A DNA stretch of 64,000 nucleotides from Cetobacterium somerae (GTDB lineage: Bacteria; Fusobacteriota; Fusobacteriia; Fusobacteriales; Fusobacteriaceae): the NCBI RefSeq assembly GCF_022430525.1, contig NZ_CP092521.1, positions 62,001-126,000 of the forward strand, given 5' to 3'. Position 1 is the first letter of the stretch, and every line of letters starts with the position of its first letter. The notes below the pieces were generated by a model that ran no database searches, had not been told where the DNA came from, and saw only the letters and a program-made list of their open reading frames with translations. Of this stretch, positions 1-64,000 are shown one piece after another. A program made the translations under genes and the position numbers.

Positions 1-154
1 AATCTTTCTTTGAAAAGTTAAGTAATTTTATGCTATTTATTTAAAGTATTAAAATCTTCATTTTTTGAAAAAATAGGAAGAATAAACAATTCAGAAAAAT
101 ACAAAGAAATTGATCATTAACCTTGTATAAATACTCAACAAAAGTCACCAGAGT
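1..154. other. Left edge, no recognisable gene
   Basis: An open frame of about 37 codons on the plus strand ends at a TAA at 118-120. It starts after an in-frame stop near base 19 and has no recognisable start or product, so it could be a gene remnant or chance. I see nothing else here. Confidence 0.3.
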
Positions 155-207
155 GCACGCTTAATAGTTTCTAGTTTTTGCCAAGGCAAATTTCTAGAAA
201 CTGCGTG
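155..207. other. Candidate oriT (nested inverted repeats)
   Basis: Directly upstream of the relaxase, GTTTCTAG (167-174) pairs with CTAGAAAC (194-201). Inside it TTTGCC (177-182) pairs with GGCAAA (185-190), and an outer arm CACGC (156-160) faces GCGTG (203-207). A nested, imperfect inverted repeat just before a MobA/MobL relaxase gene is the usual arrangement of a plasmid transfer origin. The nic site cannot be assigned by eye. Confidence 0.5.
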
Positions 208-263
208 TCTTAATGATAGGTTTGACCTTTCAGGTGTCTTCGACTTTTTTAGGAGGTGAAATC

Positions 264-2483
264 ATGGCAAATTATCATTTGAATATATCTTATGGTACAA
301 TTGGAAAAGGTGGACCACATATTGACTATATTTTAGGACAAAATAAATATGCTAATAAACAAAATGAAATTAAATATACTAATCACAATTTGCCTAATTG
401 GTGCAAATCTCCTAAAGAATTTTGGGTAGCTGGTGATGATAAAGAAAGAATAAATGGTACAGTGTATAAAGAGATTAGAATATCTCTTCCTAATGAACTA
501 TCTCACGAGAAGAATATTGAGCTTTTAAATGAGTTTATAGATACTATTCTAGAGGGAAAATATCACTATTCTGTATCTATTCATAGTAAAGAAAGTTCAT
601 ACAAAAAAGAGATTTTAAATACTCATGCTCATATAATGTTTTCTCCAAGAGAACTTGATGGAATTGAGCGAAATAAAGATATTTTTTTTAAAAGAGCTAA
701 TGCTAAATCTCCAGAACATGGAGGTTGTAAGAAAAATACAAGTTGGAATAATATAGAAAAGTTATTAGAGATAAGAAAACTTTGGGAAGATATACAAAAT
801 AAATATTTAGAAAATGAAAAAAGTAATGAGAGAGTTTCATGTGAAACTTTAGAGAAACAAAGAGAGATTGCTTTAGAAAAAGGAGATATTTTTTTAGCTA
901 AATCTTTAGATAGAGACCCCGTTCAAATAGATGGTTATCTATTAAAAAAATCTAAAGATAAATTAAATAAAATGGATAAAGATAAAATAGAATATTTTAA
1001 AATAATTAGAGAAATAAAAGAATTAAAAGATGAAATTCTAAAATTAGAAAGATTAGAAGCTGAAAAATCTTTGAAAAAAGACACAATAAAAGAGATTGAT
1101 TTAGAGTTAAATACTTTTAACGATAGTAAATACCAAGATATTTTAGACACTCATGAGAAGTTAGAAGGAATTAATATGCAGATCTTAAAAGTTGAACATG
1201 AGCTTTTAAGTAGTTTTAATATGGAGAAAAATAGATTAGATTCTTTAAATCTATTATTGAAAAATTTAAACAATGATAAACTTAATTTAGAAAAGTATTT
1301 GGATCAATTTGAAGAAACAATACAAGAGAATGAGTTTAAAGTTTATGCAGAAGAAAAATTAAAAAATAGTTTCAATACTATGTTTAATATATTTAATCAA
1401 AGTAACTATGAAATAAAAAAAGCTGAGAAGATCTTAAAAAATATTCCAAGACAGTTGGAAAACTTAGAAACTACAAGTTTAAATATTCTGACTAAAGGTG
1501 AGTACTCTAAGTTAAAGAGAGAATTAGATTCTAATGAATTAAACTTAATGATATATAAATCTGGTTATAAGTATAAAGATGGTAGCGAGAAGAAGTTAAA
1601 TTTCTTTAAAAAAGAGATTGAGAGATTAAGCGAATCGAATAAAATTATTCTATCTCAAATTAAGAAGATAAAAAGCGATTATTCCACTCCTGAAATGAAA
1701 AATAAAAAGATTAGAATTGAAAAAAGTATAGAGTCAAAATTGCTAAAAGAAAAAGAGTTGCAAGAATCTATCCTGTTGGATAGACAAATAACAGCTCTTA
1801 TCCTTCGTAAAAAGCTCGTTAAGGTGGATAATAACGTTTTCGAGCACTATTTATCTAAAGTCGAGTCAGAACGCTTTAAATCGCATTTAAAAGCCTCGAA
1901 GTCATCTGAGATTTATAATTATTTTAAAAATATGAAATTTGAAGATATAGAACGACTAGCTTTAAATAGTTTAAGTAAGGGAAGATACTTTAAAGCTATG
2001 AAAGAATATGAAGTTTTAGATAAGAAAAGAATTGAGTTACAAATAAAAAGAGATTCATACTCAACTCTATCTAAAAAGTTATTACATTTAGGGGCTTTGT
2101 CTAGAGTGAATAAAGAACTTAAAAATGTTAATGCGTCTCTTTTAAAATTAGAAAAAGAGTTTAAAGAGATTCAAAGATCAATTGGTGATAAAAAATTTCA
2201 TGAAGAAATATCTAAAATTAATAATTTAAGAAATAATATTGCTGATAGGTACTCTAAACAGAGTGATATGTTCAAAGAGAAATCTAAGCTTAATGAATTT
2301 TTTATTAAAGAGACAAATAAGCTAAAAAGAGATTTAGATTCTGAAAAAGATATATCTAATAGATTTACTAAAGCATCTTTAAAAACAAATTATATTAATT
2401 TAAGAGGAAAAATCTTAGGTAACTATTTAGTTGATTTTGAAATAGAGAAAAAGAAAAGAAAAAGTTTTGAAATGGATTTTTAA
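264..2483 (+). CDS. MobA/MobL-family relaxase with long coiled-coil tail
   Basis: Probably nicks oriT and leads the strand in conjugative mobilisation. The first 200 or so residues look like the MobA/MobL family: an ANYHLN start and the metal-binding THAHIMFS segment with H121 and H123. Residues from about 210 to the end are Lys/Glu-rich and heptad-like, predicted coiled coil with no recognised domain. The ATG at 264 follows AGGAGGTGAA at 251-260; the frame is open upstream to 213 but without a ribosome site. No coupling protein or type IV secretion gene is visible nearby, so transfer would depend on helper functions elsewhere. Confidence 0.85.
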   Translation: MANYHLNISYGTIGKGGPHIDYILGQNKYANKQNEIKYTNHNLPNWCKSPKEFWVAGDDKERINGTVYKEIRISLPNELSHEKNIELLNEFIDTILEGKYHYSVSIHSKESSYKKEILNTHAHIMFSPRELDGIERNKDIFFKRANAKSPEHGGCKKNTSWNNIEKLLEIRKLWEDIQNKYLENEKSNERVSCETLEKQREIALEKGDIFLAKSLDRDPVQIDGYLLKKSKDKLNKMDKDKIEYFKIIREIKELKDEILKLERLEAEKSLKKDTIKEIDLELNTFNDSKYQDILDTHEKLEGINMQILKVEHELLSSFNMEKNRLDSLNLLLKNLNNDKLNLEKYLDQFEETIQENEFKVYAEEKLKNSFNTMFNIFNQSNYEIKKAEKILKNIPRQLENLETTSLNILTKGEYSKLKRELDSNELNLMIYKSGYKYKDGSEKKLNFFKKEIERLSESNKIILSQIKKIKSDYSTPEMKNKKIRIEKSIESKLLKEKELQESILLDRQITALILRKKLVKVDNNVFEHYLSKVESERFKSHLKASKSSEIYNYFKNMKFEDIERLALNSLSKGRYFKAMKEYEVLDKKRIELQIKRDSYSTLSKKLLHLGALSRVNKELKNVNASLLKLEKEFKEIQRSIGDKKFHEEISKINNLRNNIADRYSKQSDMFKEKSKLNEFFIKETNKLKRDLDSEKDISNRFTKASLKTNYINLRGKILGNYLVDFEIEKKKRKSFEMDF

Positions 2484-2514
2484 AATATATAAAAAATAAA
2501 ACACAGGAGGCTAT

Positions 2515-3498
2515 ATGTTTAAATTAAAAAAAGGAGATCTTATTGGATATTATTCCCCATCTGCTCCAGCTACTTTTTTTGCACCTACACGATATAAAAG
2601 AGCTCAAATTTTTTTAGAAAGTAAAGGATTCAAATTAATTTCTGGAAATCTTTCAGGAAAAAGTCAAGGCTATAGATCTGGAAGTATTGTTGAAAGAGCC
2701 AATGAACTAAATACTCTTATTGAAAATAAAGAGGTTAAATGCATAATGTCAACTATTGGTGGAAGTAATTCAAACTCTATTTTGCCTTATTTAAATTTTG
2801 AGGAAATTAAAAAAAATCCAAAAATATTTATAGGATACTCTGATGTAACTGCAATTCTATTGGGTATATATGCCAAAACAGGTATTATAACTTTTTATGG
2901 TCCCGCTCTTGTGGCAAGCTTTGGAGAGTTCCCACCATTAGTCGAAGAAACTTTCTCATACTTTTCAGATATTTTAATGAATAACTTAAATCTACCTTAT
3001 ACATTTAAAACTCCTGACAAATATACTGATATGTTTATAAATTGGGAGGATCAAAATACCTCTAAAACTACTTACGAGAACAAATTAGTTACTGTTACTC
3101 CAGGGAAAGTTTCAGGACGATTAATAGGTGGAAATCTAAATACAATGTATGGAATTTGGGGAAGCGAATATATGCCTGAAATTAAAAAAGGGGATATTCT
3201 TTTCATTGAGGACTCTTTAAAATCTGCTGCTGATATAGAACGAAGTTTTTCCTTTTTAAAGCTTAATAAAGTTTTTGAAAAAGTCAGTGGAATTATTTTA
3301 GGTAAACACGAGCTTTTCAATGATCAAAACAGCGGAAAAAAACCTTATGAAATTTTGCTAGAGGTTCTTGGAGATACAAAGATTCCTTTTTTAGCTGAGT
3401 TCGACTGTTGTCACACTCATCCTATGATAACTCTTCCTATTGGAGGAGAAGTTGAACTGGATTCTACAAACAAAAAAGTAACACTTTTGAAGTTTTAA
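2515..3498 (+). CDS. S66 family peptidase (LD-carboxypeptidase / MccF-like)
   Basis: Serine peptidase of family S66, whose members cleave L,D bonds in muropeptides or inactivate microcin C-type compounds in the cytoplasm. The nucleophile is seen in GYSDVT (S109), the catalytic Glu in FIEDSL (E232) and the His in DCCHTHPM (H300); 327 residues is normal for the family. There is no signal peptide. AGGAGG precedes the ATG and a strong terminator follows. It is 31 bp behind the relaxase and may be read through from it. LdcA-type recycling and MccF-type self-immunity cannot be told apart from sequence. Confidence 0.85.
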   Translation: MFKLKKGDLIGYYSPSAPATFFAPTRYKRAQIFLESKGFKLISGNLSGKSQGYRSGSIVERANELNTLIENKEVKCIMSTIGGSNSNSILPYLNFEEIKKNPKIFIGYSDVTAILLGIYAKTGIITFYGPALVASFGEFPPLVEETFSYFSDILMNNLNLPYTFKTPDKYTDMFINWEDQNTSKTTYENKLVTVTPGKVSGRLIGGNLNTMYGIWGSEYMPEIKKGDILFIEDSLKSAADIERSFSFLKLNKVFEKVSGIILGKHELFNDQNSGKKPYEILLEVLGDTKIPFLAEFDCCHTHPMITLPIGGEVELDSTNKKVTLLKF

Positions 3499-3589
3499 AA
3501 AATTTATAACTTTTAAAACTTTTTTATAAAATCTATGGTCCAAGTATTATAAAAAGTGTTAAAAGTAAAATAATTTTAATCCCCCCATT

Positions 3590-3628
3590 GAAGCCTCTCC
3601 CCCCCAGAGGCTTCTTTATTTTTTTATA
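3590..3628 (+). terminator. Rho-independent terminator
   Basis: GAAGCCTCT (3590-3598) pairs with AGAGGCTTC (3606-3614) around a C-rich loop, followed by a T-rich run. It ends the S66 peptidase transcript. Confidence 0.85.
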
Positions 3629-3675
3629 ATAGTAAAAATAAAATGAGGAAAATATTTTTCTCATTTTTTATCTGA

Positions 3676-4737
3676 TTATTGCTGAATTCCAGGGTACGCC
3701 CAGATTCCAGATGTTCTAATTAAATCTCTATAGATAACTAATTTTTCAGCTTCAGAAACTTTTTGCGCTTCCTCTAAAGATGGATAATCTAAGTAAACTA
3801 AGTTTGAGTACTCAACATTTAATCCCTTTAAGTTAGCAGCCTCTTGGAACACACTTAGCCCTCTTCTAATATGGCTTGCACTACTTATAAGAGTTACCTT
3901 CTCAGGTTTTAAAGTTGCTAAAATCTCAGTTGAATAGATAGCATTTCCAACAGTATCTTTAGCTAAGTCATCCATATAGATCTGTTTAGCTGGAACTCCC
4001 TTTGAAACTAACCAGTTTCTCATTAGGAAAGCCTCTGTAACTCCACCCTTTTGAACTCCTCCTGAAACAATTATTGGTGACTTTGGATTTTTCTTGTATA
4101 ACTCATACCCCTTCTTTAATCTCTCAACTAAAGTCGGTTTCATAACTCCACCCTCACCTAAAGCATATCCTAAAATTACAATGGCATGGTTCCCATTAAC
4201 TTTGAAAGCCTCTGTGTTTAACTTTGCCTTTGAAAAGTTATCAGCCATAGCAAACTTCTCTAAGTATGATTGAGTTTTTTCTGGATGATTCTTTTTTAGA
4301 ACCTCAATTGTTTCGTTAAATGTTTTCATATCCCCCATCTGTTTAGAGTACCCTGCAAGAAGAATTCCAGCCTCAAAATTATCTGGATACATAACTAAAA
4401 TATCTCTATATGTTTGAAGAGCTTCTGGTGTTTTCTTTTGAATTATTTGAGTTGATGCAATACCAAATCTTAAATCTGTTCTGTAAGGACTAAGAGCACT
4501 AGCTTCTGCAAATGAGTTTTCAACTACATCGTATTTCCCCTTTAATGTAATCCCTTTGAAGAACTCCTTTTCAGCTTTACTTAAATCTCCACCATGCCAA
4601 TAGTAGTGGATCCCTGTTTGTGTCAACTGAGCAATCTTCTCTTGATCATTTGAACTTGGGTACTTACTTGTTGAGCTACACCCTGTTAACATAATAAACC
4701 CTAATACCGCTGATAAAACTTTAATCTTTTTATTCAT
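3676..4737 (-). CDS. YdcF/DUF218-domain lipoprotein with N-terminal repeats
   Basis: A lipoprotein: the signal peptide ends in the lipobox LTGC near residue 20. Residues about 30-170 contain helical TPR-like segments. From about residue 185 there is a DUF218 (YdcF/SanA/ElyC-like) domain, with VILGYAL, PIIVSGG and ASHIRRG landmarks. DUF218 proteins are tied to envelope or cell-wall carbon processing, but the reaction is not established. It is the last gene of the operon with the sensor system and overlaps the response regulator by 8 bp, so it is probably an output or partner of that system. Confidence 0.75.
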   Translation of the reverse strand: MNKKIKVLSAVLGFIMLTGCSSTSKYPSSNDQEKIAQLTQTGIHYYWHGGDLSKAEKEFFKGITLKGKYDVVENSFAEASALSPYRTDLRFGIASTQIIQKKTPEALQTYRDILVMYPDNFEAGILLAGYSKQMGDMKTFNETIEVLKKNHPEKTQSYLEKFAMADNFSKAKLNTEAFKVNGNHAIVILGYALGEGGVMKPTLVERLKKGYELYKKNPKSPIIVSGGVQKGGVTEAFLMRNWLVSKGVPAKQIYMDDLAKDTVGNAIYSTEILATLKPEKVTLISSASHIRRGLSVFQEAANLKGLNVEYSNLVYLDYPSLEEAQKVSEAEKLVIYRDLIRTSGIWAYPGIQQ

Positions 4738-5467
4738 CTCTCCTCCTTAAAAAATCCCCTGGGGGTATATTAAAATATTTTTTAAATACAGTGCAAAAAT
4801 GTTTATAGTCAGAAAATCCAACCATCTCAGAGATCTCATAGAGTTTATATATCTCCTCTTTTAAAAGCAAAATACTTTTAGAGACTCTATGTTTATTTAA
4901 AATATCTAAAAATGTTTCATCTGTCTCTTCCTTAATTTTTCTACTCAGATAGCTTGCGCTTACATCTAGCTCTAAAGCAATCTCTTTTATACTCAGCTTT
5001 GTTACATATCTATCTAAAATTATCTGAACTGTTTTTCTAACAAAAATATTGTACTCCTCACTCAGATATCTACTTATGGAATCACTTTCACTTTTATAAA
5101 AATTATTTCTAAATTTTTCAATTGTCTCTAAAAGAATATCCTCATCTAAAGGTTTCAGTATATAATCTAAAACTCCAAGTTGAATCCCTTTTTTTGCATA
5201 TTCAAACTCACTATAGCTACTTAAAATTATAGCTTTAAATTGAAACCCCTCTTCCATGGCCTGCTCAATCATTTCCAGTCCATCTAGTATCGGCATCTTT
5301 ATATCTGTTATCACAAGGTCAGGATTTAAAGTTTTTATGAGCTCCAATCCCTCTTTACCATTTTTCCCCTGCCCAACTATTTTACAATTTAATAGATCCC
5401 AAGAAATACTTTCTATCAGACCCTCTCTTATTATCTTTTCATCCTCTACAACTAAAACTTTTATCAT
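4730..5467 (-). CDS. Response regulator, AraC-type DNA-binding output
   Basis: The N-terminal receiver domain has the acidic pair near the start (VEDE), the phospho-acceptor D55 in LVITDIKMP and the conserved K in LKPLDED. The C-terminal 110 residues form an AraC-type double helix-turn-helix (LDVSASYLSRKIKEE, then EMVGFSDYKHF). This is the YesN class normally paired with LytS/YesM-type kinases, and the cognate kinase lies immediately upstream. It should activate transcription on phosphorylation; the target promoters are not evident. Confidence 0.9.
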   Translation of the reverse strand: MIKVLVVEDEKIIREGLIESISWDLLNCKIVGQGKNGKEGLELIKTLNPDLVITDIKMPILDGLEMIEQAMEEGFQFKAIILSSYSEFEYAKKGIQLGVLDYILKPLDEDILLETIEKFRNNFYKSESDSISRYLSEEYNIFVRKTVQIILDRYVTKLSIKEIALELDVSASYLSRKIKEETDETFLDILNKHRVSKSILLLKEEIYKLYEISEMVGFSDYKHFCTVFKKYFNIPPGDFLRRRDE

Positions 5468-5481
5468 TCTTACTCCATATC

Positions 5482-7095
5482 CTAAGGTAAAACTATTTTC
5501 ACAAGAGTTCCTCTTCCCTTTCTACTCAAAATTTTTACCCCGTATTTCTCTCCATAGTGTAACTTTATTCTTCTGTTTACATTATATAGCCCTATGTGGT
5601 TAGTCACATTATCTTTTTTCAAATTTTTTCTTATCTCCATTAACTCATCTTTAGAAAGTCCATCTCCATCATCTAAAAAGTAGATAACTAGTCTTCCTTT
5701 TTGTAACTTTCCTCTTATATCTATATGAAGTTTATCCTTTGAAGAGAACCCATATTTTATTGAGTTTTCAACTATTGGTTGAAATATAAGTTTAGGTGTT
5801 TTTTGATTATTTAAATTACTCTCTATATCTATGGTGTAGGAGAAATCCTCTCCAAATCTATATTTTTGAATCTCTAAATAGCTCTCTATAAACTTTATAT
5901 TTTCATCTAATGAAACGATAGTCTTTCTATTATCAATACTGAATCTAAGAATAGATGAGATATTTAAAATAATTTTATTGCTCATTTTCACATCTTTTTT
6001 TATGGTGTACTTTAACATCTCCAGTGTATTAAATAGAAAATGAGGATTAAATTGACTCTCCAACTGTTTAATCTCTAAATTGATGTTGTTTTCAAACTCT
6101 CTTTTATTTATCTCAATAAGATTTTTTATATCTAGTAACATCTTATTGTAAGAGGTCGCTATAATTCTAAGCTCATCATTGGTTTCCACCTCTAAAAAGT
6201 TATTTAGCTCCCCTTTTCCAGTACTTTTTATAGCACCGATTATCTTATCAATCACAGCTAGTTTTTTATTGATAAAATAGTTTATTGTCAAAAATATGCA
6301 CGTAATTAAGAATATAAAAATCGTTATAAAATAAACAATCTGCTCAAAAATTTTAACTAACATAAAATCTAAATCTCTGTAGATATAGATATACAGTTTA
6401 GAATTATATACTCCTGATTTAAAAAAAATATTTTTCTTATTAACTGGCAGCTTCACTCTATTTAGATTATCTGAGTAGTTATTTGTATTTCTCTTTAAAA
6501 TATATCCATTTTTATCTGTAAAAATATAGTTGCCGTTGATCTCAATTTTTTTAAAAATATCCTCAATTTCTGAATCTGAAACATAAAAAAGGATGTAGTT
6601 GTAACTTTTATCCGCTAAATTTTTAACTTTGCTACCCATTGTCAATATGGTTTTTTTCTCATTTAGAAATCTCATCTCTTCAGACTCTAAAATTATCCCC
6701 TCACTATTTTTCAGTTTTTTTAAAATCCCCCAATTGGGATTTAAACTGCTTCCCCTAACAAGAGGGCTGCTTTCAATAGTTGGTTTAAAATTTTTATCTA
6801 AAACTATGAAATTTCCTTTTAAATCAAACTCGTTTTTTATCTTATAAATATTTTCAAAATCTAAACTCCTATTTTTTAACTCTTTCAGCGCTAAATCATA
6901 TTTAGATAGCAACTCATCCAAACTCTTTTGGATAAAGTTAAACTCCTTTTGACTCTCCTTTTTTATAGCTGAATATTGTAGAGAGTAGATCACAACATAC
7001 CCAATTAGAGACAGGAAAATAATAGGAAATATAAAATAAAGTATCAGAAAATCTTTTATCTGTTTTTTTAAACTCACAAATTTATTTTGAGACAT
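5482..7095 (-). CDS. Membrane histidine kinase (LytS/YesM type)
   Basis: Senses an extracytoplasmic signal and phosphorylates the adjacent regulator. TM1 lies at about residues 16-38, followed by a periplasmic sensor region of about 210 residues, TM2 at about 249-275, and a HAMP-like linker. The His_kinase domain has the phospho-acceptor in QFNPHFLFN (H352). The ATPase domain has the N box in PIVENSIKYGF and a DDGDGL G box. The start overlaps the end of the upstream binding-protein gene by 14 bp, indicating translational coupling. Confidence 0.9.
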   Translation of the reverse strand: MSQNKFVSLKKQIKDFLILYFIFPIIFLSLIGYVVIYSLQYSAIKKESQKEFNFIQKSLDELLSKYDLALKELKNRSLDFENIYKIKNEFDLKGNFIVLDKNFKPTIESSPLVRGSSLNPNWGILKKLKNSEGIILESEEMRFLNEKKTILTMGSKVKNLADKSYNYILFYVSDSEIEDIFKKIEINGNYIFTDKNGYILKRNTNNYSDNLNRVKLPVNKKNIFFKSGVYNSKLYIYIYRDLDFMLVKIFEQIVYFITIFIFLITCIFLTINYFINKKLAVIDKIIGAIKSTGKGELNNFLEVETNDELRIIATSYNKMLLDIKNLIEINKREFENNINLEIKQLESQFNPHFLFNTLEMLKYTIKKDVKMSNKIILNISSILRFSIDNRKTIVSLDENIKFIESYLEIQKYRFGEDFSYTIDIESNLNNQKTPKLIFQPIVENSIKYGFSSKDKLHIDIRGKLQKGRLVIYFLDDGDGLSKDELMEIRKNLKKDNVTNHIGLYNVNRRIKLHYGEKYGVKILSRKGRGTLVKIVLP

Positions 7096-7990
7096 GGTTA
7101 TTTTCCTTTAATAGGTTATCAAAGTTTTCAATCCAAAGAGATCTATTTTTTTCTATCTCAAACTGGTTTGGATCTATGAAAACCCTATTTTTTAATGTAT
7201 TTAATTTTCTACTGAAAAATATATCATCTCTAACACTTCTTCTATTCAACGAAATGTTGGAAAAAAGTTGAGTGTCATAGCTACTTAAAAATTTTGTAAA
7301 AGCCTCTTTGCAAGAGTTTTTGTTTAAAACATAGACTCCGTCACTTTCAGCTAGCACACCCTCTTTCATATATACAATCTCTAAACTACTGTTTTTTCCC
7401 ATAGCTTTTATCGCTGCAACTTCATGAGTTAACCCCACTATACTCTTTCCATTTACAACTTTTTCCACCACATCTTGAGAGGATTCTAAGTATATATTAT
7501 CTGTATTTTTTAATAATTTTTTTATAAAGCTCCAAGGTTCATCCATTACATATAAAATATTTACTAAATGTTCAAAAGATGAGGACGACACCTTTGGGTT
7601 TGAATAAGCTATTCTCCCTTTTAGTCTAGGATCTAAAAGATCCTTGTACCCTTCAATAACAATATCTTTTTTTATATTTTTATTCACCAACAAGACATTT
7701 GGAATTATTGAAAAAGAGTATGACTCTTTTATAATGTGATTTAATGGAGCTACAGAAAGAGTTGTTCCACCAAAAAATACGTCAGGATAGTCTTGCTTTT
7801 GTTGCTTTAAAACTTTATTGACCAACTCCCCTGTTCCTCCAATCTCCACTTCAACCTTGCAATTATAATTCGATTCGAACTCTTTGATTAGGGGGTATAA
7901 AGTTTCTATCGAATGTGAAGAGTAAACTTTTATTGAGTTAGAGTAAGCGTATTGTATAACAATAATAAAGAAAATAATCAACTTCTTCAC
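7082..7990 (-). CDS. Periplasmic iron(III)/anion-type solute-binding protein
   Basis: A class of binding protein related to AfuA/FbpA or PgtC. The first 17 residues are a signal peptide, and the mature protein begins with a typical KVYSSHSIETLYPLIKEFE segment; IGGTGELVNKV and PDVFFGGTT are family landmarks. No ABC permease or ATPase genes accompany it. It is first in an operon with a histidine kinase and regulator, as in the PgtCBA and other three-component sensors. I infer it delivers the ligand to the kinase rather than to a transporter; the ligand is unknown. Confidence 0.8.
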   Translation of the reverse strand: MKKLIIFFIIVIQYAYSNSIKVYSSHSIETLYPLIKEFESNYNCKVEVEIGGTGELVNKVLKQQKQDYPDVFFGGTTLSVAPLNHIIKESYSFSIIPNVLLVNKNIKKDIVIEGYKDLLDPRLKGRIAYSNPKVSSSSFEHLVNILYVMDEPWSFIKKLLKNTDNIYLESSQDVVEKVVNGKSIVGLTHEVAAIKAMGKNSSLEIVYMKEGVLAESDGVYVLNKNSCKEAFTKFLSSYDTQLFSNISLNRRSVRDDIFFSRKLNTLKNRVFIDPNQFEIEKNRSLWIENFDNLLKENNHVSK

Positions 7991-8019
7991 TGTAACCCTC
8001 CATTAAATAACATATATTA

Positions 8020-8069
8020 ATTTTAATGTATTTATTGACTGATTTCAATACTTAAAAATATTATTTTAT
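8020..8069 (-). promoter_or_regulatory. Promoter and upstream element of the sensor operon
   Basis: On the minus strand TTGAAA (8043-8048) is followed after 17 bp by TAAAAT (8020-8025), about 30 bp before the binding-protein gene. The whole 48-bp block at 8022-8069 recurs with 8 differences at 17004-17051, upstream of the XRE regulator gene. Confidence 0.6.
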
Positions 8070-8070
8070 A

Positions 8071-8104
8071 CTAAAAAATGAACTAGGATAAAATACCCTA
8101 GTTC
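8071..8104 (-). terminator. Terminator of the YwqK-repeat operon
   Basis: GAACTAGG (8080-8087) pairs with CCTAGTTC (8097-8104). On the minus strand the hairpin is followed by a T-run, so it ends the operon that begins near 16240. Confidence 0.75.
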
Positions 8105-8139
8105 ATTTTCAAATTTTTTATTTTTTGCTCTTCAGTATC

Positions 8140-8601
8140 TTAATTTTTAATCTTTCCATTCTCGTAATAGCTTTCAATAATTCTATCTGCTTCTCCAACT
8201 TTACAAAACATTTCAGTTTTTAGTTGTCCATTTTCATAATATATTTTAACAACTCCATCCTCTATATCATCCTTATAAAATGCTTCTGTTCTCAATTGAC
8301 CATTCTCATAATAATCCTTTGCAATACCATTTAACTTTCCATCTTTATATGTGAACTCCCCATATACTTTACCGTTTTTATAATATATTTTAGTCACTCC
8401 ATTTAATTCTCCACTCTTATATACTCTTTCACTTTGAAGTTCTCCACTTTCAAAATAATCTTTAACAATCCCATTATCTTTTCCTTTTTCATAGATTAAC
8501 TCAGTTTTTAATTGCCCACTTTTATAATATATCTTTGTCACTTCATTTTTATCACACGCACTAACAAATAATAGTATAATCAAAATTAAATATTTTTTCA
8601 C
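8140..8601 (-). CDS. YwqK/MORN-like repeat lipoprotein
   Basis: A 20-residue signal peptide ends in the lipobox VSAC. The mature part consists almost wholly of about six tandem repeats of about 20 residues with the pattern YYxNGQLxTExxYKxGxxxG, the MORN_2/YwqK type. Automated pipelines label such proteins YwqK-family antitoxins, but the repeat is a general beta-hairpin module and no toxin is recognisable beside it. Last gene of the minus-strand operon and the only one with a perfect lipobox. Likely anchored to the inner leaflet of the outer membrane or to the inner membrane. Confidence 0.75.
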   Translation of the reverse strand: MKKYLILIILLFVSACDKNEVTKIYYKSGQLKTELIYEKGKDNGIVKDYFESGELQSERVYKSGELNGVTKIYYKNGKVYGEFTYKDGKLNGIAKDYYENGQLRTEAFYKDDIEDGVVKIYYENGQLKTEMFCKVGEADRIIESYYENGKIKN

Positions 8602-8648
8602 ATCTTCCTCCTAAAGCAGTTTTTTATACAACTCCAACTTTACTTTAG

Positions 8649-10397
8649 CTAATATGATGGCCAGTACTGAGGTCCAGCTTCCCACAAAACAACTTTTACC
8701 CCATTTCTATACTCACCATTTTCTTTTAATGCTCCATTGGAAAAATATATTTCATATGGACCGTCTAATACTCCTTTAACATAGTTAAGAGATGATATTA
8801 AATCACCTCTAGAAGAATCATAATTTTTCCAAATTCCACTTTCTAATCCATTTTCAAAGTATCCACTTTTTATAACAGTTTCTGCGTTGTATGGTGACCC
8901 TGTTATAGATGCTGCCCCTGGGAAATACCCTAAATTAAACTCTTCAAAATACCCATCTTTAACTATATCTTCATAAGATTTTATTTTTTCACTTTTTCTT
9001 TTTCCATAAAAAATTTCTTTTATTCCAAAATATTTAAGTGGGTCTTCATACCAACGAATCCCATCTTGAGAAGTTTTTCCAGGAGAGTAGTTTTGAAATA
9101 CTATAAAAATCTCTTTATTATTAGAGTTCTTTAGAGAATACAGATTAAGCTCCTCATTTTCCAATTTTGCATCTAAAAGATTTAAATCTTTAAACTGTGT
9201 TAAAGACTCACGAGCTTTATAATACTCATATCCAGTTTTAGGATTAACTAATTTATCATATATTGAGTACGCTCTTTTATAGTGAGAATAGTTTATAACC
9301 TTCTCCAAAATAGAGTCTTTATAAGTTTTAATTTGTGATACCTCTCCATTTTCTTCAGAATACTTTATCTCCACTACTTCATTTTTAGAATTGTAAGTAG
9401 TTGAGGAAAATATGTGTAGCTCTTCTGATCTTCTATATAGAATATCTTTTCTAATCAGCACTCCATTAGTAAAATATTTTTTCACAGGAAGATAACGTTT
9501 TAAATCCTCTGAATACTCATAGGAGTTCCAAACTCCAGTTTTCCTATCCCTTTCATAGTTTCCATTTTCATATTCATTAAAATATTCTCCATTTTTTAGA
9601 ATATTTTTCCCTGTTATCTCCCCTTGAAAAACTTCTTCTAAAGTTATTAGCCCCAATCTCTGAATTTGAAAAAGAAAATAGTAATTCCCATCACTAAATA
9701 TCACACTACTTCCAATATTTTTTATAAAATTCAATTTATCAAGTGAATAGATTTTAAAATATTTTTGGAGATCAAATTTTTCATAATCTTGAGGAATAAG
9801 TTCGTATTGATAGAGATAAGCCTTACTATTATACTCATCTCTTCCCACTCGTTTTGAAACATCCCAAATATTATAATCATTAAAATTCACAACTTTATAG
9901 TAAGGTATCAGCTGTTCTAGCTCTTTTTTAGCTAAACTAGCATTAAAATTTTGAATATTTTCAATTTTTTTATTTAACTTTTGAGATGTAGCAATATTAA
10001 GTGTTTTAAAAAAGTCTATCACTTCCTCGCCTTCATACTCATTCTCTCCTATATATAAATTCCCTAACGAATACCCCTCTAAAGAGTTTTTATTATTTTC
10101 ATTATAAATAACAAATATCTCTTTAATATTATCTTTGTTAAGGTCATATAAAAAGACACTTTTAATCTCTTTTTTCATATTTAAAGTATCTAAAACTGTG
10201 CTCAAATTTTCTTCTGGTATTTCAAAAATAACATCATATTTATTTTTATTTTTTTCAAACTTTAAAACTCCGTTAATTCTCATTGTCTCATCTTTATACA
10301 ACTCCAACTCTAAATCTTTGTGGATTGAATCTCCATATAAATTTAATTGAAACAAAAAAATCATAGGTATTAAAAGTTTATAATAAAATTTCTTCAT
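8649..10397 (-). CDS. Exported protein of unknown function with C-terminal YwqK repeats
   Basis: I do not recognise the main domain. A signal peptide covers about residues 1-22. Residues 25-340 form a region without known motifs, and the last 230 residues include repeats such as DGPYEIYFSNGALKENGEY of the YwqK/MORN type. The first 330 residues are closely related to the shorter protein at 31742-32788, so the region is a real family. It lies between a small membrane-anchored protein (1 bp away) and the YwqK lipoprotein (47 bp away). Probably periplasmic. Confidence 0.65.
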   Translation of the reverse strand: MKKFYYKLLIPMIFLFQLNLYGDSIHKDLELELYKDETMRINGVLKFEKNKNKYDVIFEIPEENLSTVLDTLNMKKEIKSVFLYDLNKDNIKEIFVIYNENNKNSLEGYSLGNLYIGENEYEGEEVIDFFKTLNIATSQKLNKKIENIQNFNASLAKKELEQLIPYYKVVNFNDYNIWDVSKRVGRDEYNSKAYLYQYELIPQDYEKFDLQKYFKIYSLDKLNFIKNIGSSVIFSDGNYYFLFQIQRLGLITLEEVFQGEITGKNILKNGEYFNEYENGNYERDRKTGVWNSYEYSEDLKRYLPVKKYFTNGVLIRKDILYRRSEELHIFSSTTYNSKNEVVEIKYSEENGEVSQIKTYKDSILEKVINYSHYKRAYSIYDKLVNPKTGYEYYKARESLTQFKDLNLLDAKLENEELNLYSLKNSNNKEIFIVFQNYSPGKTSQDGIRWYEDPLKYFGIKEIFYGKRKSEKIKSYEDIVKDGYFEEFNLGYFPGAASITGSPYNAETVIKSGYFENGLESGIWKNYDSSRGDLISSLNYVKGVLDGPYEIYFSNGALKENGEYRNGVKVVLWEAGPQYWPSY

Positions 10398-10398
10398 A

Positions 10399-11052
10399 CT
10401 ACACCCCTATTTTTAAGTAGTCTTCTAAAACATTCACATAGTTTTCTGGAATAAGAACATAATTAGCTTTATATATAACTATTCCTTTTTGAATCTCTTC
10501 TTCAGTACTAGTTGTTATTGCCCACTTTCCATTAATAACTCCTATCTCTCCCTTATATTTAGTTGGAACGTATGTGTCTTCATATGCAACATATAAGTTC
10601 CTCATAACTAAACCTGGTTTTAATCTAAAAAGTGGATCTTCTGATTCATATCTATTTATTTCTAAATTTTTAATCTCTTCTAATATTTTAGAAATAGTAT
10701 CACACAACTCTTTATCAGTAAAAATTTTATATCCCCAAGATAGTTTGGTTATCTTTCCCTCTGTAGGTATTTTAAAATCCTCTTTTACATATAGTGCATT
10801 ATCTAAAAAAGATCTATAAACTATAAATGTTTCTGTTGGGTCCCCTGTACTAAAGAGAGAGAATCCATCTCCTTTAGCTATTCTTTCTCCCTCTTTATGT
10901 CCACCTTGAGAGATAGTATAGGTATTCCCTTTCCAATGGATAGTATCTCCAAAAATTTCAGGAGGATTTTTTTCATAATTGAAGCAACTTTTAAAAAAAA
11001 TAAAGATAATAATTCCAAATAAAATAAACTTAAATTTTTGTTTTTTCTTCAT
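10399..11052 (-). CDS. Membrane-anchored protein of unknown function
   Basis: Not recognised. A hydrophobic segment at about residues 8-20 is followed by a Cys (FFKSC), so it may be a signal anchor or an atypical lipoprotein. The remaining 195 residues look soluble and beta-rich, with no motif I can name. It sits 1 bp from the downstream and 9 bp from the upstream gene of the operon, which implies co-translation. The size and position would suit an accessory protein, but this is only inference. Confidence 0.55.
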   Translation of the reverse strand: MKKKQKFKFILFGIIIFIFFKSCFNYEKNPPEIFGDTIHWKGNTYTISQGGHKEGERIAKGDGFSLFSTGDPTETFIVYRSFLDNALYVKEDFKIPTEGKITKLSWGYKIFTDKELCDTISKILEEIKNLEINRYESEDPLFRLKPGLVMRNLYVAYEDTYVPTKYKGEIGVINGKWAITTSTEEEIQKGIVIYKANYVLIPENYVNVLEDYLKIGV

Positions 11053-11061
11053 ATATCTCTC

Positions 11062-12531
11062 CTAAATATCTTCAGCTTCTTCCAATTTATTTTTTATAAA
11101 CCAATATTTGTATAGATATGTAAAAAACAGACATAGATATAGCAAAGCGATTAAAATATAAAGTTTAAACATCACTCTTAAATTTTGAAACTCCTCTTCA
11201 CCAAAATCTTTTTTAGAGGCATCTAAAGTTATTACTTCAGTCATTTTATTTTTTTTTGTTATAATCCCTGCTGTGCTAAACTCCGTTCCATTTATAAATT
11301 CTAAAACTTGTTTTGAATTTTTTTTTAATAGATCATAACTGATACCTCCATTTGAAAAGCTATAGTAACGCCTTATATTTTCAGGTATCAAATCTATTTT
11401 AAGCATAAAATCATTTTTTCTAATCTCTCTTTGCTCTTTAAAAAACTCAATCTCTTTTTCATAAAAATTATAGACGTCACCTAGAGAAATATTCCTTTCA
11501 TTTCTTAAAGGGTATAGTGGAAGTTCTTTAAGCAGAGTCAATATTTTCCTATCTTCACTCGGATTTTCTTTTTTTAAAATATAGATTATATCAGTTGAAT
11601 CTTTTGACATAGCTCGAACTTTTTTTAAAATTAACTTGTCCCCTATTCCAAAATCTGAAAAGCTATACTCTTTCCCCTCCTCGATGATAATCTCTTTTCT
11701 AGTATCTCTATGTAATCCATCCCCATAGATTCTAAAAGTTTTAAATGAAAAAATTAAACTCACTATTAAAGTTGCAAAAATGAAGATCTCAATACATCTA
11801 AGACGACTAACTCTTGTAGTCAATCTCCCATTGGTTATAACATCATCTATTGAAAAAGTTGGAAAGTACCCTACCTTACATAGTTTATCTCCAATTTTAT
11901 ATAGTTTTGAAAAAAATATACCTCTTAAATTAAAAACAATAGCACACCCCACAACAACCGAAGTAAACACAGTCGTTAGTTTTGAAAAAGGATTAAAAAA
12001 AGCAACAAACAAAAGTATAAAAGATAAAATAAGATTACTAATATTTGGATCAGTTTTATCTCTTTCGCTTGGAAAACTTTTAATCTCTTTAACATAATCT
12101 AAAATATTAAATCCATCTATCTCAATAACATAAAAACTCCCAGAAGCGACAACTCCTTTTAAAGTTACCACCTCCCCTTTTTTTAAAAAGAACTCCTCTT
12201 TATTTATAAAATGAGTATTAAAAATATTTATTTTCCAATCATTGATGTAATGGAAGGGATATGTATATTTAATCCCATATTTCCCACGAAAACTTCGATC
12301 TTTTATCTTGACCTCTCCCTCTAAAAGAGTAACCGTACCTCTACTTTTCAATAAAAATATATTTTTATAAATTCTGCTCAACATAAGTAAATCTTTTTTA
12401 GATAAAATATCCCTAGTCTCTTTAATACTCTCTAACTTTTCCTTAGTCACTGGCTCAGAATAAAAACTATCATAAACATAGCACAGATAGCACCAAATAA
12501 TAAAAAATGTAATTATTAAAATCTCTCCCAT
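11062..12531 (-). CDS. Multi-pass membrane protein of unknown function
   Basis: Not recognised. Predicted membrane segments lie near residues 5-20, about 165-205 (a pair), about 255-275 and near the C terminus (about 455-475), separated by two large soluble loops. I chose the ATG at 12531; the frame also allows a TTG at 12546. Neither has ideal ribosome-site spacing, because GAGGGG sits only a couple of bases before the ATG. It belongs to the tight minus-strand operon with YwqK-repeat proteins. Confidence 0.5.
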   Translation of the reverse strand: MGEILIITFFIIWCYLCYVYDSFYSEPVTKEKLESIKETRDILSKKDLLMLSRIYKNIFLLKSRGTVTLLEGEVKIKDRSFRGKYGIKYTYPFHYINDWKINIFNTHFINKEEFFLKKGEVVTLKGVVASGSFYVIEIDGFNILDYVKEIKSFPSERDKTDPNISNLILSFILLFVAFFNPFSKLTTVFTSVVVGCAIVFNLRGIFFSKLYKIGDKLCKVGYFPTFSIDDVITNGRLTTRVSRLRCIEIFIFATLIVSLIFSFKTFRIYGDGLHRDTRKEIIIEEGKEYSFSDFGIGDKLILKKVRAMSKDSTDIIYILKKENPSEDRKILTLLKELPLYPLRNERNISLGDVYNFYEKEIEFFKEQREIRKNDFMLKIDLIPENIRRYYSFSNGGISYDLLKKNSKQVLEFINGTEFSTAGIITKKNKMTEVITLDASKKDFGEEEFQNLRVMFKLYILIALLYLCLFFTYLYKYWFIKNKLEEAEDI

Positions 12532-12557
12532 TTCCCCTCGCTTCAATAGATCTCTAT

Positions 12558-13484
12558 TTAATTATCTAATTTATAAAACTTTTTATATAACTCGTTTTCT
12601 TCCTCTTCACTTAAAACACATTCATAAATAATATCTCCATTTTCTGAATACTCAACCTCTTTAAACCCTGTTCTTTTATCGCCATCATAAGTATCCATAA
12701 CTTCATAAACCAATCTATTATTTTTAAAATTTTGTGTTTTTATCCATGTTCCACTTCCAAATCTGTTAGCTCCATTAATATCAAAGACAATTGGAGAGTC
12801 ATATTTCAAAACTTGAACTATTGTAACATCCTTTAAATATTCATACTCCTCTTTCAAAAATCTATTTAAAGGTATATCATTAAAAATTTTAATCAATATC
12901 TTCCCATGAAAATCATAGTAAACTAAGGATATCAATTGATTATCTTTCCAAACCTCATCTGTTTGAATCTCTTTAGGTGAGTAATATGTTTTTTTTACTC
13001 CATCTAACTTCCCATCTTTCCAATTAGAAAACTCTTTGATACTACCATCCTCAAAGTACTCATAGTATTCACCTACATATTTCCCATTTTTTAAAGTGTA
13101 TTCCAATCTTTTTTTATCAGTGTAAAGTGACTTTATTTTTCCTCTTCCAACCCATTCAACTCTAAACTCATCCTCATAGTATTTAATAATTTTTCCATTG
13201 TTAGCTCTAAACTCCTTATAGGCATCCACAGGAAAGAGAATAGTATCATATATAAAAGAGGATGTTCTATCTACTATATATACTGGAAAGGCTAAAGGAC
13301 CTAAGGTCATTCCAAGAACAATATATAAAGTCCCTTCACTACTATTGCTACTCATCTCGAAATTAAGAGAGGGATATACACCAATATATCCCTCTCTTCT
13401 TTTAATTTTAGATGTAAAAGATGTTAAAAATATAAAAATAGCTATACAAATTCCTATTATTAATTTTTTATACGACCGCTTCAT
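12558..13484 (-). CDS. YwqK/MORN-like repeat membrane-anchored protein
   Basis: An N-terminal hydrophobic segment at about residues 8-24 acts as signal or anchor, and a second hydrophobic stretch lies near residues 55-75. The middle has repeats such as GKYVGEYYEYFEDGSIKEF and GKLDGVKKTYYSPKE, the same YwqK/MORN type as other members of the operon. The gap to the upstream gene is only 4 bp. Function unknown; likely on the periplasmic side of the membrane. Confidence 0.6.
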   Translation of the reverse strand: MKRSYKKLIIGICIAIFIFLTSFTSKIKRREGYIGVYPSLNFEMSSNSSEGTLYIVLGMTLGPLAFPVYIVDRTSSFIYDTILFPVDAYKEFRANNGKIIKYYEDEFRVEWVGRGKIKSLYTDKKRLEYTLKNGKYVGEYYEYFEDGSIKEFSNWKDGKLDGVKKTYYSPKEIQTDEVWKDNQLISLVYYDFHGKILIKIFNDIPLNRFLKEEYEYLKDVTIVQVLKYDSPIVFDINGANRFGSGTWIKTQNFKNNRLVYEVMDTYDGDKRTGFKEVEYSENGDIIYECVLSEEEENELYKKFYKLDN

Positions 13485-13488
13485 AATA

Positions 13489-13983
13489 TTAATCTCTCAG
13501 CAAAAGCATTAAAATAACTCCAGTTGCTCCTGAAATGGCCATTGGCATTAAAACACCTAAAAGAAATCCATATAAAATTCCTATTTTTGAAACTCCTATT
13601 TTTTCATCACCCTTAGTTATTCTTCTTTTCAAAGATAGGAAATAGATATAGTTACCAAAAAATCCCATCAATCCCATTAAAGCATAATTTAAACTTCTGA
13701 TAGTAGAAGTAGAAATAGTTGTTAAAGAAAATAATTCATACATCATCGCTAAGAATCCTAATAAAGCAACACAACAACCAACAATAAAAGTTTCAAAATA
13801 CATCTGTCTATATCCCATCCATAGAGGACCTAAAAATAAGGCACAAAAATTAATTTTATTTTTTGGTCCTTTGAAAATGTTTAAATAGTATTCACCTTTT
13901 TTATCCACATATTTTAAAATATTTTCTTCGTTGCTCTCTAAAAACTCATTATTTTTTTGATTTGATTTTATATAATTACTCAT
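13489..13983 (-). CDS. Small polytopic membrane protein, DUF2628-like
   Basis: 164 residues. A soluble N-terminal 50 residues is followed by NFCALFLGPLWMGYRQMYFE, which resembles the DUF2628 signature, then three or four hydrophobic segments to the end. Function unknown. Its start overlaps the end of the upstream repeat-protein gene by 8 bp. It may act as a membrane partner of the repeat proteins encoded around it. Confidence 0.65.
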   Translation of the reverse strand: MSNYIKSNQKNNEFLESNEENILKYVDKKGEYYLNIFKGPKNKINFCALFLGPLWMGYRQMYFETFIVGCCVALLGFLAMMYELFSLTTISTSTIRSLNYALMGLMGFFGNYIYFLSLKRRITKGDEKIGVSKIGILYGFLLGVLMPMAISGATGVILMLLLRD

Positions 13984-15796
13984 TTATGCTCTCCTTTTTC
14001 TGAAACTGTCCAAATTCATTGTAATATTTTATTTCTGTAGGATTATATTTTTTTATAATTTCATCCCACTCAAATAGCAAATCTTTATATTCAATTTTAT
14101 ATACTTTCACTATAAAAGAATCATCTTCTAAATATGTAAATAGCTCCCTTATATAACTATCTTCATCATAATCATTAAGCTCTTGATATACTAAATCTCC
14201 AAAATCGTTATATTCAAACCTTTCAACAATTCTATTCTTAGCATCAAAATCTAAACTATAATCTAACTTCTCGTTCTCTTTAAAAAAATTAGAAAATGTT
14301 AATTTGCCATCTGCATCATATCCATGTTCCTCTTTCATAATCCCATTTTCTGAATAATTCATTACTATTTTTAAAGATTTATTTTGATTGAATGTCAGTA
14401 GCTCTCCTATCCAATAGAAAATATTTTTATCTCTAAAGAAAGTTCCTTTTTGCATTAAAATCCCATTTTCATCATAACGCTCTATAGAGTATCTATTTTC
14501 TTCAACTATCTTTTGTTTTTTTCTTAAATTTCCATTTTCATAGTAAGAGACACTTATCCTCTCATATCCTCTTAGCATATTGTATGAATAGTCCTCTTGG
14601 TTATGCTCACAAAGAGCCTCTTCCCACTGAGTATAACTCTCTATTGCTCCAGATTTATAGTATGATTTGGAATAGTTTAAATATGAATATCCCTCTATTA
14701 AATCATATTTGTTAATAGTCTTTAGTTCTCCTGTTTCATAAAACCACCGGGATATTCCAACTCTTAGTCCCTCTTCATAAGTCAACTTGGCATACAAACC
14801 TCCACTTTCATAGTAAAGATATGAGTCACTTATTGGAGCATTGTTAGTATAGTAAGTCTCATCCTCTAATTTTCCAGACTTATAGTATTTTAAAAACTGT
14901 CCACAACGTTTTCCATCTTCTAAATCTATAATACACTCCACCTGGCCATTGTTATAAAAACTTCTAAACTCACAATTTTCTTTTCCTAGAACATAAAAAC
15001 TATCCGTTTTCAAAACTCCATTATCGTAGTAATCTTTATACTCTCCATCGATTAAGTTGTCCACATAGGAACAGATTTTTTTTAGCTGACCATTTTCATA
15101 AAAGGTCCAGCCCATTCCAATGTATTCATTATTATGGTTAAGAGTTCCTACACTCATCAAATTTCCATTTAAATAGTATTCCACAATTTTTGAAAACTTT
15201 TTAAAGTTATATGCTTTACTTTTTAATTCACCAGTTTCGTAAAATTCTATTGTTTGATTTAAATTTATTAAAAACTTTAAACTTCCATCCTCATAATAAT
15301 ATTTAGAAGTCCCAACAATCTCACCATTAGAATACTCCTGCTCTTCTAGTAAAACGTCCTTTTCATTATAAAGATAACGATAACCATTTTTTACAAATTC
15401 AAAATTTTCTACACAGTACTCCTTTAAAGCTGGATTAATAACAAGAGTATTGTATCCACTAGATGTTACAATTCTCTGAGATATTAAATTGTTTGTAGCA
15501 TTTTCAAAAACTTCTATCTTTATTATATTTTTATCAGTTATATCAAAAGTTATATCTTCATAAGAGGATTCATTAAAAATACTTCTAATAACTCCTACAT
15601 TCTCTAGAGAAAATTCCCAATACTCTAAAGCGTATTCATCATCTAAATAATACTCTATGTATTTATATTCATCTTCATTTCTATTAATAAAACTATTATA
15701 AGAAATATTTAAATACTCTATCTCATCATCATTGTTTAAATAATATATTGAATAGTATCCTTCTTCACTACTTAATTCAATTCTTCTTAAAAACAT
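13976..15796 (-). CDS. Large YwqK/MORN-like repeat protein
   Basis: About a dozen repeats of the form FYENGQLKKICSYVDNLIDGEYKDYY run from about residue 150 to 550. The first 130 residues are unrelated and unrecognised. There is no signal peptide, so it may be cytoplasmic, unlike its exported neighbours. I place the start at the ATG at 15796 because it follows the upstream stop codon by one base. The ATG at 15847 would overlap the upstream gene by 50 bp. This is the longest repeat protein of the operon and probably a scaffold or binding protein. Confidence 0.65.
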   Translation of the reverse strand: MFLRRIELSSEEGYYSIYYLNNDDEIEYLNISYNSFINRNEDEYKYIEYYLDDEYALEYWEFSLENVGVIRSIFNESSYEDITFDITDKNIIKIEVFENATNNLISQRIVTSSGYNTLVINPALKEYCVENFEFVKNGYRYLYNEKDVLLEEQEYSNGEIVGTSKYYYEDGSLKFLINLNQTIEFYETGELKSKAYNFKKFSKIVEYYLNGNLMSVGTLNHNNEYIGMGWTFYENGQLKKICSYVDNLIDGEYKDYYDNGVLKTDSFYVLGKENCEFRSFYNNGQVECIIDLEDGKRCGQFLKYYKSGKLEDETYYTNNAPISDSYLYYESGGLYAKLTYEEGLRVGISRWFYETGELKTINKYDLIEGYSYLNYSKSYYKSGAIESYTQWEEALCEHNQEDYSYNMLRGYERISVSYYENGNLRKKQKIVEENRYSIERYDENGILMQKGTFFRDKNIFYWIGELLTFNQNKSLKIVMNYSENGIMKEEHGYDADGKLTFSNFFKENEKLDYSLDFDAKNRIVERFEYNDFGDLVYQELNDYDEDSYIRELFTYLEDDSFIVKVYKIEYKDLLFEWDEIIKKYNPTEIKYYNEFGQFQKKESINE

Positions 15797-15797
15797 A

Positions 15798-16238
15798 TTA
15801 TTTTTCTTCAATTCTTTCCCTCTCTTGAATTCGATACCATAATTCATCTATAAAAAACGGAGATTTTATCTGCTCCATTATATTTTCTATAATAGTCATA
15901 TCAATTTCATCTTTTTGAACTGCCTTTTTAGTATCTCCTATCTTTAAATATAAATTTTTAATCTCGTAATCTTTTATTATTGCTGTCAATTGTTCTCCAC
16001 CATCTAAAATTAAAATCTCCTGAGGAATCTCCTCATTATCAAAACTTATTTTAATTTGAAGTCCAAGTTCTTTAGAAAACTCTTTGTATATTTTTATTTT
16101 ATTCTCTTTTATCTGGACTGCTTCAATACTATAAAAATTATTTTTTAATATTATACTTTTATCTTCAAACTCAATTGGTGAAGCATCAATTGTAAATAAA
16201 AATAAAATATATATTGAAATTACAACAATTTTATTTAT
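15798..16238 (-). CDS. Small exported protein with apparent ATA start codon
   Basis: A minus-strand frame of 146 codons ends at 15798. It opens with a textbook signal peptide, (M)NKIVVISIYILFLFT, cleaved near IDASP. No ATG, GTG or TTG exists at the head of this signal sequence. The codon in the right place, 16236-16238, is ATA, about seven bases after a good ribosome site (AAGGGGGAG). An in-frame TTG at 15989 would give only the C-terminal 63 residues. The mature part is unrecognised. First gene of the operon; either a rare ATA start, a start-loss mutation or a base error. Confidence 0.5.
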   Translation of the reverse strand: MNKIVVISIYILFLFTIDASPIEFEDKSIILKNNFYSIEAVQIKENKIKIYKEFSKELGLQIKISFDNEEIPQEILILDGGEQLTAIIKDYEIKNLYLKIGDTKKAVQKDEIDMTIIENIMEQIKSPFFIDELWYRIQERERIEEK

Positions 16239-16382
16239 AGCACTCTCCCCCTTTCTTCTAATGAACTTATTCTATAACTTATTTTCCTTTTTAACAATCC
16301 CTAACACCCGACATTTTTTCTCTTAAAATTGACACTTGTCTAACATCTTTTAATATAAATACGACATGCTATATCTATAATT

Positions 16383-16952
16383 TTAAAACTTCATTTCTAA
16401 CTCTTTAAAAACTTCAATATATTCTCTCTCTTCATCCTTTTTTATTTTTTTAGAACTACTATTTAGAAAGTATAAATTTAACACTCTTATATTATCCTCT
16501 GTAAACACGTTGTAGTACCCTCTTCCACCAAGTTCTTTTAGCTTTTCATTTTCTAAAATTAAAGATCTTTGTGCTCTTAGTTTTATTGAATTAGTTTCTA
16601 TTCTTAAATCTCTTTCAAGAATTTCAACTATTCTTATAACTATATCTAATTTTTCTATATCAAAATTAACTGGATGAACTTTTAATATATATCCCTTAGA
16701 TATCTCTTCCATTAAACCCCAAGTTTCATCTAAAGAAAAAGCTTTTTTATGTAAATACCCTTCAATCTTTATCTCTAATTTTTTAGCGATTAATAGAAGT
16801 GTTTCAAATTCTACCTTTTCTGCCTCATTTTCTGCTCTATGAATAGTCTTTTCAGAAATATCACAAATTTCAGCCAATTCCCTCTGTGTGATTTTTTTTA
16901 CATTTCTAGCACTTTTTAATTTGTCTTGAATTACAATAAATTCAGCTTTCAC
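16383..16952 (-). CDS. XRE-family transcriptional regulator
   Basis: The N-terminal helix-turn-helix at about residues 8-60 (QDKLKSARNVKKITQRELAEICDIS type, followed by EKTIHRAENE) is of the Cro/C1 family. The remaining 120 residues form an unrecognised ligand or oligomerisation domain. I chose the GTG at 16952, preceded by GAGGGGAGAG; the frame is open upstream to 17033 but without a ribosome site. It lies 144 bp upstream of the YwqK-repeat operon on the same strand and is the obvious candidate to control it. Confidence 0.75.
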   Translation of the reverse strand: MKAEFIVIQDKLKSARNVKKITQRELAEICDISEKTIHRAENEAEKVEFETLLLIAKKLEIKIEGYLHKKAFSLDETWGLMEEISKGYILKVHPVNFDIEKLDIVIRIVEILERDLRIETNSIKLRAQRSLILENEKLKELGGRGYYNVFTEDNIRVLNLYFLNSSSKKIKKDEEREYIEVFKELEMKF

Positions 16953-17003
16953 CAATCTCTCCCCTCTTAATAAATATGTCTGTTTTATATAATATGTCTT
17001 AAT

Positions 17004-17051
17004 TCTAATGTATTTATATGCCAATTTCAACATTTAAAAATATTATTTTAT
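17004..17051. repeat. 48-bp element shared with the region 8022-8069
   Basis: A block matching 40 of 48 positions with 8022-8069, in the same orientation relative to the following minus-strand gene. It includes a shared AATGTATTTAT, ATTTCAA and a run TTAAAAATATTATTTTAT. Both copies lie 30-55 bp upstream of a minus-strand start codon, so they are probably duplicated promoters or a shared operator. Confidence 0.6.
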
Positions 17052-17079
17052 TGCATTGTTAAAAAACTTATGATATCAT
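17051..17079 (+). promoter_or_regulatory. Promoter of the riboswitch-controlled operon
   Basis: TTGCAT (17051-17056), 17-bp spacer, TATCAT (17074-17079), placing the start about 30 nt before the aptamer. Confidence 0.5.
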
Positions 17080-17116
17080 TTTCTTAGAAAGAAAAAGTTA
17101 TAAAAATCACAATTAA

Positions 17117-17243
17117 ACTCATATATACTTGGGATTGGCCAAGAGTTTCTACGAACTACCGTAAATAGTTCTCTATGAGGGATAAATATAATCGCTAATA
17201 ATGAGAGTATGTATTCCCATAGGATTTATATGCTCTTTTTTTA
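17117..17243 (+). promoter_or_regulatory. Purine riboswitch, guanine type, with terminator
   Basis: The aptamer spans 17117-17180. P1 is CTCATA/TATGAG, and P2 is CTTGG/CCAAG with loop GATTGG. The core is TTTCTAC, P3 is GAACTA/TAGTTC with loop CCGTAAA, and the joining strand is TCTATG. The key pyrimidine (position 74 of the xpt aptamer) is C, the guanine/hypoxanthine class. A terminator hairpin follows at 17202-17236 with a T-run to 17243. The 3' strand of P1 with GGGA (17174-17182) can pair with TTCCCATA upstream of the terminator arm, giving an antiterminator. Guanine should therefore switch the operon off. Confidence 0.88.
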
Positions 17244-17276
17244 TTTTCTATAAAATTATTTAATGGGGAGAATTTA

Positions 17277-18026
17277 ATGAAAAAACTTACACTACTTTTA
17301 ACACTATTGACATCTACTTTAACTTTAGCTGAAAGAATAGCTATAATTGGAGCAATGGACTCTGAAATTAAAATTTTACTTTCTCAAATGAAAGATGTAA
17401 AAAAAGAGGAGAAAGCTTCTGTTACATTCTATAAAGGAAAATTAGAAAACAAAGATGTTGTAATTTTTAAATCTGGAATTGGAAAAGTAAATGCTGCTAT
17501 GTCAACAACTATTGCCATGGAAGAATATGATGTAAATAAAATCATATTTACTGGAGTAGCTGGAGCTATTAACAACAATCTTAATATAACAGATGTAGTT
17601 ATCTCTGATTATTTAGTTCAACACGACTATGACACTACAGTTTTTGGAACTAAAAAAGGTGCTGTTCCTGGTTCAGTAGATACAAAATTTTCAGCTGACG
17701 AAACTTTAATTAAAATTGCAAAGAACTCTGCAGAAAAAGTTTTAGGAAAAAATAAAGTTTATATTGGTACAATTGCTACAGGAGATCAATTTATTGCTGA
17801 TAAAGCTACTGTTCAATCACTAGAAACAACTTTTGGTGCATGGGCTGTTGAAATGGAAGGTGCTTCTGTGGCTCACGTTGCAAATTTATATAAAGTTCCT
17901 GTCGTAGTTATTAGATCAATGTCTGATAAAGCTGATGGTAGTGCTCACATGAATTATAATGACTTTGTTACAATTGCAGCTGATAACTCTGCTAAAATTG
18001 TAATTAATATGCTTACACAAATGTAA
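17277..18026 (+). CDS. Secreted MTA/SAH nucleosidase (MtnN family)
   Basis: Hydrolyses the N-glycosidic bond of 5'-methylthioadenosine or S-adenosylhomocysteine, releasing adenine; related enzymes act on other purine nucleosides. The first 18 residues are a signal peptide, unlike classical cytoplasmic MtnN. Active-site residues are in place: E30 in GAMDSE, E194 in VEMEG and D217 in SDKAD, corresponding to E12, E174 and D197 of the E. coli enzyme. It is first in a two-gene operon behind a guanine-type riboswitch. The enzyme probably salvages bases from exogenous nucleosides in the periplasm. Confidence 0.88.
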   Translation: MKKLTLLLTLLTSTLTLAERIAIIGAMDSEIKILLSQMKDVKKEEKASVTFYKGKLENKDVVIFKSGIGKVNAAMSTTIAMEEYDVNKIIFTGVAGAINNNLNITDVVISDYLVQHDYDTTVFGTKKGAVPGSVDTKFSADETLIKIAKNSAEKVLGKNKVYIGTIATGDQFIADKATVQSLETTFGAWAVEMEGASVAHVANLYKVPVVVIRSMSDKADGSAHMNYNDFVTIAADNSAKIVINMLTQM

Positions 18027-18049
18027 TTAAAATTCGGAGGGACAATAAA

Positions 18050-19054
18050 ATGAAAAATAAAATCTTACTTACTCTTGTACTTTTAAATCTAACAGCTTTT
18101 GCTGCCACTGAACCTAGTTCAGCTATTGAAAAATTAAAACTTCAAGAGTTAGCAAAAACTTATCCAAAAGAAAAAATTGAAAAAAGTTTAAAAGGCTATA
18201 AAAATATTAAAACTGAATCTTCTGAATCTCTTTCACATAAAGCAGTTTTAGTTGATTTAAATATAACTTCAGTAGAAATGCTTAACCAAAAAAATTACTC
18301 AACTATTACAGAATATGTTTCTGATTTTTTAGACAACAACGAAAACTCTTTAGGAAATATTTCTGATAAAAATATTTTTGAAAAAGTTTTAGTAAAATGG
18401 AATAATGTTGTTCCTGCAAAAGATGATCTTTTACTTGAAAAATTAAATATTGCTTTAGCTAATGGACTTATGACTGGCTATAATTTAAAAAATATCAATA
18501 ACTATGCTCATTTTGATAAAAATCTTTCAGTAAGTTATGGTCATAATGATATTACACACGCTATACAGTTAATAGCTCTTTTAAAAGGTGAAGGTATTGA
18601 TGCCAAAGTTCAACTAGAACCTAAAACTTCTGCTTTCTTACATAATCCAAATTGGGGAGCTCCAAACTATACTCATATTATTTTAGAAGATGGGAAAATT
18701 GTTGTTACTCCTACAGAGTACGATTTAAAATTCCAATTCTCAAATAATAACGATAAAATTAAATTCACAAAACTTGTTGACCTTTATGCAAAAAAAGATT
18801 CTAAAGATCAAGAAGGATTGATTTATAAATCATGGTGGCAACCATTTATACAAACAAATAAAATTGAGGGATATCAAATGTTAATATCTCATCTAGTTAA
18901 AAATGGAGATTTTGAAGCTAATGTTCTAACTCTTCCTAAAAATTCAAAAGCTTTCACTGATTTTATGAAAAACGGATCAAACTTAGAAGTTACAACTCAA
19001 GAGATTTGGGTAAATCCTGCTTTCTATAGATTCATGGAAGGAGATTATAAGTAA
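18050..19054 (+). CDS. Secreted protein of unknown function, purine-regulated
   Basis: Not recognised. A signal peptide ends near AFAATEP (residue about 19), and the mature protein has 315 residues. There is a conserved-looking central stretch (YGHNDITHAIQLIALLKGEGIDAKVQ) followed by a histidine-containing segment NYTHIILEDGKIVV. That layout recalls transglutaminase-like or papain-like folds but is not sufficient for a call. It lies 23 bp after the nucleosidase gene with its own GGAGG and shares the guanine-type riboswitch, so a role in periplasmic nucleoside or nucleotide use is likely. Confidence 0.6.
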   Translation: MKNKILLTLVLLNLTAFAATEPSSAIEKLKLQELAKTYPKEKIEKSLKGYKNIKTESSESLSHKAVLVDLNITSVEMLNQKNYSTITEYVSDFLDNNENSLGNISDKNIFEKVLVKWNNVVPAKDDLLLEKLNIALANGLMTGYNLKNINNYAHFDKNLSVSYGHNDITHAIQLIALLKGEGIDAKVQLEPKTSAFLHNPNWGAPNYTHIILEDGKIVVTPTEYDLKFQFSNNNDKIKFTKLVDLYAKKDSKDQEGLIYKSWWQPFIQTNKIEGYQMLISHLVKNGDFEANVLTLPKNSKAFTDFMKNGSNLEVTTQEIWVNPAFYRFMEGDYK

Positions 19055-19060
19055 ATTTAA

Positions 19061-19118
19061 AAATCCCAAGAGAATTATTCTTTTAAAAGTCTAATCTCTT
19101 GGGATTTCTTGTTTTTTA
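19061..19118. terminator. Terminator after the riboswitch operon
   Basis: AAATCCCAAGAGA (19061-19073) pairs with TCTCTTGGGATTT (19095-19107), followed by CTTGTTTTTTAT. It ends the plus-strand operon and may also stop minus-strand transcription. Confidence 0.8.
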
Positions 19119-19153
19119 TAATTTTAAAATTATTTTAAGAAAGTTCTATTAAT

Positions 19154-21163
19154 TTATACTTTCTCTTTATAAATTTGATAAATTCTATTTTTTTCCTCTT
19201 CTCTGAATTCCTCTTGATTATCCCAGTTTATTTTAGTTATATCTATAGTAAATTTAGGGTATTTACTAGATATCTCTACTGCTGATTCAGTTATTGGGAA
19301 TTTATGTCTTAAGAAATAATCAGAAGTATCTCTTCCAATAATCATTGATGCCATTATCATCAATCGATCAGGAACACTAAATATCTCCAATTCTGTAGGT
19401 AAATGTCTCATTATATTATGATATTTTACAAAGAAATCTCCATCGTTATAATAAAGTCTTAATTTAATCCAGAATGCTAGCCTATCAAAGAATCCCATAT
19501 CATAAATAGACACCTCTGTATCCATAATATTTACTAAATTAGGAGCACATCTTGGATTTTTTAAATATTTAATTCTTCCTTCTTCTGCAAACCAGTTATT
19601 CATTACTTCACCAAAAATTCCCATAAGATAACTATTAGAATCCATTTCATGACCGACTTCATGTCCAACAACCCATCCTGATGCAAAACTTGATAAATCT
19701 TTATTTAAAATTGCCAAAGGATTATTTGAATACGCTGTATATGCTCCTGCGTAACATCCTCCTGCATGAGGATTTGCAGTTCCTCCTTCCCACATAAGTC
19801 TTTTGTATGGTACTGCATTTTCAAAATATGTTCCAGCTTCAGCTATATAATATAGAAAGTCTAAAAATTCATCTAATGCTTTTACTCTGTTTGTTAAAGT
19901 ACCATAAGGTATATTATCTCTTATCCAATCATACCTTATTGCTGATGTGAAATTCTTTCCTTCAATATAAGCTGTATTTGAACTCACATGATTATCTTCT
20001 TTATATGTTAAATTTCTCTCTTTACTATAAAATTCCTCTTCAGTTATAAATCCATATTTATAATGTAATCCTGTAACTTCATCAGTTGTATAAAGTTTTA
20101 TTTCTTCCTCTCTTCCTCCATTACTTCCTCCATTTATAAATACATGCCCTGTTTTATCTCCTAAATTAACTATATTGATACCTTTTTTTATATAGAAAGT
20201 CTGCTCACTTAAAGGTTTATGATCAGCTAAACTTAATTCTAATCTTAGATCCTTATTACTTATAAATACATGATCAGTATTTGGATAAACATAGTAAGGA
20301 GTTGGATAGGTTCTTCCTGTAGTCCCTGTTTGTAATTTTGTAAAATAGTAATTTGTATCATGTTCTAAAGCTTTCAGTGTAAAAATATCATATTCTAATT
20401 CGTTATTATTATTTAAAATATTTTCTGCTATTTTTAATTTTGTAGAGATAATACTTGTAGATGATGATATTCTTGACTTTAGTCTTTCCACTAAATCTTT
20501 TGTTATATTTGAATTTAATTTTGTAAACATCTCTTTATCTTTAAATATTTTTTCAACAGTTTCATCAAACTTATTGTATACATTAAATTCAACCTTATTT
20601 ACAACTATTTGAGAGTCTACTGTTCTTTGAAAAATAACACGTATCTCTTTTGCTAATGTAGGTGTAAACTCTATGTGCATCGATGAAATTGGCGAAGTAT
20701 TTTCATAATTTGCTAACTTCTCCCAACTATTTTGATTTTCACTTCTATAAAAAATTGAAGCACTATAAATTTTTCCAGTGTTTTGACCTACTACTTCACT
20801 TAAAAGAGTTAAGCTATTAAATATTTTTTTATTTTGGAACTTAAATACAATATCTCCTAGCTCCAAATTTTGATAATAAGTTTCGCTATTTCCATCTAAA
20901 ATATTTTCTAGCCCATTCTTTTCTACACATGATGTTTCAAGAGTTATTAAATCATTTGAATAAATATTTGAAACATCCTCATTGTTATAAAACTCTTTCT
21001 GATTTATTATATTAAACTCTCCTGATTTAACTTTCCATTTTTCATCTTCATCTAAAATTAATTGAATTTTAGGATCCATTAAAACTTTTTCACTAAAATA
21101 ACCAATAAGCTTTTGATTTTCTAAATCAGCAGTTAAATTCAATATGGTGGGCTCTTTTGTCAA
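19154..21163 (-). CDS. M60-like metallopeptidase, C-terminal part of an IS-split gene
   Basis: Carries a discoidin-like (F5/8 type C) module at about residues 60-195 and an M60/enhancin-like catalytic domain. The zinc site is VGHEVGHEMD (H501, E502, H505), with FGEVMNNWF downstream as in M60 proteins, which cleave mucin-type glycoproteins. There is no signal peptide and no proper start. The frame begins with a TTG lying in or beside the end of the IS3 element, and the previous gene stops just inside the other IS end in matching context. I infer this was the C-terminal part of one protein of about 2,470 residues. Confidence 0.8.
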   Translation of the reverse strand: MTKEPTILNLTADLENQKLIGYFSEKVLMDPKIQLILDEDEKWKVKSGEFNIINQKEFYNNEDVSNIYSNDLITLETSCVEKNGLENILDGNSETYYQNLELGDIVFKFQNKKIFNSLTLLSEVVGQNTGKIYSASIFYRSENQNSWEKLANYENTSPISSMHIEFTPTLAKEIRVIFQRTVDSQIVVNKVEFNVYNKFDETVEKIFKDKEMFTKLNSNITKDLVERLKSRISSSTSIISTKLKIAENILNNNNELEYDIFTLKALEHDTNYYFTKLQTGTTGRTYPTPYYVYPNTDHVFISNKDLRLELSLADHKPLSEQTFYIKKGINIVNLGDKTGHVFINGGSNGGREEEIKLYTTDEVTGLHYKYGFITEEEFYSKERNLTYKEDNHVSSNTAYIEGKNFTSAIRYDWIRDNIPYGTLTNRVKALDEFLDFLYYIAEAGTYFENAVPYKRLMWEGGTANPHAGGCYAGAYTAYSNNPLAILNKDLSSFASGWVVGHEVGHEMDSNSYLMGIFGEVMNNWFAEEGRIKYLKNPRCAPNLVNIMDTEVSIYDMGFFDRLAFWIKLRLYYNDGDFFVKYHNIMRHLPTELEIFSVPDRLMIMASMIIGRDTSDYFLRHKFPITESAVEISSKYPKFTIDITKINWDNQEEFREEEKNRIYQIYKEKV

Positions 21164-21180
21164 ACAGTTTCTCTTAAAAC

Positions 21181-22065
21181 CTAAGCAATTTTTTTGTACT
21201 CAAAAGTTGATAATTCAAAAGCTTCATTTGGAGTAGAATATCCTAAAGAACTATGTCCTCTTTCTGAGTTGTAAAAATTTAAATATGATTGGATTCCTTT
21301 GTATAATTCCAGTGTTGTTTTATGCTCGTAAAGATATAAATAATCATATTTAATTGTTCTCCAAAATCTTTCTATCCAGACATTGTCTAAACAACGGCCT
21401 TTTCCATCCATACTTAATAAAGCGCCTGATGAAAGCACTGTTTCGATAAACTCATTACTTGTATATTGACTACCTTGATCCGTATTTAATATTTCTGGTG
21501 AACCATAAGTTTTTACTGCTTCTTTGTAACAATTAATGCAGAAATCTTTAGACATACTGTTTGACAATTCCCAAGTTAGTATTTTACGACTATAAACATC
21601 AATTATTGCAGTTAAATACATAAAACCTGTTGGTGTTTTTAAATACGTAATATCAGTTGACCATACTGCATTAGGCTTTTCAATCTTTAGATTTCTCAAA
21701 AGGTAAGGGAATTTCTGCGCTCCAGCTTTAGGTTTACTTAAATTTCTTTTAGGTGCAATTCCTTTAAGGTTTAGCTGCCTCATGAGTCTTCTAATGACTG
21801 ATCTTTTTACAGGTATTCCAGCTCTATTCAAAGCTGCAGTAATACGTCTAGAACCCGCTGAAGGATCTAGACTGTATTGTTCCTTTATTTTTTCTTTTAA
21901 TTGAACCTGAATATCAACTTTAGGCCTAGGAGCGTAATAGTATGAGCTTCGACTAGCGCCAAATATTCTACATTGTTCTGAGATGCTAAAATAAAGGTTT
22001 TCTTCGATTAAAGAAACTGGATTACCTAATAAATCAGCTATCTCTCGAGCTTTTTTTTTAACCAA
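21181..22065 (-). CDS. IS3-family transposase OrfB (integrase catalytic domain)
   Basis: DDE transposase. The catalytic triad is visible as D138 (WSTDITYL), D196 (LNTDQGSQY) and E232 (WIERFWRTIK), preceded by an HTH_21-type region. The frame starts within the end of orfA and is set -1 relative to it. A run of nine A at 22051-22059 (minus strand) at the overlap is a typical programmed slippage site, so the active protein is the OrfAB fusion. Intact, so the element may still be mobile. Confidence 0.9.
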   Translation of the reverse strand: MVKKKAREIADLLGNPVSLIEENLYFSISEQCRIFGASRSSYYYAPRPKVDIQVQLKEKIKEQYSLDPSAGSRRITAALNRAGIPVKRSVIRRLMRQLNLKGIAPKRNLSKPKAGAQKFPYLLRNLKIEKPNAVWSTDITYLKTPTGFMYLTAIIDVYSRKILTWELSNSMSKDFCINCYKEAVKTYGSPEILNTDQGSQYTSNEFIETVLSSGALLSMDGKGRCLDNVWIERFWRTIKYDYLYLYEHKTTLELYKGIQSYLNFYNSERGHSSLGYSTPNEAFELSTFEYKKIA

Positions 22066-22322
22066 TCGTTCTCAGAGCTAAGTTTACCAATTTTAGCATA
22101 AAGCTCATGTTGTTGCTCTTCAAGAAGTTCAATCTTTTTAGAGCTAGACATATCTTTAGAAAAAACAGAGATACCCGCCGATTTAAACTCATCTACCCAA
22201 CGAGATATTTGAGAAGGTGCAATATGATGTTCTGAAGCGATTTCTTGAAGAGTTTTTCTTTCTTTAAGTGCTTCCAAAACAACTGCAAATTTAAATTCTG
22301 GTGAATATGATTTTCTAGCCAC
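22038..22322 (-). CDS. IS3-family transposase OrfA (HTH protein)
   Basis: A 94-residue helix-turn-helix protein of the HTH_Tnp_1 type (SYSPEFKFAVVLEALKE, then LQEIASEHHIAPSQISRWVDE), with a leucine-zipper-like C terminus. It binds the IS ends and, after -1 frameshifting at the A9 run, forms the N-terminal part of the transposase. Confidence 0.9.
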   Translation of the reverse strand: MARKSYSPEFKFAVVLEALKERKTLQEIASEHHIAPSQISRWVDEFKSAGISVFSKDMSSSKKIELLEEQQHELYAKIGKLSSENDWLKKKLER

Positions 22323-22395
22323 AACCTCATCCTCCTAGTTTATTTTATGATATATTATACCTCAAAATTTTGCTTAAGGTAAGAGGGAAGCTGTC

Positions 22396-25300
22396 TTAAA
22401 TCGTTAACCCATTATACAAATCCTTTATTACTTTTTTATTTCCTAAAGAATCTTTATAATATACAGAAATATCTAAAATTTTATCTGGTAACTCTTCAAA
22501 CTTTATTTCCAGACCATTAGCTACTAAAAATTCACTATTTTTTACGTGGAACTCTATCGGTTGAAATATTTTTTCTATGTATATCTGTTTTGCTAAAATT
22601 AGCTTATCTATATACTCTTGCTTAAATAAATCTTTAGCTAATAAATTATTTATATCATCTATTGTCACTGAATCTTTTAATTCTAAACACTCAGATGTTT
22701 TAAATAAATTATTTATTTTTTCTTCTAAAATATTATAAGCAAATACTTCTACTTCATTTATTAATGCCCAGTTATTTTCACCCTGTTCAAAGTCAAACCA
22801 AACTTCATCTGTCAAATATTTTTGACCTTTTATCTCTAACCAATCATTTAAATATTCTCCTCTTTCAAAACTTCCTAAGTCTACCCAACTTTCATCGAAA
22901 CTATTTTTTAAAGATACCTTATACTTTTGTAAAAAACCTGACGTACCATTTCTATAGCTCATGACTCTTCCAGCTTCAATTAGCATCGGTTTATTTAACT
23001 TTAAGTATATATAAGCTCCTGGAGTTTTCTTAAAATGTACCTGTCCTACTAAATCACCATCAAAAAGTTTTTCTATATCGTTATATCCACCACTTAATGC
23101 TGAATGTCTTATACTAAAACTTTCTCTTTGAAGTCTTGTATCTATATCTTCATCTATTGCAAACTCTTCTAAATTATATGAGTTTGTTTTTATTTGATAA
23201 ATTTTTTGAATTCCATAAATCTGAGATTTTCCATAAATTATTATAGAAGCTTTATTTGTCATAATTTTTTCAAAGTTTATAGAAACGTTATCTCCCTCTA
23301 TCTCAAATGGAACTTCTTTCTCTCTTTCAAAACCAAATGTATCCTTATATTTTAAATGAATTTTAGAAATCTGTCCCTCTGTTATAAATTCCACTCTATC
23401 AAATATTTTTATTTCTTTTAATGGAATATCAAACTCTTCTAACTCTACACTTTCAAATAAAAATTTAGCTAACTGAGTTTTCTTTATAAGAGCTGAATCT
23501 TTTTTAATTAAACCTTCTAAAGTTAATATTTCCTCTAAAGTTACTCCATCTCTTAACTCCATAAAACTATTGTTTTTAAATAATTTATCTACATCGTATC
23601 TCAATGTATTAATTGGACAAATTTGTATCTCGTTGATACAAGCCCAATCACTTTCAGCATCAGTTACTCTTATTTTAATCTCATCTGTTAAATAAGCATT
23701 ATTCTTTACTGTTGACCAATTATTGATAAACTCTTCATTTAAATATTTTCCAAACTCTTTCCACTCGTCTGTTAACATATTTTTTATAAAAATTGAATAT
23801 CCCTTTACTATTCCAGGATTTGCACTTCTAAAACTATATAGATTTATACTTTCTATAAGTGTCTCTTTTTTAAGCTTTATCGTTATGTCAGAATACTCTT
23901 TAAATCCTTTCGAACGATATTCTGTATTCATGTTTCCATCAAAAGCTCTTTCTATTAAATAGGAGTTAGAAGTCGGATTTGATTCCGTTACCGTTATCTC
24001 ATTAGTTGGAACACATATTTCTATATCATTATATATAGAAAACTCTTTTACAGGATATGTATTTGCATTAATTGATAAAATAGAATCAACACCATAAACT
24101 TTTACTAAAACATTTTCTCCATGGACTTTAGGTAAATTTAAGCTAAAATTATCACTCTCTTGATCTAAATAATCAAATGTTTTTTGAATTATACTTCCAA
24201 GGTTATCCTCATATTCAAATACTATTCTCTCTATTTTTCCGATAACTTCTAAATCAACTCTATCAAAAACAACATTTTTATCAACAGGAACTGCATCTAA
24301 TATTGGAATTTTACTTTTAAAATATAGTTCTAACGCTATAGCTAGTAATTTTTTTAAATCTTCTGAATTAGTCGCTCTCTCTTTTAATGATCTAATTAAT
24401 TCATAATTTACGCTCTCTTTTAATGCTGCGTAAGTTTCATCTGTAAACAGATTTTTTATTTCAGCTTCAAGTAAACTATACTTATTTATAGCAAGTTCAT
24501 TTATTAAAGCCCAACTTCTATCAGCTTCTAAAATTCTTATACACATTTCATCTGTTAAATATGGCGAATTTTTTAAAATATGCATCTCTCTTACAAACTC
24601 TTCTATTTCTAAATATCCAAACTCTAACCATTTTTTAGAAACTGTATCTTTTATTAGTATGGATGCTTTTTTGATAAGTCCTGTTATTCCATTTGGACTA
24701 TCAAATCTAAAACTAGTAATTCCAACTTCATCTATAATTGTTGGTTCATTTAATTTTATATTTATGTCTATAGAGGTAGTAAAAGCCTTAGAACGAAAAT
24801 CCGTTCTTTCGTTTCCATCAAACATATTTGAAAGTGGATAACTCTCATGTCCATTATCACAACTTACAATCAATTGCTCATAGGCTATTCTTTGTTCTAA
24901 ATCTTCTGCCAATGCAAACTCAGATATCTGATGTTCTTTAAACTTTATATTTGCTAAATCTCTTGCACCATAAACATCTAATTTTATTCCTCTTGTATAA
25001 GCAAATCCGCCAAGAGATATTGTTCCTTTATTTTCTAAAATATTAATACTGCAATCTTTAACTTGCAAATTATTGTATGTATCATAATAGTTTAAAATAA
25101 CTTTTTCTAATCTCCCGTCAATATCAAATTCTATCTCAGAAAATATTTTAAGTTCTCCAAACTCTATTTCTATACATTTTGGAGGTACACCTTCATAATA
25201 AAGTTCAAAAGCTTTATTTATTAAATCTCTATACTCTTGATTCGTTATAATCATATCAGCTAATCTTTTTATCTCTTCAAAAGTTACATCGCTTCTTAAA

Positions 25301-27798
25301 GCTGTTTGTAACTGATCAGCAAATAAATAGTATATCTGCGCTCCTAAAGTACTATAGTTAAATATTTCAACTTCATTAATACATACCCAATTTTTATCTG
25401 ATTCATAAACTCTTAATATAATTTCATCTGTTAACGCTGGAGCAAATTTTAACTCATGCCACTCATCACTATATTCCTCAACTGTATAATTTCCCAAAGA
25501 TATCATTCTACAACTACTTGAATCTTTTCCTAAAACTTCAAACCTTTTTATAGAACCTGAGGTAAAGTTTGGGTTAAATCTTGTACTTAGAATTTTAAAT
25601 TCATCAATTATTCTCAAGCTATCTAATTTAAAATTAAAGTCATGATGACCACTATAGGTTCCACTAATATGGGATTCAGATTTTTCATTTCCATCTAACA
25701 TATTAGTTAATGGAAAACTTAAATTTTCATTTAACGTAGTTATTGTTATATTTTCTTTTAATAATTTTCTCTCTCTATCTTCTACTATTGCAAAATTTTC
25801 AAATGGATACTCATTATAAGTCAATTCTCTTATCTCTGTTATACCATAAAGCTGAATATACAAATTTTTCGTTAAAAATTTAGAAGTATCAATTATTATA
25901 TTCTCACCATTTTGAACTAATGGAATTATTAACTTTATATTTTCATTTTGTGTATTTAAATATCCAATATAATTTTTCTCCACAATTCCATCTACTTTAA
26001 ATTGAATATTATCTATAACTTTTAAAGTTTCAAAATTTAACTCTAATGTCACTGGAGTTTTATTAGTATAAAACAATTCTTCAGCTTTATTTAAAAGGTC
26101 TATATATTCTTTAGTGTTTAGAGCTATTTTTCTTAGCTCTTGTATCTTCCAATAAGTTACATTTTCTTTTAAAGTTGTTAAATTATCATCTGAAAATAAC
26201 TCTTTTATAGCCTTTTCTAAAAGACTATATTGATATATTTCAACTTCATTTATACATATCCAATTTCTATCAGACTCGTATACTCTTAAAATAATTTCAT
26301 CCGTTAAGACTGGTGCAAAGTTTAATTCACGCCACTCATCATTAAACTCCTCAACAGTGTAACTTCCTAAAGATACTAACTCTTCACTACTTAAATCCCT
26401 ATTGAAAATTTCAAATCTTTTTATAGAACCTGATGTAAAACTAGGATTGAATCTTGTACTTAGAATTTTAAACTTATCAATTATTTTGAAATTATCTATT
26501 TTAAAAGTATAATCATGATAACCGCTATAAGTTCCACTCATATGAGATTCAGATTTTTCATTTCCATCTAACATATTAATTAAAGGAAATTTGGAATTTT
26601 CATTTAATGTTGTTATATCTATACTTTCTTTTGATATTCTTCTTTCATTATCTTCTATCAAAGAAAAATTTTCCACTGGATACTCCTCATATCCTATATC
26701 CTCTATACTATTTACTCCAAAAATTTCAATACAAATCTCCTTTGTAAAAATTTTAGGAATATTTAAAAGCTTTATCTCTCCCTCTTCTAAAATAGGTGTA
26801 GATATCTTTATACGTTCATTGGCTGAATTTACATATTCAATAGTATATAACTCCATTTCTCCAGAGGCTCTAAATCTTAAATTATCAATTACTTTCAAAT
26901 TTTCAAAAGTCATTCTTAAAGTTGCTGGAGTTTTTTTACTTAAATATATTTCTAACGCTTTATTTAAAAGTTCTTTATAATGCTCTGTACTTATAACTCT
27001 TTCTTTCAAACTAACTATATCCCAATATGTAACTTCAGATTTTATATCCATTAAAGACTCATCAGTAAATAAATTTAAAATATCTCTTTCAAAAGTAGAG
27101 TAATTATATATTTCTATCTCATTTATATATGCCCACTTATTTTCAGAATCTTCAACTATTAAAGTAATCTCTTTAGTTAAATAAGGTGTTGTTTTAATTG
27201 TCATCCACTCATTTTTAAACTCTTCAATAGTATAAGTTCCAGCTTCAACCCATGATTCATCCATAGGATTTTTTACTAATATTTTAAATTTCTTTATAAG
27301 TCCAGAAGTGCTACTTCTATAACTCAAAACTCTTGCACAATCAATTAATTTCTCCTCTGATAACACCATGTGTATCCAACCATAATTTGAATACTTTTTT
27401 AATTGTGCTTCTGAATTTAAATTTCCATCAAAAGCTCTTGATATTGGTTTTGATGCCTCAAAGGCTGAAGATGTTACAGCTAAAGAATCATATGGTATTT
27501 TCTTCTCTACATCCTCATTGATACTAAAATTTTCTATAGGATGTGTATTAATTTCAATATTTCTAATTTCTAAAACTCCTAAAACTTCAATTGATAACTC
27601 TTTAACTAATGTTTTAACAAAACTTACTGTTATTAGATTTTGAGTTTGATTTACAGTAAACTCTTGAGTCTTTTCATTTCCATATCCATCTAAATATTTT
27701 AAAATAACTTTTTCTATAACTTCATCACATAAAAAACTTACTCTATCAACTATACTTAAAGTTTCAATAATTTTTCTTGTGTAACTATTTTTTAGCAT
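22396..27798 (-). CDS. Six-module discoidin-like protein, N-terminal part of an IS-split gene
   Basis: 1800 residues made of six repeats of about 290 residues. Each combines a discoidin/F5/8-type-C-like module (landmarks AFDGNLNSE, CINEVEIYNYS) with a helical and beta linker. Repeats 2 and 3 are nearly identical in long stretches. Such modules bind glycans. No signal peptide is visible. The last codons, YNGLTI then TAA, run into the IS3 end, so the original stop is missing and the reading probably continued into the M60 domain now at 19154-21163. The upstream gene ends 14 bp before its ATG. Confidence 0.8.
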   Translation of the reverse strand: MLKNSYTRKIIETLSIVDRVSFLCDEVIEKVILKYLDGYGNEKTQEFTVNQTQNLITVSFVKTLVKELSIEVLGVLEIRNIEINTHPIENFSINEDVEKKIPYDSLAVTSSAFEASKPISRAFDGNLNSEAQLKKYSNYGWIHMVLSEEKLIDCARVLSYRSSTSGLIKKFKILVKNPMDESWVEAGTYTIEEFKNEWMTIKTTPYLTKEITLIVEDSENKWAYINEIEIYNYSTFERDILNLFTDESLMDIKSEVTYWDIVSLKERVISTEHYKELLNKALEIYLSKKTPATLRMTFENLKVIDNLRFRASGEMELYTIEYVNSANERIKISTPILEEGEIKLLNIPKIFTKEICIEIFGVNSIEDIGYEEYPVENFSLIEDNERRISKESIDITTLNENSKFPLINMLDGNEKSESHMSGTYSGYHDYTFKIDNFKIIDKFKILSTRFNPSFTSGSIKRFEIFNRDLSSEELVSLGSYTVEEFNDEWRELNFAPVLTDEIILRVYESDRNWICINEVEIYQYSLLEKAIKELFSDDNLTTLKENVTYWKIQELRKIALNTKEYIDLLNKAEELFYTNKTPVTLELNFETLKVIDNIQFKVDGIVEKNYIGYLNTQNENIKLIIPLVQNGENIIIDTSKFLTKNLYIQLYGITEIRELTYNEYPFENFAIVEDRERKLLKENITITTLNENLSFPLTNMLDGNEKSESHISGTYSGHHDFNFKLDSLRIIDEFKILSTRFNPNFTSGSIKRFEVLGKDSSSCRMISLGNYTVEEYSDEWHELKFAPALTDEIILRVYESDKNWVCINEVEIFNYSTLGAQIYYLFADQLQTALRSDVTFEEIKRLADMIITNQEYRDLINKAFELYYEGVPPKCIEIEFGELKIFSEIEFDIDGRLEKVILNYYDTYNNLQVKDCSINILENKGTISLGGFAYTRGIKLDVYGARDLANIKFKEHQISEFALAEDLEQRIAYEQLIVSCDNGHESYPLSNMFDGNERTDFRSKAFTTSIDINIKLNEPTIIDEVGITSFRFDSPNGITGLIKKASILIKDTVSKKWLEFGYLEIEEFVREMHILKNSPYLTDEMCIRILEADRSWALINELAINKYSLLEAEIKNLFTDETYAALKESVNYELIRSLKERATNSEDLKKLLAIALELYFKSKIPILDAVPVDKNVVFDRVDLEVIGKIERIVFEYEDNLGSIIQKTFDYLDQESDNFSLNLPKVHGENVLVKVYGVDSILSINANTYPVKEFSIYNDIEICVPTNEITVTESNPTSNSYLIERAFDGNMNTEYRSKGFKEYSDITIKLKKETLIESINLYSFRSANPGIVKGYSIFIKNMLTDEWKEFGKYLNEEFINNWSTVKNNAYLTDEIKIRVTDAESDWACINEIQICPINTLRYDVDKLFKNNSFMELRDGVTLEEILTLEGLIKKDSALIKKTQLAKFLFESVELEEFDIPLKEIKIFDRVEFITEGQISKIHLKYKDTFGFEREKEVPFEIEGDNVSINFEKIMTNKASIIIYGKSQIYGIQKIYQIKTNSYNLEEFAIDEDIDTRLQRESFSIRHSALSGGYNDIEKLFDGDLVGQVHFKKTPGAYIYLKLNKPMLIEAGRVMSYRNGTSGFLQKYKVSLKNSFDESWVDLGSFERGEYLNDWLEIKGQKYLTDEVWFDFEQGENNWALINEVEVFAYNILEEKINNLFKTSECLELKDSVTIDDINNLLAKDLFKQEYIDKLILAKQIYIEKIFQPIEFHVKNSEFLVANGLEIKFEELPDKILDISVYYKDSLGNKKVIKDLYNGLTI

Positions 27799-27812
27799 CT
27801 CTTCAACTCCTA

Positions 27813-29522
27813 TTAATTTCTTCTTAAAATTTCATTAAATCTTCTAATTTCTTCTAAATGATATTCTCTTTGATTTTCATAAGTTATCCAATTTATATCC
27901 ACATGAAGAGATGGATATTTTTCACATTTTTGAATAGTTTCTTCACTCAACGAATATACCTCTTTGAAATAGATTGATAGATTTCTCTCTAATACCTGTG
28001 AAGCAACTAAAACTAAATTATCTAGAGTCGGTTCAGATAATCCTCTAATTAATTTAGGAATTAATCTTTCTGTTCCATAAACTAATCTAATTTTAGCCCA
28101 AATATTTAAAGTCTCCTCCTCTACTTCTGGTTGCATTCTTAAATACCGTATATATAATTCTTGTTTTAATAAAAATTTAAAGACTTTAGAAACTTCAATT
28201 CCAATGATGCTTTCATTGATAAATAGCTCTCTAATCACATTGCAAAAATCCTCATTAATAATATTTTTAATATTTTTATTGAAAAACTTTTCTGGAGCAT
28301 TTGCAAAACTTAAATAACTCCCCAAATCTAATTTCTCATAACTAACTTCTCTATTAATACTTTCTCCCTGTATAAAAAATATTTTAAAAGGTATTATATT
28401 TTGACTATAGATACTTGTCCTATCCATTAAAAAATAAACATATTCTAAAATTGTATCTAAATTTTCTATTCCTTGAATAAATTCACTTTCATTAAAATTT
28501 TCTATTATCCATTTTTTAGATAAGTTAGCATTAAAGTTTTTCCCTTCTACAAAAATATTTTTACTTACTTCTCTCTCTTTTAATATTTGTGAAAATTTGT
28601 TATTCCCTATCTTAAAGTTTATTCTTTCAATTGGATTATAAACAACTATTTCAACATCTACTTTATTATTAATTAAACAAAGTTCTCCGAAAGCATCCTT
28701 TGAATAAATTATATTCATTCCCTTCCCTAATCTTTGTTTTTTCCATGTTATCTCTTTTCCAATGAAGTTAACTATATAAACATCAATAGATTTATCAGCT
28801 ATTAAAAGAATTTCTTTTTGTTTTTCTATAAAAATATTAAGCGGTGTAATAAATAATGGTTTATTACTCTTTAAACTTTCAAAAAATTCTACAGCTGAAA
28901 TATCTTTTTCTGTTCCTTGAATTCTTATAGTTTTTATAGCTTTAACAGCTCCATTTAAACGTGTGTATTTTCCAACTTCACACAATTCTCCTATAAAGCC
29001 ATAATCCTTATTATCAAACTTAAAATCTCTTATTTTCTCTAAAGAACAACTTTCTAATATATTTTTGCAATCTATATTTTCGAACAATTCTAATAATTTT
29101 TCTTTTAAATCTTCTCTTATATAAAACTCAATATTATTTATTGCTACTTTTCTTGCTGCTGAATCATGAATTCTTAAACATATGCCTTTAGCTAAAATCG
29201 GCTCAATTTTAGCTATTCTAATTCCTTTAGAACCATATGTATTTGATATGTATATACTTCTCCATTCTTTGGCAGAACTATTATTTTTGTATAAGATTTC
29301 GTACTTAGTTATTTTTCCTTCATCACTTGTTGGATGATTTGTAAAAAAATCAACTCTATCTAAGACAATGCTTTCAGGAAATTCAAAATAAATATCTTTT
29401 GGATATTTTCCATCTGCTATTGAAAGAAATAATGTATCCATCTTATTATCAACTATATGTTGTAAATAATTTTCACCATCTGCTACTAGTTCACTTGAAA
29501 TTTTAATTAATTCTTTATTCAT
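27813..29522 (-). CDS. M60-like paralogue lacking the zinc-binding motif
   Basis: An N-terminal discoidin-like module at about residues 1-130 and a C-terminal region that matches the M60 half of the downstream gene. Shared landmarks are KNFNANLSKKWI versus KNFTSAIRYDWI, IWAKIRLVYG versus FWIKLRLYYN, and YPSLHVDINWITYENQREY versus YPKFTIDITKINWDNQEEF. Where the active enzyme has HEVGH, this protein has RELFI, so both zinc histidines are lost. Probably a catalytically dead binding protein or a regulator of its partner. No signal peptide. Confidence 0.7.
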   Translation of the reverse strand: MNKELIKISSELVADGENYLQHIVDNKMDTLFLSIADGKYPKDIYFEFPESIVLDRVDFFTNHPTSDEGKITKYEILYKNNSSAKEWRSIYISNTYGSKGIRIAKIEPILAKGICLRIHDSAARKVAINNIEFYIREDLKEKLLELFENIDCKNILESCSLEKIRDFKFDNKDYGFIGELCEVGKYTRLNGAVKAIKTIRIQGTEKDISAVEFFESLKSNKPLFITPLNIFIEKQKEILLIADKSIDVYIVNFIGKEITWKKQRLGKGMNIIYSKDAFGELCLINNKVDVEIVVYNPIERINFKIGNNKFSQILKEREVSKNIFVEGKNFNANLSKKWIIENFNESEFIQGIENLDTILEYVYFLMDRTSIYSQNIIPFKIFFIQGESINREVSYEKLDLGSYLSFANAPEKFFNKNIKNIINEDFCNVIRELFINESIIGIEVSKVFKFLLKQELYIRYLRMQPEVEEETLNIWAKIRLVYGTERLIPKLIRGLSEPTLDNLVLVASQVLERNLSIYFKEVYSLSEETIQKCEKYPSLHVDINWITYENQREYHLEEIRRFNEILRRN

Positions 29523-29751
29523 TTCCCCTCCGCTTTCAAAACTTGTATGAATTAATTCTACATAAACATATATATTAAGTCAATTTTTTTTACACTAGCA
29601 ATAATAAAATTTAAACTTTTTAATCTTATAAAACCTATATTTAAAAAGAAATTTAAGAAGTATATAAATTTTATATAAAGTTTTTTAAAATAAAATGATA
29701 TTATTATATTAATAACAATTTTGAATTTTTATTACACGGAGGTATTTAGAT

Positions 29752-31260
29752 ATGAAAATTTTTTGGTATGATGATAACAAAAATAGTTTTAATTATTTTG
29801 AAGAGATTATTAAAGATGGAAGTATTGATCAAACATCTTTAATCCAAAATATAATTGATTCGCATATAGGAGAAGAGATTAAAGTTCCTACAGGAACTTA
29901 TTTAATAACTCATTTAAATATTCCCAATGGAACCTTTTTAAGAGGAGAATTTAATACTATTTTCAAAAGCAACTTAAACAGTAATATCATTAGAATTCTT
30001 TCTAATGTAAATTGTATCATTGAAAATATTCATGTTCTTGGAAATAACGAAATCATAAGACCCTCAATAAAAGGAAATCAAGTTGGGTGGTATTTAGACG
30101 GATGTTTGTCTGTTACCTTAAATAACTGTTCTGCTAGTGGATGTAATGACTCTGGTATAAAAATTAAAAATACTGGTGCGCAATCAGCTCCTCAATATTA
30201 TAAAATACCAATTTTAAATAATTTTAAAGCTTATAAAAACTATATTGGTATAAAAAATGACGTTAGAGGTGAATACTCTCAATTAAATGGATGTATAGCT
30301 GGAGAAAATTACATTGGATATTTTACTGGTGGTGGAAATAATATGGCATCTAATTGCCAATTTAACAGAAATCAAAATGGTGCTAGAGTTGTAGGTGGAA
30401 CAACTGATGGAATCAACTATCCTAATAATTCGCACGCTTCATTTACAGGGTGTCAATTTAATCATAATATTGAAGAATCTATACGATTTGAAAATGTTGA
30501 AGTTGGTTATATGTTAAATGGATGTCAATTTTTTGATGGAGATATGATTTTTAAAGGAAAAACAAAGGGTGTTGTTATCAACGGAAGCGAAGGTGGAACT
30601 TGGAGTATAAATAGTGATTCTAAAGAACAAAATATGATTGCAAACTCTTTCTTTTATACAAAACCTAGTGGGAATTGGAATACAACAATCATTCATAAAA
30701 ATAATATTGGATCTGGAGCAATTATAGAAGATAATAATTCACCATCTTTTAATGAAAAATCTCTAATTTTTAAATCTAGATATGATTTATTCAAAACTTC
30801 AAATAGAGGCATTAATAGTTGGAAAAGTGGAGGTCCTTATATATTTTGGGGTTCTAAAGACATTGTTGTTCCCCCCAATAAATATGTAGGTTATATTTTA
30901 GTTAGATTAGAAAATATTAGTGCTAATTTTGAGAAAGAATGTTTTTTAGCTGCTATTGATGCTTCTTCTGAAATTTGTATCGAGATTTTAGCTGAAAGTT
31001 ATTTTCCTGAAGTAATTAATTTAGATGATGTAAATTATGCTTTAATACCTGTTAAAAAGCAATTTAACACTCATATCTTCTTTATAGCTGGAGTTAATCG
31101 AGGTTCTTCTAGCAACGAGGCTGGAATGGCATATGGTAGAGTCTCATCTACTAATAACTTTGCTTTTTTCTCTGACAAATCTCCATCCCTTGAACAAAAG
31201 ATTATTTTGAATACAAATTCAATAAATTGTGAATTAATTATTTGTCAAGATTATCGATAA
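29752..31260 (+). CDS. Right-handed beta-helix (pectate-lyase/tailspike-like) protein
   Basis: Residues about 30-330 show short beta-helix rungs typical of pectate lyase/tailspike folds (IKVPTGTYLITHLNIPNGTFLRG, ENIHVLGNN, SASGCNDSGIKI, FTGCQFNHNIEES). The C-terminal 170 residues form a separate beta-rich domain like the receptor-binding tips of phage tailspikes. There is no signal peptide. A clear GGAGG precedes the ATG. It is divergent from the discoidin/M60 operon. Could be a glycan lyase or hydrolase or a binding protein; the substrate is unknown. Confidence 0.65.
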   Translation: MKIFWYDDNKNSFNYFEEIIKDGSIDQTSLIQNIIDSHIGEEIKVPTGTYLITHLNIPNGTFLRGEFNTIFKSNLNSNIIRILSNVNCIIENIHVLGNNEIIRPSIKGNQVGWYLDGCLSVTLNNCSASGCNDSGIKIKNTGAQSAPQYYKIPILNNFKAYKNYIGIKNDVRGEYSQLNGCIAGENYIGYFTGGGNNMASNCQFNRNQNGARVVGGTTDGINYPNNSHASFTGCQFNHNIEESIRFENVEVGYMLNGCQFFDGDMIFKGKTKGVVINGSEGGTWSINSDSKEQNMIANSFFYTKPSGNWNTTIIHKNNIGSGAIIEDNNSPSFNEKSLIFKSRYDLFKTSNRGINSWKSGGPYIFWGSKDIVVPPNKYVGYILVRLENISANFEKECFLAAIDASSEICIEILAESYFPEVINLDDVNYALIPVKKQFNTHIFFIAGVNRGSSSNEAGMAYGRVSSTNNFAFFSDKSPSLEQKIILNTNSINCELIICQDYR

Positions 31261-31282
31261 ATAAATTTATTAATAAAAAAAT

Positions 31283-31325
31283 AAAACTGTTAACAAAAAT
31301 TAAAAATTGTTAACAGTTTTTTATT
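31283..31325. terminator. Bidirectional terminator
   Basis: AAAACTGTTAACAA (31283-31296) pairs with TTGTTAACAGTTTT (31307-31320), flanked by A- and T-runs. It serves both the beta-helix gene and the convergent small gene. Confidence 0.85.
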
Positions 31326-31533
31326 ATTTGTATTGATATAATAATTTATTATTTGAGTTATTATCTTTTAGATTATATTCATATATCAATTTATTATTTA
31401 AATCATCAGTTTTTACATTGTATTCATATGCCAACTGATTTCTAGTATTTTTTAACTTTTGATTTTTTTTATTTTGAGATGAATAATAACCAACTATAAT
31501 TAAGCATAAAATGAAACTAGATACTTTCTTCAT
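31324..31533 (-). CDS. Small secreted protein with tandem repeats
   Basis: 69 residues from the ATG at 31533, which follows GGGAGG. A signal peptide-like stretch (VSSFILCLIIVGYY) is followed by about 2.5 repeats of the type NNKLIYEYNLKDNN. Function unknown. The frame is open further upstream to 31632, but that part has no ribosome site and overlaps a palindrome. Confidence 0.55.
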   Translation of the reverse strand: MKKVSSFILCLIIVGYYSSQNKKNQKLKNTRNQLAYEYNVKTDDLNNKLIYEYNLKDNNSNNKLLYQYK

Positions 31534-31623
31534 AAAATACCTCCCTTTATCTGCTATATTATAAGTATAGCTCTCACTTTTCTCAAAGTCAAATTTAATT
31601 AAACTAGTTTTTTTTATTTTCAT

Positions 31624-31639
31624 GTAACACATGTGTTAC
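31624..31639. repeat. 16-bp palindrome, first copy (parS-like)
   Basis: The perfect palindrome GTAACACATGTGTTAC. The only other full copy I see is at 40414-40429, between the parA and partner genes. Candidate centromere-like site. Confidence 0.55.
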
Positions 31640-31741
31640 GTGAAAATTTATTTTTTTATTATTGATTTTTCCTCTTATTTTTGTGCTATAATTCTCATAA
31701 ATTCAAAGATAAATTTCAATGGATATTTGTTGGAGGGATTT

Positions 31742-32788
31742 ATGAAAGCTTATAAATCAAAATTTAATTTAATTAAAACTTTTCAAAAAAAATATCTAAT
31801 TTTATTTTTTTTAATTTTATTGACTCCATTTAAGTTACATGGAAATACTATATACCCAAATTTAAAATTAGAACTATTTAAAAATGAAATTACAACTGTC
31901 AACGGACTTCTTAAATTTGAAAAAACTAAAAATAAATATAATATTATTTTTGAAATAAATAAAAATAATAAACCTATTGTCTTAGATACACAAAATATAA
32001 AAACAAAAGTTAAAGAGGTATTTTTATACGATACTAATAAAGATAGTGTTAATGAAATTTTTATTATTTATTCTAAAGATGATAAAAATTATTTAGAAGG
32101 ATATTCTCTTACTAATTTAAATATGGAAGAAGATGAGTACGAAGAGGATGAAGTTATAGAATTCTTTAAAACATTTAATACTATAACCTCTCATAAAATA
32201 AATAGTAAAATTGCAAATATTAAAAACTTCAATGTTAATTTAGCAAAACAAGAATTAGATAAACTAGCTCCGTATTATAAAATCATAAATTTTAATAATT
32301 ATGATTGGAATACTCTTAATACTATTGAAAAAGAGGACCAACCTGATAAAAAAATTTTTAACAAATATGAAGTTTTTCCTCAAGATTATGAAAGATTTAA
32401 TCTTCAAAAATATTTTCAAATTTATTCACTTGATAATTTAAATTTTATAAAATATCTTAATAGTAATGATGTTTTATTTAGCAATGGAAAATACTATTTT
32501 CTTTTTCATATTCATCATTTGGGAATAGTGACTTTAGAAGAGGTTTTTCAAGGTAAAATTACAGATGAAATTATTATAAAAAATGGGAAGTATTTTAATT
32601 CATTAGAAAATGGTTATTATGAAAAGAATATTAAAGTTGGAACTTGGAATTCGTATGAATATCTAGAAGAATTAAAATGCTATCTTCCAGTTAAAAAATA
32701 TTTTATCAAAGGAACTTTAACTAGAAAAGATTTTTTTTATAGAAAATTAGGAAAACTTTATAAATTTTCTTCCCGCTCTAAATTTTAG
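31742..32788 (+). CDS. Truncated paralogue of the unknown exported protein at 8649-10397
   Basis: 348 residues from the ATG at 31742, which follows GGAGGG. Residues 30-340 match the N-terminal half of the 582-residue protein at 8649-10397 closely (for example LLKFEKTKNKYNIIFEI versus VLKFEKNKNKYDVIFEI). A hydrophobic export segment lies near residues 15-35. Similarity stops at YKFSSR, and the frame ends inside the terminator hairpin, so the C-terminal YwqK repeats are missing. Probably truncated by the event that brought the beta-lactamase gene alongside. Confidence 0.65.
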   Translation: MKAYKSKFNLIKTFQKKYLILFFLILLTPFKLHGNTIYPNLKLELFKNEITTVNGLLKFEKTKNKYNIIFEINKNNKPIVLDTQNIKTKVKEVFLYDTNKDSVNEIFIIYSKDDKNYLEGYSLTNLNMEEDEYEEDEVIEFFKTFNTITSHKINSKIANIKNFNVNLAKQELDKLAPYYKIINFNNYDWNTLNTIEKEDQPDKKIFNKYEVFPQDYERFNLQKYFQIYSLDNLNFIKYLNSNDVLFSNGKYYFLFHIHHLGIVTLEEVFQGKITDEIIIKNGKYFNSLENGYYEKNIKVGTWNSYEYLEELKCYLPVKKYFIKGTLTRKDFFYRKLGKLYKFSSRSKF

Positions 32789-32804
32789 ACGGGAAGATTT
32801 TTTT
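32769..32804 (+). terminator. Terminator between truncated paralogue and beta-lactamase
   Basis: CTTCCCG (32769-32775) pairs with CGGGAAG (32790-32796), followed by a run of T on the plus strand. The hairpin overlaps the last codons of the truncated gene. Confidence 0.75.
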
Positions 32805-33600
32805 ATAATATACCTAAAGACTTTAAAGATTCTTTTGCAATTTTTTCACGTTTGAATAAATCTTTTCCATCTTTCATTTCTAAGTTAATAGCAAAACTAT
32901 AAATTTGTCCATTTTTCTCTACCCAACCAACAAACCAACCTACAGGTATTTCTATGTTTGATGTTGCCCAGCCAGTTTTTCCATGTAAAGTCCAATCTTT
33001 TGTATTTTCTAAAATAGTTATGTCTTGAATTTGTTTTTGATTGTTCTTAGAATATGGAAGTTCATTATTAGCTAATTTAGCCAATAACTTACACTGTTCT
33101 ACTGCACTAATTTTTAGAGGTCCTCTTAACCAAAATTGATCAACTTTTTCTCCTAGCTCTTTATTTCCAAAATTTAATTTATTAATTTCATTTTGCATTT
33201 TTTTCATTCCAATTTTTTTAGCTAAAAGTTGATATGCTGGAACTTGTGAAACTTTTATAGCATATCTTAAGTTAGAATCTTGTGCCCAACTCTCTAAAAA
33301 TACTTTTTCACCATTATATTTATAAAAAACTTCATCTACATCTTTTACAGCTCCTGTCTCTAATCCAATCAAAGAATTATATATCTTAAAAGTAGATGCT
33401 GGATAAAATCGCTCCTCTGCTCTATTTTCATTATATCCTATAAAACTATTATTTTGAGGATTATAAACTACAAATGTTCCTTTTACTTCATTTTGTTGAA
33501 ATATTTGCTCAACCTTTTCACTATTTGTAAAGTTTAATGCTAATATTTGTATCGATAAAATAAAAAAAATATTTGTTAAATAAAAAATTCTTTTTCTCAT
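32803..33600 (-). CDS. Class D (OXA-type) beta-lactamase
   Basis: Hydrolyses penicillins in the periplasm. A signal peptide covers about residues 1-22. All class D motifs are present: S69-T-F-K72 with the nucleophile and the lysine that is carboxylated, SQV at 118-120, FGN at 144-146, the W157 omega-loop tryptophan and KTG at 208-210. 265 residues is normal. The family is known from fusobacteria (FUS-1/OXA-85 group), but I cannot assign an allele. No mobile element is adjacent except the decayed TnpB unit at 34.2 kb. Confidence 0.93.
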   Translation of the reverse strand: MRKRIFYLTNIFFILSIQILALNFTNSEKVEQIFQQNEVKGTFVVYNPQNNSFIGYNENRAEERFYPASTFKIYNSLIGLETGAVKDVDEVFYKYNGEKVFLESWAQDSNLRYAIKVSQVPAYQLLAKKIGMKKMQNEINKLNFGNKELGEKVDQFWLRGPLKISAVEQCKLLAKLANNELPYSKNNQKQIQDITILENTKDWTLHGKTGWATSNIEIPVGWFVGWVEKNGQIYSFAINLEMKDGKDLFKREKIAKESLKSLGIL

Positions 33601-33656
33601 AATAAATTAACTCCTTTAATTTTCTTGTTATTTATTATACATTATTACTTATTAAT

Positions 33657-34127
33657 TTAATAGATACTAAAATGTTTTTTTATATATTCACATAATTCTT
33701 CGCTATTTTTAAAATTTATATTTATATCTAATTTAGTATTAATAAATTGAACTACTCCAAAAGGTTTAAAGTATAATTCATAATCATTATAAAAAGCATT
33801 TACATTATTTAAAATTTCAAATATTTTATCAATTTTTGTAATTGGTTTGATATTTTTAGTTAACGCCCATCTTACATGGATTCCAATAGCAGTATAACTA
33901 TTTACTTTAATACTATCTTTTATATCTTCATAATCTTTTATATTTTTTAAAGAAATTACTTTAATTTCTTTTATAGGTTTAAAAATTTTTTCATTAATTA
34001 AACTTTGTTTAACTTTAATTTCTATACCCTTTATAGTTAATTTACTTTCTAATAAAAAATTTTCTTGATAATCATCTAATATAACTTTTATATATTTTAT
34101 ATTATCTTTGTTCTTAAATTCAATCAT
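33657..34127 (-). CDS. Hypothetical protein
   Basis: 156 residues, Lys/Ile-rich, no signal peptide and no motif I recognise. The only notable feature is a conserved-looking AIGIHVRWALTKN stretch near residue 85. It lies between the beta-lactamase gene and the left side of the TnpB element. Its ribosome site is weak. Confidence 0.45.
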   Translation of the reverse strand: MIEFKNKDNIKYIKVILDDYQENFLLESKLTIKGIEIKVKQSLINEKIFKPIKEIKVISLKNIKDYEDIKDSIKVNSYTAIGIHVRWALTKNIKPITKIDKIFEILNNVNAFYNDYELYFKPFGVVQFINTKLDININFKNSEELCEYIKKHFSIY

Positions 34128-34313
34128 TTGTTACCTATCCTTAATTTAGTGTATATATACTAATATTTTTTTATCAAAACATCCTGAGAAAATCTCTTCT
34201 TCTGTTAGGTGGAGGATGAATTAGGGCAATCTTTTTAGTTTTTTAGATTAAAATATTTAGAAATTATGGTATAATACAATAATAATAAAATTTAAAAAAT
34301 GGAGGTGAAATCT

Positions 34314-35410
34314 ATGAAAATATATAACTTAACTTATAAATATAGGATATATCCTAATGAAACTCAAGCGAATACAATTAATCAAACTTTTGGTTGTACT
34401 AGACTTGTATATAACAGATTCTTAGCTCAGAGAAAAAAATTGTATGAGACAGAGAAAAAATCTGTAACTTACAATACTCAAGCTAGAGAACTCCCCCTAC
34501 TAAAAAATAAATTCCCATTCTTGAAAAAGGTTGATTCAATAGCGTTACAACAAGCACTTAAAAATTTAGAAATTGCATATAAAAATTTCTTTCAAAAGCG
34601 TACAGTATTTCCCAAATTTAAATCTAAAAGATCAAGTAGAAAATCATATAATACAGTATCTACAAGTAATAATATCAGAGTTGAAGGTAACTATTTAAAG
34701 CTCCCAAAGCTAGGTTTAAAATTAAACTTCATAGACAGACCTCAAAATTATATAATTAAATCAGCTACCATTAGCCAAGAGCCTAACGGTGCTTACTAAC
34801 TGAGTTTGAAAAGGATATTAAAGAAGTTCCAAGCGATAATAATATTGTTGGGTTTGATTTTGCTATGTCTGAACTTTTTGTTAGCTCCGATAACCAAAGG
34901 GCTGACTATCCAAGATTTTTTAGAAAGTTAGAAGCTAAATTAGCTAAAGCTCAAAGAGAATTATCAAGAAAAGTTAAATTCTCACAAAATTGGTGTAAAG
35001 CAAAATTAAAAGTTGCTAAAATCCACCAAACTATCAAAAACAGTAGAAAAGATTTTCTACATAAATTGTCAAAAGAACTTGTTACAAAGTACAATGCCAT
35101 ATGTATTGAAGACCTCAATATGAAAGGTATGAGTCAAGCATTAAACTTTGGTAAATCTATCGCTGATAATGGTTGGAGTATCTTTACAACCATGCTTCAA
35201 TACAAATCAATGTTTTTAGGTAAACAAGTAATTAAGATTGATAAATGGTTTCCGTCATCTAAAACTTGTTCATTTTGTGGTGCTATAAAAACTGAATTGT
35301 CACTATCTTCAAGAGTTTATAAATATGATAGATGTAACTCAGAGATAGACAGAGACCTAAATGCAAGTATAAACGTTCGTGAGGTAGGTAGAAGCCTACT
35401 AGCCTATTAA
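34314..35410 (+). pseudogene. tnpB: tnpB (RNA-guided nuclease, IS605 type), frameshifted
   Basis: The N-terminal part runs in frame from the ATG at 34314 (after GGAGGTG) to a stop at 34797-34799. The rest continues in another frame, with TEFEKDIKEVPSDNNIVGFDFA picked up at once, so a single-base deletion near 34795 breaks the gene. RuvC-like acidic residues are recognisable (GFDFAM, IEDLNM, DRDLNAS). In the zinc finger the third cysteine is replaced by Tyr (CSFCG, then YDRC). The element is decaying and cannot make full-length TnpB without frameshifting. Confidence 0.85.
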
Positions 35411-35517
35411 AATATATATCAGGGTAGGAACTATCCGCAGAGTGTAATTAATATATCTGACATGAGTCAGATACTTCTCACGAAGCCCCGCCCTCTATTA
35501 GGGCGGTGGTAGTTCAC
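35411..35517 (+). ncRNA. Probable omegaRNA/right-end RNA of the TnpB element
   Basis: Downstream of tnpB the right end holds two hairpins: TCTGAC/GTCAGA near 35453-35472, and CCGCCCT/AGGGCGG at 35488-35506. In IS605 elements guide RNAs for TnpB come from this position and end at the element border. Called by position and structure only. Confidence 0.4.
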
Positions 35518-35798
35518 TTTATTTCTTTAGGAAAATTAGGATTATACATTCCCATAAATTCATATTTAGTTGATAATTTTTTTTCTATTAATCTAGATAT
35601 TTCTTCTAATGTAAATTCTAAAACTTCATTTCTCAAATCTTTTTTCTTTAAAAATTCAATTAATGTATTGGAAGTTAAAAATTTATTTGAATCTATTTTT
35701 AAAATATATATCGAAGATTTTGACATCTTTTCTCTTTTTTTTATTTCAAATATATTTTGTTCATCCATATTTTTTAATTTAGTTAATATTAAGTTCAT
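35514..35798 (-). CDS. Hypothetical protein, 3' end altered by the TnpB element
   Basis: 94 residues from the ATG at 35798, which has GGTGGG upstream. No recognised domain. Its stop codon (TCA on the plus strand at 35514-35516) lies in the last bases of the TnpB element, so the original C terminus was probably lost on insertion. Confidence 0.45.
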   Translation of the reverse strand: MNLILTKLKNMDEQNIFEIKKREKMSKSSIYILKIDSNKFLTSNTLIEFLKKKDLRNEVLEFTLEEISRLIEKKLSTKYEFMGMYNPNFPKEIK

Positions 35799-36026
35799 AG
35801 ATCCCACCTTTTTTTATTTTATTATTTCTAATTATTTTATAAAAAATAAAAACTCTACGTTTGAATCATAAGTCAAAAAACATAAAATTTCAAGCTTTTT
35901 TTGACTTTGTATTCAAATTCTTAGATCTAACTTTGAAAGTTCCATTTTTTCTATTTTAAATCACTTAATTTTAATACGCTCTAATTTAGAAAAAATTGAA
36001 AAAACATTTTCTAAATAAAAACACTA

Positions 36027-36055
36027 TTGACATAATAGTGCGAATATGGTATTAT
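36027..36055 (+). promoter_or_regulatory. Consensus promoter of a candidate small RNA
   Basis: TTGACA (36027-36032), 17-bp spacer, TATTAT (36050-36055). It reads into about 110 bp without an open frame that ends at a terminator. Confidence 0.7.
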
Positions 36056-36061
36056 TAATTG

Positions 36062-36176
36062 AAACCGATGATTAAGTAAATTTAATACCCCCCAAAAATT
36101 TATTTAAATCTTTTTATTTTAACACTCCCCCGTGTTATAAAAACCTTCCTTTTCCCCAAAAGGAAGGTTTTTTATT
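36062..36176 (+). ncRNA. Candidate small RNA upstream of the replication origin
   Basis: A segment of about 115 nt lies between a consensus promoter and a strong terminator (AAACCTTCCTTTT with AAAAGGAAGGTTT at 36141-36170, then a T-run). It contains a further hairpin AACAC-TCCCCC-GTGTT (36121-36136) and a C-rich stretch, but no plausible coding frame. It lies about 1 kb before the rep gene, so copy-number control is possible. No known family recognised. Confidence 0.5.
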
Positions 36177-36181
36177 TTTAT

Positions 36182-36455
36182 ATCTTCTAGAATATAGCCC
36201 AAATCTTCTAATTATTTTAAAGTTTTTAGGTGGAATATGTGCTAATAATCTTCCAATGAATTGAGTCATGGAAAGAGTTAGAAATATTTTCTTTGGAGAG
36301 TCAAGTTTTTGATATCAAAATGTAATAGAGGAGTCCGTAATATCAGTAATCCTATATTCAGCTATTGTAGGGTGCGTGAGATATCGTCCAATATATTTAG
36401 TAATTTCAAAAACATTATTAATTTTTTTATCAGATTTTACATAGAATCCATCGTT
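36182..36455 (-). pseudogene. Remnant of a Y2/IS91-like transposase
   Basis: On the minus strand the frame reads GFYVKSDKK, then KYIGRYLTHPTIAEYRI, then MTQFIGRLLAHIPPKNFK and IIRRFGLYSRRY. These match the C-terminal part of the transposases of the IS91/IS801 and related Y2_Tnp group. A TGA at 36315-36317 replaces the expected Trp codon (TFWYQ), and the 5' part is absent. A dead fragment. Confidence 0.75.
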
Positions 36456-36520
36456 TTATTTACGATAACACAAAGAAATTTTATTTTTTATATAGAAAAA
36501 TTTGTTTTAAAAATAAATTT

Positions 36521-36572
36521 AAACCAAGAATTTTTGCTTTTAAAAAGCTTAGTTTTCTTGGATTTTTTATTT
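36521..36572 (+). terminator. Terminator-like hairpin
   Basis: CCAAGAA (36524-36530) pairs with TTCTTGG (36555-36561), followed by ATTTTTTATTTTTT. No gene visibly ends here; it may isolate the origin from upstream transcription. Confidence 0.5.
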
Positions 36573-36603
36573 TTTGTTAATTAATAAAATATTATATATT
36601 TTT

Positions 36604-37080
36604 TAAGTTACCCTCATTAATAAGTGTTTATTTTTATCAAAATATTAGAAAATTAGAAAAATTACATTGTTTATAGTTGTTTATATTGTTATATATTGTT
36701 TATATTGTTATGTACAAAAAAAAATATAAAAAAAGCTTGTTTAAGCATTGATTTTATTATGAAAAGTAATGTTTTTATTACCACGTATTACTGGGGACTT
36801 GTTGCACGCATTAATGAGGGTGTTTACACGCATTAATGAGGGTACTTACACGTATTAGTGAGGGTACTTACACGTATTAGTGAGGGTTTTTTAAAATTTA
36901 AACGTATTACTGGGGGTAATTTATTCATTTATTATATTTGCACGCATTAGTGAGGTATATTTTATAAGAAAAAATGACTGTTTTTAAGAATAATTTATAT
37001 ATTTTTATAAGAAATTATGTTAAAATATATAAAAAATTGAATGATTTTCTAGATAACCCCCATTATTAAGTGTAAAAAAA
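36604..37080. other. Replication origin with iterons (oriV)
   Basis: Seven direct copies of a 17-bp iteron with consensus CACGYATTARTGAGGGT start at 36782, 36805, 36827, 36849, 36871, 36901 and 36941; the four best are exactly 22 bp apart. Two inverted copies flank the array, at 36610-36626 and 37056-37072, the latter just before the rep start. Between the first inverted copy and the array lies a very AT-rich stretch (36640-36730) with repeated TTGTTTATATTGTTAT, a likely unwinding element. This is the layout of an iteron-controlled plasmid origin. Confidence 0.85.
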
Positions 37081-37108
37081 TTTAGATTATTTTTAAGGAG
37101 ATAAATTA

Positions 37109-38887
37109 ATGAGTAAGTGGTATGAAGAGGAAGTTATAGATACACCAGAAACAGAGATAGTAGAAGAAAATATCTATGTAGATGAAGATTTTATTAAAAA
37201 TAAATCCTTAGTTCGTGTTGATATGAACGTTATACAATATCCACTTTTTTCTAAAAATACAAGAAGAAAAGTAAATCAAATTGTAAAATATTATTTTAAT
37301 AAAAATCGTGATACATATATAAATGTTACACCAAAAGCAGGAGATTATATACCTGGAGAATTAGAAGAAAAAGTTTTTATAGCCTTAATGAAAGTTATGA
37401 AAAATAAAGGTATGCCAAGAAGATTTATTGTAACAGCAGCAGAGCTAAAAAAAGAACTAAAGCTAACAACTAAAGATTATGTAAAAAGGATTAAAGAAAG
37501 TTTATCAAGATTAGCAACTTCTAACTATAACTTTAAAAATACAATGTATTCTTCTGTGAATAAATCAATCTTAACTCAAGATATTGAAACAACAATTCTA
37601 TCACTAAAAACAATTAGACTTGATGATAGAAAAAATAAAACTCTTAAAGATCAGATCAGTGATAACAGAATAAAAGAAGTTTATGAAATATCCGTATCAG
37701 ATCATTTTTACAATAATATAATGACAAAAGGTTATATGGTTTATAATTCTGATATTTTATTAGATATAGATACCAGTACGGCTCGTACAATTTATATGTT
37801 AATAGAAAAGCTTAGATATCATGAGCTTTACTTAAGAATAGACACACTTTTTTTAATAAAAAGAATTCCATTAAAGTTTAATCCTAAAAATCCACATAAT
37901 ACTATAAAAATTTTAGAAAATAATTTAAACGAATTAAAAATAAAAAATTTAATTAAAGAGTTTAATTTTGTAAAAGATAGTACTTGGGAAAAATCAGAGA
38001 TAGAGATACATTTTTATGAAGATTCAGCTGAAGAAAAACAAGAGAGATTTTTCGATGATTTTAATGATTTTAAAAATATTTCTACTCAATTAACAATATC
38101 TGCAACAGAGCACGATACATTAACTGAAAACGAAAAAGAACAATTGGAAAAAACAATTATAACTAAAGAGTTGATAGAAGAATTATTTAATAAGTTACCA
38201 AATATAGCTAAAAAATTGAAATCTATGCCAAAAACTATAGCAGATAGTATTGAAAAATATGGAGAAGAAAAAGTAAGAGGAACAATAGCTTATTTAAATA
38301 AGCAAAAAAAATTAACTAGTCCAAGAGCATTTTTCTTAAAAGCTTTAGAAAATGATTGGGCAGGAGATATTATTATAGAAAAAACTAAAAAAGAAAATTT
38401 ATCTCAAGAAAAAATTGAAATAAGAAAAGATGAAGTAATTGATGAAAAATTTCTTCAATTAGAAGCTTCTTTTGAGTTATTAACTCAAGAAGAAAAAGAT
38501 GAGATAGAAAAAAATGCATTTAAAAATTATATAAAAATATGTGGAATGAACACTAAAATACAGAAAATGGCTTTTAATGCTGGAAAAAAAAGAATAATTT
38601 TAAACTATTTAAATGAAATAGATTATTTTAATTGTAACTCTTCACCAGAATTAGAGGTAATAGAAATAGAAGAAAAAAATAAAAGCTATTCAGAGCCTTT
38701 AACTAAAGAATTTTTATCATTAGCAAAAGATTATATAAATAATGTGTTAATAATGCTAGAAGGAGATTTCTCTAAAGAGGAGTTACTAAGATTGAAAATG
38801 AGATTAACAAAGGAAGTATTAGCAGGGAATATTCAAACTATAGATGATGTTCAAAATAAAGTTGAGGAAATTTTATTAGGAAAATAA
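37109..38887 (+). CDS. Plasmid replication initiator
   Basis: The N-terminal 330 residues have the features of RepA/Rep_3-like initiators. There is an early QYPLFSKN motif, a helix-rich region and winged-helix-like segments (AAELKKELKLTTKDYVKRIKES; TLFLIKRIPLKF). The C-terminal 250 residues are a charged extension with LTSPRAFFLKALENDWA, seen in plasmid Rep proteins. It should bind the adjacent iterons and open the origin. The inverted iteron copy at 37056-37072 lies where Rep dimers could repress the gene. Followed by its own terminator. Confidence 0.8.
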   Translation: MSKWYEEEVIDTPETEIVEENIYVDEDFIKNKSLVRVDMNVIQYPLFSKNTRRKVNQIVKYYFNKNRDTYINVTPKAGDYIPGELEEKVFIALMKVMKNKGMPRRFIVTAAELKKELKLTTKDYVKRIKESLSRLATSNYNFKNTMYSSVNKSILTQDIETTILSLKTIRLDDRKNKTLKDQISDNRIKEVYEISVSDHFYNNIMTKGYMVYNSDILLDIDTSTARTIYMLIEKLRYHELYLRIDTLFLIKRIPLKFNPKNPHNTIKILENNLNELKIKNLIKEFNFVKDSTWEKSEIEIHFYEDSAEEKQERFFDDFNDFKNISTQLTISATEHDTLTENEKEQLEKTIITKELIEELFNKLPNIAKKLKSMPKTIADSIEKYGEEKVRGTIAYLNKQKKLTSPRAFFLKALENDWAGDIIIEKTKKENLSQEKIEIRKDEVIDEKFLQLEASFELLTQEEKDEIEKNAFKNYIKICGMNTKIQKMAFNAGKKRIILNYLNEIDYFNCNSSPELEVIEIEEKNKSYSEPLTKEFLSLAKDYINNVLIMLEGDFSKEELLRLKMRLTKEVLAGNIQTIDDVQNKVEEILLGK

Positions 38888-38912
38888 TTTAATAAGTAAT
38901 TTTAAGATAAAT

Positions 38913-38952
38913 AAAAAGCACTTTTTCATTAGTTGAAAAAAGTGCTTTTTTT
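38913..38952 (+). terminator. Terminator of rep
   Basis: AAAAAGCACTTTTTCA pairs with TTGAAAAAAGTGCTTTTT, followed by T-rich sequence. Confidence 0.85.
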
Positions 38953-39059
38953 ATAAAAAAAAGAGATTATCTTAAGATAAATCCCTTCTACTCGCGGACA
39001 AATTATAACATTAAAAATATTTAAAATCAATAAAAGTGAGAAAAAAATATTTTTTAGGC

Positions 39060-39088
39060 TTGACATAACACAATAAAAGAAGTATTAT
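39060..39088 (+). promoter_or_regulatory. Promoter of the partition operon
   Basis: TTGACA (39060-39065), 17-bp spacer, TATTAT (39083-39088). It is flanked by two copies of TTCTACTCGC at 38986-38995 and 39130-39139, and a 14-bp palindrome TTATCTTAAGATAA at 38967-38980. These are candidate operators for the ParA extension or its partner. Confidence 0.7.
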
Positions 39089-39183
39089 TTTATTAAAGTA
39101 AAATATAGAAAATTTTAATGTAAAGTCCTTTCTACTCGCAATAGAAAATTCATTAAATTTTTCTAAAATTTAGGAGGATAATA

Positions 39184-39315
39184 ATGAAAATAAACTATCG
39201 TGAAAATTTGATAACAGTAACATTAAATTTAAATGGAGCAAAGATATCTTTAGAAGGAAAAAATTCAGATGAAATTGAAAAAGCTCTTAAAAATTTAAAA
39301 TTATTGTTAAGTTAA
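39184..39315 (+). CDS. 43-residue protein before parA
   Basis: A small frame with a strong GGAGG ribosome site, ending 10 bp before parA with the same promoter. The product (MKINYRENLITVTLNL start) has alternating beta and a terminal helix; no family recognised. Position suggests a partition or regulatory accessory. Confidence 0.5.
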   Translation: MKINYRENLITVTLNLNGAKISLEGKNSDEIEKALKNLKLLLS

Positions 39316-39325
39316 GGAGTTAAGA

Positions 39326-40417
39326 ATGATAAAAAAATTATCGTTTTCATATAAAAAAGATGGAAGATTAAATGGGTGTAGATTAAATTTATCTAAAGAC
39401 ATTTTAAATTTTTTATCTATAACTGAGGAAAACAATAACATTATTTTTGAATATAAAAATGATGAAATTATTTTAAAATATGGAAAAACTTTAGTAGAGC
39501 AAGAGCAAAAAACGGAAAATGGAAAAATTCTTTTATTAATAAAAAATTATAAAGTTAAATTTGATAAAGTAGGAAAATATAAGTCACCAAAATTAGTAAT
39601 TCCGTTGCCTATTATAAATAGTTTAGGCTTAACGGAAGAGAAAAAAGATGTTGTAATTACACTATTAGATGACGCTGTGAGTATAAAGCCAAATGTGGAG
39701 GGAAAAGTGGATAGAAAAGGAAAAGTATATACAATAAAAGTTAATAAAGGTGGAGTAGGAAAAACTTTTTTAACAGTTCAATTATCAGTTGGACTATCAT
39801 TAATTGGGAAAAAAGTATTAATTTTAACATCAGATTCTCAAAATAATGTGTTAGACTATACAGCTCCACAAGAACATAAACCTATTTTTGATAGTGGTTT
39901 AAAAGCTTTTGTAAAAGGTGAAGATGGAGATATTGTAAGAATAAGAGAAAATGTTGATTTTATTCCACTTGAGGATTCTAAATTTTCTACAACATTTTTA
40001 AATAATCTTCCTAAATTTATAGAAAAAATGAAGACAGAATATGATTTTGTTTTAATTGACAGTATTCCAACTATGAAATTGGATACAATATTTGTAGAGT
40101 GTTCAGATAAAGTTATTATTCCTTGTTTCTGCGATAGAGTTACAGTTGAAGGAGTTATAAATGTAGTAGAAGAAGCTGGTATTGATAAGATATTTTCGAT
40201 AATAGTTAATAAATATAGGAATACAACAAATCAAAATAAATATTTAGATGATTTAAAAAATGTTTTAGGACAAACAACAATACTTCTTCCTGAGCCAATA
40301 AAAGAGTTATCGCAAATTGAGACTCTTTTAGAAAAAGGAAAAAGTATTTGGGAAACAAATTCAAAAGGATTACAAGAAGTTCAGGATAGTTTAATAGAAG
40401 TTATAAAAGGGATGTAA
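39326..40417 (+). CDS. parA: ParA-family partition ATPase with tandem AbrB-like N-terminal domains
   Basis: Segregates the replicon by ATP-dependent patterning on the nucleoid. The deviant Walker A box KGGVGKT is at 141-147, with FVLIDSIPT as the Walker B region. The first 125 residues are unusual. Residues 8-52 and 74-122 each read like an AbrB/MazE swapped-hairpin domain (RLNLSKDILNFLSI, IIFEYKNDEIIL; LVIPLPIINSLGL, VVITLLDDAVSI). Type Ia ParA proteins instead carry a helix-turn-helix there. Followed by a palindrome and the partner gene. Confidence 0.85.
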   Translation: MIKKLSFSYKKDGRLNGCRLNLSKDILNFLSITEENNNIIFEYKNDEIILKYGKTLVEQEQKTENGKILLLIKNYKVKFDKVGKYKSPKLVIPLPIINSLGLTEEKKDVVITLLDDAVSIKPNVEGKVDRKGKVYTIKVNKGGVGKTFLTVQLSVGLSLIGKKVLILTSDSQNNVLDYTAPQEHKPIFDSGLKAFVKGEDGDIVRIRENVDFIPLEDSKFSTTFLNNLPKFIEKMKTEYDFVLIDSIPTMKLDTIFVECSDKVIIPCFCDRVTVEGVINVVEEAGIDKIFSIIVNKYRNTTNQNKYLDDLKNVLGQTTILLPEPIKELSQIETLLEKGKSIWETNSKGLQEVQDSLIEVIKGM

Positions 40418-40429
40418 CACATGTGTTAC
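40414..40429. repeat. 16-bp palindrome, second copy (parS-like), with extra half site
   Basis: GTAACACATGTGTTAC overlaps the parA stop codon, and a further half site TGTGTTAC is at 40442-40449. The same full palindrome is at 31624-31639. Candidate centromere or partition operator. Confidence 0.6.
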
Positions 40430-40501
40430 AAGAATAAAATTTGTGTTACAGTGTTATATTAAAAATTAAGTTTGCTTAAATTATACAATGAGGGGTGTTC
40501 A

Positions 40502-41134
40502 ATGGGAGCAATAGATAGATTGAGAAGAGCTACTGAAGGAGCTAGCAAAGAAGTCATTGAAAAAGAGAAGAGAAGTGAAGCACTAGAAATAATAAAAAAT
40601 GTAGCTAAAATAGAATTTTGTGAAACTAAAGAGGAAAATGAGTTTTTAGAAGTAAAAACTAAAGAGATTTTAAATTTACAAGCTAATGCTTCAATTCAAC
40701 TTGGAAAGATTTTTAAAGAAGTTTCAGAAAAAATACAAGAGGAGATGACATATTGTCAATGGTTAGAATTAGTTGGTTTTAATAGAATGACAGCTTTGAG
40801 ACATAGAAGAAGATTTGAACTATTTGAGAATACTAGTACTGACACGGCAAAAGAAATTGTAGGATCTTTAACTTTCAGAGAGATAGAAAAAATTTATAAA
40901 AATTTAGAAGAAAATTTAACATATTTAAACACATCAAATAGTGTGATTGAGTTTAAAATGTTTTTAAAAGCAGAAAATTCAATTAAGAGTGAAGAGATTA
41001 GAAAAGAGATTGGAGTAAATATAAATTTTGAGATTTTTAATAATATAAAAGAAAAAATTCAGTATGTTGATGATAAAAGAAAAGAAGAGATAGAAAAATT
41101 ATTATTAAAAATAGAAAAATTATTAAAAGGTTAA
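40502..41134 (+). CDS. Putative ParB-like centromere-binding partner
   Basis: 210 residues from the ATG at 40502, preceded by GAGGGG. It has no canonical ParB/Spo0J motifs. Residues about 60-110 (LGKIFKEVSEKIQEEMTYCQWLELVGFNRMTALRHRRRFELF) form a helical region like the DUF3102-type DNA-associated proteins of plasmids and phages. The C-terminal half is coiled coil. Given its place behind parA and the palindrome between them, it is the likely DNA-binding partner. Confidence 0.6.
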   Translation: MGAIDRLRRATEGASKEVIEKEKRSEALEIIKNVAKIEFCETKEENEFLEVKTKEILNLQANASIQLGKIFKEVSEKIQEEMTYCQWLELVGFNRMTALRHRRRFELFENTSTDTAKEIVGSLTFREIEKIYKNLEENLTYLNTSNSVIEFKMFLKAENSIKSEEIRKEIGVNINFEIFNNIKEKIQYVDDKRKEEIEKLLLKIEKLLKG

Positions 41135-41193
41135 AAATTTAGATGTTTATATATTAATTTTTAAAATCAAGAAAAATAATTAAAATATAATTG

Positions 41194-41240
41194 AAAAGAC
41201 CACAGATTAAGAGCTTTTTTAATCTGCGGTCTTTATTTTT
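41194..41240. terminator. Bidirectional terminator
   Basis: AAAGACCACAGATTAA pairs with TTAATCTGCGGTCTTT (41195-41234). It serves the partition operon and the convergent YwbE gene. Confidence 0.85.
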
Positions 41241-41436
41241 AAATAGTTTTGATTTGTTGGATTCTACCAACAGTTCCATCTTGAAGTCTAACTTTTATTC
41301 CGTGAGGGTGTGTGCTCGAGTTTGTAAGAATATCTTTAACAACTCCTTCAGTAAGTTTTCCAGTTCGTTGGTCTTCTTTTTTTACTATCATAACTCTTAA
41401 TCCTGCTTTAATATCTTTTCTATTTTTTCCTGTCAT
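41239..41436 (-). CDS. ywbE: YwbE family protein (DUF2196)
   Basis: 65 residues from the ATG at 41436. The sequence (RKDIKAGLRVMIVKKEDQRTGKLTEGVVKDILT, followed by HPHGIKVRLQDGTVGRIQ) is characteristic of the small YwbE proteins, predicted KOW/SH3-like beta barrels of unknown function. AGGAG lies before the start. Confidence 0.85.
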   Translation of the reverse strand: MTGKNRKDIKAGLRVMIVKKEDQRTGKLTEGVVKDILTNSSTHPHGIKVRLQDGTVGRIQQIKTI

Positions 41437-41530
41437 ATTATTCTCCTTAAAAATAATTAAATTCTTATGTATATTATATATCAAGAAACAGAAAAATAAA
41501 TAAAATATTTAAATTAAATAAAAAATATAG

Positions 41531-41559
41531 TTGACTTTTTTTAAAAAATACGGTATAAT
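41531..41559 (+). promoter_or_regulatory. Promoter of the tRNA operon
   Basis: TTGACT (41531-41536), 17-bp spacer, TATAAT (41554-41559), about 40 bp before tRNA-Leu. Confidence 0.8.
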
Positions 41560-41599
41560 AATTTTGTTCGTGAGAGAAATGTAAGTTTCTAACTAGGAC

Positions 41600-41687
41600 G
41601 CCTGGGTGGCGGAATAGGTAGACGCACAGGACTTAAAATCCTGAGCTATCTGATAGCGTGCCGGTTCGATTCCGGCCCCAGGCACCA
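41600..41687 (+). tRNA. tRNA-Leu (UAA)
   Basis: Cloverleaf with acceptor GCCTGGG/CCCAGGC, a long variable arm typical of Leu, anticodon loop CTTAAAA (anticodon TAA) and an encoded CCA. Confidence 0.95.
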
Positions 41688-41699
41688 TTAATGTAATAT

Positions 41700-41775
41700 C
41701 GCGGGATAGAGCAGTTGGCAGCTCGTCGGGCTCATAACCCGAAGGTCGTTGGTTCGAGTCCAGCTCCCGCCACCA
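41700..41775 (+). tRNA. Initiator tRNA-fMet (CAU)
   Basis: The anticodon stem has three consecutive G:C pairs (CGGGCTCATAACCCG) and the first acceptor pair is a C/C mismatch, both hallmarks of an initiator. CCA is encoded. Confidence 0.93.
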
Positions 41776-41803
41776 AAAATTAAATAAAAAACTAACAAGA
41801 TAT

Positions 41804-41879
41804 GCGTCATTAGCTCAGATGGTAGAGCACACGACTTTTAATCGTGTTGTCACTGGTTCGAGCCCAGTATGACGCACCA
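41804..41879 (+). tRNA. tRNA-Lys (UUU)
   Basis: Acceptor GCGTCAT/ATGACGC, anticodon stem CACGA/TCGTG with loop CTTTTAA (anticodon TTT), encoded CCA. Confidence 0.95.
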
Positions 41880-41885
41880 TCACCT

Positions 41886-41960
41886 GCCCCGTTCGTTCAG
41901 TGGTAAGGACAATAGATTTTCACTCTATAAACAGGGGTTCGATTCCCCTACGGGGTACCA
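41886..41960 (+). tRNA. tRNA-Glu (UUC)
   Basis: Acceptor GCCCCGT/ACGGGGT, anticodon stem ATAGA/TCTAT with loop TTTTCAC (anticodon TTC), encoded CCA. Confidence 0.95.
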
Positions 41961-41971
41961 ATACGAACTTT

Positions 41972-42000
41972 GAAAGATGTAGAAATACATCTTTTTTTTA
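41972..42000 (+). terminator. Terminator of the tRNA operon
   Basis: AAAGATGTA pairs with TACATCTTT, followed by a T-run. Confidence 0.85.
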
Positions 42001-42007
42001 TAAAATT

Positions 42008-42060
42008 AAAAAGATGAAGTACGCATATATTTATTGCATACTTCATCTTTCTTTATTTTT
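42008..42060. terminator. Bidirectional terminator
   Basis: AAGATGAAGTACGCA pairs with TTGCATACTTCATCTT, followed by T-rich sequence; it overlaps the end of the minus-strand PEBP gene. Confidence 0.75.
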
Positions 42061-42604
42061 TATATTTAGCGTTTAATGTAACTTTATCTAGAATATGATC
42101 ATTCATCTTAGCATAAAGTTCATTTAAATAAAATCCAGGTTGTAAATTGATCTCTTTGTCTAGAGCGTAGATAGTAATGTTATAAGTATGATCTGTATCT
42201 GGTGGTGCAGGACCTCCAAAATGTGAGGCATCACTTTTATTTAATCCTCCTATAGAAGAGATCCAGCTATTAACACCTTGAATTATCTCTTTATTTTCTA
42301 AGCTAGCATTTTCTTGAAGTTTAGTAGTTGTTTTAGGAATAATTGCAATCCAATGTATCCAAGAAAATCCTGTAACAGGAATAGCATCAAAATCTTCCAT
42401 AACTAAAGCATAACTTTTAGTATTTTTAGGAGCATTTTTCCATTCTAAAGGAAAAGATAAACTAGGCATACCATTTAGATTTTGAGCTCCATGTTTACCA
42501 TATTTTTCTTTTATATATCCATTTTCTATACCATTGCTTTCTAAAGTAAATCCAAAAGCTGAAATAGATAAAGCACTTAATGTTAATAAAATATTTTTTT
42601 TCAT
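42053..42604 (-). CDS. Exported YbhB/YbcL-type PEBP family protein
   Basis: Raf-kinase-inhibitor-like phosphatidylethanolamine-binding fold. A signal peptide covers residues 1-18. Landmarks are PSLSFPLEWKNAPKNTKSYALVMEDFD, then FSWIHWIAIIP, then HFGGPAPPDTDHTYNITIYALD, the bacterial PEBP ligand-pocket motifs. Bacterial members bind small anions or lipids; the role is mostly unknown. It is 43 bp from the HxlR gene on the same strand and may be co-regulated. Confidence 0.9.
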   Translation of the reverse strand: MKKNILLTLSALSISAFGFTLESNGIENGYIKEKYGKHGAQNLNGMPSLSFPLEWKNAPKNTKSYALVMEDFDAIPVTGFSWIHWIAIIPKTTTKLQENASLENKEIIQGVNSWISSIGGLNKSDASHFGGPAPPDTDHTYNITIYALDKEINLQPGFYLNELYAKMNDHILDKVTLNAKYKK

Positions 42605-42647
42605 AATAGATTCCTCCTAAGTTTTAATTCAACTTAAGAATAACACA

Positions 42648-42980
42648 CTATTTATCATCTGTTAATAACTCACTTTTTTGTAAGTATTTAATTCCTAACT
42701 CTTGAAATTTTGCAAAAGTAGGAATTAGCTCTTTTCCAAACTCAGTTAATCTATATTCAGTATGTTTTGGATAAACATTATATTCAATTTTTTCTAAAAG
42801 TCCATTTTCAATCATATCATTTAAATGTTGGATCAACATTTTTTCATTACAACCAATAATATCTTTTTTTAAATCAGTTAGACGTTGATTTCCTAAACGC
42901 ATTCTCCATAAAATAATAGGGGTCCATTTTCCTCTTAAGATAAAGAAAACAGCTTCTAAAGGACAAGTTATTTCTCTCAT
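42648..42980 (-). CDS. HxlR-family transcriptional regulator
   Basis: A 110-residue winged helix protein. CPLEAVFFILRGKWTPIILWRM (Cys6 at the front, as in redox-sensing members such as YodB), LTDLKKDIIGCNEKMLIQHLNDM and YRLTEFGKEL are typical landmarks. Neighbours encode thiol and flavin proteins, so sensing of thiol-reactive or oxidising compounds is likely. Three GTAAC half sites upstream of the peroxiredoxin-like gene (43406-43428) are candidate operators. Confidence 0.88.
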   Translation of the reverse strand: MREITCPLEAVFFILRGKWTPIILWRMRLGNQRLTDLKKDIIGCNEKMLIQHLNDMIENGLLEKIEYNVYPKHTEYRLTEFGKELIPTFAKFQELGIKYLQKSELLTDDK

Positions 42981-43013
42981 TTATTCACCTTTTGATTTGA
43001 AATTATTTTTACT

Positions 43014-43328
43014 TTATTTGGTATTTTCAAGAGCAGCTTTTAAAGCCTTTTTAAAAACATCAGATGTATATGTGGCTCCAGCAACTGAATCTATATCTGC
43101 TGAATTTTTAATTTTTGCTTCTTCTATTAATTTAGGAAGTACTTTTTTCGAAATACTTTTCTTTGTATTATCTTCTAAAAGTTCAATATTTTTAATTTTA
43201 CCATTTGAATCTTTTTCTAGTTTTAATTTAATTTCGTATCCATATTTATCATCTTTACCAACTCCAATAGATTCACTACTAAAAGTTACAGTTGAAATTA
43301 AAAAACTAAAGATTAATATTTTTTTCAT
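43014..43328 (-). CDS. Exported FMN-binding domain protein
   Basis: 104 residues with a signal peptide at 1-17. The rest is a minimal FMN_bind domain, including the DSVAGATYTS motif whose threonine is normally flavinylated by ApbE. A single-domain extracytoplasmic flavin carrier, probably part of an electron-transfer route at the membrane. It is upstream of hxlR on the same strand, divergent from the peroxiredoxin-like gene. Confidence 0.88.
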   Translation of the reverse strand: MKKILIFSFLISTVTFSSESIGVGKDDKYGYEIKLKLEKDSNGKIKNIELLEDNTKKSISKKVLPKLIEEAKIKNSADIDSVAGATYTSDVFKKALKAALENTK

Positions 43329-43403
43329 AATAAATACCCCTTTTAAACATGATTATCTTTTAGAATATCATAAAGCTACATAATTTGTAAACTAATTACT
43401 TCT

Positions 43404-43430
43404 AGGTAACTGGTAACAAAATAGTAACTA
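43404..43430. promoter_or_regulatory. Three GTAAC half sites, candidate HxlR operator
   Basis: GTAAC occurs at 43406-43410, 43413-43417 and 43424-43428, in the divergent region between the FMN-binding and peroxiredoxin-like genes. Confidence 0.35.
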
Positions 43431-43503
43431 ATTGTTTTTATACTTATCTTATATTATTCTTAAAGTATAAGAAAGTCCAATTAAAAATTTAGAGAGGTGA
43501 TTA

Positions 43504-44145
43504 ATGGTGAATGTTCTTGAAAAAAAATTATCAGAAAGAAGAGAGTCAGCTAAAAATAGGATAAGTCCAGAAATATTATCTAAAATGTTAGAAGCTACTC
43601 AAAGTTTAAAAAATAGTGAATTAGAAAAAGAGGCATTTAATATTGGAGATAAAATAGAAGATATGATTTTATTAAATAATTTAGGAGACAAAGTGTCTAT
43701 AATGGAAGTTTTAGGAAAACAACCAGCAATTATAAGTTTTTATAGAGGAACTTGGTGTCCATATTGTAATTTAGAATTATCTACATACAATAAGTTATTA
43801 AAGGATAAAAATAAAATTAAAATGATAGCAATCTCTCCAGAAAGACCAGAGAGTTCTATTAATGTTGAAAATCTCAACTTTGAAGTTCTTTCAGATATTG
43901 ATAATAAGTTTGCTAAAAAATTAAATCTGACATTTGATATAACTGAAACAATTGAAAGTATCTATGATGGATTTGGAATTAACTTAGAAAAATCTCAAGG
44001 CAAGAAAAGTAGAATTCTTCCAATTCCTGCAACTTATATAGTAGATTCATCAGGAGTTATTGTGTATGCCTATATAGATGCTGATTATACAAAAAGGGCA
44101 GAACCAAAAGATGTTATAGATAAGTATTTAGAACTTATAAAATAA
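43504..44145 (+). CDS. Peroxiredoxin-like (AhpC/TSA, redoxin) protein
   Basis: Thioredoxin fold with SFYRGTWCPYCNLEL, giving a CxxC at C85 and C88, and the later IPATYIVDSSG cis-proline segment. The first 45 residues form a helical N-terminal extension. Likely a thiol peroxidase or disulfide reductase in the cytoplasm. AGAGGTG precedes the ATG at 43504; a GTG three bases later is possible. The glutaredoxin-like gene follows 37 bp downstream and probably supplies reducing power. Confidence 0.88.
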   Translation: MVNVLEKKLSERRESAKNRISPEILSKMLEATQSLKNSELEKEAFNIGDKIEDMILLNNLGDKVSIMEVLGKQPAIISFYRGTWCPYCNLELSTYNKLLKDKNKIKMIAISPERPESSINVENLNFEVLSDIDNKFAKKLNLTFDITETIESIYDGFGINLEKSQGKKSRILPIPATYIVDSSGVIVYAYIDADYTKRAEPKDVIDKYLELIK

Positions 44146-44182
44146 AAATTTAATGTCATACAGTGACGATGGAGGAAAAATT

Positions 44183-44437
44183 ATGAAAATTATATTATTC
44201 ACATTACCAACTTGTAAGTATTGTATACCGGCTAAAGAATTATTAAAGGATAGAAAAGATATCAAAATCATTGATTTAGAGTCTCACGAGGAATTAGCTA
44301 TAAAATATGGAATTAGATCTGTTCCAACTTTAATAGAAGAAAGATGTAATGAATTTAAGTCATATGTAGGATTAGATCAAATTCAAGAGTTTATTAAGAA
44401 AAATACTTGTTCTAAACCATGTTGTAAAGATAATTAA
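44183..44437 (+). CDS. Glutaredoxin/thioredoxin-like small protein
   Basis: 84 residues from the ATG at 44183, which follows GGAGG. The active site is TLPTCKYCIPAKELL (CxxC) and the cis-proline loop IRSVPTLIEE. The C-terminal tail has further cysteines (TCSKPCCKDN), unusual for the family and a possible metal-binding site. Co-transcribed with the peroxiredoxin-like gene; a terminator follows. Confidence 0.88.
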   Translation: MKIILFTLPTCKYCIPAKELLKDRKDIKIIDLESHEELAIKYGIRSVPTLIEERCNEFKSYVGLDQIQEFIKKNTCSKPCCKDN

Positions 44438-44454
44438 TTTAATGTAAATATATT

Positions 44455-44484
44455 AGAGAGGAATTAAAATCCTCTCTATTTTAT
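44455..44484 (+). terminator. Terminator of the redox operon
   Basis: AGAGAGGA (44455-44462) pairs with TCCTCTCT (44470-44477), followed by ATTTTATT. Confidence 0.8.
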
Positions 44485-44503
44485 TAGTTGAAAATTAAGT
44501 AAA

Positions 44504-44535
44504 AAAAATTTATACTAATATTAGTATAAATTTTT
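44504..44535. repeat. 32-bp perfect AT-only-flanked palindrome
   Basis: A perfect inverted repeat without spacer, centred on ACTAAT/ATTAGT between 44519 and 44520, 30 bp before the GNAT start. It is more likely an operator overlapping the promoter than a terminator, because no GC-rich stem is present. Confidence 0.55.
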
Positions 44536-44565
44536 CAATAGTAAGAAATTATGTAAGGAGATATT

Positions 44566-45090
44566 GTGATAAGAAAAGCAAAAAAAATAGATATTACAAA
44601 AATTATGGAAATTATAACAGCGACAATAAGTGAGATGAAGTTATATAATAATACTCAGTGGGATGAAACATATCCACAAGCGATAAATTTTTCAAAAGAT
44701 ATAGAGGCTGGAGATCTATATGTAGATGAGCTAAATAATGAAATAAGAGGATTTGTTTGTGTAAATTATGTTGAACCTACTGAATATAATTGTATCAATT
44801 GGCAATCTTTGGAAAAAGCTATGGTTGTTCATAGAATGGCAGTGAATTCAAATTTTAGAAATCAAGGAGTGGGAATCTCTTTGTTAAAATTTTCTGAAGA
44901 GTTAGCATTAAAAAATGGAGTTTCATATTTAAAAACAGATACATATTCAATAAATGATAAGATGAACTCTCTTTTTAAAAAATTTGGTTTCAGATTAGCT
45001 GGGGAGATGGAGTTTTTAGGAAAAGAGAAACCGTTTTATTGCTATGATAAAATAATAAAAAATATAGAGGAGGAGATTGATGGCAATTGA
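44566..45090 (+). CDS. GNAT-family N-acetyltransferase
   Basis: Acetyl-CoA-dependent acetyltransferase. The acetyl-CoA site is MAVNSNFRNQGVGISLLKFSEELA, and the C-terminal LFKKFGFRLAGEMEF strand-helix closes the fold. The start is the GTG at 44566, after AAGGAG. Substrate unknown. It overlaps the YbaK gene by 11 bp, so translation is coupled. The 32-bp palindrome upstream may control this three-gene unit. Confidence 0.88.
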   Translation: MIRKAKKIDITKIMEIITATISEMKLYNNTQWDETYPQAINFSKDIEAGDLYVDELNNEIRGFVCVNYVEPTEYNCINWQSLEKAMVVHRMAVNSNFRNQGVGISLLKFSEELALKNGVSYLKTDTYSINDKMNSLFKKFGFRLAGEMEFLGKEKPFYCYDKIIKNIEEEIDGN

Positions 45091-45544
45091 AAAGGTTAAA
45101 GAATATTTTAAGGGATTTGGAATTGAAAATAGAATTCAAGAGTTTGAGGTATCTAGTGCTACGGTGGAGTTAGCAGCAGAAGCCTTACAGTGTGAACCGT
45201 GTAGAATAGCAAAGACGCTATCTTTTGTCATTAATGATAATCCTATTTTAATTGTGACTGCGGGGGATACAAAAATTGATAATTCAAAATACAAAGAGCA
45301 GTTTAAATCAAAAGCTAAGATGCTTAAATTTGATGAAGTATTAGAAATTATTGGACATGAAGTTGGAGGAGTTTGTCCATTTGGAGTTAATGAAAATGTA
45401 GATATTTATTTAGATAGTTCTTTAAAAAGATTTAAAACTGTATTTCCAGCTTGTGGAAGTAGTAACAGTGCGATTGAATTAACAATAGAGGAAATAGAAA
45501 AATATACACCTTTTATTTCGTGGGTTGATGTATGCAAAAAATAG
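45080..45544 (+). CDS. YbaK/EbsC aminoacyl-tRNA deacylase
   Basis: YbaK-like editing domain protein that hydrolyses mischarged tRNA, typically Cys-tRNA(Pro). Landmarks are AEALQCEPCRIAKTLSFVI with the catalytic Lys, GDTKIDNSKY and the glycine-rich GHEVGGVCPFGV loop. The ATG at 45080 follows GAGGAGG. It is the middle gene of a GNAT-YbaK-GNAT operon, with overlaps at both ends. Confidence 0.9.
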   Translation: MAIEKVKEYFKGFGIENRIQEFEVSSATVELAAEALQCEPCRIAKTLSFVINDNPILIVTAGDTKIDNSKYKEQFKSKAKMLKFDEVLEIIGHEVGGVCPFGVNENVDIYLDSSLKRFKTVFPACGSSNSAIELTIEEIEKYTPFISWVDVCKK

Positions 45545-46077
45545 ATGTTAGAGATAAAATAGTTAGTGAAAGATTAAACTTTCGAGAGATTACTGAGGAG
45601 GATTTTCATTTAATATTTAATATTTTAAAAGATAAAGAAATTATGTATGCATGGGGTCATGGATTTTCTGAAGATGAAACTCAAGAGTGGATTAAAAAAA
45701 ATAGAATTCGTTATAAAAGTGAGGGGTATAGTTATTTTTTTGTTACAGAAAAGAAAACAGGAAATTTTATTGGACTCATTGGACCTTTGATAGAAAATAT
45801 TGATGGTAAAAAATATATAGGAGTAGCTTATATATTGGATAAAAAGTATTGGGGATTTGGTTATGCTACAGAAGCAGTAAAGGCGTGTATAAAGTATTCC
45901 TTTGACATTCTAAAAGCAAATAAAGTAATTGCTGAAATTAGACCAGAAAATGTTAACTCTTGTAAAGTGGCTGAAAGAGCTGGGATGAAGGTTGAGGGAA
46001 AATTTGTAAAAGTTTATAAAGGGGAAAATATGTTACATTTAATTTATAGTATTTTAAAAGAAAATAGAAATAAATAA
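45532..46077 (+). CDS. GNAT-family N-acetyltransferase (RimJ/RimL type)
   Basis: Resembles RimJ/RimL-type enzymes: SERLNFREITEEDF at the N terminus, GVAYILDKKYWGFGYATEAVKACIKYSF as the acetyl-CoA loop and VNSCKVAERAGMKVEGKF near the end. May acetylate a protein or small molecule. It overlaps the YbaK gene by 13 bp and is followed by a hairpin that ends the operon. Confidence 0.88.
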   Translation: MQKIDVRDKIVSERLNFREITEEDFHLIFNILKDKEIMYAWGHGFSEDETQEWIKKNRIRYKSEGYSYFFVTEKKTGNFIGLIGPLIENIDGKKYIGVAYILDKKYWGFGYATEAVKACIKYSFDILKANKVIAEIRPENVNSCKVAERAGMKVEGKFVKVYKGENMLHLIYSILKENRNK

Positions 46078-46108
46078 GAGAAAACTTATGTCATCTCTTA
46101 TTTATTTT
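46072..46108. terminator. Bidirectional terminator
   Basis: AAATAAGAGA (46072-46081) pairs with TCTCTTATTT (46094-46103), between convergent genes. Confidence 0.75.
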
Positions 46109-46123
46109 TGAAAAATTTAAAAT

Positions 46124-47530
46124 CTAATTTTTAAAATTTAATTGAGAAAAATTATAAAGTCCTCTTTCGTCACCTTTAAATCCTGCAATATTATTTGTAA
46201 TACCAACAGAGTAATTAGGATAATACAATGGTAAAATAGCATAATCTTCATATAATTTCTCGGCAGATTTTTTTAGATAGTCTTCTCTTTTCTCTAAATC
46301 ATAAGTTCTAGAAAGCTCTAGAAGAGAATCGAACTCTTTATTACTATATAGTGTCCTTCTGCCTGCTTCAGGAGCATTTTGAGAGTGAAACAAAGGATAT
46401 AGTACTCCTTCAGCATCGAAAGTTCCATTAACCCATCCACCAAGAAGAAGATCGTGCTCTCCTTTAGCAGAAGAATCTAAATACTTAGCCCAATCTAAAA
46501 TTATAATTTCAGATTCAATTCCAACCTCTTTTAAATTAGCTTGGATTATTTGAGCATTTGTTTTTCTGGTTCCAACGTCATTTAAAATAATTTTTAAGGT
46601 ACGATTTATTTCAACATCTTCTACTTCTATTTCTTTCGTGTTAGGAGAAAAACCATATGAATTTTTAGGAATCATAGACGTTGCAATAGTTCCACTTCCT
46701 TCTAAAGAAGTAGCTATTAAATCTGCTTTATTTATTGCTTTGGATATTTTTGCTCTTTCTTCTAAAGTTAATTTTTCATTATTAAACCAAACCATTTCTG
46801 TAGTTACAGAGGGAGTTTCAATAACTTGTATTCCTTTACTTTTTACTAACTCTTTATCAATAGGAGGAACATTGGTGTTGATTTGAATTTCCTCGGCCTC
46901 TAAAGCCATTGTTCTAGCATTATCTTCAGGAATAGCTCTAAATATGATTTTATTTTTCCCAGGATTTTTAGAATAATTATTTGGTGATAATTCAATAGTA
47001 TCAATATCTTCTTTATCCAATTTGAAAGAACCAGTTCCAACTAATCCTTTATTAGTTTCTTTTAAAAGAACAATCATTGGATATGTCATATTATTTAAAA
47101 TTGAAGGTGTGGCAACTTTAAAAGTAATTACAACTTTATTTCTATTTATTTTTATAGTGTCAATATTTCCAGTTAGAAATTTACATCCAGGATGAGTTAA
47201 AGTTCTCTCAAGACTATTTTTAAAATCTTCAATAGTAACAGAATCTCCATTGGAAAATTTTAAATCTTTTTTTGGAGTAAGTTCTAAAGTATCGTTTATA
47301 AAGATGTATTCATCAAGTATATTAGACTTTAATTCTTTATTTTCATAGTATAAAAATGTTTCAAAAATTTGATTAGTAACAAGTAATGAAGGAATATCAT
47401 TAGATACCATAGGATCTAGTTTTTTTATTCTAGATGGCGTTCCGATTATAATATTTTTTTCCTTTTCTTTTTCGCAACCTACTAATGCTAAACTTCCTAA
47501 TAAAATTCCAGACAAAATAATTTTTTTCAT
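46124..47530 (-). CDS. Oligopeptide-type ABC transporter substrate-binding lipoprotein
   Basis: SBP_bac_5 (OppA/DppA) family. The signal peptide ends in LVGC near residue 19. The mature part has the family pattern IIGTPSRIKKLDPMVSNDIPSLLV, the LTPKKDLKFSNGDSVTIEDFKNSLER segment and YDLEKREDYLKKSAEKLYEDYAILPLYY. The ATG at 47530 is preceded by GGAGG. No permease genes are adjacent, so it feeds a transporter encoded elsewhere. Upstream is an attenuator-like leader with a Met-rich peptide, hinting at control by an amino acid. Confidence 0.9.
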   Translation of the reverse strand: MKKIILSGILLGSLALVGCEKEKEKNIIIGTPSRIKKLDPMVSNDIPSLLVTNQIFETFLYYENKELKSNILDEYIFINDTLELTPKKDLKFSNGDSVTIEDFKNSLERTLTHPGCKFLTGNIDTIKINRNKVVITFKVATPSILNNMTYPMIVLLKETNKGLVGTGSFKLDKEDIDTIELSPNNYSKNPGKNKIIFRAIPEDNARTMALEAEEIQINTNVPPIDKELVKSKGIQVIETPSVTTEMVWFNNEKLTLEERAKISKAINKADLIATSLEGSGTIATSMIPKNSYGFSPNTKEIEVEDVEINRTLKIILNDVGTRKTNAQIIQANLKEVGIESEIIILDWAKYLDSSAKGEHDLLLGGWVNGTFDAEGVLYPLFHSQNAPEAGRRTLYSNKEFDSLLELSRTYDLEKREDYLKKSAEKLYEDYAILPLYYPNYSVGITNNIAGFKGDERGLYNFSQLNFKN

Positions 47531-47561
47531 GTTAATATTCCTCCACATTTAAATTTATTGT

Positions 47562-47671
47562 ATAAAAATAAAAAAGCTTGAGAGAATCTCCCAAGCAACG
47601 TGTTGTTAACATATTTCTTCGGGAGATCTCATTTAAGTAAATCAAAATGAGTTCGTCCCAAAATTAAAAAA
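47562..47671 (-). promoter_or_regulatory. Attenuator upstream of the peptide-binding protein gene
   Basis: On the minus strand the terminator GCTTGGGAG/CTCTCAAGC (plus 47576-47596) is followed by T6. Upstream, GAGATCTCCCGAAG (47617-47630) can pair with most of the terminator's 5' arm (CTTGGGAGATTCTC), forming an antiterminator. A hairpin CTCATTT/AAATGAG lies just before it and can mask it. Together with the Met-rich leader frame this is the architecture of a transcription attenuator. No T-box or SAM-riboswitch signature is seen. Confidence 0.6.
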
Positions 47672-47740
47672 TTAATTTTTGGTATCAACTCCCAAAGGCA
47701 TCATATTCATCATTGTAGTTTTCATTGTTATTTTAAACAT
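47672..47740 (-). CDS. Met-rich leader peptide (22 codons)
   Basis: AGGAGTGG lies 5 bp before an ATG at 47740. The frame reads MFKITMKTTMMNMMPLGV and four more residues, then TAA. Six of 22 codons are Met, four of them within five positions (MMNMM). It lies just before the alternative hairpins of the attenuator. Confidence 0.55.
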   Translation of the reverse strand: MFKITMKTTMMNMMPLGVDTKN

Positions 47741-47900
47741 AGTAACCACTCCTATAAAATATTTTTGTATACTTTATCATAAAAAAATATGTTTTCAAGT
47801 TTTTTATTAAAAAAATTAGAAAATATATTTTATACTGACATACTCATGTAACAAATTTATATTATTATAAACTATATAATTTAAATAAGGATGTGATTTT

Positions 47901-48122
47901 ATGTTTTTAGTTTTAATAGTTTTACTTATATTTTTAATTGTTGATAGAAGAGAATGTTGTGGAAGAAGTGATGACAATAAAAGAGGTAAATCTTATAATT
48001 TAATTTCAAAATTAACTGTTATTGGATTAATTGTTTGTATAGTTTATTTTTTAATAGGGAGATTTTTTTACTCAAATTTATTTATGATGAGGGGATTGAA
48101 TAGTTTTTTAATTGGATGTTAG
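47901..48122 (+). CDS. Small two-helix membrane protein
   Basis: 73 residues with hydrophobic segments at 1-13 and about 37-55, and a cytoplasmic-looking loop containing RRECCGRSDDNKRGK. No family recognised. AAGGATG precedes the start. It is isolated between an operon start and the cold-shock gene; the twin cysteines could bind a metal. Confidence 0.55.
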   Translation: MFLVLIVLLIFLIVDRRECCGRSDDNKRGKSYNLISKLTVIGLIVCIVYFLIGRFFYSNLFMMRGLNSFLIGC

Positions 48123-48133
48123 GTGAGAAAATA

Positions 48134-48172
48134 AAAAAAATCCCTTATAGAAATTTCTATAAGGGATTGTAA
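48134..48172 (-). terminator. Terminator of the cold-shock gene
   Basis: AATCCCTTATAGAAA and TTTCTATAAGGGATT form a long hairpin, with a T-run on the minus strand. Confidence 0.85.
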
Positions 48173-48179
48173 AATTCAA

Positions 48180-48380
48180 TTACTTTGCAGAAACAATGTT
48201 CTCAGCTTGTAATCCTCTGTCACCTTTAACAACATCGAATTCTACTTCTTCGTTTTCTTTTAAAGACTTGAATCCGTCTTTTTTGATTTGAGAGAAGTGT
48301 GCGAATACATCTTTCCCATCCTCACCAGTGATAAATCCAAATCCTTTTTCTTCGTTAAACCATTTTACTGTACCTTTCAT
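48180..48380 (-). CDS. Cold-shock protein, CspA family
   Basis: 66 residues, a single cold-shock domain that binds single-stranded RNA or DNA. RNP1 (KGFGFI) and RNP2 (VFAHF) are intact. The promoter at 48509-48537 places the start near 48502, giving a 5' leader of about 120 nt. Long leaders of this kind fold differently in the cold and control translation in cspA genes. Confidence 0.96.
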
Positions 48381-48508
48381 TTAAGTACCTCCGTTATTTT
48401 TAATTGTTAGTAACTATTTACCCAATCAATATTATTATAAAGAAGTACTCGTTAAAATAGTTCCTTAAAAATCTTTATCTACTTGTGTTATTTCCTTACT
48501 ACAAAATT

Positions 48509-48537
48509 AGTATAACATATAATTTTCAAAAAGTAAA
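48509..48537 (-). promoter_or_regulatory. Promoter of the cold-shock gene
   Basis: On the minus strand TTTACT (48532-48537), 17-bp spacer, TATACT (48509-48514). Confidence 0.6.
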
Positions 48538-48636
48538 CATTTTATTTTAAAATATTTTATTATGTTTATTTTCTTTATGTTTTTAATTAACTATATTTTA
48601 AAAATGAACAGAGACTTAATAGGTTAATATCGTTGA

Positions 48637-49641
48637 TTAATCTAGCTCTTTTAGTAAATTTTTTAATTTTTCTTTAGTTTGACAATCTGTGAAAGCTGCG
48701 TCAACACTATTAAAATAAATATTTTTATAAGTATCTAAATCAATTTCAAAATTTTCTTTTATAACATGACACTCGTTAGTTAAAGTTGTGTTTGACACAG
48801 TTCTATTATCTGTGTTTATTGTAACTTTAATTCCATCCCTATGAAAGTCTAAAATTGGATGAATATCAAATGATTCGATAGCTTTAGTTTGAACGTTGCT
48901 AGTTGGACACATCTCTAGAAAAATATTTTTTTCTTTTACTAGTTCATAAGCTTCTTTACAATTTTTAATATGAATTCCATGTCCAATTCTTTCTGCTCCA
49001 AGAGTTTGAATTGCATCTAAAACATTTTCACCGATTCCAGTTTCACCAGCATGAATTGTAATGTTGTATCCATATTCTTTTCCCAATGAAAATGGATGAA
49101 TGAACTTCTCACAAAATCCTCTCTCTTCACTAGAACAAAGATCGATTGCTACAACTCCATCTCCTAAATATTTTTTTCCAACTTCAATAACATCATAAAT
49201 TGTCTCAGCAGGCATATGTCTTAAAAATGATAGAATTAAATTCCCTTTTATATCATAATTTTTCTCGCCATCTTTTATTCCCTCTAAAACACTTTGAATG
49301 ATCTCTTCAGGAGATAGTCCTTTATCAGTATGTAGTAATGGAGCAAATCTAATTTCTATATATTTTATATTTTCTTTTGCTGAATCCTCCATTAACTCAT
49401 ATGCAACTCTTTTTAAGCTTTCCTTTGATTGCATAATAGCTACAGGAACTTGGAATCTTTGTAAATATTCGTTTAAAGATGTACATTCCATAGGGGCAAT
49501 TAAAATATTTTTTATTGTTTCAATATTGGAAGTGGGTAGGTCGACACCCTCTGTTTTTGCTAATTCAATTATTGTTTCAGGTCTTACACTTCCATCTAAA
49601 TGACAGTGTAATTCTATTTTAGGTAACTTTTTAAAGTTCAT
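48637..49641 (-). CDS. add: Adenosine deaminase
   Basis: Converts adenosine to inosine in the cytoplasm. Zinc ligands and catalytic groups are present: ELHCHLDGS (H12, H14), TIHAGETG, GHGIHI and the aspartate of TINTDNRTVS. At 334 residues it has the usual length. It stands alone behind an adenine-type riboswitch, as in the classical Vibrio vulnificus add gene, and should be induced when adenine is plentiful. Confidence 0.95.
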   Translation of the reverse strand: MNFKKLPKIELHCHLDGSVRPETIIELAKTEGVDLPTSNIETIKNILIAPMECTSLNEYLQRFQVPVAIMQSKESLKRVAYELMEDSAKENIKYIEIRFAPLLHTDKGLSPEEIIQSVLEGIKDGEKNYDIKGNLILSFLRHMPAETIYDVIEVGKKYLGDGVVAIDLCSSEERGFCEKFIHPFSLGKEYGYNITIHAGETGIGENVLDAIQTLGAERIGHGIHIKNCKEAYELVKEKNIFLEMCPTSNVQTKAIESFDIHPILDFHRDGIKVTINTDNRTVSNTTLTNECHVIKENFEIDLDTYKNIYFNSVDAAFTDCQTKEKLKNLLKELD

Positions 49642-49670
49642 ACATCCTCCTCTAAAATTTAAATTTTATA

Positions 49671-49790
49671 AATAAAAAAATCCCACTCACAAAGAAAATA
49701 TGACATGATATGTGACATATTTTCTTCGTAAGCAGGAATTAAGGTTCCACGGTAGATACCCCTATACCAAATTAATAGGGTTATACGAAG
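49671..49790 (-). promoter_or_regulatory. Purine riboswitch, adenine type, with terminator
   Basis: The aptamer is at 49724-49790 (minus). P1 is CTTCGTAA/TTACGAAG, P2 is CCCTAT/ATAGGG with GG in the loop, the core is TATCTACC (one U-to-A change), P3 is GGAA/TTCC with loop CCTTAA, and the joining strand is GCTTACG. The specificity position is T, hence adenine. The 3' strand of P1 is also the base of a 17-bp terminator stem (49716-49732 with 49686-49702) before a T-run. Aptamer and terminator exclude each other, so adenine should switch add on. Confidence 0.88.
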
Positions 49791-49815
49791 GGTTTTTATA
49801 TAATTTGTTCCGTAT

Positions 49816-49845
49816 ATTATATAATATAAATTATTTATATGTCAA
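49816..49845 (-). promoter_or_regulatory. Promoter of add
   Basis: On the minus strand TTGACA (49840-49845), 18-bp spacer, TATAAT (49816-49821), about 20 nt before the aptamer. Confidence 0.75.
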
Positions 49846-49981
49846 TAAAAAAATATTTAAACTATTCAAAAAATTTAGAATGAAATATTTTATTATAAGA
49901 TATTACAAGGAAAAAATATTTTTTTCTTGTACATTTAATTGTCTTAAAATTTTAATTTTTTAATTAAAAGGATGTGATTTT

Positions 49982-50461
49982 ATGAAATGTAACTGTGAAA
50001 AAGAAAAAATAGATTTAAAAAGACTAAATCCAGATATTGAAGGGGATGCTAGTGAAGTTATTGAAGAGGAGATACAGGAAACAATTGAAGATGACAAGTT
50101 GGCAGATGTAAAACTTTATGATAATTTAATTTTCCCAGAGGGATTGGAAAAAGTTGGAGAAACACCGTGGATGAATGAACAAAATGTTTTCCCCGATATT
50201 TTGAAAAAACATATGGCTCCAAAGGATAAGTTAGGTTACCTTATTGTAAAAAAAGGTGAGCTTGAGTTTGTATGGGAAGATGAAAAAGAAAAAGTCTATA
50301 CAGTAGATGCAAAACATCCTCTTATTATTTATCCAGAAAGATACCATCACGTTATTTTAAGAGGGCCAGTGGAATTTAAAATAAAATTTTATAAATTTGA
50401 TGTAGATAGAGTTAAAGATATGAGTGCTCTTAGACCAGGAGAGGAATTTATAAAAAAATAA
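49982..50461 (+). CDS. Cupin-like protein of the DUF1971 type
   Basis: The second half (LYDNLIFPEGLEKVGETPWMNEQNVFPDILKKHMAPKDKLGYLIVKKGELEFVWEDE) resembles DUF1971, the cupin-like domain also found in tellurite-resistance TehB-related proteins. The first 45 residues are an acidic extension with an N-terminal CNC motif. YPERYHHVILRGPVEFKIKFY is a typical cupin end with two histidines. Function uncertain. A strong terminator follows. Confidence 0.75.
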   Translation: MKCNCEKEKIDLKRLNPDIEGDASEVIEEEIQETIEDDKLADVKLYDNLIFPEGLEKVGETPWMNEQNVFPDILKKHMAPKDKLGYLIVKKGELEFVWEDEKEKVYTVDAKHPLIIYPERYHHVILRGPVEFKIKFYKFDVDRVKDMSALRPGEEFIKK

Positions 50462-50465
50462 AAAA

Positions 50466-50508
50466 TAAAAGAGACAGCTTTAATTTTAAATTAAAGTTGT
50501 CTCTTTCT
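50466..50508 (+). terminator. Terminator
   Basis: AAAGAGACAGCTTTAA pairs with TTAAAGTTGTCTCTTT. It ends the cupin gene. Confidence 0.85.
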
Positions 50509-50600
50509 ATATAAAATTTAATAATCCCCACACATAATATACCATATTTATATATAACTTTACAATTACTAAATAAAATTTTTATATTTAAATGAAAAAA

Positions 50601-50987
50601 TTATTTAGAGATTGATTTTATGAATTCTTTAACTTTTTTTTCTAGAAGATCCACTACAATTTCTTTCTCTTCAAAAGTTTTCGCAGGGTATTTATCCATA
50701 TCGAAATCAATAGTTTCTTTGGCAGGAACAAATGGACACTCTACAGCACATCCCATTTTAACAAGATAATCAATATTTTCTGGAAGGCTATCTAGAGAAT
50801 GAGGTCTATATCCATCCATAGAAAGTCCTCTTGCTTCCATAATTCTAGCACCTTCTACATTTACTTTATCTGCAGGGTTTGTACCAGCACTAACTATTAT
50901 AAAATCATTTGTTAATTCCTTTGCAAATCTCTCACAAATTATACTTTTAAAAGAATTTCCTTTACATACAAAAGCGATTGTTTTCAT
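50601..50987 (-). CDS. arsC: Arsenate reductase, low-molecular-weight phosphatase type
   Basis: Reduces arsenate to arsenite. The N terminus FVCKGNSFKS corresponds to the phosphatase P-loop (usually CTGNSCRS), so the nucleophilic Cys is kept but the second P-loop Cys is Phe. MGCAVECPFVP holds the other redox cysteines. It follows the arsenite efflux gene by 14 bp on the same strand, so reduction and export are co-expressed. Confidence 0.85.
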   Translation of the reverse strand: MKTIAFVCKGNSFKSIICERFAKELTNDFIIVSAGTNPADKVNVEGARIMEARGLSMDGYRPHSLDSLPENIDYLVKMGCAVECPFVPAKETIDFDMDKYPAKTFEEKEIVVDLLEKKVKEFIKSISK

Positions 50988-51001
50988 TTTTATGATTCCT
51001 C

Positions 51002-52054
51002 CTAAATTTTTATTATTTTCTTTTCTTTACAGTTTTCTATAAAATATCCTCTTGTTCTATTAGATATATTAACTAATATAAGCATAACAGGTACTTCAAC
51101 AAGAACTCCAACTACTGTAGCTAAAGTTGCTCCAGAATTTAACCCAAATAAAGATATTGCTACAGCTACGGCAAGTTCAAAGAAATTACTTGCTCCAATC
51201 ATTCCTGCAGGTGAAGCAATCTCATGAGGTAGCTTCCAAATTTTAGCCCATCCATATGCAAAGAAGAATATAAAGAATGTTTGGATTGTTAATGGAATAG
51301 ATATAAGTAATATATCCATTGGATTATCGATTATTTTTCTTCCTTGGAAAGAGAAAATAATTGTCAGTGTTAAAAGTAAACCAGCTATAGTTATTTTATC
51401 AAACTTTTTAAGAAATATCTCTTTAAAGTAATTGATTCCTTTAGTTTTAATAATGTAGTGTCTAGAAACTATTCCTAAAATTAAAGGAATAACAACAAAT
51501 AACACAACAGAAAGAATCAAAGTATCATAAGGAACAATAACATTATTTATTCCCAATAACAATGCTACTATTGGTACAAATCCAATAAGTAAAATTAGGT
51601 CGTTAACTGCTACTTGAACTAATGTGTATGCAGGATTACCTTTTGTAAGCTGACTCCAAACAAAAACCATAGCAGTGCATGGAGCTGCTCCTAAAAGTAC
51701 TGCTCCTGCAATATATTCATCAGCTAAATTAAGTGGTATTAAATTTTTAAAAATTACTTTAAAGAATAAAACTGATATTAAATACATTGTAAAAGGCTTA
51801 ACTAACCAGTTAGTTACACAAGTTACTGTTAGTCCTTTTGTATTTTTAGTTGCATTAATAATCGATGTAAAATCTATTTTTAACATCATTGGATAGATCA
51901 TTAACCAGATTAAAATTGCAACAGGTATAGAAACGTTCGAATATTCAAAAAGCGAAAGTGTCTCAGGTACTGCAGGTATAAAAACTCCAATAGCCACACC
52001 TAAAACTATACATATTCCTACCCAAATAGATAGATATTTTTCAAAAAATCCCAT
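51002..52054 (-). CDS. Arsenite efflux pump, ACR3 type
   Basis: Ten hydrophobic segments over 350 residues with ACR3 family landmarks: VAILIWLMIYPMMLKIDF, the essential cysteine in LLGAAPCTAMVFVWS (C126) and PAGMIGASNFFELAVAVAISLFG. Exports As(III) through the inner membrane using the proton gradient. Translated divergently from the permease gene. An imperfect palindrome with ATATGA-N8-TCATAT spacing lies immediately upstream. Confidence 0.93.
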   Translation of the reverse strand: MGFFEKYLSIWVGICIVLGVAIGVFIPAVPETLSLFEYSNVSIPVAILIWLMIYPMMLKIDFTSIINATKNTKGLTVTCVTNWLVKPFTMYLISVLFFKVIFKNLIPLNLADEYIAGAVLLGAAPCTAMVFVWSQLTKGNPAYTLVQVAVNDLILLIGFVPIVALLLGINNVIVPYDTLILSVVLFVVIPLILGIVSRHYIIKTKGINYFKEIFLKKFDKITIAGLLLTLTIIFSFQGRKIIDNPMDILLISIPLTIQTFFIFFFAYGWAKIWKLPHEIASPAGMIGASNFFELAVAVAISLFGLNSGATLATVVGVLVEVPVMLILVNISNRTRGYFIENCKEKKIIKI

Positions 52055-52079
52055 TTTTCCTCCTTTAATTAAAAATTTT

Positions 52080-52099
52080 ATATGAGTATACGCTCATAT
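52080..52099. promoter_or_regulatory. Candidate ArsR operator for acr3-arsC
   Basis: ATATGAGTATACGCTCATAT, with inverted arms of seven bases, 25 bp upstream of the efflux gene start. Confidence 0.6.
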
Positions 52100-52171
52100 G
52101 TTAACATAAGCTAGCGACTTTGTAAATAACAATATTAAAAAAATCTAATTTAGTTTTTTCTAATATTATTT

Positions 52172-52221
52172 TTGACAACGCTAAAATTATATGATATAAC
52201 AATATTAGAAATTTCTAATAT
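52172..52221 (+). promoter_or_regulatory. Promoter and operator of the permease operon
   Basis: TTGACA (52172-52177), 17-bp spacer, TATAAC (52195-52200), immediately followed by the perfect 20-bp palindrome ATATTAGAAATTTCTAATAT (52202-52221). A repressor bound there would cover the transcription start. The sequence differs from the operator at 52080-52099. Confidence 0.75.
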
Positions 52222-52238
52222 ACTTTGAGGAGGATTTT

Positions 52239-53225
52239 ATGAGATTCATTGAAGATTTTTTTTTAAAAATGCTATGGCTTAATAATATGGCTGGTTATTT
52301 AGTTTCAAAATTTTTTAATATATCTCTAGATACAAAGCTTGGAGGAGCTCTACAGTTTTTTATCTATGACACAATTAAGATTTTTATTTTATTAGGTGTA
52401 TTAATATTTGGAATTAGTTATATCCAAAGTTTTTTCCCACCAGAAAGAACGAAAAAACTTTTAGGAAGATTCAATGGAATAACTGGAAATACTTTAGCAG
52501 CTCTTTTAGGAACAATTACACCTTTTTGCTCATGTTCTAGTATTCCTTTATTCATTGGATTTACGTCTGCAGGATTACCAATTGGGGTTACTTTTTCATT
52601 TTTAATATCATCTCCTTTAGTTGATATTGCTTCTTTATTATTAATTAGCTCTTTCTTTGGATTCAAAATAGCTTTTATATATGTTATTGTGGGAATAATC
52701 CTTGCAGTTATTGGTGGAGTTATAATAGATAAGATGAATATGACAAAATATGTAGAACCATTTGTTTTAAATGTACAAAATGTAGATGTTGAAATTGGAG
52801 AAATGAATCATAGAGATAGATTTTTATTTGCCAAAAATCAAGTGAAAGATATTTTTAAAAAAGTTTGGCTACCTATTTTAATTGGAGTTGGAGCTGGAGC
52901 ACTTATTCATAATGTTATACCAACAAAAATTATTGAAACTCTTTTAGGGAAAGACAATCCCTTTGCAGTTTTATTAGCAACTTTAGTAGGAGTTCCTATG
53001 TATGCTGATATTTTTGGAACTTTACCTATAGCTGAAGCCCTTTATCTAAAAGGTGTTGGAATTGGAACTATTCTAGCTTTAATGATGTCTGTTACAGCGT
53101 TATCTTTTCCATCAATGGTTATGTTAAGTAAAATCATAAAATTTAAGTTATTAGCTTTGTATGTTGGATTAGTTACTACTGGGATTTTAATTATAGGATA
53201 TTTATTTAATTTTATTAACATATAA
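52239..53225 (+). CDS. Permease of the UPF0718/YraQ type (arsenic-associated)
   Basis: About eight membrane segments. Landmarks are TPFCSCSSIPLFIGFTSAGLPIGVTFSFLISSPLVD, with the conserved CSC, and TLVGVPMYADIFGTLPIAEAL. This DUF318 family includes ArsP/SO_0444-type efflux permeases for organic arsenicals or other metalloids. It is followed 15 bp later by a small thioredoxin-like gene, a common pair in arsenic clusters. The precise substrate is unknown. Confidence 0.85.
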   Translation: MRFIEDFFLKMLWLNNMAGYLVSKFFNISLDTKLGGALQFFIYDTIKIFILLGVLIFGISYIQSFFPPERTKKLLGRFNGITGNTLAALLGTITPFCSCSSIPLFIGFTSAGLPIGVTFSFLISSPLVDIASLLLISSFFGFKIAFIYVIVGIILAVIGGVIIDKMNMTKYVEPFVLNVQNVDVEIGEMNHRDRFLFAKNQVKDIFKKVWLPILIGVGAGALIHNVIPTKIIETLLGKDNPFAVLLATLVGVPMYADIFGTLPIAEALYLKGVGIGTILALMMSVTALSFPSMVMLSKIIKFKLLALYVGLVTTGILIIGYLFNFINI

Positions 53226-53240
53226 AATAGGAGGAATAAA

Positions 53241-53477
53241 ATGGAAATTAAAGTATTAGGTGGATGTTGCAAAAGTTGTGATGTATTATTAGATTATGTT
53301 AATGAGGTATTAGTTGAACTAGATAAGAAAGCAAATGTTGAAAAAATAACTGATTTTGTTGAAATTGCAAAGTTAGGAGTTTTAAAAACTCCTGGAATTG
53401 TTATTGATGGAAAAGTTATATTTTCTGGACGGATGGCTGACAAAAAAGAAGTTAAAGAAATTTTATCTAAATATTAA
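53241..53477 (+). CDS. Small thioredoxin-like redox-active disulfide protein
   Basis: 78 residues with MEIKVLGGCCKSCDVL (CCxxC) and the cis-proline loop VLKTPGIVIDGKVIFSGR, the family of small disulfide proteins that accompany DUF318 permeases. Presumably hands electrons or a thiol-bound metalloid to the permease. Confidence 0.9.
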   Translation: MEIKVLGGCCKSCDVLLDYVNEVLVELDKKANVEKITDFVEIAKLGVLKTPGIVIDGKVIFSGRMADKKEVKEILSKY

Positions 53478-53485
53478 TTTTTTAC

Positions 53486-53527
53486 AAAAAGAGTCTCAAC
53501 TTAATATAAATTGAGACTCTTTTTTCT
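53486..53527. terminator. Bidirectional terminator
   Basis: AAAAAGAGTCTCAA pairs with TTGAGACTCTTTTT, between the convergent thioredoxin-like and arsR genes. Confidence 0.85.
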
Positions 53528-53864
53528 AATCTAAACAATGGTTTTTAGTTTTTAAAAATTCTATAAAACTGTTTTTATCTTCTAAAAATATACGATCTTC
53601 TAAAGAGTCTAAAATATCAGTAATAAAACTATTTTTTTCTAGTAATTCTAAGTTTAAACTATAATAAGACCATTTTCCCTTTTTTTCACAAATTATTAAC
53701 TTATCTTTTCTTAGTTTGGTAATATGTCTAGAAGCATTTGATTGATTTAAATCTAGAATTTTTTCTAAATCACAATTACAAGATTTTCCAAATTCTTTTA
53801 AAATTTTTAAAATTCTTAATCTATTTAAATCTCCTAGAGATTTAAGTATTTCTAAAATCTCCAT
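53526..53864 (-). CDS. arsR: ArsR-family metalloid-sensing repressor
   Basis: 112 residues from the ATG at 53864 (after AAAGGAGG). Winged helix with SCNCDL in the DNA-recognition region, the type 1 As(III) site of ArsR, and LNQSNASRHITKLRKDKLI as the recognition helix. Expected to repress the arsenic genes until arsenite binds. Two different palindromes in the divergent region are candidate targets. It lies 22 bp behind treR on the same strand and could be read from the treR promoter. Confidence 0.9.
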   Translation of the reverse strand: MEILEILKSLGDLNRLRILKILKEFGKSCNCDLEKILDLNQSNASRHITKLRKDKLIICEKKGKWSYYSLNLELLEKNSFITDILDSLEDRIFLEDKNSFIEFLKTKNHCLD

Positions 53865-53886
53865 TATTCCTCCTTTTAAATATATA

Positions 53887-54597
53887 CTATCTTTTGGCAT
53901 AACTACTGAAAACAAATTTATCACTTCTATGATGAGACTCAGTGTATTCAAAAAGAGTTCCATTATCTAAGTAAGCAAAGTTTTTAACAATGGCTACAAG
54001 ATTATTTCCTCTTAAATCTAAATATTTCTTATCCTCTTCACTAGGTGGTTCAACAGAGATTATTTTTTGAGCTCCATTTATTTTAATTCCTTTTTTATTT
54101 TCTAAAAATTCATATATAGAATCCATAGCAATTGAAGCAGTTAATCCTTCAACAACCTCTTTTAAGAAATAGTTATCATCTAAAATAACTTTTTCGCCAC
54201 TAATTTCCCGTACTCTAATAACATGATAAATAGTTTCACCAATAGGAAAATGAGTTTTTTTATTTAGTTCCTCATTAATAATTAGAGTTTCAAAAATTGG
54301 AATGGATGTTTTATATTTTAAACTATTTTTTAAAGAAGCTTCTTTAAAACTTTCAGTTCCACCTAATAAAAAATTAACAGGAATTTTTTTCATTACAAAA
54401 ACTCCCTTCCCGTGAACTGAGCTTAAAAGTCCATCACTTGCCAAAAGATCAATAGCTTTCCGAACTGTATTTCTACTAACTGAAAAAATATCCTTTAATT
54501 GATTTTCAGATGGAATTTTTTCTTCAGGTGGATAAGTTCCATTATTTATATTTTCCTTAATAAAGTTATAGATTTCTAAATATCTGCTTTTAGCCAT
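53887..54597 (-). CDS. treR: GntR/UTRA-family repressor, TreR-like
   Basis: N-terminal GntR winged helix (GTYPPEEKIPSENQLKDIFSVSRNTVRKAIDLL) and C-terminal UTRA effector domain (about 90-236). Divergent from the trehalose PTS and hydrolase genes, so the effector is probably trehalose 6-phosphate. The palindrome at 54673-54690 is the likely operator and could serve both directions. Confidence 0.88.
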   Translation of the reverse strand: MAKSRYLEIYNFIKENINNGTYPPEEKIPSENQLKDIFSVSRNTVRKAIDLLASDGLLSSVHGKGVFVMKKIPVNFLLGGTESFKEASLKNSLKYKTSIPIFETLIINEELNKKTHFPIGETIYHVIRVREISGEKVILDDNYFLKEVVEGLTASIAMDSIYEFLENKKGIKINGAQKIISVEPPSEEDKKYLDLRGNNLVAIVKNFAYLDNGTLFEYTESHHRSDKFVFSSYAKR

Positions 54598-54672
54598 TTT
54601 TTCTCCTAAATATATATTAACTGATTTTATTAAATATATTATATCAGAAAAAAAAAATTATACAAAGAAACA

Positions 54673-54690
54673 AACTTGTTTAAACAAGTT
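54673..54690. promoter_or_regulatory. TreR operator
   Basis: The perfect 18-bp palindrome AACTTGTTTAAACAAGTT directly before the tre promoter. Confidence 0.75.
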
Positions 54691-54691
54691 A

Positions 54692-54720
54692 TTGACAAAA
54701 TAACAAAAACTTTATATGAT
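54692..54720 (+). promoter_or_regulatory. Promoter of the tre operon
   Basis: TTGACA (54692-54697), 17-bp spacer, TATGAT (54715-54720), starting one base after the operator. Confidence 0.85.
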
Positions 54721-54770
54721 ATGTTCAATAAAAGATTGAAAAGTTTTTTTAAAAACATTGGAGGGTAAAA

Positions 54771-56189
54771 ATGGGTAAATACGAAAAAGAAGCTAAAGAA
54801 ATATTAGATTTAATCGGTGGAAAAAATAATCTAATTAGCGCAACTCACTGTGTTACTAGACTTAGACTAGTTTTAGAAAATGAGAGTTTAGTAAAAAAAG
54901 TAGAGCTAGAAAATAGTTCTTTAGTAAAAGGTTGTTTTTCAGCATCTGGACAATTTCAAATAATAATTGGAAATCAAGTTAAAGATTTATATAAAGATTT
55001 TGTTATAATTGCAGGAATTTCAGAGGCAACTAAAGAGGAAACAAAAGTTGCTGCTAATGAAAAAATGGGAAGATTACAAAAAATTGTAGGTGGATTTGCA
55101 GAAATATTTACACCACTTCTTCCAGTTATTATTGCAGGTGGATTAATATTAGGATTCAGAAATATAATTGGGGATTTAGCAATATTTGGAGATGGAAGCC
55201 AAACTTTAACAAGTTTAAACCCTAAATTAGCAGAACTTCATAGTTTTTTATGGATTTTAGGTGAAGCTATATTCCATTTTTTACCAGTAGGAGTAACATG
55301 GTCTACAGTAAAAAAATATGGAGGAACAGAGATTTTAGGAATTGTTTTAGGAATAACATTAGTTTCTCCACAGCTTATGAATGCTTATGGATATGCCACA
55401 GCTCAAGCTATAGGAACAATACCTTTTTGGGATTTTGGATTTATAACTATTGAAAAAGTGGGATACCAAGCTCAAGTTATTCCAGCTATGTTAGCGGGAA
55501 TTTTTATGGCAAAAATGGAACTTTTTTTAAGAAAATATCTTTCTGAAATTTTAAAAATGATACTACTGCCATTTCTAGTTTTATTTACAACTGTTGCTGT
55601 TTCATATTTAGTTATTGGTCCAGTATCTCGTGAGCTAGGAAATTATATTGCAGTAATATTTAATATTTTACTAACTGGTCCTTTTAGAGTATTTGGTTCA
55701 ATACTTTTTGGAATGCTTTATGCTCCATTAGTTATAACAGGTGTTCATCATACATTCTTAGCTGTAGATTTACAGTTGATTGCTCAAGGTGGAACAATGA
55801 TTTGGCCAATGATAGCTTTAAGCAACATAGCTCAAGGATCAGCAGCTGTAACAATTATGTTTTTAAATAGAAAGGATGAAAAATTAAAATCTTTGTCTCT
55901 ATCGTCAGCAATTTCAGCTTGGTTAGGAGTTACTGAACCAGCTATGTTTGGAGTAAATTTAAGATTTATGTATCCTTTTTATGGAGCATTAATTGGTTCT
56001 GCACTTGCAGCTATTTATTCAACTTTAACAGGAGTTTTAGCAAACTCAATAGGAATAGGTGGACTTCCAGCATTTTTAGCTATTCAGCCTAAATTTTGGA
56101 TAAACTACATTATAGCTATGGCTATAGCTTTTGTTGTACCAATTATAGCTACTTATTTATTGAGTAAAGGAAGATTTGAAAAAAAATAA
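54771..56189 (+). CDS. treB: PTS trehalose-type EIIBC component
   Basis: Imports trehalose while phosphorylating it to trehalose 6-phosphate. The EIIB domain carries the phospho-cysteine in ISATHCVTRLRL (C27). From about residue 100 the EIIC domain has ten or so membrane segments, with ITGVHHTFLAVDLQLI and LGVTEPAMFGVNL landmarks. No EIIA domain is present, so a shared EIIA elsewhere must donate phosphate. Co-transcribed with treC, 32 bp to its ATG. Confidence 0.92.
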   Translation: MGKYEKEAKEILDLIGGKNNLISATHCVTRLRLVLENESLVKKVELENSSLVKGCFSASGQFQIIIGNQVKDLYKDFVIIAGISEATKEETKVAANEKMGRLQKIVGGFAEIFTPLLPVIIAGGLILGFRNIIGDLAIFGDGSQTLTSLNPKLAELHSFLWILGEAIFHFLPVGVTWSTVKKYGGTEILGIVLGITLVSPQLMNAYGYATAQAIGTIPFWDFGFITIEKVGYQAQVIPAMLAGIFMAKMELFLRKYLSEILKMILLPFLVLFTTVAVSYLVIGPVSRELGNYIAVIFNILLTGPFRVFGSILFGMLYAPLVITGVHHTFLAVDLQLIAQGGTMIWPMIALSNIAQGSAAVTIMFLNRKDEKLKSLSLSSAISAWLGVTEPAMFGVNLRFMYPFYGALIGSALAAIYSTLTGVLANSIGIGGLPAFLAIQPKFWINYIIAMAIAFVVPIIATYLLSKGRFEKK

Positions 56190-56221
56190 AATTATAAATT
56201 TAAAATAAAGTGAGGAAAATT

Positions 56222-57892
56222 ATGTTAGAAAAAGATTGGTGGAAAAGTGCCACAGTTTATCAGATATATCCGAAAAGTTTTTGTGATAGTAATGGTGATG
56301 GAATAGGAGATATTAGAGGAATTATAAGTAAACTAGATTATTTAAAAAATTTAGGTGTGGATGTAGTTTGGACAACTCCTATGTATGTCTCACCAATGAT
56401 GGATAACGGATATGACATAGCTGATTACTATAATATTGACCCAATATTTGGAACTATGGAAGACTTTCATCTATTATTAAATGAGATGCATAAAAAAGGA
56501 ATAAAATTAATAATGGATATGGTTATTAATCATACTTCTACAGAGCACTTTTGGTTTAAAGAAGCTTTAAAAGGACCAGAAAATAAATATCACAACTACT
56601 ATATTTGGAAAGAGGGAACACCCAATAAAGCTCCTAATAACTGGGCTTCAAAATTTGGTGGAAATGCTTGGAAATATGTGGAATCCTTAGGAAAATATTA
56701 TTTACATTTATTCGATGTAACTCAAGCTGATCTTAATTGGGAGAATCCAGAATTAAGAGCTGATATTTATAAAATGATAAATTTTTGGCTAGAAAAAGGT
56801 GTAGATGGATTTAGACTAGATGTAATAAATTTAATTTCAAAAAATCAAAATTTTCCAGATGATAACTATGAGACTGCTACATCAGATGGAAGAAAATTTT
56901 ATACAGACGGACCTAAAGTTCATGAATATTTAAAAGAATTAACAGCTAATACTTTTGGAAAATATCCAGGAAGCTTAACTGTGGGAGAGATGTCATCAAC
57001 AACGATTTTCCATTGTGTAGAGTATACAAAGCCAGAAAATAAAGAGTTATCTATGGTATTTAATTTTCATCATTTAAAAGTGGATTATCCAAATGGAGAA
57101 AAATGGGCTTTAGGAGATATGGATTTTAAATCTTTAAAGGAAATATTTTTCAAATGGCAAGTGGGAATAGAAAATGGAGATGGATGGAGTGCAGTATTTT
57201 GGTGTAATCATGACCAGCCAAGAATTGTTTCTAGATTTGGAAATGAAAAATATTTAAAAGAGTCTGGAAAAATGCTGGGAACAGCAATTCACATGTTAAG
57301 AGGAACCCCATATATTTATCAAGGTGAGGAGATTACAATGACTAATCCTCATTTTGAAAATATTAATGAATATAGAGATGTAGAAGCTCTAAATAATTAT
57401 AAACTACTTCTTGAAAAAGGAAAAACTATTGATGAAGCTATAGAAATTCTAGGACAAAAATCTAGAGATAATAGCAGAACTCCAGTTCAGTGGGATGATA
57501 ACGAAAATGCAGGTTTTACTAAAGGAACTCCATGGATAGGTGTGTCTAAAAATTATTCATCAATAAATGTTAAAAATAACTTAAAAGATAAAGACTCGGT
57601 TTTTTATCACTATAAAAAATTGATAGAATTAAGAAAAGAGTATAAAGTTATTTCTCATGGAGATTTTATTCCCATGTATGAGGAGAGTCCACAAGTATTT
57701 GGGTATATGCGTAAATTTGAAGATGAAAAACTTTTGGTTATAAATAATTTTTATGAAAATGAAATAGAAATTGAAATTCCAGAGATATTTGTTGGAAAAA
57801 ATATTTTAATAAAAAATTACAATGATATATTATTAAATGGAAAAAAAATAAAACTGAGAGCTTATGAATCAGTTGTAATTTATTCATCTTAA
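56222..57892 (+). CDS. treC: Trehalose-6-phosphate hydrolase (GH13)
   Basis: Splits trehalose 6-phosphate into glucose and glucose 6-phosphate in the cytoplasm. The GH13 barrel is complete: nucleophile D200 (GFRLDVIN), acid/base E256 (VGEMSS), D331 (NHDQPR) and the DMVINHTS region. I chose the ATG at 56222, placed after GTGAGGAAA; an earlier in-frame GTG at 56210 is less likely. Together with treB and treR this makes a full trehalose use unit. Confidence 0.95.
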   Translation: MLEKDWWKSATVYQIYPKSFCDSNGDGIGDIRGIISKLDYLKNLGVDVVWTTPMYVSPMMDNGYDIADYYNIDPIFGTMEDFHLLLNEMHKKGIKLIMDMVINHTSTEHFWFKEALKGPENKYHNYYIWKEGTPNKAPNNWASKFGGNAWKYVESLGKYYLHLFDVTQADLNWENPELRADIYKMINFWLEKGVDGFRLDVINLISKNQNFPDDNYETATSDGRKFYTDGPKVHEYLKELTANTFGKYPGSLTVGEMSSTTIFHCVEYTKPENKELSMVFNFHHLKVDYPNGEKWALGDMDFKSLKEIFFKWQVGIENGDGWSAVFWCNHDQPRIVSRFGNEKYLKESGKMLGTAIHMLRGTPYIYQGEEITMTNPHFENINEYRDVEALNNYKLLLEKGKTIDEAIEILGQKSRDNSRTPVQWDDNENAGFTKGTPWIGVSKNYSSINVKNNLKDKDSVFYHYKKLIELRKEYKVISHGDFIPMYEESPQVFGYMRKFEDEKLLVINNFYENEIEIEIPEIFVGKNILIKNYNDILLNGKKIKLRAYESVVIYSS

Positions 57893-57926
57893 AAAAAGAA
57901 CCTCATTTTTGAGGTTCTTTTCTATT
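57893..57926. terminator. Bidirectional terminator
   Basis: AAAGAACCTCA (57895-57905) pairs with TGAGGTTCTTT (57910-57920), between convergent genes. Confidence 0.85.
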
Positions 57927-58851
57927 TAATAAGTAACTCTTCTTTAGAATGTATAAGCATTGTTAAAAGATCATTATATGGAGTTGAGATATCAAATTCT
58001 TTTCCTTTTTTTGAAATATAACCGTTGATATAGTCAATCTCTGTAAGTCGATGATTTTGTATTAAATCTTGATGCATAGATGGAAAGTGTTCTCCAGCTT
58101 CATTAGGATCATAGGTTTGTTCAACATTTTTTATAATTTCATCAATATTTAAAAAGATATTATATTTATTAGCTATTTGTGAAAACTCCTGAATTATTTT
58201 TGTAATAATTTTTTTAGAGTTTTTAAGTTGACCAAACTCTTCAATATTACAGTCTAGAATGGTACAAGTACTATTTAACACACCATTGATACAAGCTTTT
58301 TTCCAAATTGAAAGAACAACATTTTTACTATAAACTGCATTAAGATTTGCATTATTTAAAGTTTGACATATTTTTTTTGCAGTATCTTCCATAGTTGGGT
58401 CTAAATTTTGAATCTCCAAGTTTCCACTTCCTGTTAGCTTAACATGTCCAGGACCAATAAGTTCCGATGTCCATAAAGTAACTCCCATAAATATATTTTT
58501 CATATCTACAAACTCAGATATTGTTTCACTATGGCCTAATCCATTTAATAAGCAAAGAACTTTTGTATTTTTTCCAATTATTTTATTAATACTTTTTAGC
58601 ATTGACTTTAATCCCATTGATTTAGTGAATAAAATTATCAATTCTGGAATTTCTATTGCCTCTTCAGGAAGAAAAATAGGAATTTTAATTGAATTTAATT
58701 TGTTATTCTCTTCAATTAAAAGTCCATTTTTATTTATTATATTAACATGTTCTTTCCAAGTGTCAACTAAAAACACATCATTTCCAGATTGTTGTAACAT
58801 ATATCCAAATCTTGAGCCCATAGCTCCAGCTCCAATTATTGCAATTTTCAT
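57922..58851 (-). CDS. Ketopantoate reductase-like protein (ApbA/PanE family)
   Basis: NAD(P)-binding Rossmann fold with IAIIGAGAMGSRFG at the N terminus, LLNGLGH, and the family's catalytic Lys in SIWKKACING. The C-terminal domain has HFPSMHQDLIQNHRLTEIDYINGYI, containing the substrate-binding Ser-x-x-x-Asp and Glu-Ile-Asp pattern. Likely a 2-dehydropantoate 2-reductase or a related 2-ketoacid reductase. No pantothenate genes are nearby, so the substrate is not certain. Confidence 0.88.
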   Translation of the reverse strand: MKIAIIGAGAMGSRFGYMLQQSGNDVFLVDTWKEHVNIINKNGLLIEENNKLNSIKIPIFLPEEAIEIPELIILFTKSMGLKSMLKSINKIIGKNTKVLCLLNGLGHSETISEFVDMKNIFMGVTLWTSELIGPGHVKLTGSGNLEIQNLDPTMEDTAKKICQTLNNANLNAVYSKNVVLSIWKKACINGVLNSTCTILDCNIEEFGQLKNSKKIITKIIQEFSQIANKYNIFLNIDEIIKNVEQTYDPNEAGEHFPSMHQDLIQNHRLTEIDYINGYISKKGKEFDISTPYNDLLTMLIHSKEELLIK

Positions 58852-59051
58852 ATCTAATTATCTCCTTTGTTTCTATAATTAATATTTTGTTATGTATATT
58901 TGATTTTATCATAAAAAATTTTAAAAAAACTTGATTAAAATCAATATTATGTATATTTTTTTTAAGTACTTTAAAGATAATACAAATTTAAAAAGAAATA
59001 TGTTAAAATTTTGTATGACTTAGTTAGAAAAGTTATTTGAAAGGAAAATAT

Positions 59052-59750
59052 ATGACATTTTTAGAGTATAGAAAAAATTTAATAAAAGATATTTTAAAAT
59101 TTAATCCACAAAGAAAAGAGTATAGAAAAGGAGAAATTTTGACAGACATTAGTTTTTCTAATGAAAAAATTTTGATTATAGATAAAGGATTGATTAGATA
59201 TTATCAAAATTTTTGTGAAGAAAAAGAATTTTTATTAGGATGTTATTCAAAGGAGAATATAATTATTTTAAATAGAATAAGTGATTTTTTAGATGGAGAC
59301 AAGTATTTAGAAAACTTTTATATAGAAGTCTGTGAGGACACAATATGTTATATTATAGATAAAAAATTTTTAAAAAATTTATATAGTCAGGATATAGATT
59401 TGCATGAGAAAATTTTAGAATATACTTCTATTTTTTATCAAAAGTTATTTTTTCAAATAAGAGATATTAAATTATTTACTATGGAGAATGCAGTATTGTC
59501 ATTATTGATTAGAGCATACAGAACTTATGGTAATAATAATGAGAATAGTTTTATTAATCATAAGATTTTAAATAAAAATATTGCAAAATCTTTAAATTCA
59601 ACAGAGGAAACAGTTTCAAGAATAATTACAAAATTAAAAAAAGAGGGTTTTCTATCTATTAAAAATAAACATTTTTTTCTTGAAAATTTAGAAGAGATTG
59701 AGGAGAGATTAGGATGTAAATATTGTAGAAAAAGTATTTGCTATTTCTAA
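59052..59750 (+). CDS. Crp/Fnr-family transcriptional regulator
   Basis: A cyclic-nucleotide-type beta-barrel domain occupies about residues 20-120, followed by a long helix and a Crp-type winged helix (KILNKNIAKSLNSTEETVSRIITKLKKEGF). The C terminus ends in LGCKYCRKSICYF, a cysteine cluster that might bind a metal or an FeS cluster, although classic Fnr cysteines are N-terminal. The ATG at 59052 follows GAAAGG; an upstream TTG at 59037 is less likely. Target genes unknown. Confidence 0.85.
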   Translation: MTFLEYRKNLIKDILKFNPQRKEYRKGEILTDISFSNEKILIIDKGLIRYYQNFCEEKEFLLGCYSKENIIILNRISDFLDGDKYLENFYIEVCEDTICYIIDKKFLKNLYSQDIDLHEKILEYTSIFYQKLFFQIRDIKLFTMENAVLSLLIRAYRTYGNNNENSFINHKILNKNIAKSLNSTEETVSRIITKLKKEGFLSIKNKHFFLENLEEIEERLGCKYCRKSICYF

Positions 59751-59921
59751 TAAAAAAAATAAAGAAAAAGATTCTAGTGAAAGAAATCTTTAATTAATAA
59801 AAAGGAAATTCTGAATTTAGAACGAATGATAGAGCATACCTTATTAAGTATTAAATTCGTTTCAAATCGAGTAAACAAACCCTTGTTTATTTGAAAGTTG
59901 TTAATTTTTATTCTAGAGAAT

Positions 59922-59956
59922 AAAAAAAGAACTAGATTTTTCTAGTTCTTTTTTTA
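59922..59956. terminator. Bidirectional terminator
   Basis: AAAAAAAGAACTAGA pairs with TCTAGTTCTTTTTTT, between the Crp/Fnr gene and the convergent cyclotransferase-like gene. Confidence 0.85.
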
Positions 59957-59958
59957 TC

Positions 59959-60360
59959 TTAATTTTTATATTTTTTCCAATCTCCTGAAGCAATAGGAAT
60001 TAAATTATTATACGAAAATTTCGGATTAGTTGTATTATAAACATAAACATCTAAAATTTCTATTTCACCAGTTTCTAAATTCTTAATCTCTTTTTTTATT
60101 TTATTATATTCATTATTAGGATTATTTTCACCAAAATAATTTTCCATATTATCAATAGCTTTTAAATCACAATTTTCAACGGTTATAATTTCTCCAATTA
60201 CAATTCCATCTTCTTCTAATAGAGCAGGATATTCTTGATCCTTAATAGCATATAGTTTACCTATAACTTCACCTAGTTCAATTTTTTTAGCTGCACCATT
60301 TATATACTTATTGAAATTAAAAAATCCCTCTCTTAAGCTTCCATAAACAAAAATTTTCAT
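59959..60360 (-). CDS. Gamma-glutamylcyclotransferase-like (AIG2/GGCT) protein
   Basis: 133 residues beginning with IFVYGSLREG, the YGSL substrate-loop motif of the GGCT/AIG2 fold, and with the acidic catalytic site in PALLEEDG. Members release 5-oxoproline from gamma-glutamyl amines or peptides. The isolated gene gives no further hint of substrate. Confidence 0.85.
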   Translation of the reverse strand: MKIFVYGSLREGFFNFNKYINGAAKKIELGEVIGKLYAIKDQEYPALLEEDGIVIGEIITVENCDLKAIDNMENYFGENNPNNEYNKIKKEIKNLETGEIEILDVYVYNTTNPKFSYNNLIPIASGDWKKYKN

Positions 60361-60521
60361 AGTTATCCTCCTTATTAATAAAAATATTTATCCTTAAATG
60401 GTAGCACAGAATGGAAGGTTTGTCTAAAAAATATTTTTTGACATAAATCTGTAATAATTTTTTATTAAGATATATTTAAGAAAAAATTACTTAGAGAATT
60501 TAATTGAAGGAGAATTAAGAG

Positions 60522-60869
60522 ATGAAGAGAATTTTATTAATAGGGATTTTAATTTTTAAAGGATTAGCTTTTGCTAATGAACAAGATATAAATTTTGATG
60601 AATTAAAGCAAAATTTAAAAATAGAACAACAAATAATTTTTGATGAAATTTTTGATTTAAATGAAAAATTAATAGATAGCTATAAAGTGGAATTAAAATA
60701 TTTGAGTACTTCTGATTTTAGTTATAATGAAAAGGTAAAATTTTTAGAATTGAAAATTAAGGAGTTAGAAAAGGATAAAGATTCTGAAATTCAAAAGCTA
60801 AAAAAAGATTTAATTAAAAATCCAAAAAGATATAAAATTGGTAGTGAAGGAACTTCTTCCTTAATTTAG
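60522..60869 (+). CDS. Small exported coiled-coil protein
   Basis: 115 residues. A signal peptide ends near AFANEQ (residue 19). The rest is mostly helical and rich in Lys and Glu, with a heptad-like stretch KFLELKIKELEKDKDSEIQKLKKD. Comparable to small periplasmic helical proteins of fusobacteria, but no family is recognised. GAAGGAG precedes the start. Confidence 0.6.
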   Translation: MKRILLIGILIFKGLAFANEQDINFDELKQNLKIEQQIIFDEIFDLNEKLIDSYKVELKYLSTSDFSYNEKVKFLELKIKELEKDKDSEIQKLKKDLIKNPKRYKIGSEGTSSLI

Positions 60870-60911
60870 TATAAATCTTTGAATATAATTATTTTAAGAG
60901 GAGATGATAAT

Positions 60912-61121
60912 ATGAAAATTATAAGTGAAGTAGATATTATGGGTAGATGGGAAATTGCTATTGAAACAAATAATGAGCGAGAGCAAGATATTATAAAAGA
61001 GAAAATTGATGAGATTGGAGCAGAATTTATGGAGTCAGGTGTTTCTGAGATTATAGTTTATGCTACTGGTGCTCAAAAAATCAAGTTAATTAGCTTTGTT
61101 TCAAATAATGAAAAAATATAA
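60912..61121 (+). CDS. Hypothetical protein
   Basis: 69 residues from the ATG at 60912, behind AAGAGGAG. Mixed alpha/beta with no recognised motif and no export signal. Followed by a strong terminator, and probably co-transcribed with the exported coiled-coil gene 42 bp upstream. Confidence 0.55.
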   Translation: MKIISEVDIMGRWEIAIETNNEREQDIIKEKIDEIGAEFMESGVSEIIVYATGAQKIKLISFVSNNEKI

Positions 61122-61126
61122 AATTT

Positions 61127-61153
61127 AAAAGACTGAGAAATCAGTCTTTTTTT
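61127..61153 (+). terminator. Terminator
   Basis: AAAAGACTGA (61127-61136) pairs with TCAGTCTTTT (61141-61150), followed by a T-run. Confidence 0.85.
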
Positions 61154-61244
61154 AATTACTTTGTTATTATTTTTTTAAAAGAGGTTGTTTATTGAAAGAA
61201 AAAGGTGTAATATATAATAATATAAAGACAATATTTACAAAAAT

Positions 61245-61349
61245 TAGCAAACTACGGGAAACTATAGGACGCAAAGCTAAAGGGCCTTCAAAATGGCAGC
61301 CAGTTGCACTTATTCACTTGTTTAAAAGTGGATAAGTGCATTTTTTTTT
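61245..61349 (+). promoter_or_regulatory. c-di-GMP-I (GEMM-I) riboswitch with terminator
   Basis: The aptamer spans about 61247-61307. It begins GCAAAC, has a GAAA tetraloop region (GGGAAACT), the invariant GGACGCAAAGC core, GGGCC and GGCAGCCAG, and closes with TTGC. A long terminator hairpin (TGCACTTAT/ATAAGTGCA, 61305-61340) and nine T follow. The first bases of the terminator overlap the 3' strand of P1, so ligand binding may free transcription, but the overlap is short and the direction of control is uncertain. A TATAAT (61213-61218) lies just upstream. Confidence 0.9.
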
Positions 61350-61402
61350 GAATATAAAATTACAATAAATATATATAATAAAAAACGGTTGGGAGGAAAA
61401 CA

Positions 61403-64000
61403 ATGAACAAATTTTTAGAGGAGAGAACTTTAAAACGATACTTAAAAAGAAGAGTAACTTTTACACTTTCACTACTTGTTAATTTTTTGATAACAGGTGG
61501 CATTTATGCCCAAGAAGAACCTTTAATTAAAGATGAAGAGAAGGTTTTAGAGGAAATGTTTTATAAAAAAAGTGATGAACGAAAAACACAAATATTTTTT
61601 GTGGGAGATCATAATCATACAAATGGTAGCAAAGATGGAGATAAGTCAGCTTTTGGAGATTTTTTTGTAAAAGAGGAGCAAATTAATGATAAACCAGCTG
61701 AAAAGATTCCAGATAAGAAACCAGAAGAAAACAAACCAGACAATGGATTTGTAGACAATATTATAAAAAATCATGATTTGGAAATTATGGATTCATTTAT
61801 TACAGAGTTAAGTTTAAAAGATTTTGATATAAATAGTAAGCTACCAAATATTTCAACAAAAGAGCATTTAGACAATAGAAATATAAATAATATAAAAAAT
61901 GAAAATTTATCGTTAAAAAAAATAGAAAAACCAGATTCATTCGAAATAACTCAGATAAATAATCCTGAACCACCTAAGATAGAGGAAATATCTATTCCAA
62001 ATATAATAATCCCAGATATGAAAACTTATTCATCTGTTAATGCAGATGAACCATGGTTTTGGGAAGCAATAAGTCAAGGTTCGTATAAGAAGGGGCACAA
62101 TGCAACTATTTCTGAAGTTATAATGGAATCTGGAAATTGGGATATAAATATAGCCGGGAGTTCAGCTTTAGATGGGTGGAGTGGAGAGATAGTAAATTAT
62201 ACTGCAAAATATGCTTCTCCATATCCAAAATATGCTATAACTAATAGAACTTACCAAACAAATGGAATTATAGGGGAAGGGAATGCAGGAATATATAGAG
62301 TAATTGGGTCTCCATATAGTTCTTTTGAAAAAGAAACAAAAGTGAATATAGATGCTAAAAATAGAGTTAAAGATTCACAAGGAGAATATGTGTTGAGACA
62401 ATTTATTCATTATGATCCTCATGGAGATAAAGCTCAAAAATTGGAAGATATAAAAGAGTTAACAGCTGAAGAGAGAAATGAAGTGCAATCTTTATATGAT
62501 AACTATGGGTTATATGGAAAAAGTGAGAATGCAGTATCCATGATTTTATCACTAAAAGGAGATATAAAATTAGTTGGAAATTCCATTAATATAGTAGGGC
62601 TTCAAGGGCATACTAAAAGAACGGAATCTTTAAATCCTTATTTATTAAATAGTGGGAATATATCAGTGGAGGGAAATAGTAATGTAATATTTGCATATAC
62701 TGAAGCTACAGAATTTTATGGAGAGAAAAGAGATTATTTTACAACTAATTATGGAGATGGAAATATTACAATAAAAGATGGAACACAAAATTTTATCATG
62801 TTATTTAATAAAGATTATGCGAATAATCAGGAAGATTCTCATAACTTTAAAAACTCTGGAAAAATAAGTATTTTAGATGGAATACAAAATATAGGAATTT
62901 ATGTAAAAAAAGAGATTAATAATGGAACAATAGATTTACAAACCCCAATTACAATTTTAGGTGGAACACAAAATATAGGATTTGTACATAAATTAGAAAG
63001 TGAGCATCCTGATAGAAATTTATTAAATGAGAAATCAAATATAAATTTAGAGATTTTGGGTGGAACAAATAACGTTGCGATAGTAAATGAAAATACTCAA
63101 AAATATGGAACTCATAAGATTAAGATTGAAAATTCTGAAAACTCTATCGGAGTAGTTTCTTCAAATGGAGAGTTAAATTTAAACACAGGAGTTCTATCAA
63201 TAACAGGAGATAATAAAGAAGCTATTGGACTTTTAACAAGTGGAGGAAATATCAAATCAAATGGTGATATTGTAGTTGAAAATGGTTTAGAAAATAAAGT
63301 AGCAATAGCTAGAGATGGAAATACTATAGATTTACTTGGAAAAATTAATGTGAACACGAGAGATTCAAAAATATTTTATTCAGAAGGAGAGAATTCATCT
63401 ATAATTATAAATGTGGATAATTTGGATGTAAACTTAACAGGTGAAAGTATAGGAGCATTTGCGAATAAAGGTGACATAACAATTTTATCAAGTACTAAAT
63501 CAAAATTGAAAGATACTATTTCTAATTCATCTATAACAATAGATAATTCAAAAGAGGCTATAAGTAAAGGTGTAGGTCTTTATGCTGAAAATGGAGGAAA
63601 AATTCACGGGAAAAATTTGAATTTAAAAGTTATAAATGGTCAGGCAGGAGTTGCTTCAGTTGGAGTTGATTCTACAATTGACCTAGAGGGAGCAACAATT
63701 GATTATAGTGGAAATGGTTATGCAGTTTATACAAATGGAGGAGATGTAAATCTACAAAATGGAACAATTATTTTAAGAGGAAGAGGAGTTGGAGTAGAAG
63801 CGGATTTAGAGTCAAAATCAACTTTAGTTAATCTTTCAGGTGGAAAAATAGTTGTAACTTCAAATGATGCAGTGGCAACTAAACTAGTTAATACAAACAG
63901 TGATTTATATGTATCAAAATTAAAGTCAGGAATAGAAGGAATTTTAAATGTAGTATCTATTGAAGGTGGCATTGGAGTAGATGGAAAAATTTGTAACTCA
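61403..64000 (+). CDS. Large autotransporter adhesin (5' part, runs off the window)
   Basis: The frame is open from the ATG at 61403, after GGGAGG, to the last base: 866 codons without a stop. The N terminus is an extended autotransporter signal (MNKFLEERTLKRYLKRR, then a hydrophobic stretch ending GGIYAQEE). A Pro/Lys/Asp-rich region follows, then SVNADEPWFWE and many beta-helix rungs (GNISVEGNSNVIF, GGTQNIGF, GGKIVVTS) typical of passenger domains of fusobacterial type Va autotransporters. The C-terminal barrel is outside the window. Control by the upstream c-di-GMP riboswitch suggests a role in attachment or biofilm. Confidence 0.85.
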   Translation, partial: MNKFLEERTLKRYLKRRVTFTLSLLVNFLITGGIYAQEEPLIKDEEKVLEEMFYKKSDERKTQIFFVGDHNHTNGSKDGDKSAFGDFFVKEEQINDKPAEKIPDKKPEENKPDNGFVDNIIKNHDLEIMDSFITELSLKDFDINSKLPNISTKEHLDNRNINNIKNENLSLKKIEKPDSFEITQINNPEPPKIEEISIPNIIIPDMKTYSSVNADEPWFWEAISQGSYKKGHNATISEVIMESGNWDINIAGSSALDGWSGEIVNYTAKYASPYPKYAITNRTYQTNGIIGEGNAGIYRVIGSPYSSFEKETKVNIDAKNRVKDSQGEYVLRQFIHYDPHGDKAQKLEDIKELTAEERNEVQSLYDNYGLYGKSENAVSMILSLKGDIKLVGNSINIVGLQGHTKRTESLNPYLLNSGNISVEGNSNVIFAYTEATEFYGEKRDYFTTNYGDGNITIKDGTQNFIMLFNKDYANNQEDSHNFKNSGKISILDGIQNIGIYVKKEINNGTIDLQTPITILGGTQNIGFVHKLESEHPDRNLLNEKSNINLEILGGTNNVAIVNENTQKYGTHKIKIENSENSIGVVSSNGELNLNTGVLSITGDNKEAIGLLTSGGNIKSNGDIVVENGLENKVAIARDGNTIDLLGKINVNTRDSKIFYSEGENSSIIINVDNLDVNLTGESIGAFANKGDITILSSTKSKLKDTISNSSITIDNSKEAISKGVGLYAENGGKIHGKNLNLKVINGQAGVASVGVDSTIDLEGATIDYSGNGYAVYTNGGDVNLQNGTIILRGRGVGVEADLESKSTLVNLSGGKIVVTSNDAVATKLVNTNSDLYVSKLKSGIEGILNVVSIEGGIGVDGKICNS

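Follow-up and report, generated by a model that had tools for sequence, protein, structure and literature searches.

The window, a 64,000-nucleotide stretch of the Cetobacterium somerae contig NZ_CP092521.1, includes on its minus strand a gene (coordinates 46124..47530) preceded by an SD sequence, GGAGG, at nucleotides 47544-47540. The predicted product is an OppA-like, family-5 solute-binding lipoprotein that matches the Pfam family SBP_bac_5 (PF00496) with E = 4e-42, in agreement with the oligopeptide-binding protein named in an earlier note on this DNA. The protein scored under every cut-off of the NCBIfam equivalogs, and the gene is an orphan, with no adjoining permease gene. Upstream of it and on the same strand lies a short ORF of 22 codons (nucleotides 47740-47672) that starts with ATG, encodes the peptide MFKITMKTTMMNMMPLGVDTKN, and is preceded by the SD sequence AGGAG (47753-47749). 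Six of its codons are Met codons, and four of these are clustered within five codons, ATG ATG AAT ATG ATG (47713-47699), as the earlier note had described. A scan of both strands of the window for frames of 8 to 35 codons with an SD sequence and at least four Met codons in five detected no other such frame, and none was found in 60 Markov-1 copies of one 64-kb strand. A likely promoter (47771..47798, minus strand) includes the −35 hexamer TTGAAA (47798-47793) and the −10 hexamer TAAAGT (47776-47771) separated by 16 nt; it was called by a consensus scan with TG ahead of the −10 hexamer and represents a match to the consensus only. The promoter stretch TTGA...TATG.TA.(A)GTAT was seen again in the aligned leader homologues. 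The leader has the translatable ORF, SD sequence and clustered cognate codons that characterize ribosome-mediated attenuators.

The RNA encompassing nucleotides 47770-47530 has a folding z score of −3.3, and none of 200 shuffled sequences folded equally well. Segment 1, CCUUUGGGAG (47698-47689), consists of the final leader codons and is a partner of segment 2, AUCUCCCGAAG (47617..47627), whose core CUCCCGAAG (47625-47617) is the part paired with segment 1. Segment 2 is common to this 1:2 helix and to an antiterminator, its alternative partner being segment 3, CUUGGGAGAU (47595-47586), which is at the same time the 5' arm of an intrinsic terminator, GCUUGGGAGAuucUCUCAAGC-U6 (47596-47570). The terminator hairpin, formed by segments 3 and 4, occupies 47576..47596 and is followed by a U-tract (47575-47570); all these elements are on the minus strand, as are two inner hairpins enclosed by the 1:2 helix. 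Hairpin P, GAGUU..ACCAAAA..UUUUGGG..AACUC (47649..47691), spans the leader stop codon, its outer pairs overlap segment 1, and it is a possible pause hairpin. Hairpin H2 has the arms CUCAUUU/AAAUGAG (47628..47651). The 1:2, 2:3 and 3:4 pairings are mutually exclusive, and analogous sets ending in an intrinsic terminator are found in other clades. The earlier note had seen here two hairpins, an antiterminator and a terminator with near-copy arms. The terminator stands, but three alternative pairings and two inner hairpins replace the two-hairpin scheme, and the near-copies, which do exist, correspond to segments 1 and 3, either of which can pair with segment 2.

Of 12 Cetobacterium genomes, 10 contain homologous leaders, which belong to two paralogous types, A and B. 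The type A peptide is KTTMMNMMPLGVGTKN, with an invariant Met cluster, and this type is located 5' of a metY-metF-metA-hom-metH operon in four genomes (L031, L032, L033, L035), of an aspartokinase-like gene in one (L034), and of an oppA-like gene in two, the window and L036. The type B peptide is KTTMMNMM(M)PMGVGTKN, with the cluster ATG ATG AAT ATG (ATG) ATG, and precedes metN-metI-metQ, including a copy in the window's own genome (L004). Differences in the length of the leader frame among these homologues are multiples of three. Across 15 Cetobacterium sequences, standard pairs make up 98% of the paired cells. Compensatory exchanges occur at two base pairs of the terminator stem, G-C to U-A at one and A-U to U-A at the other, and the variation in the 1:2 helix is one-sided only, with one mismatch in type B. 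Hairpin P is essentially invariant in the same 15 homologues; the approximately 45 nt around it are nearly invariant in both leader types, a conservation that exceeds what pairing requires. Two of the genes behind type A leaders have unusual features. The aspartokinase-like gene of L034 (7913-8635, minus strand) encodes only 240 amino acids, shorter than usual, and is possibly a truncated or AA_kinase-only form. The orthologous oppA-like frame of L036 (G009:C118), from another species, is interrupted by two stop codons within the match, and its leader contains an assembly gap; the gene may be decaying.

No B12-dependent methionine synthase was found in the window's genome, and the metY enzyme gave a partial match only, 47% identical. 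The organism thus probably relies on uptake, in keeping with attenuator control of metNIQ and of a peptide-binding protein. The tie between the window's oppA-like gene and the methionine pathway is one of association.

One sister genus has divergent members, which a covariance model of the Cetobacterium leader detected with E values of about 1e-9 to 1e-11. Their peptides are M(K/R)N.(E/K)FRQLNMMMMLWKGL and MVNSRIGQLNMLMMMLW, and they are located 5' of metNIQ, of metG (the methionyl-tRNA synthetase gene), of metY-metF-metA-metH and of hom-metY-metF-metA-lysC-metH. Their antiterminator shows compensatory exchange, being GUCUGCC/GGUAGAC in most, GUUUGCC/GGCAAAC in L103, and GAGUUU/AAACUC in L109 and L111. 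A survey of metN upstream regions revealed sequence-unrelated Met-cluster leaders in a second family (MINKVVTFKMNMMHM, MKFAITLMMHM, MKYTTTFMMMHMYT, MNNYALTLMMMYMCR, MKKFAKNMMMDM and others), present in 11 of its 24 regions as compared with 14 of 12000 in a Markov null. None was present in the 16 metN upstream regions from other genera of the window's own family; most of these regions have a SAM-I match or a SAM-I-like sequence. A model built from the second-family leaders found more of them, 5' of metY (MINYKYINDNMMMYMRYRV) and metE (MIKYKYFNNNMMMYMRV).

Besides Cetobacterium, Met-codon leaders are thus spread over six more genera in two families, making at least seven fusobacterial genera. 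The divergent and unrelated leaders, with targets metNIQ, metG, hom, metY and metE, have little in common other than the Met-codon cluster, which outside Cetobacterium takes the forms MMMM, MLMMM, MMM, MNMM and MMHM. It is the sole element kept in all clades, and the peptide flanks, the RNA sequence and the terminators vary. The earlier note had reasoned that a conserved RNA with unconserved Met codons would indicate a riboswitch-type or protein-bound leader; the opposite was observed, the cluster being kept while the RNA sequence changes. One genus of the second family also has a second metN type (L153 and L180) with a longer Met-rich leader of about 49 codons, ten or so of them Met codons, with the SD sequence AGGAGG and a weak AT-rich terminator. 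Several other matches were discarded. Six exact matches to the Met-cluster DNA in other genera of the family were chance-like and had no leader context, a match in Helicobacter cinaedi likewise reads as coding sequence in a different frame, and weak leader-model matches in G038, G079 and G052 have no Met leader.

In the second family, the codons that lead into the Met cluster form 8 to about 21 pairs with the antiterminator loop, directly past segment 2. The sequences involved are genome-specific and the complementarity is kept, as each leader's own pairs sum to −103 kcal/mol versus a permuted mean of −46 (permutation p = 5e-5). The effect of a translating ribosome was modelled by placing a ribosome mask on RNA ending in segment 3, that is, on a truncated transcript. 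In this model the second-family antiterminator peaked at 0.7-0.97 when the ribosome occupied the Met codons, versus about 0-0.13 in the free RNA. In the window, pairing between the leader and segment 2 fell from 0.98 in the free RNA to 0.00 once the A site lay over the last two Met codons, and the other Cetobacterium copies showed a similar drop; a ribosome at the stop codon of the window's leader also hindered 1:2 pairing (0.09). The model thus predicts that the Met codons are placed so that a stalled ribosome would mask segment 1. The antiterminator measure changed in several type A and B copies and not in the window's copy, in which the antiterminator was favoured at every ribosome position (0.74-0.88, at equilibrium on RNA ending in segment 3), and switching there must consequently rest on the order of folding and on RNA polymerase pausing. 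Equilibrium folding of the full-length RNA with the ribosome mask showed no switching, because the terminator wins in nearly every case.

We consider it very probable that the element in the window is a methionine-specific ribosome-mediated transcription attenuator. All the attenuator features that can be tested from sequence are present, and the Met-codon attenuation suggested by the earlier note is, on this evidence, strongly favoured by the conservation of the Met cluster and by the set of methionine genes. Transcription would start about 25 nt ahead of the leader frame. With plentiful charged Met-tRNA the ribosome would pass AUG-AUG-AAU-AUG-AUG, terminate and leave; segments 1 and 2 would then pair, the 3:4 terminator would form, and transcription would stop. 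When Met-tRNA is scarce the ribosome would wait at the last Met codons, covering segment 1, so that segments 2 and 3 could pair as antiterminator and the gene be transcribed. In the window's species this switch would operate at the gene of the OppA-like lipoprotein and at a second locus, metNIQ, and a shortage of methionine would raise the uptake of peptides, the presumed substrate of the binding protein, and of methionine. The target genes found so far behind Met-codon leaders (metY, metF, metA, hom, metH, metNIQ, metE, metG and lysC) form the set that would be expected under a methionine sensor. The signal is best read as the charging of elongator Met-tRNA, since the Met-codon run is the only element common to all clades and metG is one of the targets.

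A leader of this kind could act in other ways. The peptide itself might arrest the ribosome on sensing SAM, methionine or another small molecule, in the manner of the MTO1 peptide of plant CGS1, and the good conservation of KTTMMNMM(M)P(L/M)GVGTKN within Cetobacterium, which extends beyond the Met codons, would be in line with this. However, the conserved Cetobacterium codons double as segment 1 and hairpin P, and the residues flanking the Met cluster are unrelated in other genera (RQLNMMMMLWKGL, FKMNMMHM, TFMMMHMYT, NDNMMMYMRYRV); this lack of conservation of the peptide outside the cluster across clades speaks against an arrest peptide. A stall at plenty would moreover turn on biosynthesis when it is unneeded, and we regard nascent-peptide arrest as unlikely. 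Conservation across clades also weighs against a leader RNA that binds a ligand or a protein, in which the Met codons would be incidental: RNA sequence and architecture differ from clade to clade and the Met cluster stays, which speaks against an aptamer. Such an RNA would be suggested by the elaborate junction with its two inner hairpins, by the near invariance of hairpin P, and by a weak full-length match to the Leptotrichia candidate manA-II (31 bits versus a gathering score of 100). No Rfam family matches these leaders at gathering score, though, manA-II being the one weak match worth noting, and genuine SAM-I riboswitches exist in the window's genome, one at metK and one at a second metNI. 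A riboswitch-type leader seems very unlikely here.

The earlier note had also allowed for a response to initiator supply, an option that is not supported, as AUG codons inside a reading frame are read by elongator tRNA-Met. Attenuation sensing formylated initiator Met-tRNA, or translation initiation in general, would find a parallel in a similar idea advanced for the streptococcal fthC uORF (PMC11109978). The signal in the fusobacterial leaders lies instead in internal codon clusters and not in the start codon, and the targets make or import methionine rather than formyl donors; we consider initiator sensing extremely improbable.

The methionine attenuator proposed for the window shares with the trp, his, leu, ilv, thr and pheST attenuators a short leader ORF rich in the cognate codon, the 1:2, 2:3 and 3:4 alternatives with an intrinsic terminator, and targets that make, import or charge the cognate amino acid. 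It is unlike them in that the cognate amino acid is methionine, that it occurs in Fusobacteriota, and that the systems controlled include uptake, among them an orphan peptide-binding protein. The SAM-I (S-box) riboswitch has the same targets (metN, metK) in this genome and in neighbouring ones, but its aptamer senses SAM directly and involves no leader peptide. The Met-leader loci do not match RF00162, and the window leader gave no RF00162 match at gathering score. In the window's genome (C1), SAM-I riboswitches are located 5' of metK (L046) and of a second metN-metI (L047), and in genome G014 two tandem SAM-I riboswitches precede metN (L142, 1169-1428). As read from these sequences, one genome appears to place two controls on paralogous methionine transporters, one by SAM sensing and the other by Met-codon attenuation. 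Other riboswitches noticed in the window were a purine riboswitch with the expected pairing (49709-49808, minus strand) 5' of an adenosine deaminase-like gene (48637-49641), a second purine riboswitch (17099-17195, plus strand), and a c-di-GMP-I riboswitch (61236-61311, plus strand), the latter two at gathering score.

T-boxes, which may precede met and metG genes in Firmicutes, likewise report aminoacyl-tRNA charging, but they bind the uncharged tRNA directly and leader translation is not involved. The Rfam T-box model matched nothing in the window at gathering score, and a search of the leader at E values up to 1 was negative as well. The manA-II motif (RF04315), also from Fusobacteriales, has a three-stem junction followed by hairpins, the last of them a terminator, as in the attenuator; it differs in sequence and is located 5' of manA and of a pflA-like gene. 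Identity with manA-II was rejected at 31.1 bits (E = 0.0014), far from its gathering score, and no manA-II match at E up to 0.1 was found among ten related loci. Given its attenuator-like topology, manA-II might also represent a translated leader.

Accounts of methionine control in bacteria usually invoke SAM riboswitches, T-boxes, and repressors or activators of the MetJ/MetR type. We found no described methionine-codon attenuator or Met leader peptide in the open literature searched, which does not prove priority, and Rfam has no family for Met-codon leaders. An actinobacterial survey described methionine genes as controlled by riboswitches, and histidine, threonine and phenylalanine genes by attenuators (PMC1262725). 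In a 2024 survey of ncRNAs, the passages on the Streptococcus fthC uORF motif (uORFC-39-1) offer the only related case, a uORF with terminator hairpins and a speculated tie to methionine supply; those passages speculate on initiator tRNA and the rate of initiation and describe no Met-codon cluster (PMC11109978). The class of mechanism is known; what appears to be new is its use for methionine, its set of target genes and its distribution across the order.

We think it probable that attenuation by Met-codon leaders occurs throughout the order Fusobacteriales in at least three sequence-unrelated RNA architectures, that it senses the charging of elongator Met-tRNA, and that it operates beside SAM-I riboswitches in the same cell, the two sensors reading methionine and SAM separately for paralogous metN transporters. 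The existence of at least three unrelated architectures would imply either very far divergence or more than one origin. If this is true, methionine joins the amino acids under classical attenuation by way of a leader that counts AUG codons, and elongator Met-tRNA can be read even though AUG is the start codon too. For fusobacterial genera, the loci described here outline a candidate methionine regulon to which metG and an orphan peptide-binding protein would belong. The placing of paralogous transporters of one genome under a Met-tRNA sensor and a SAM sensor, respectively, would represent a testable division of labour.
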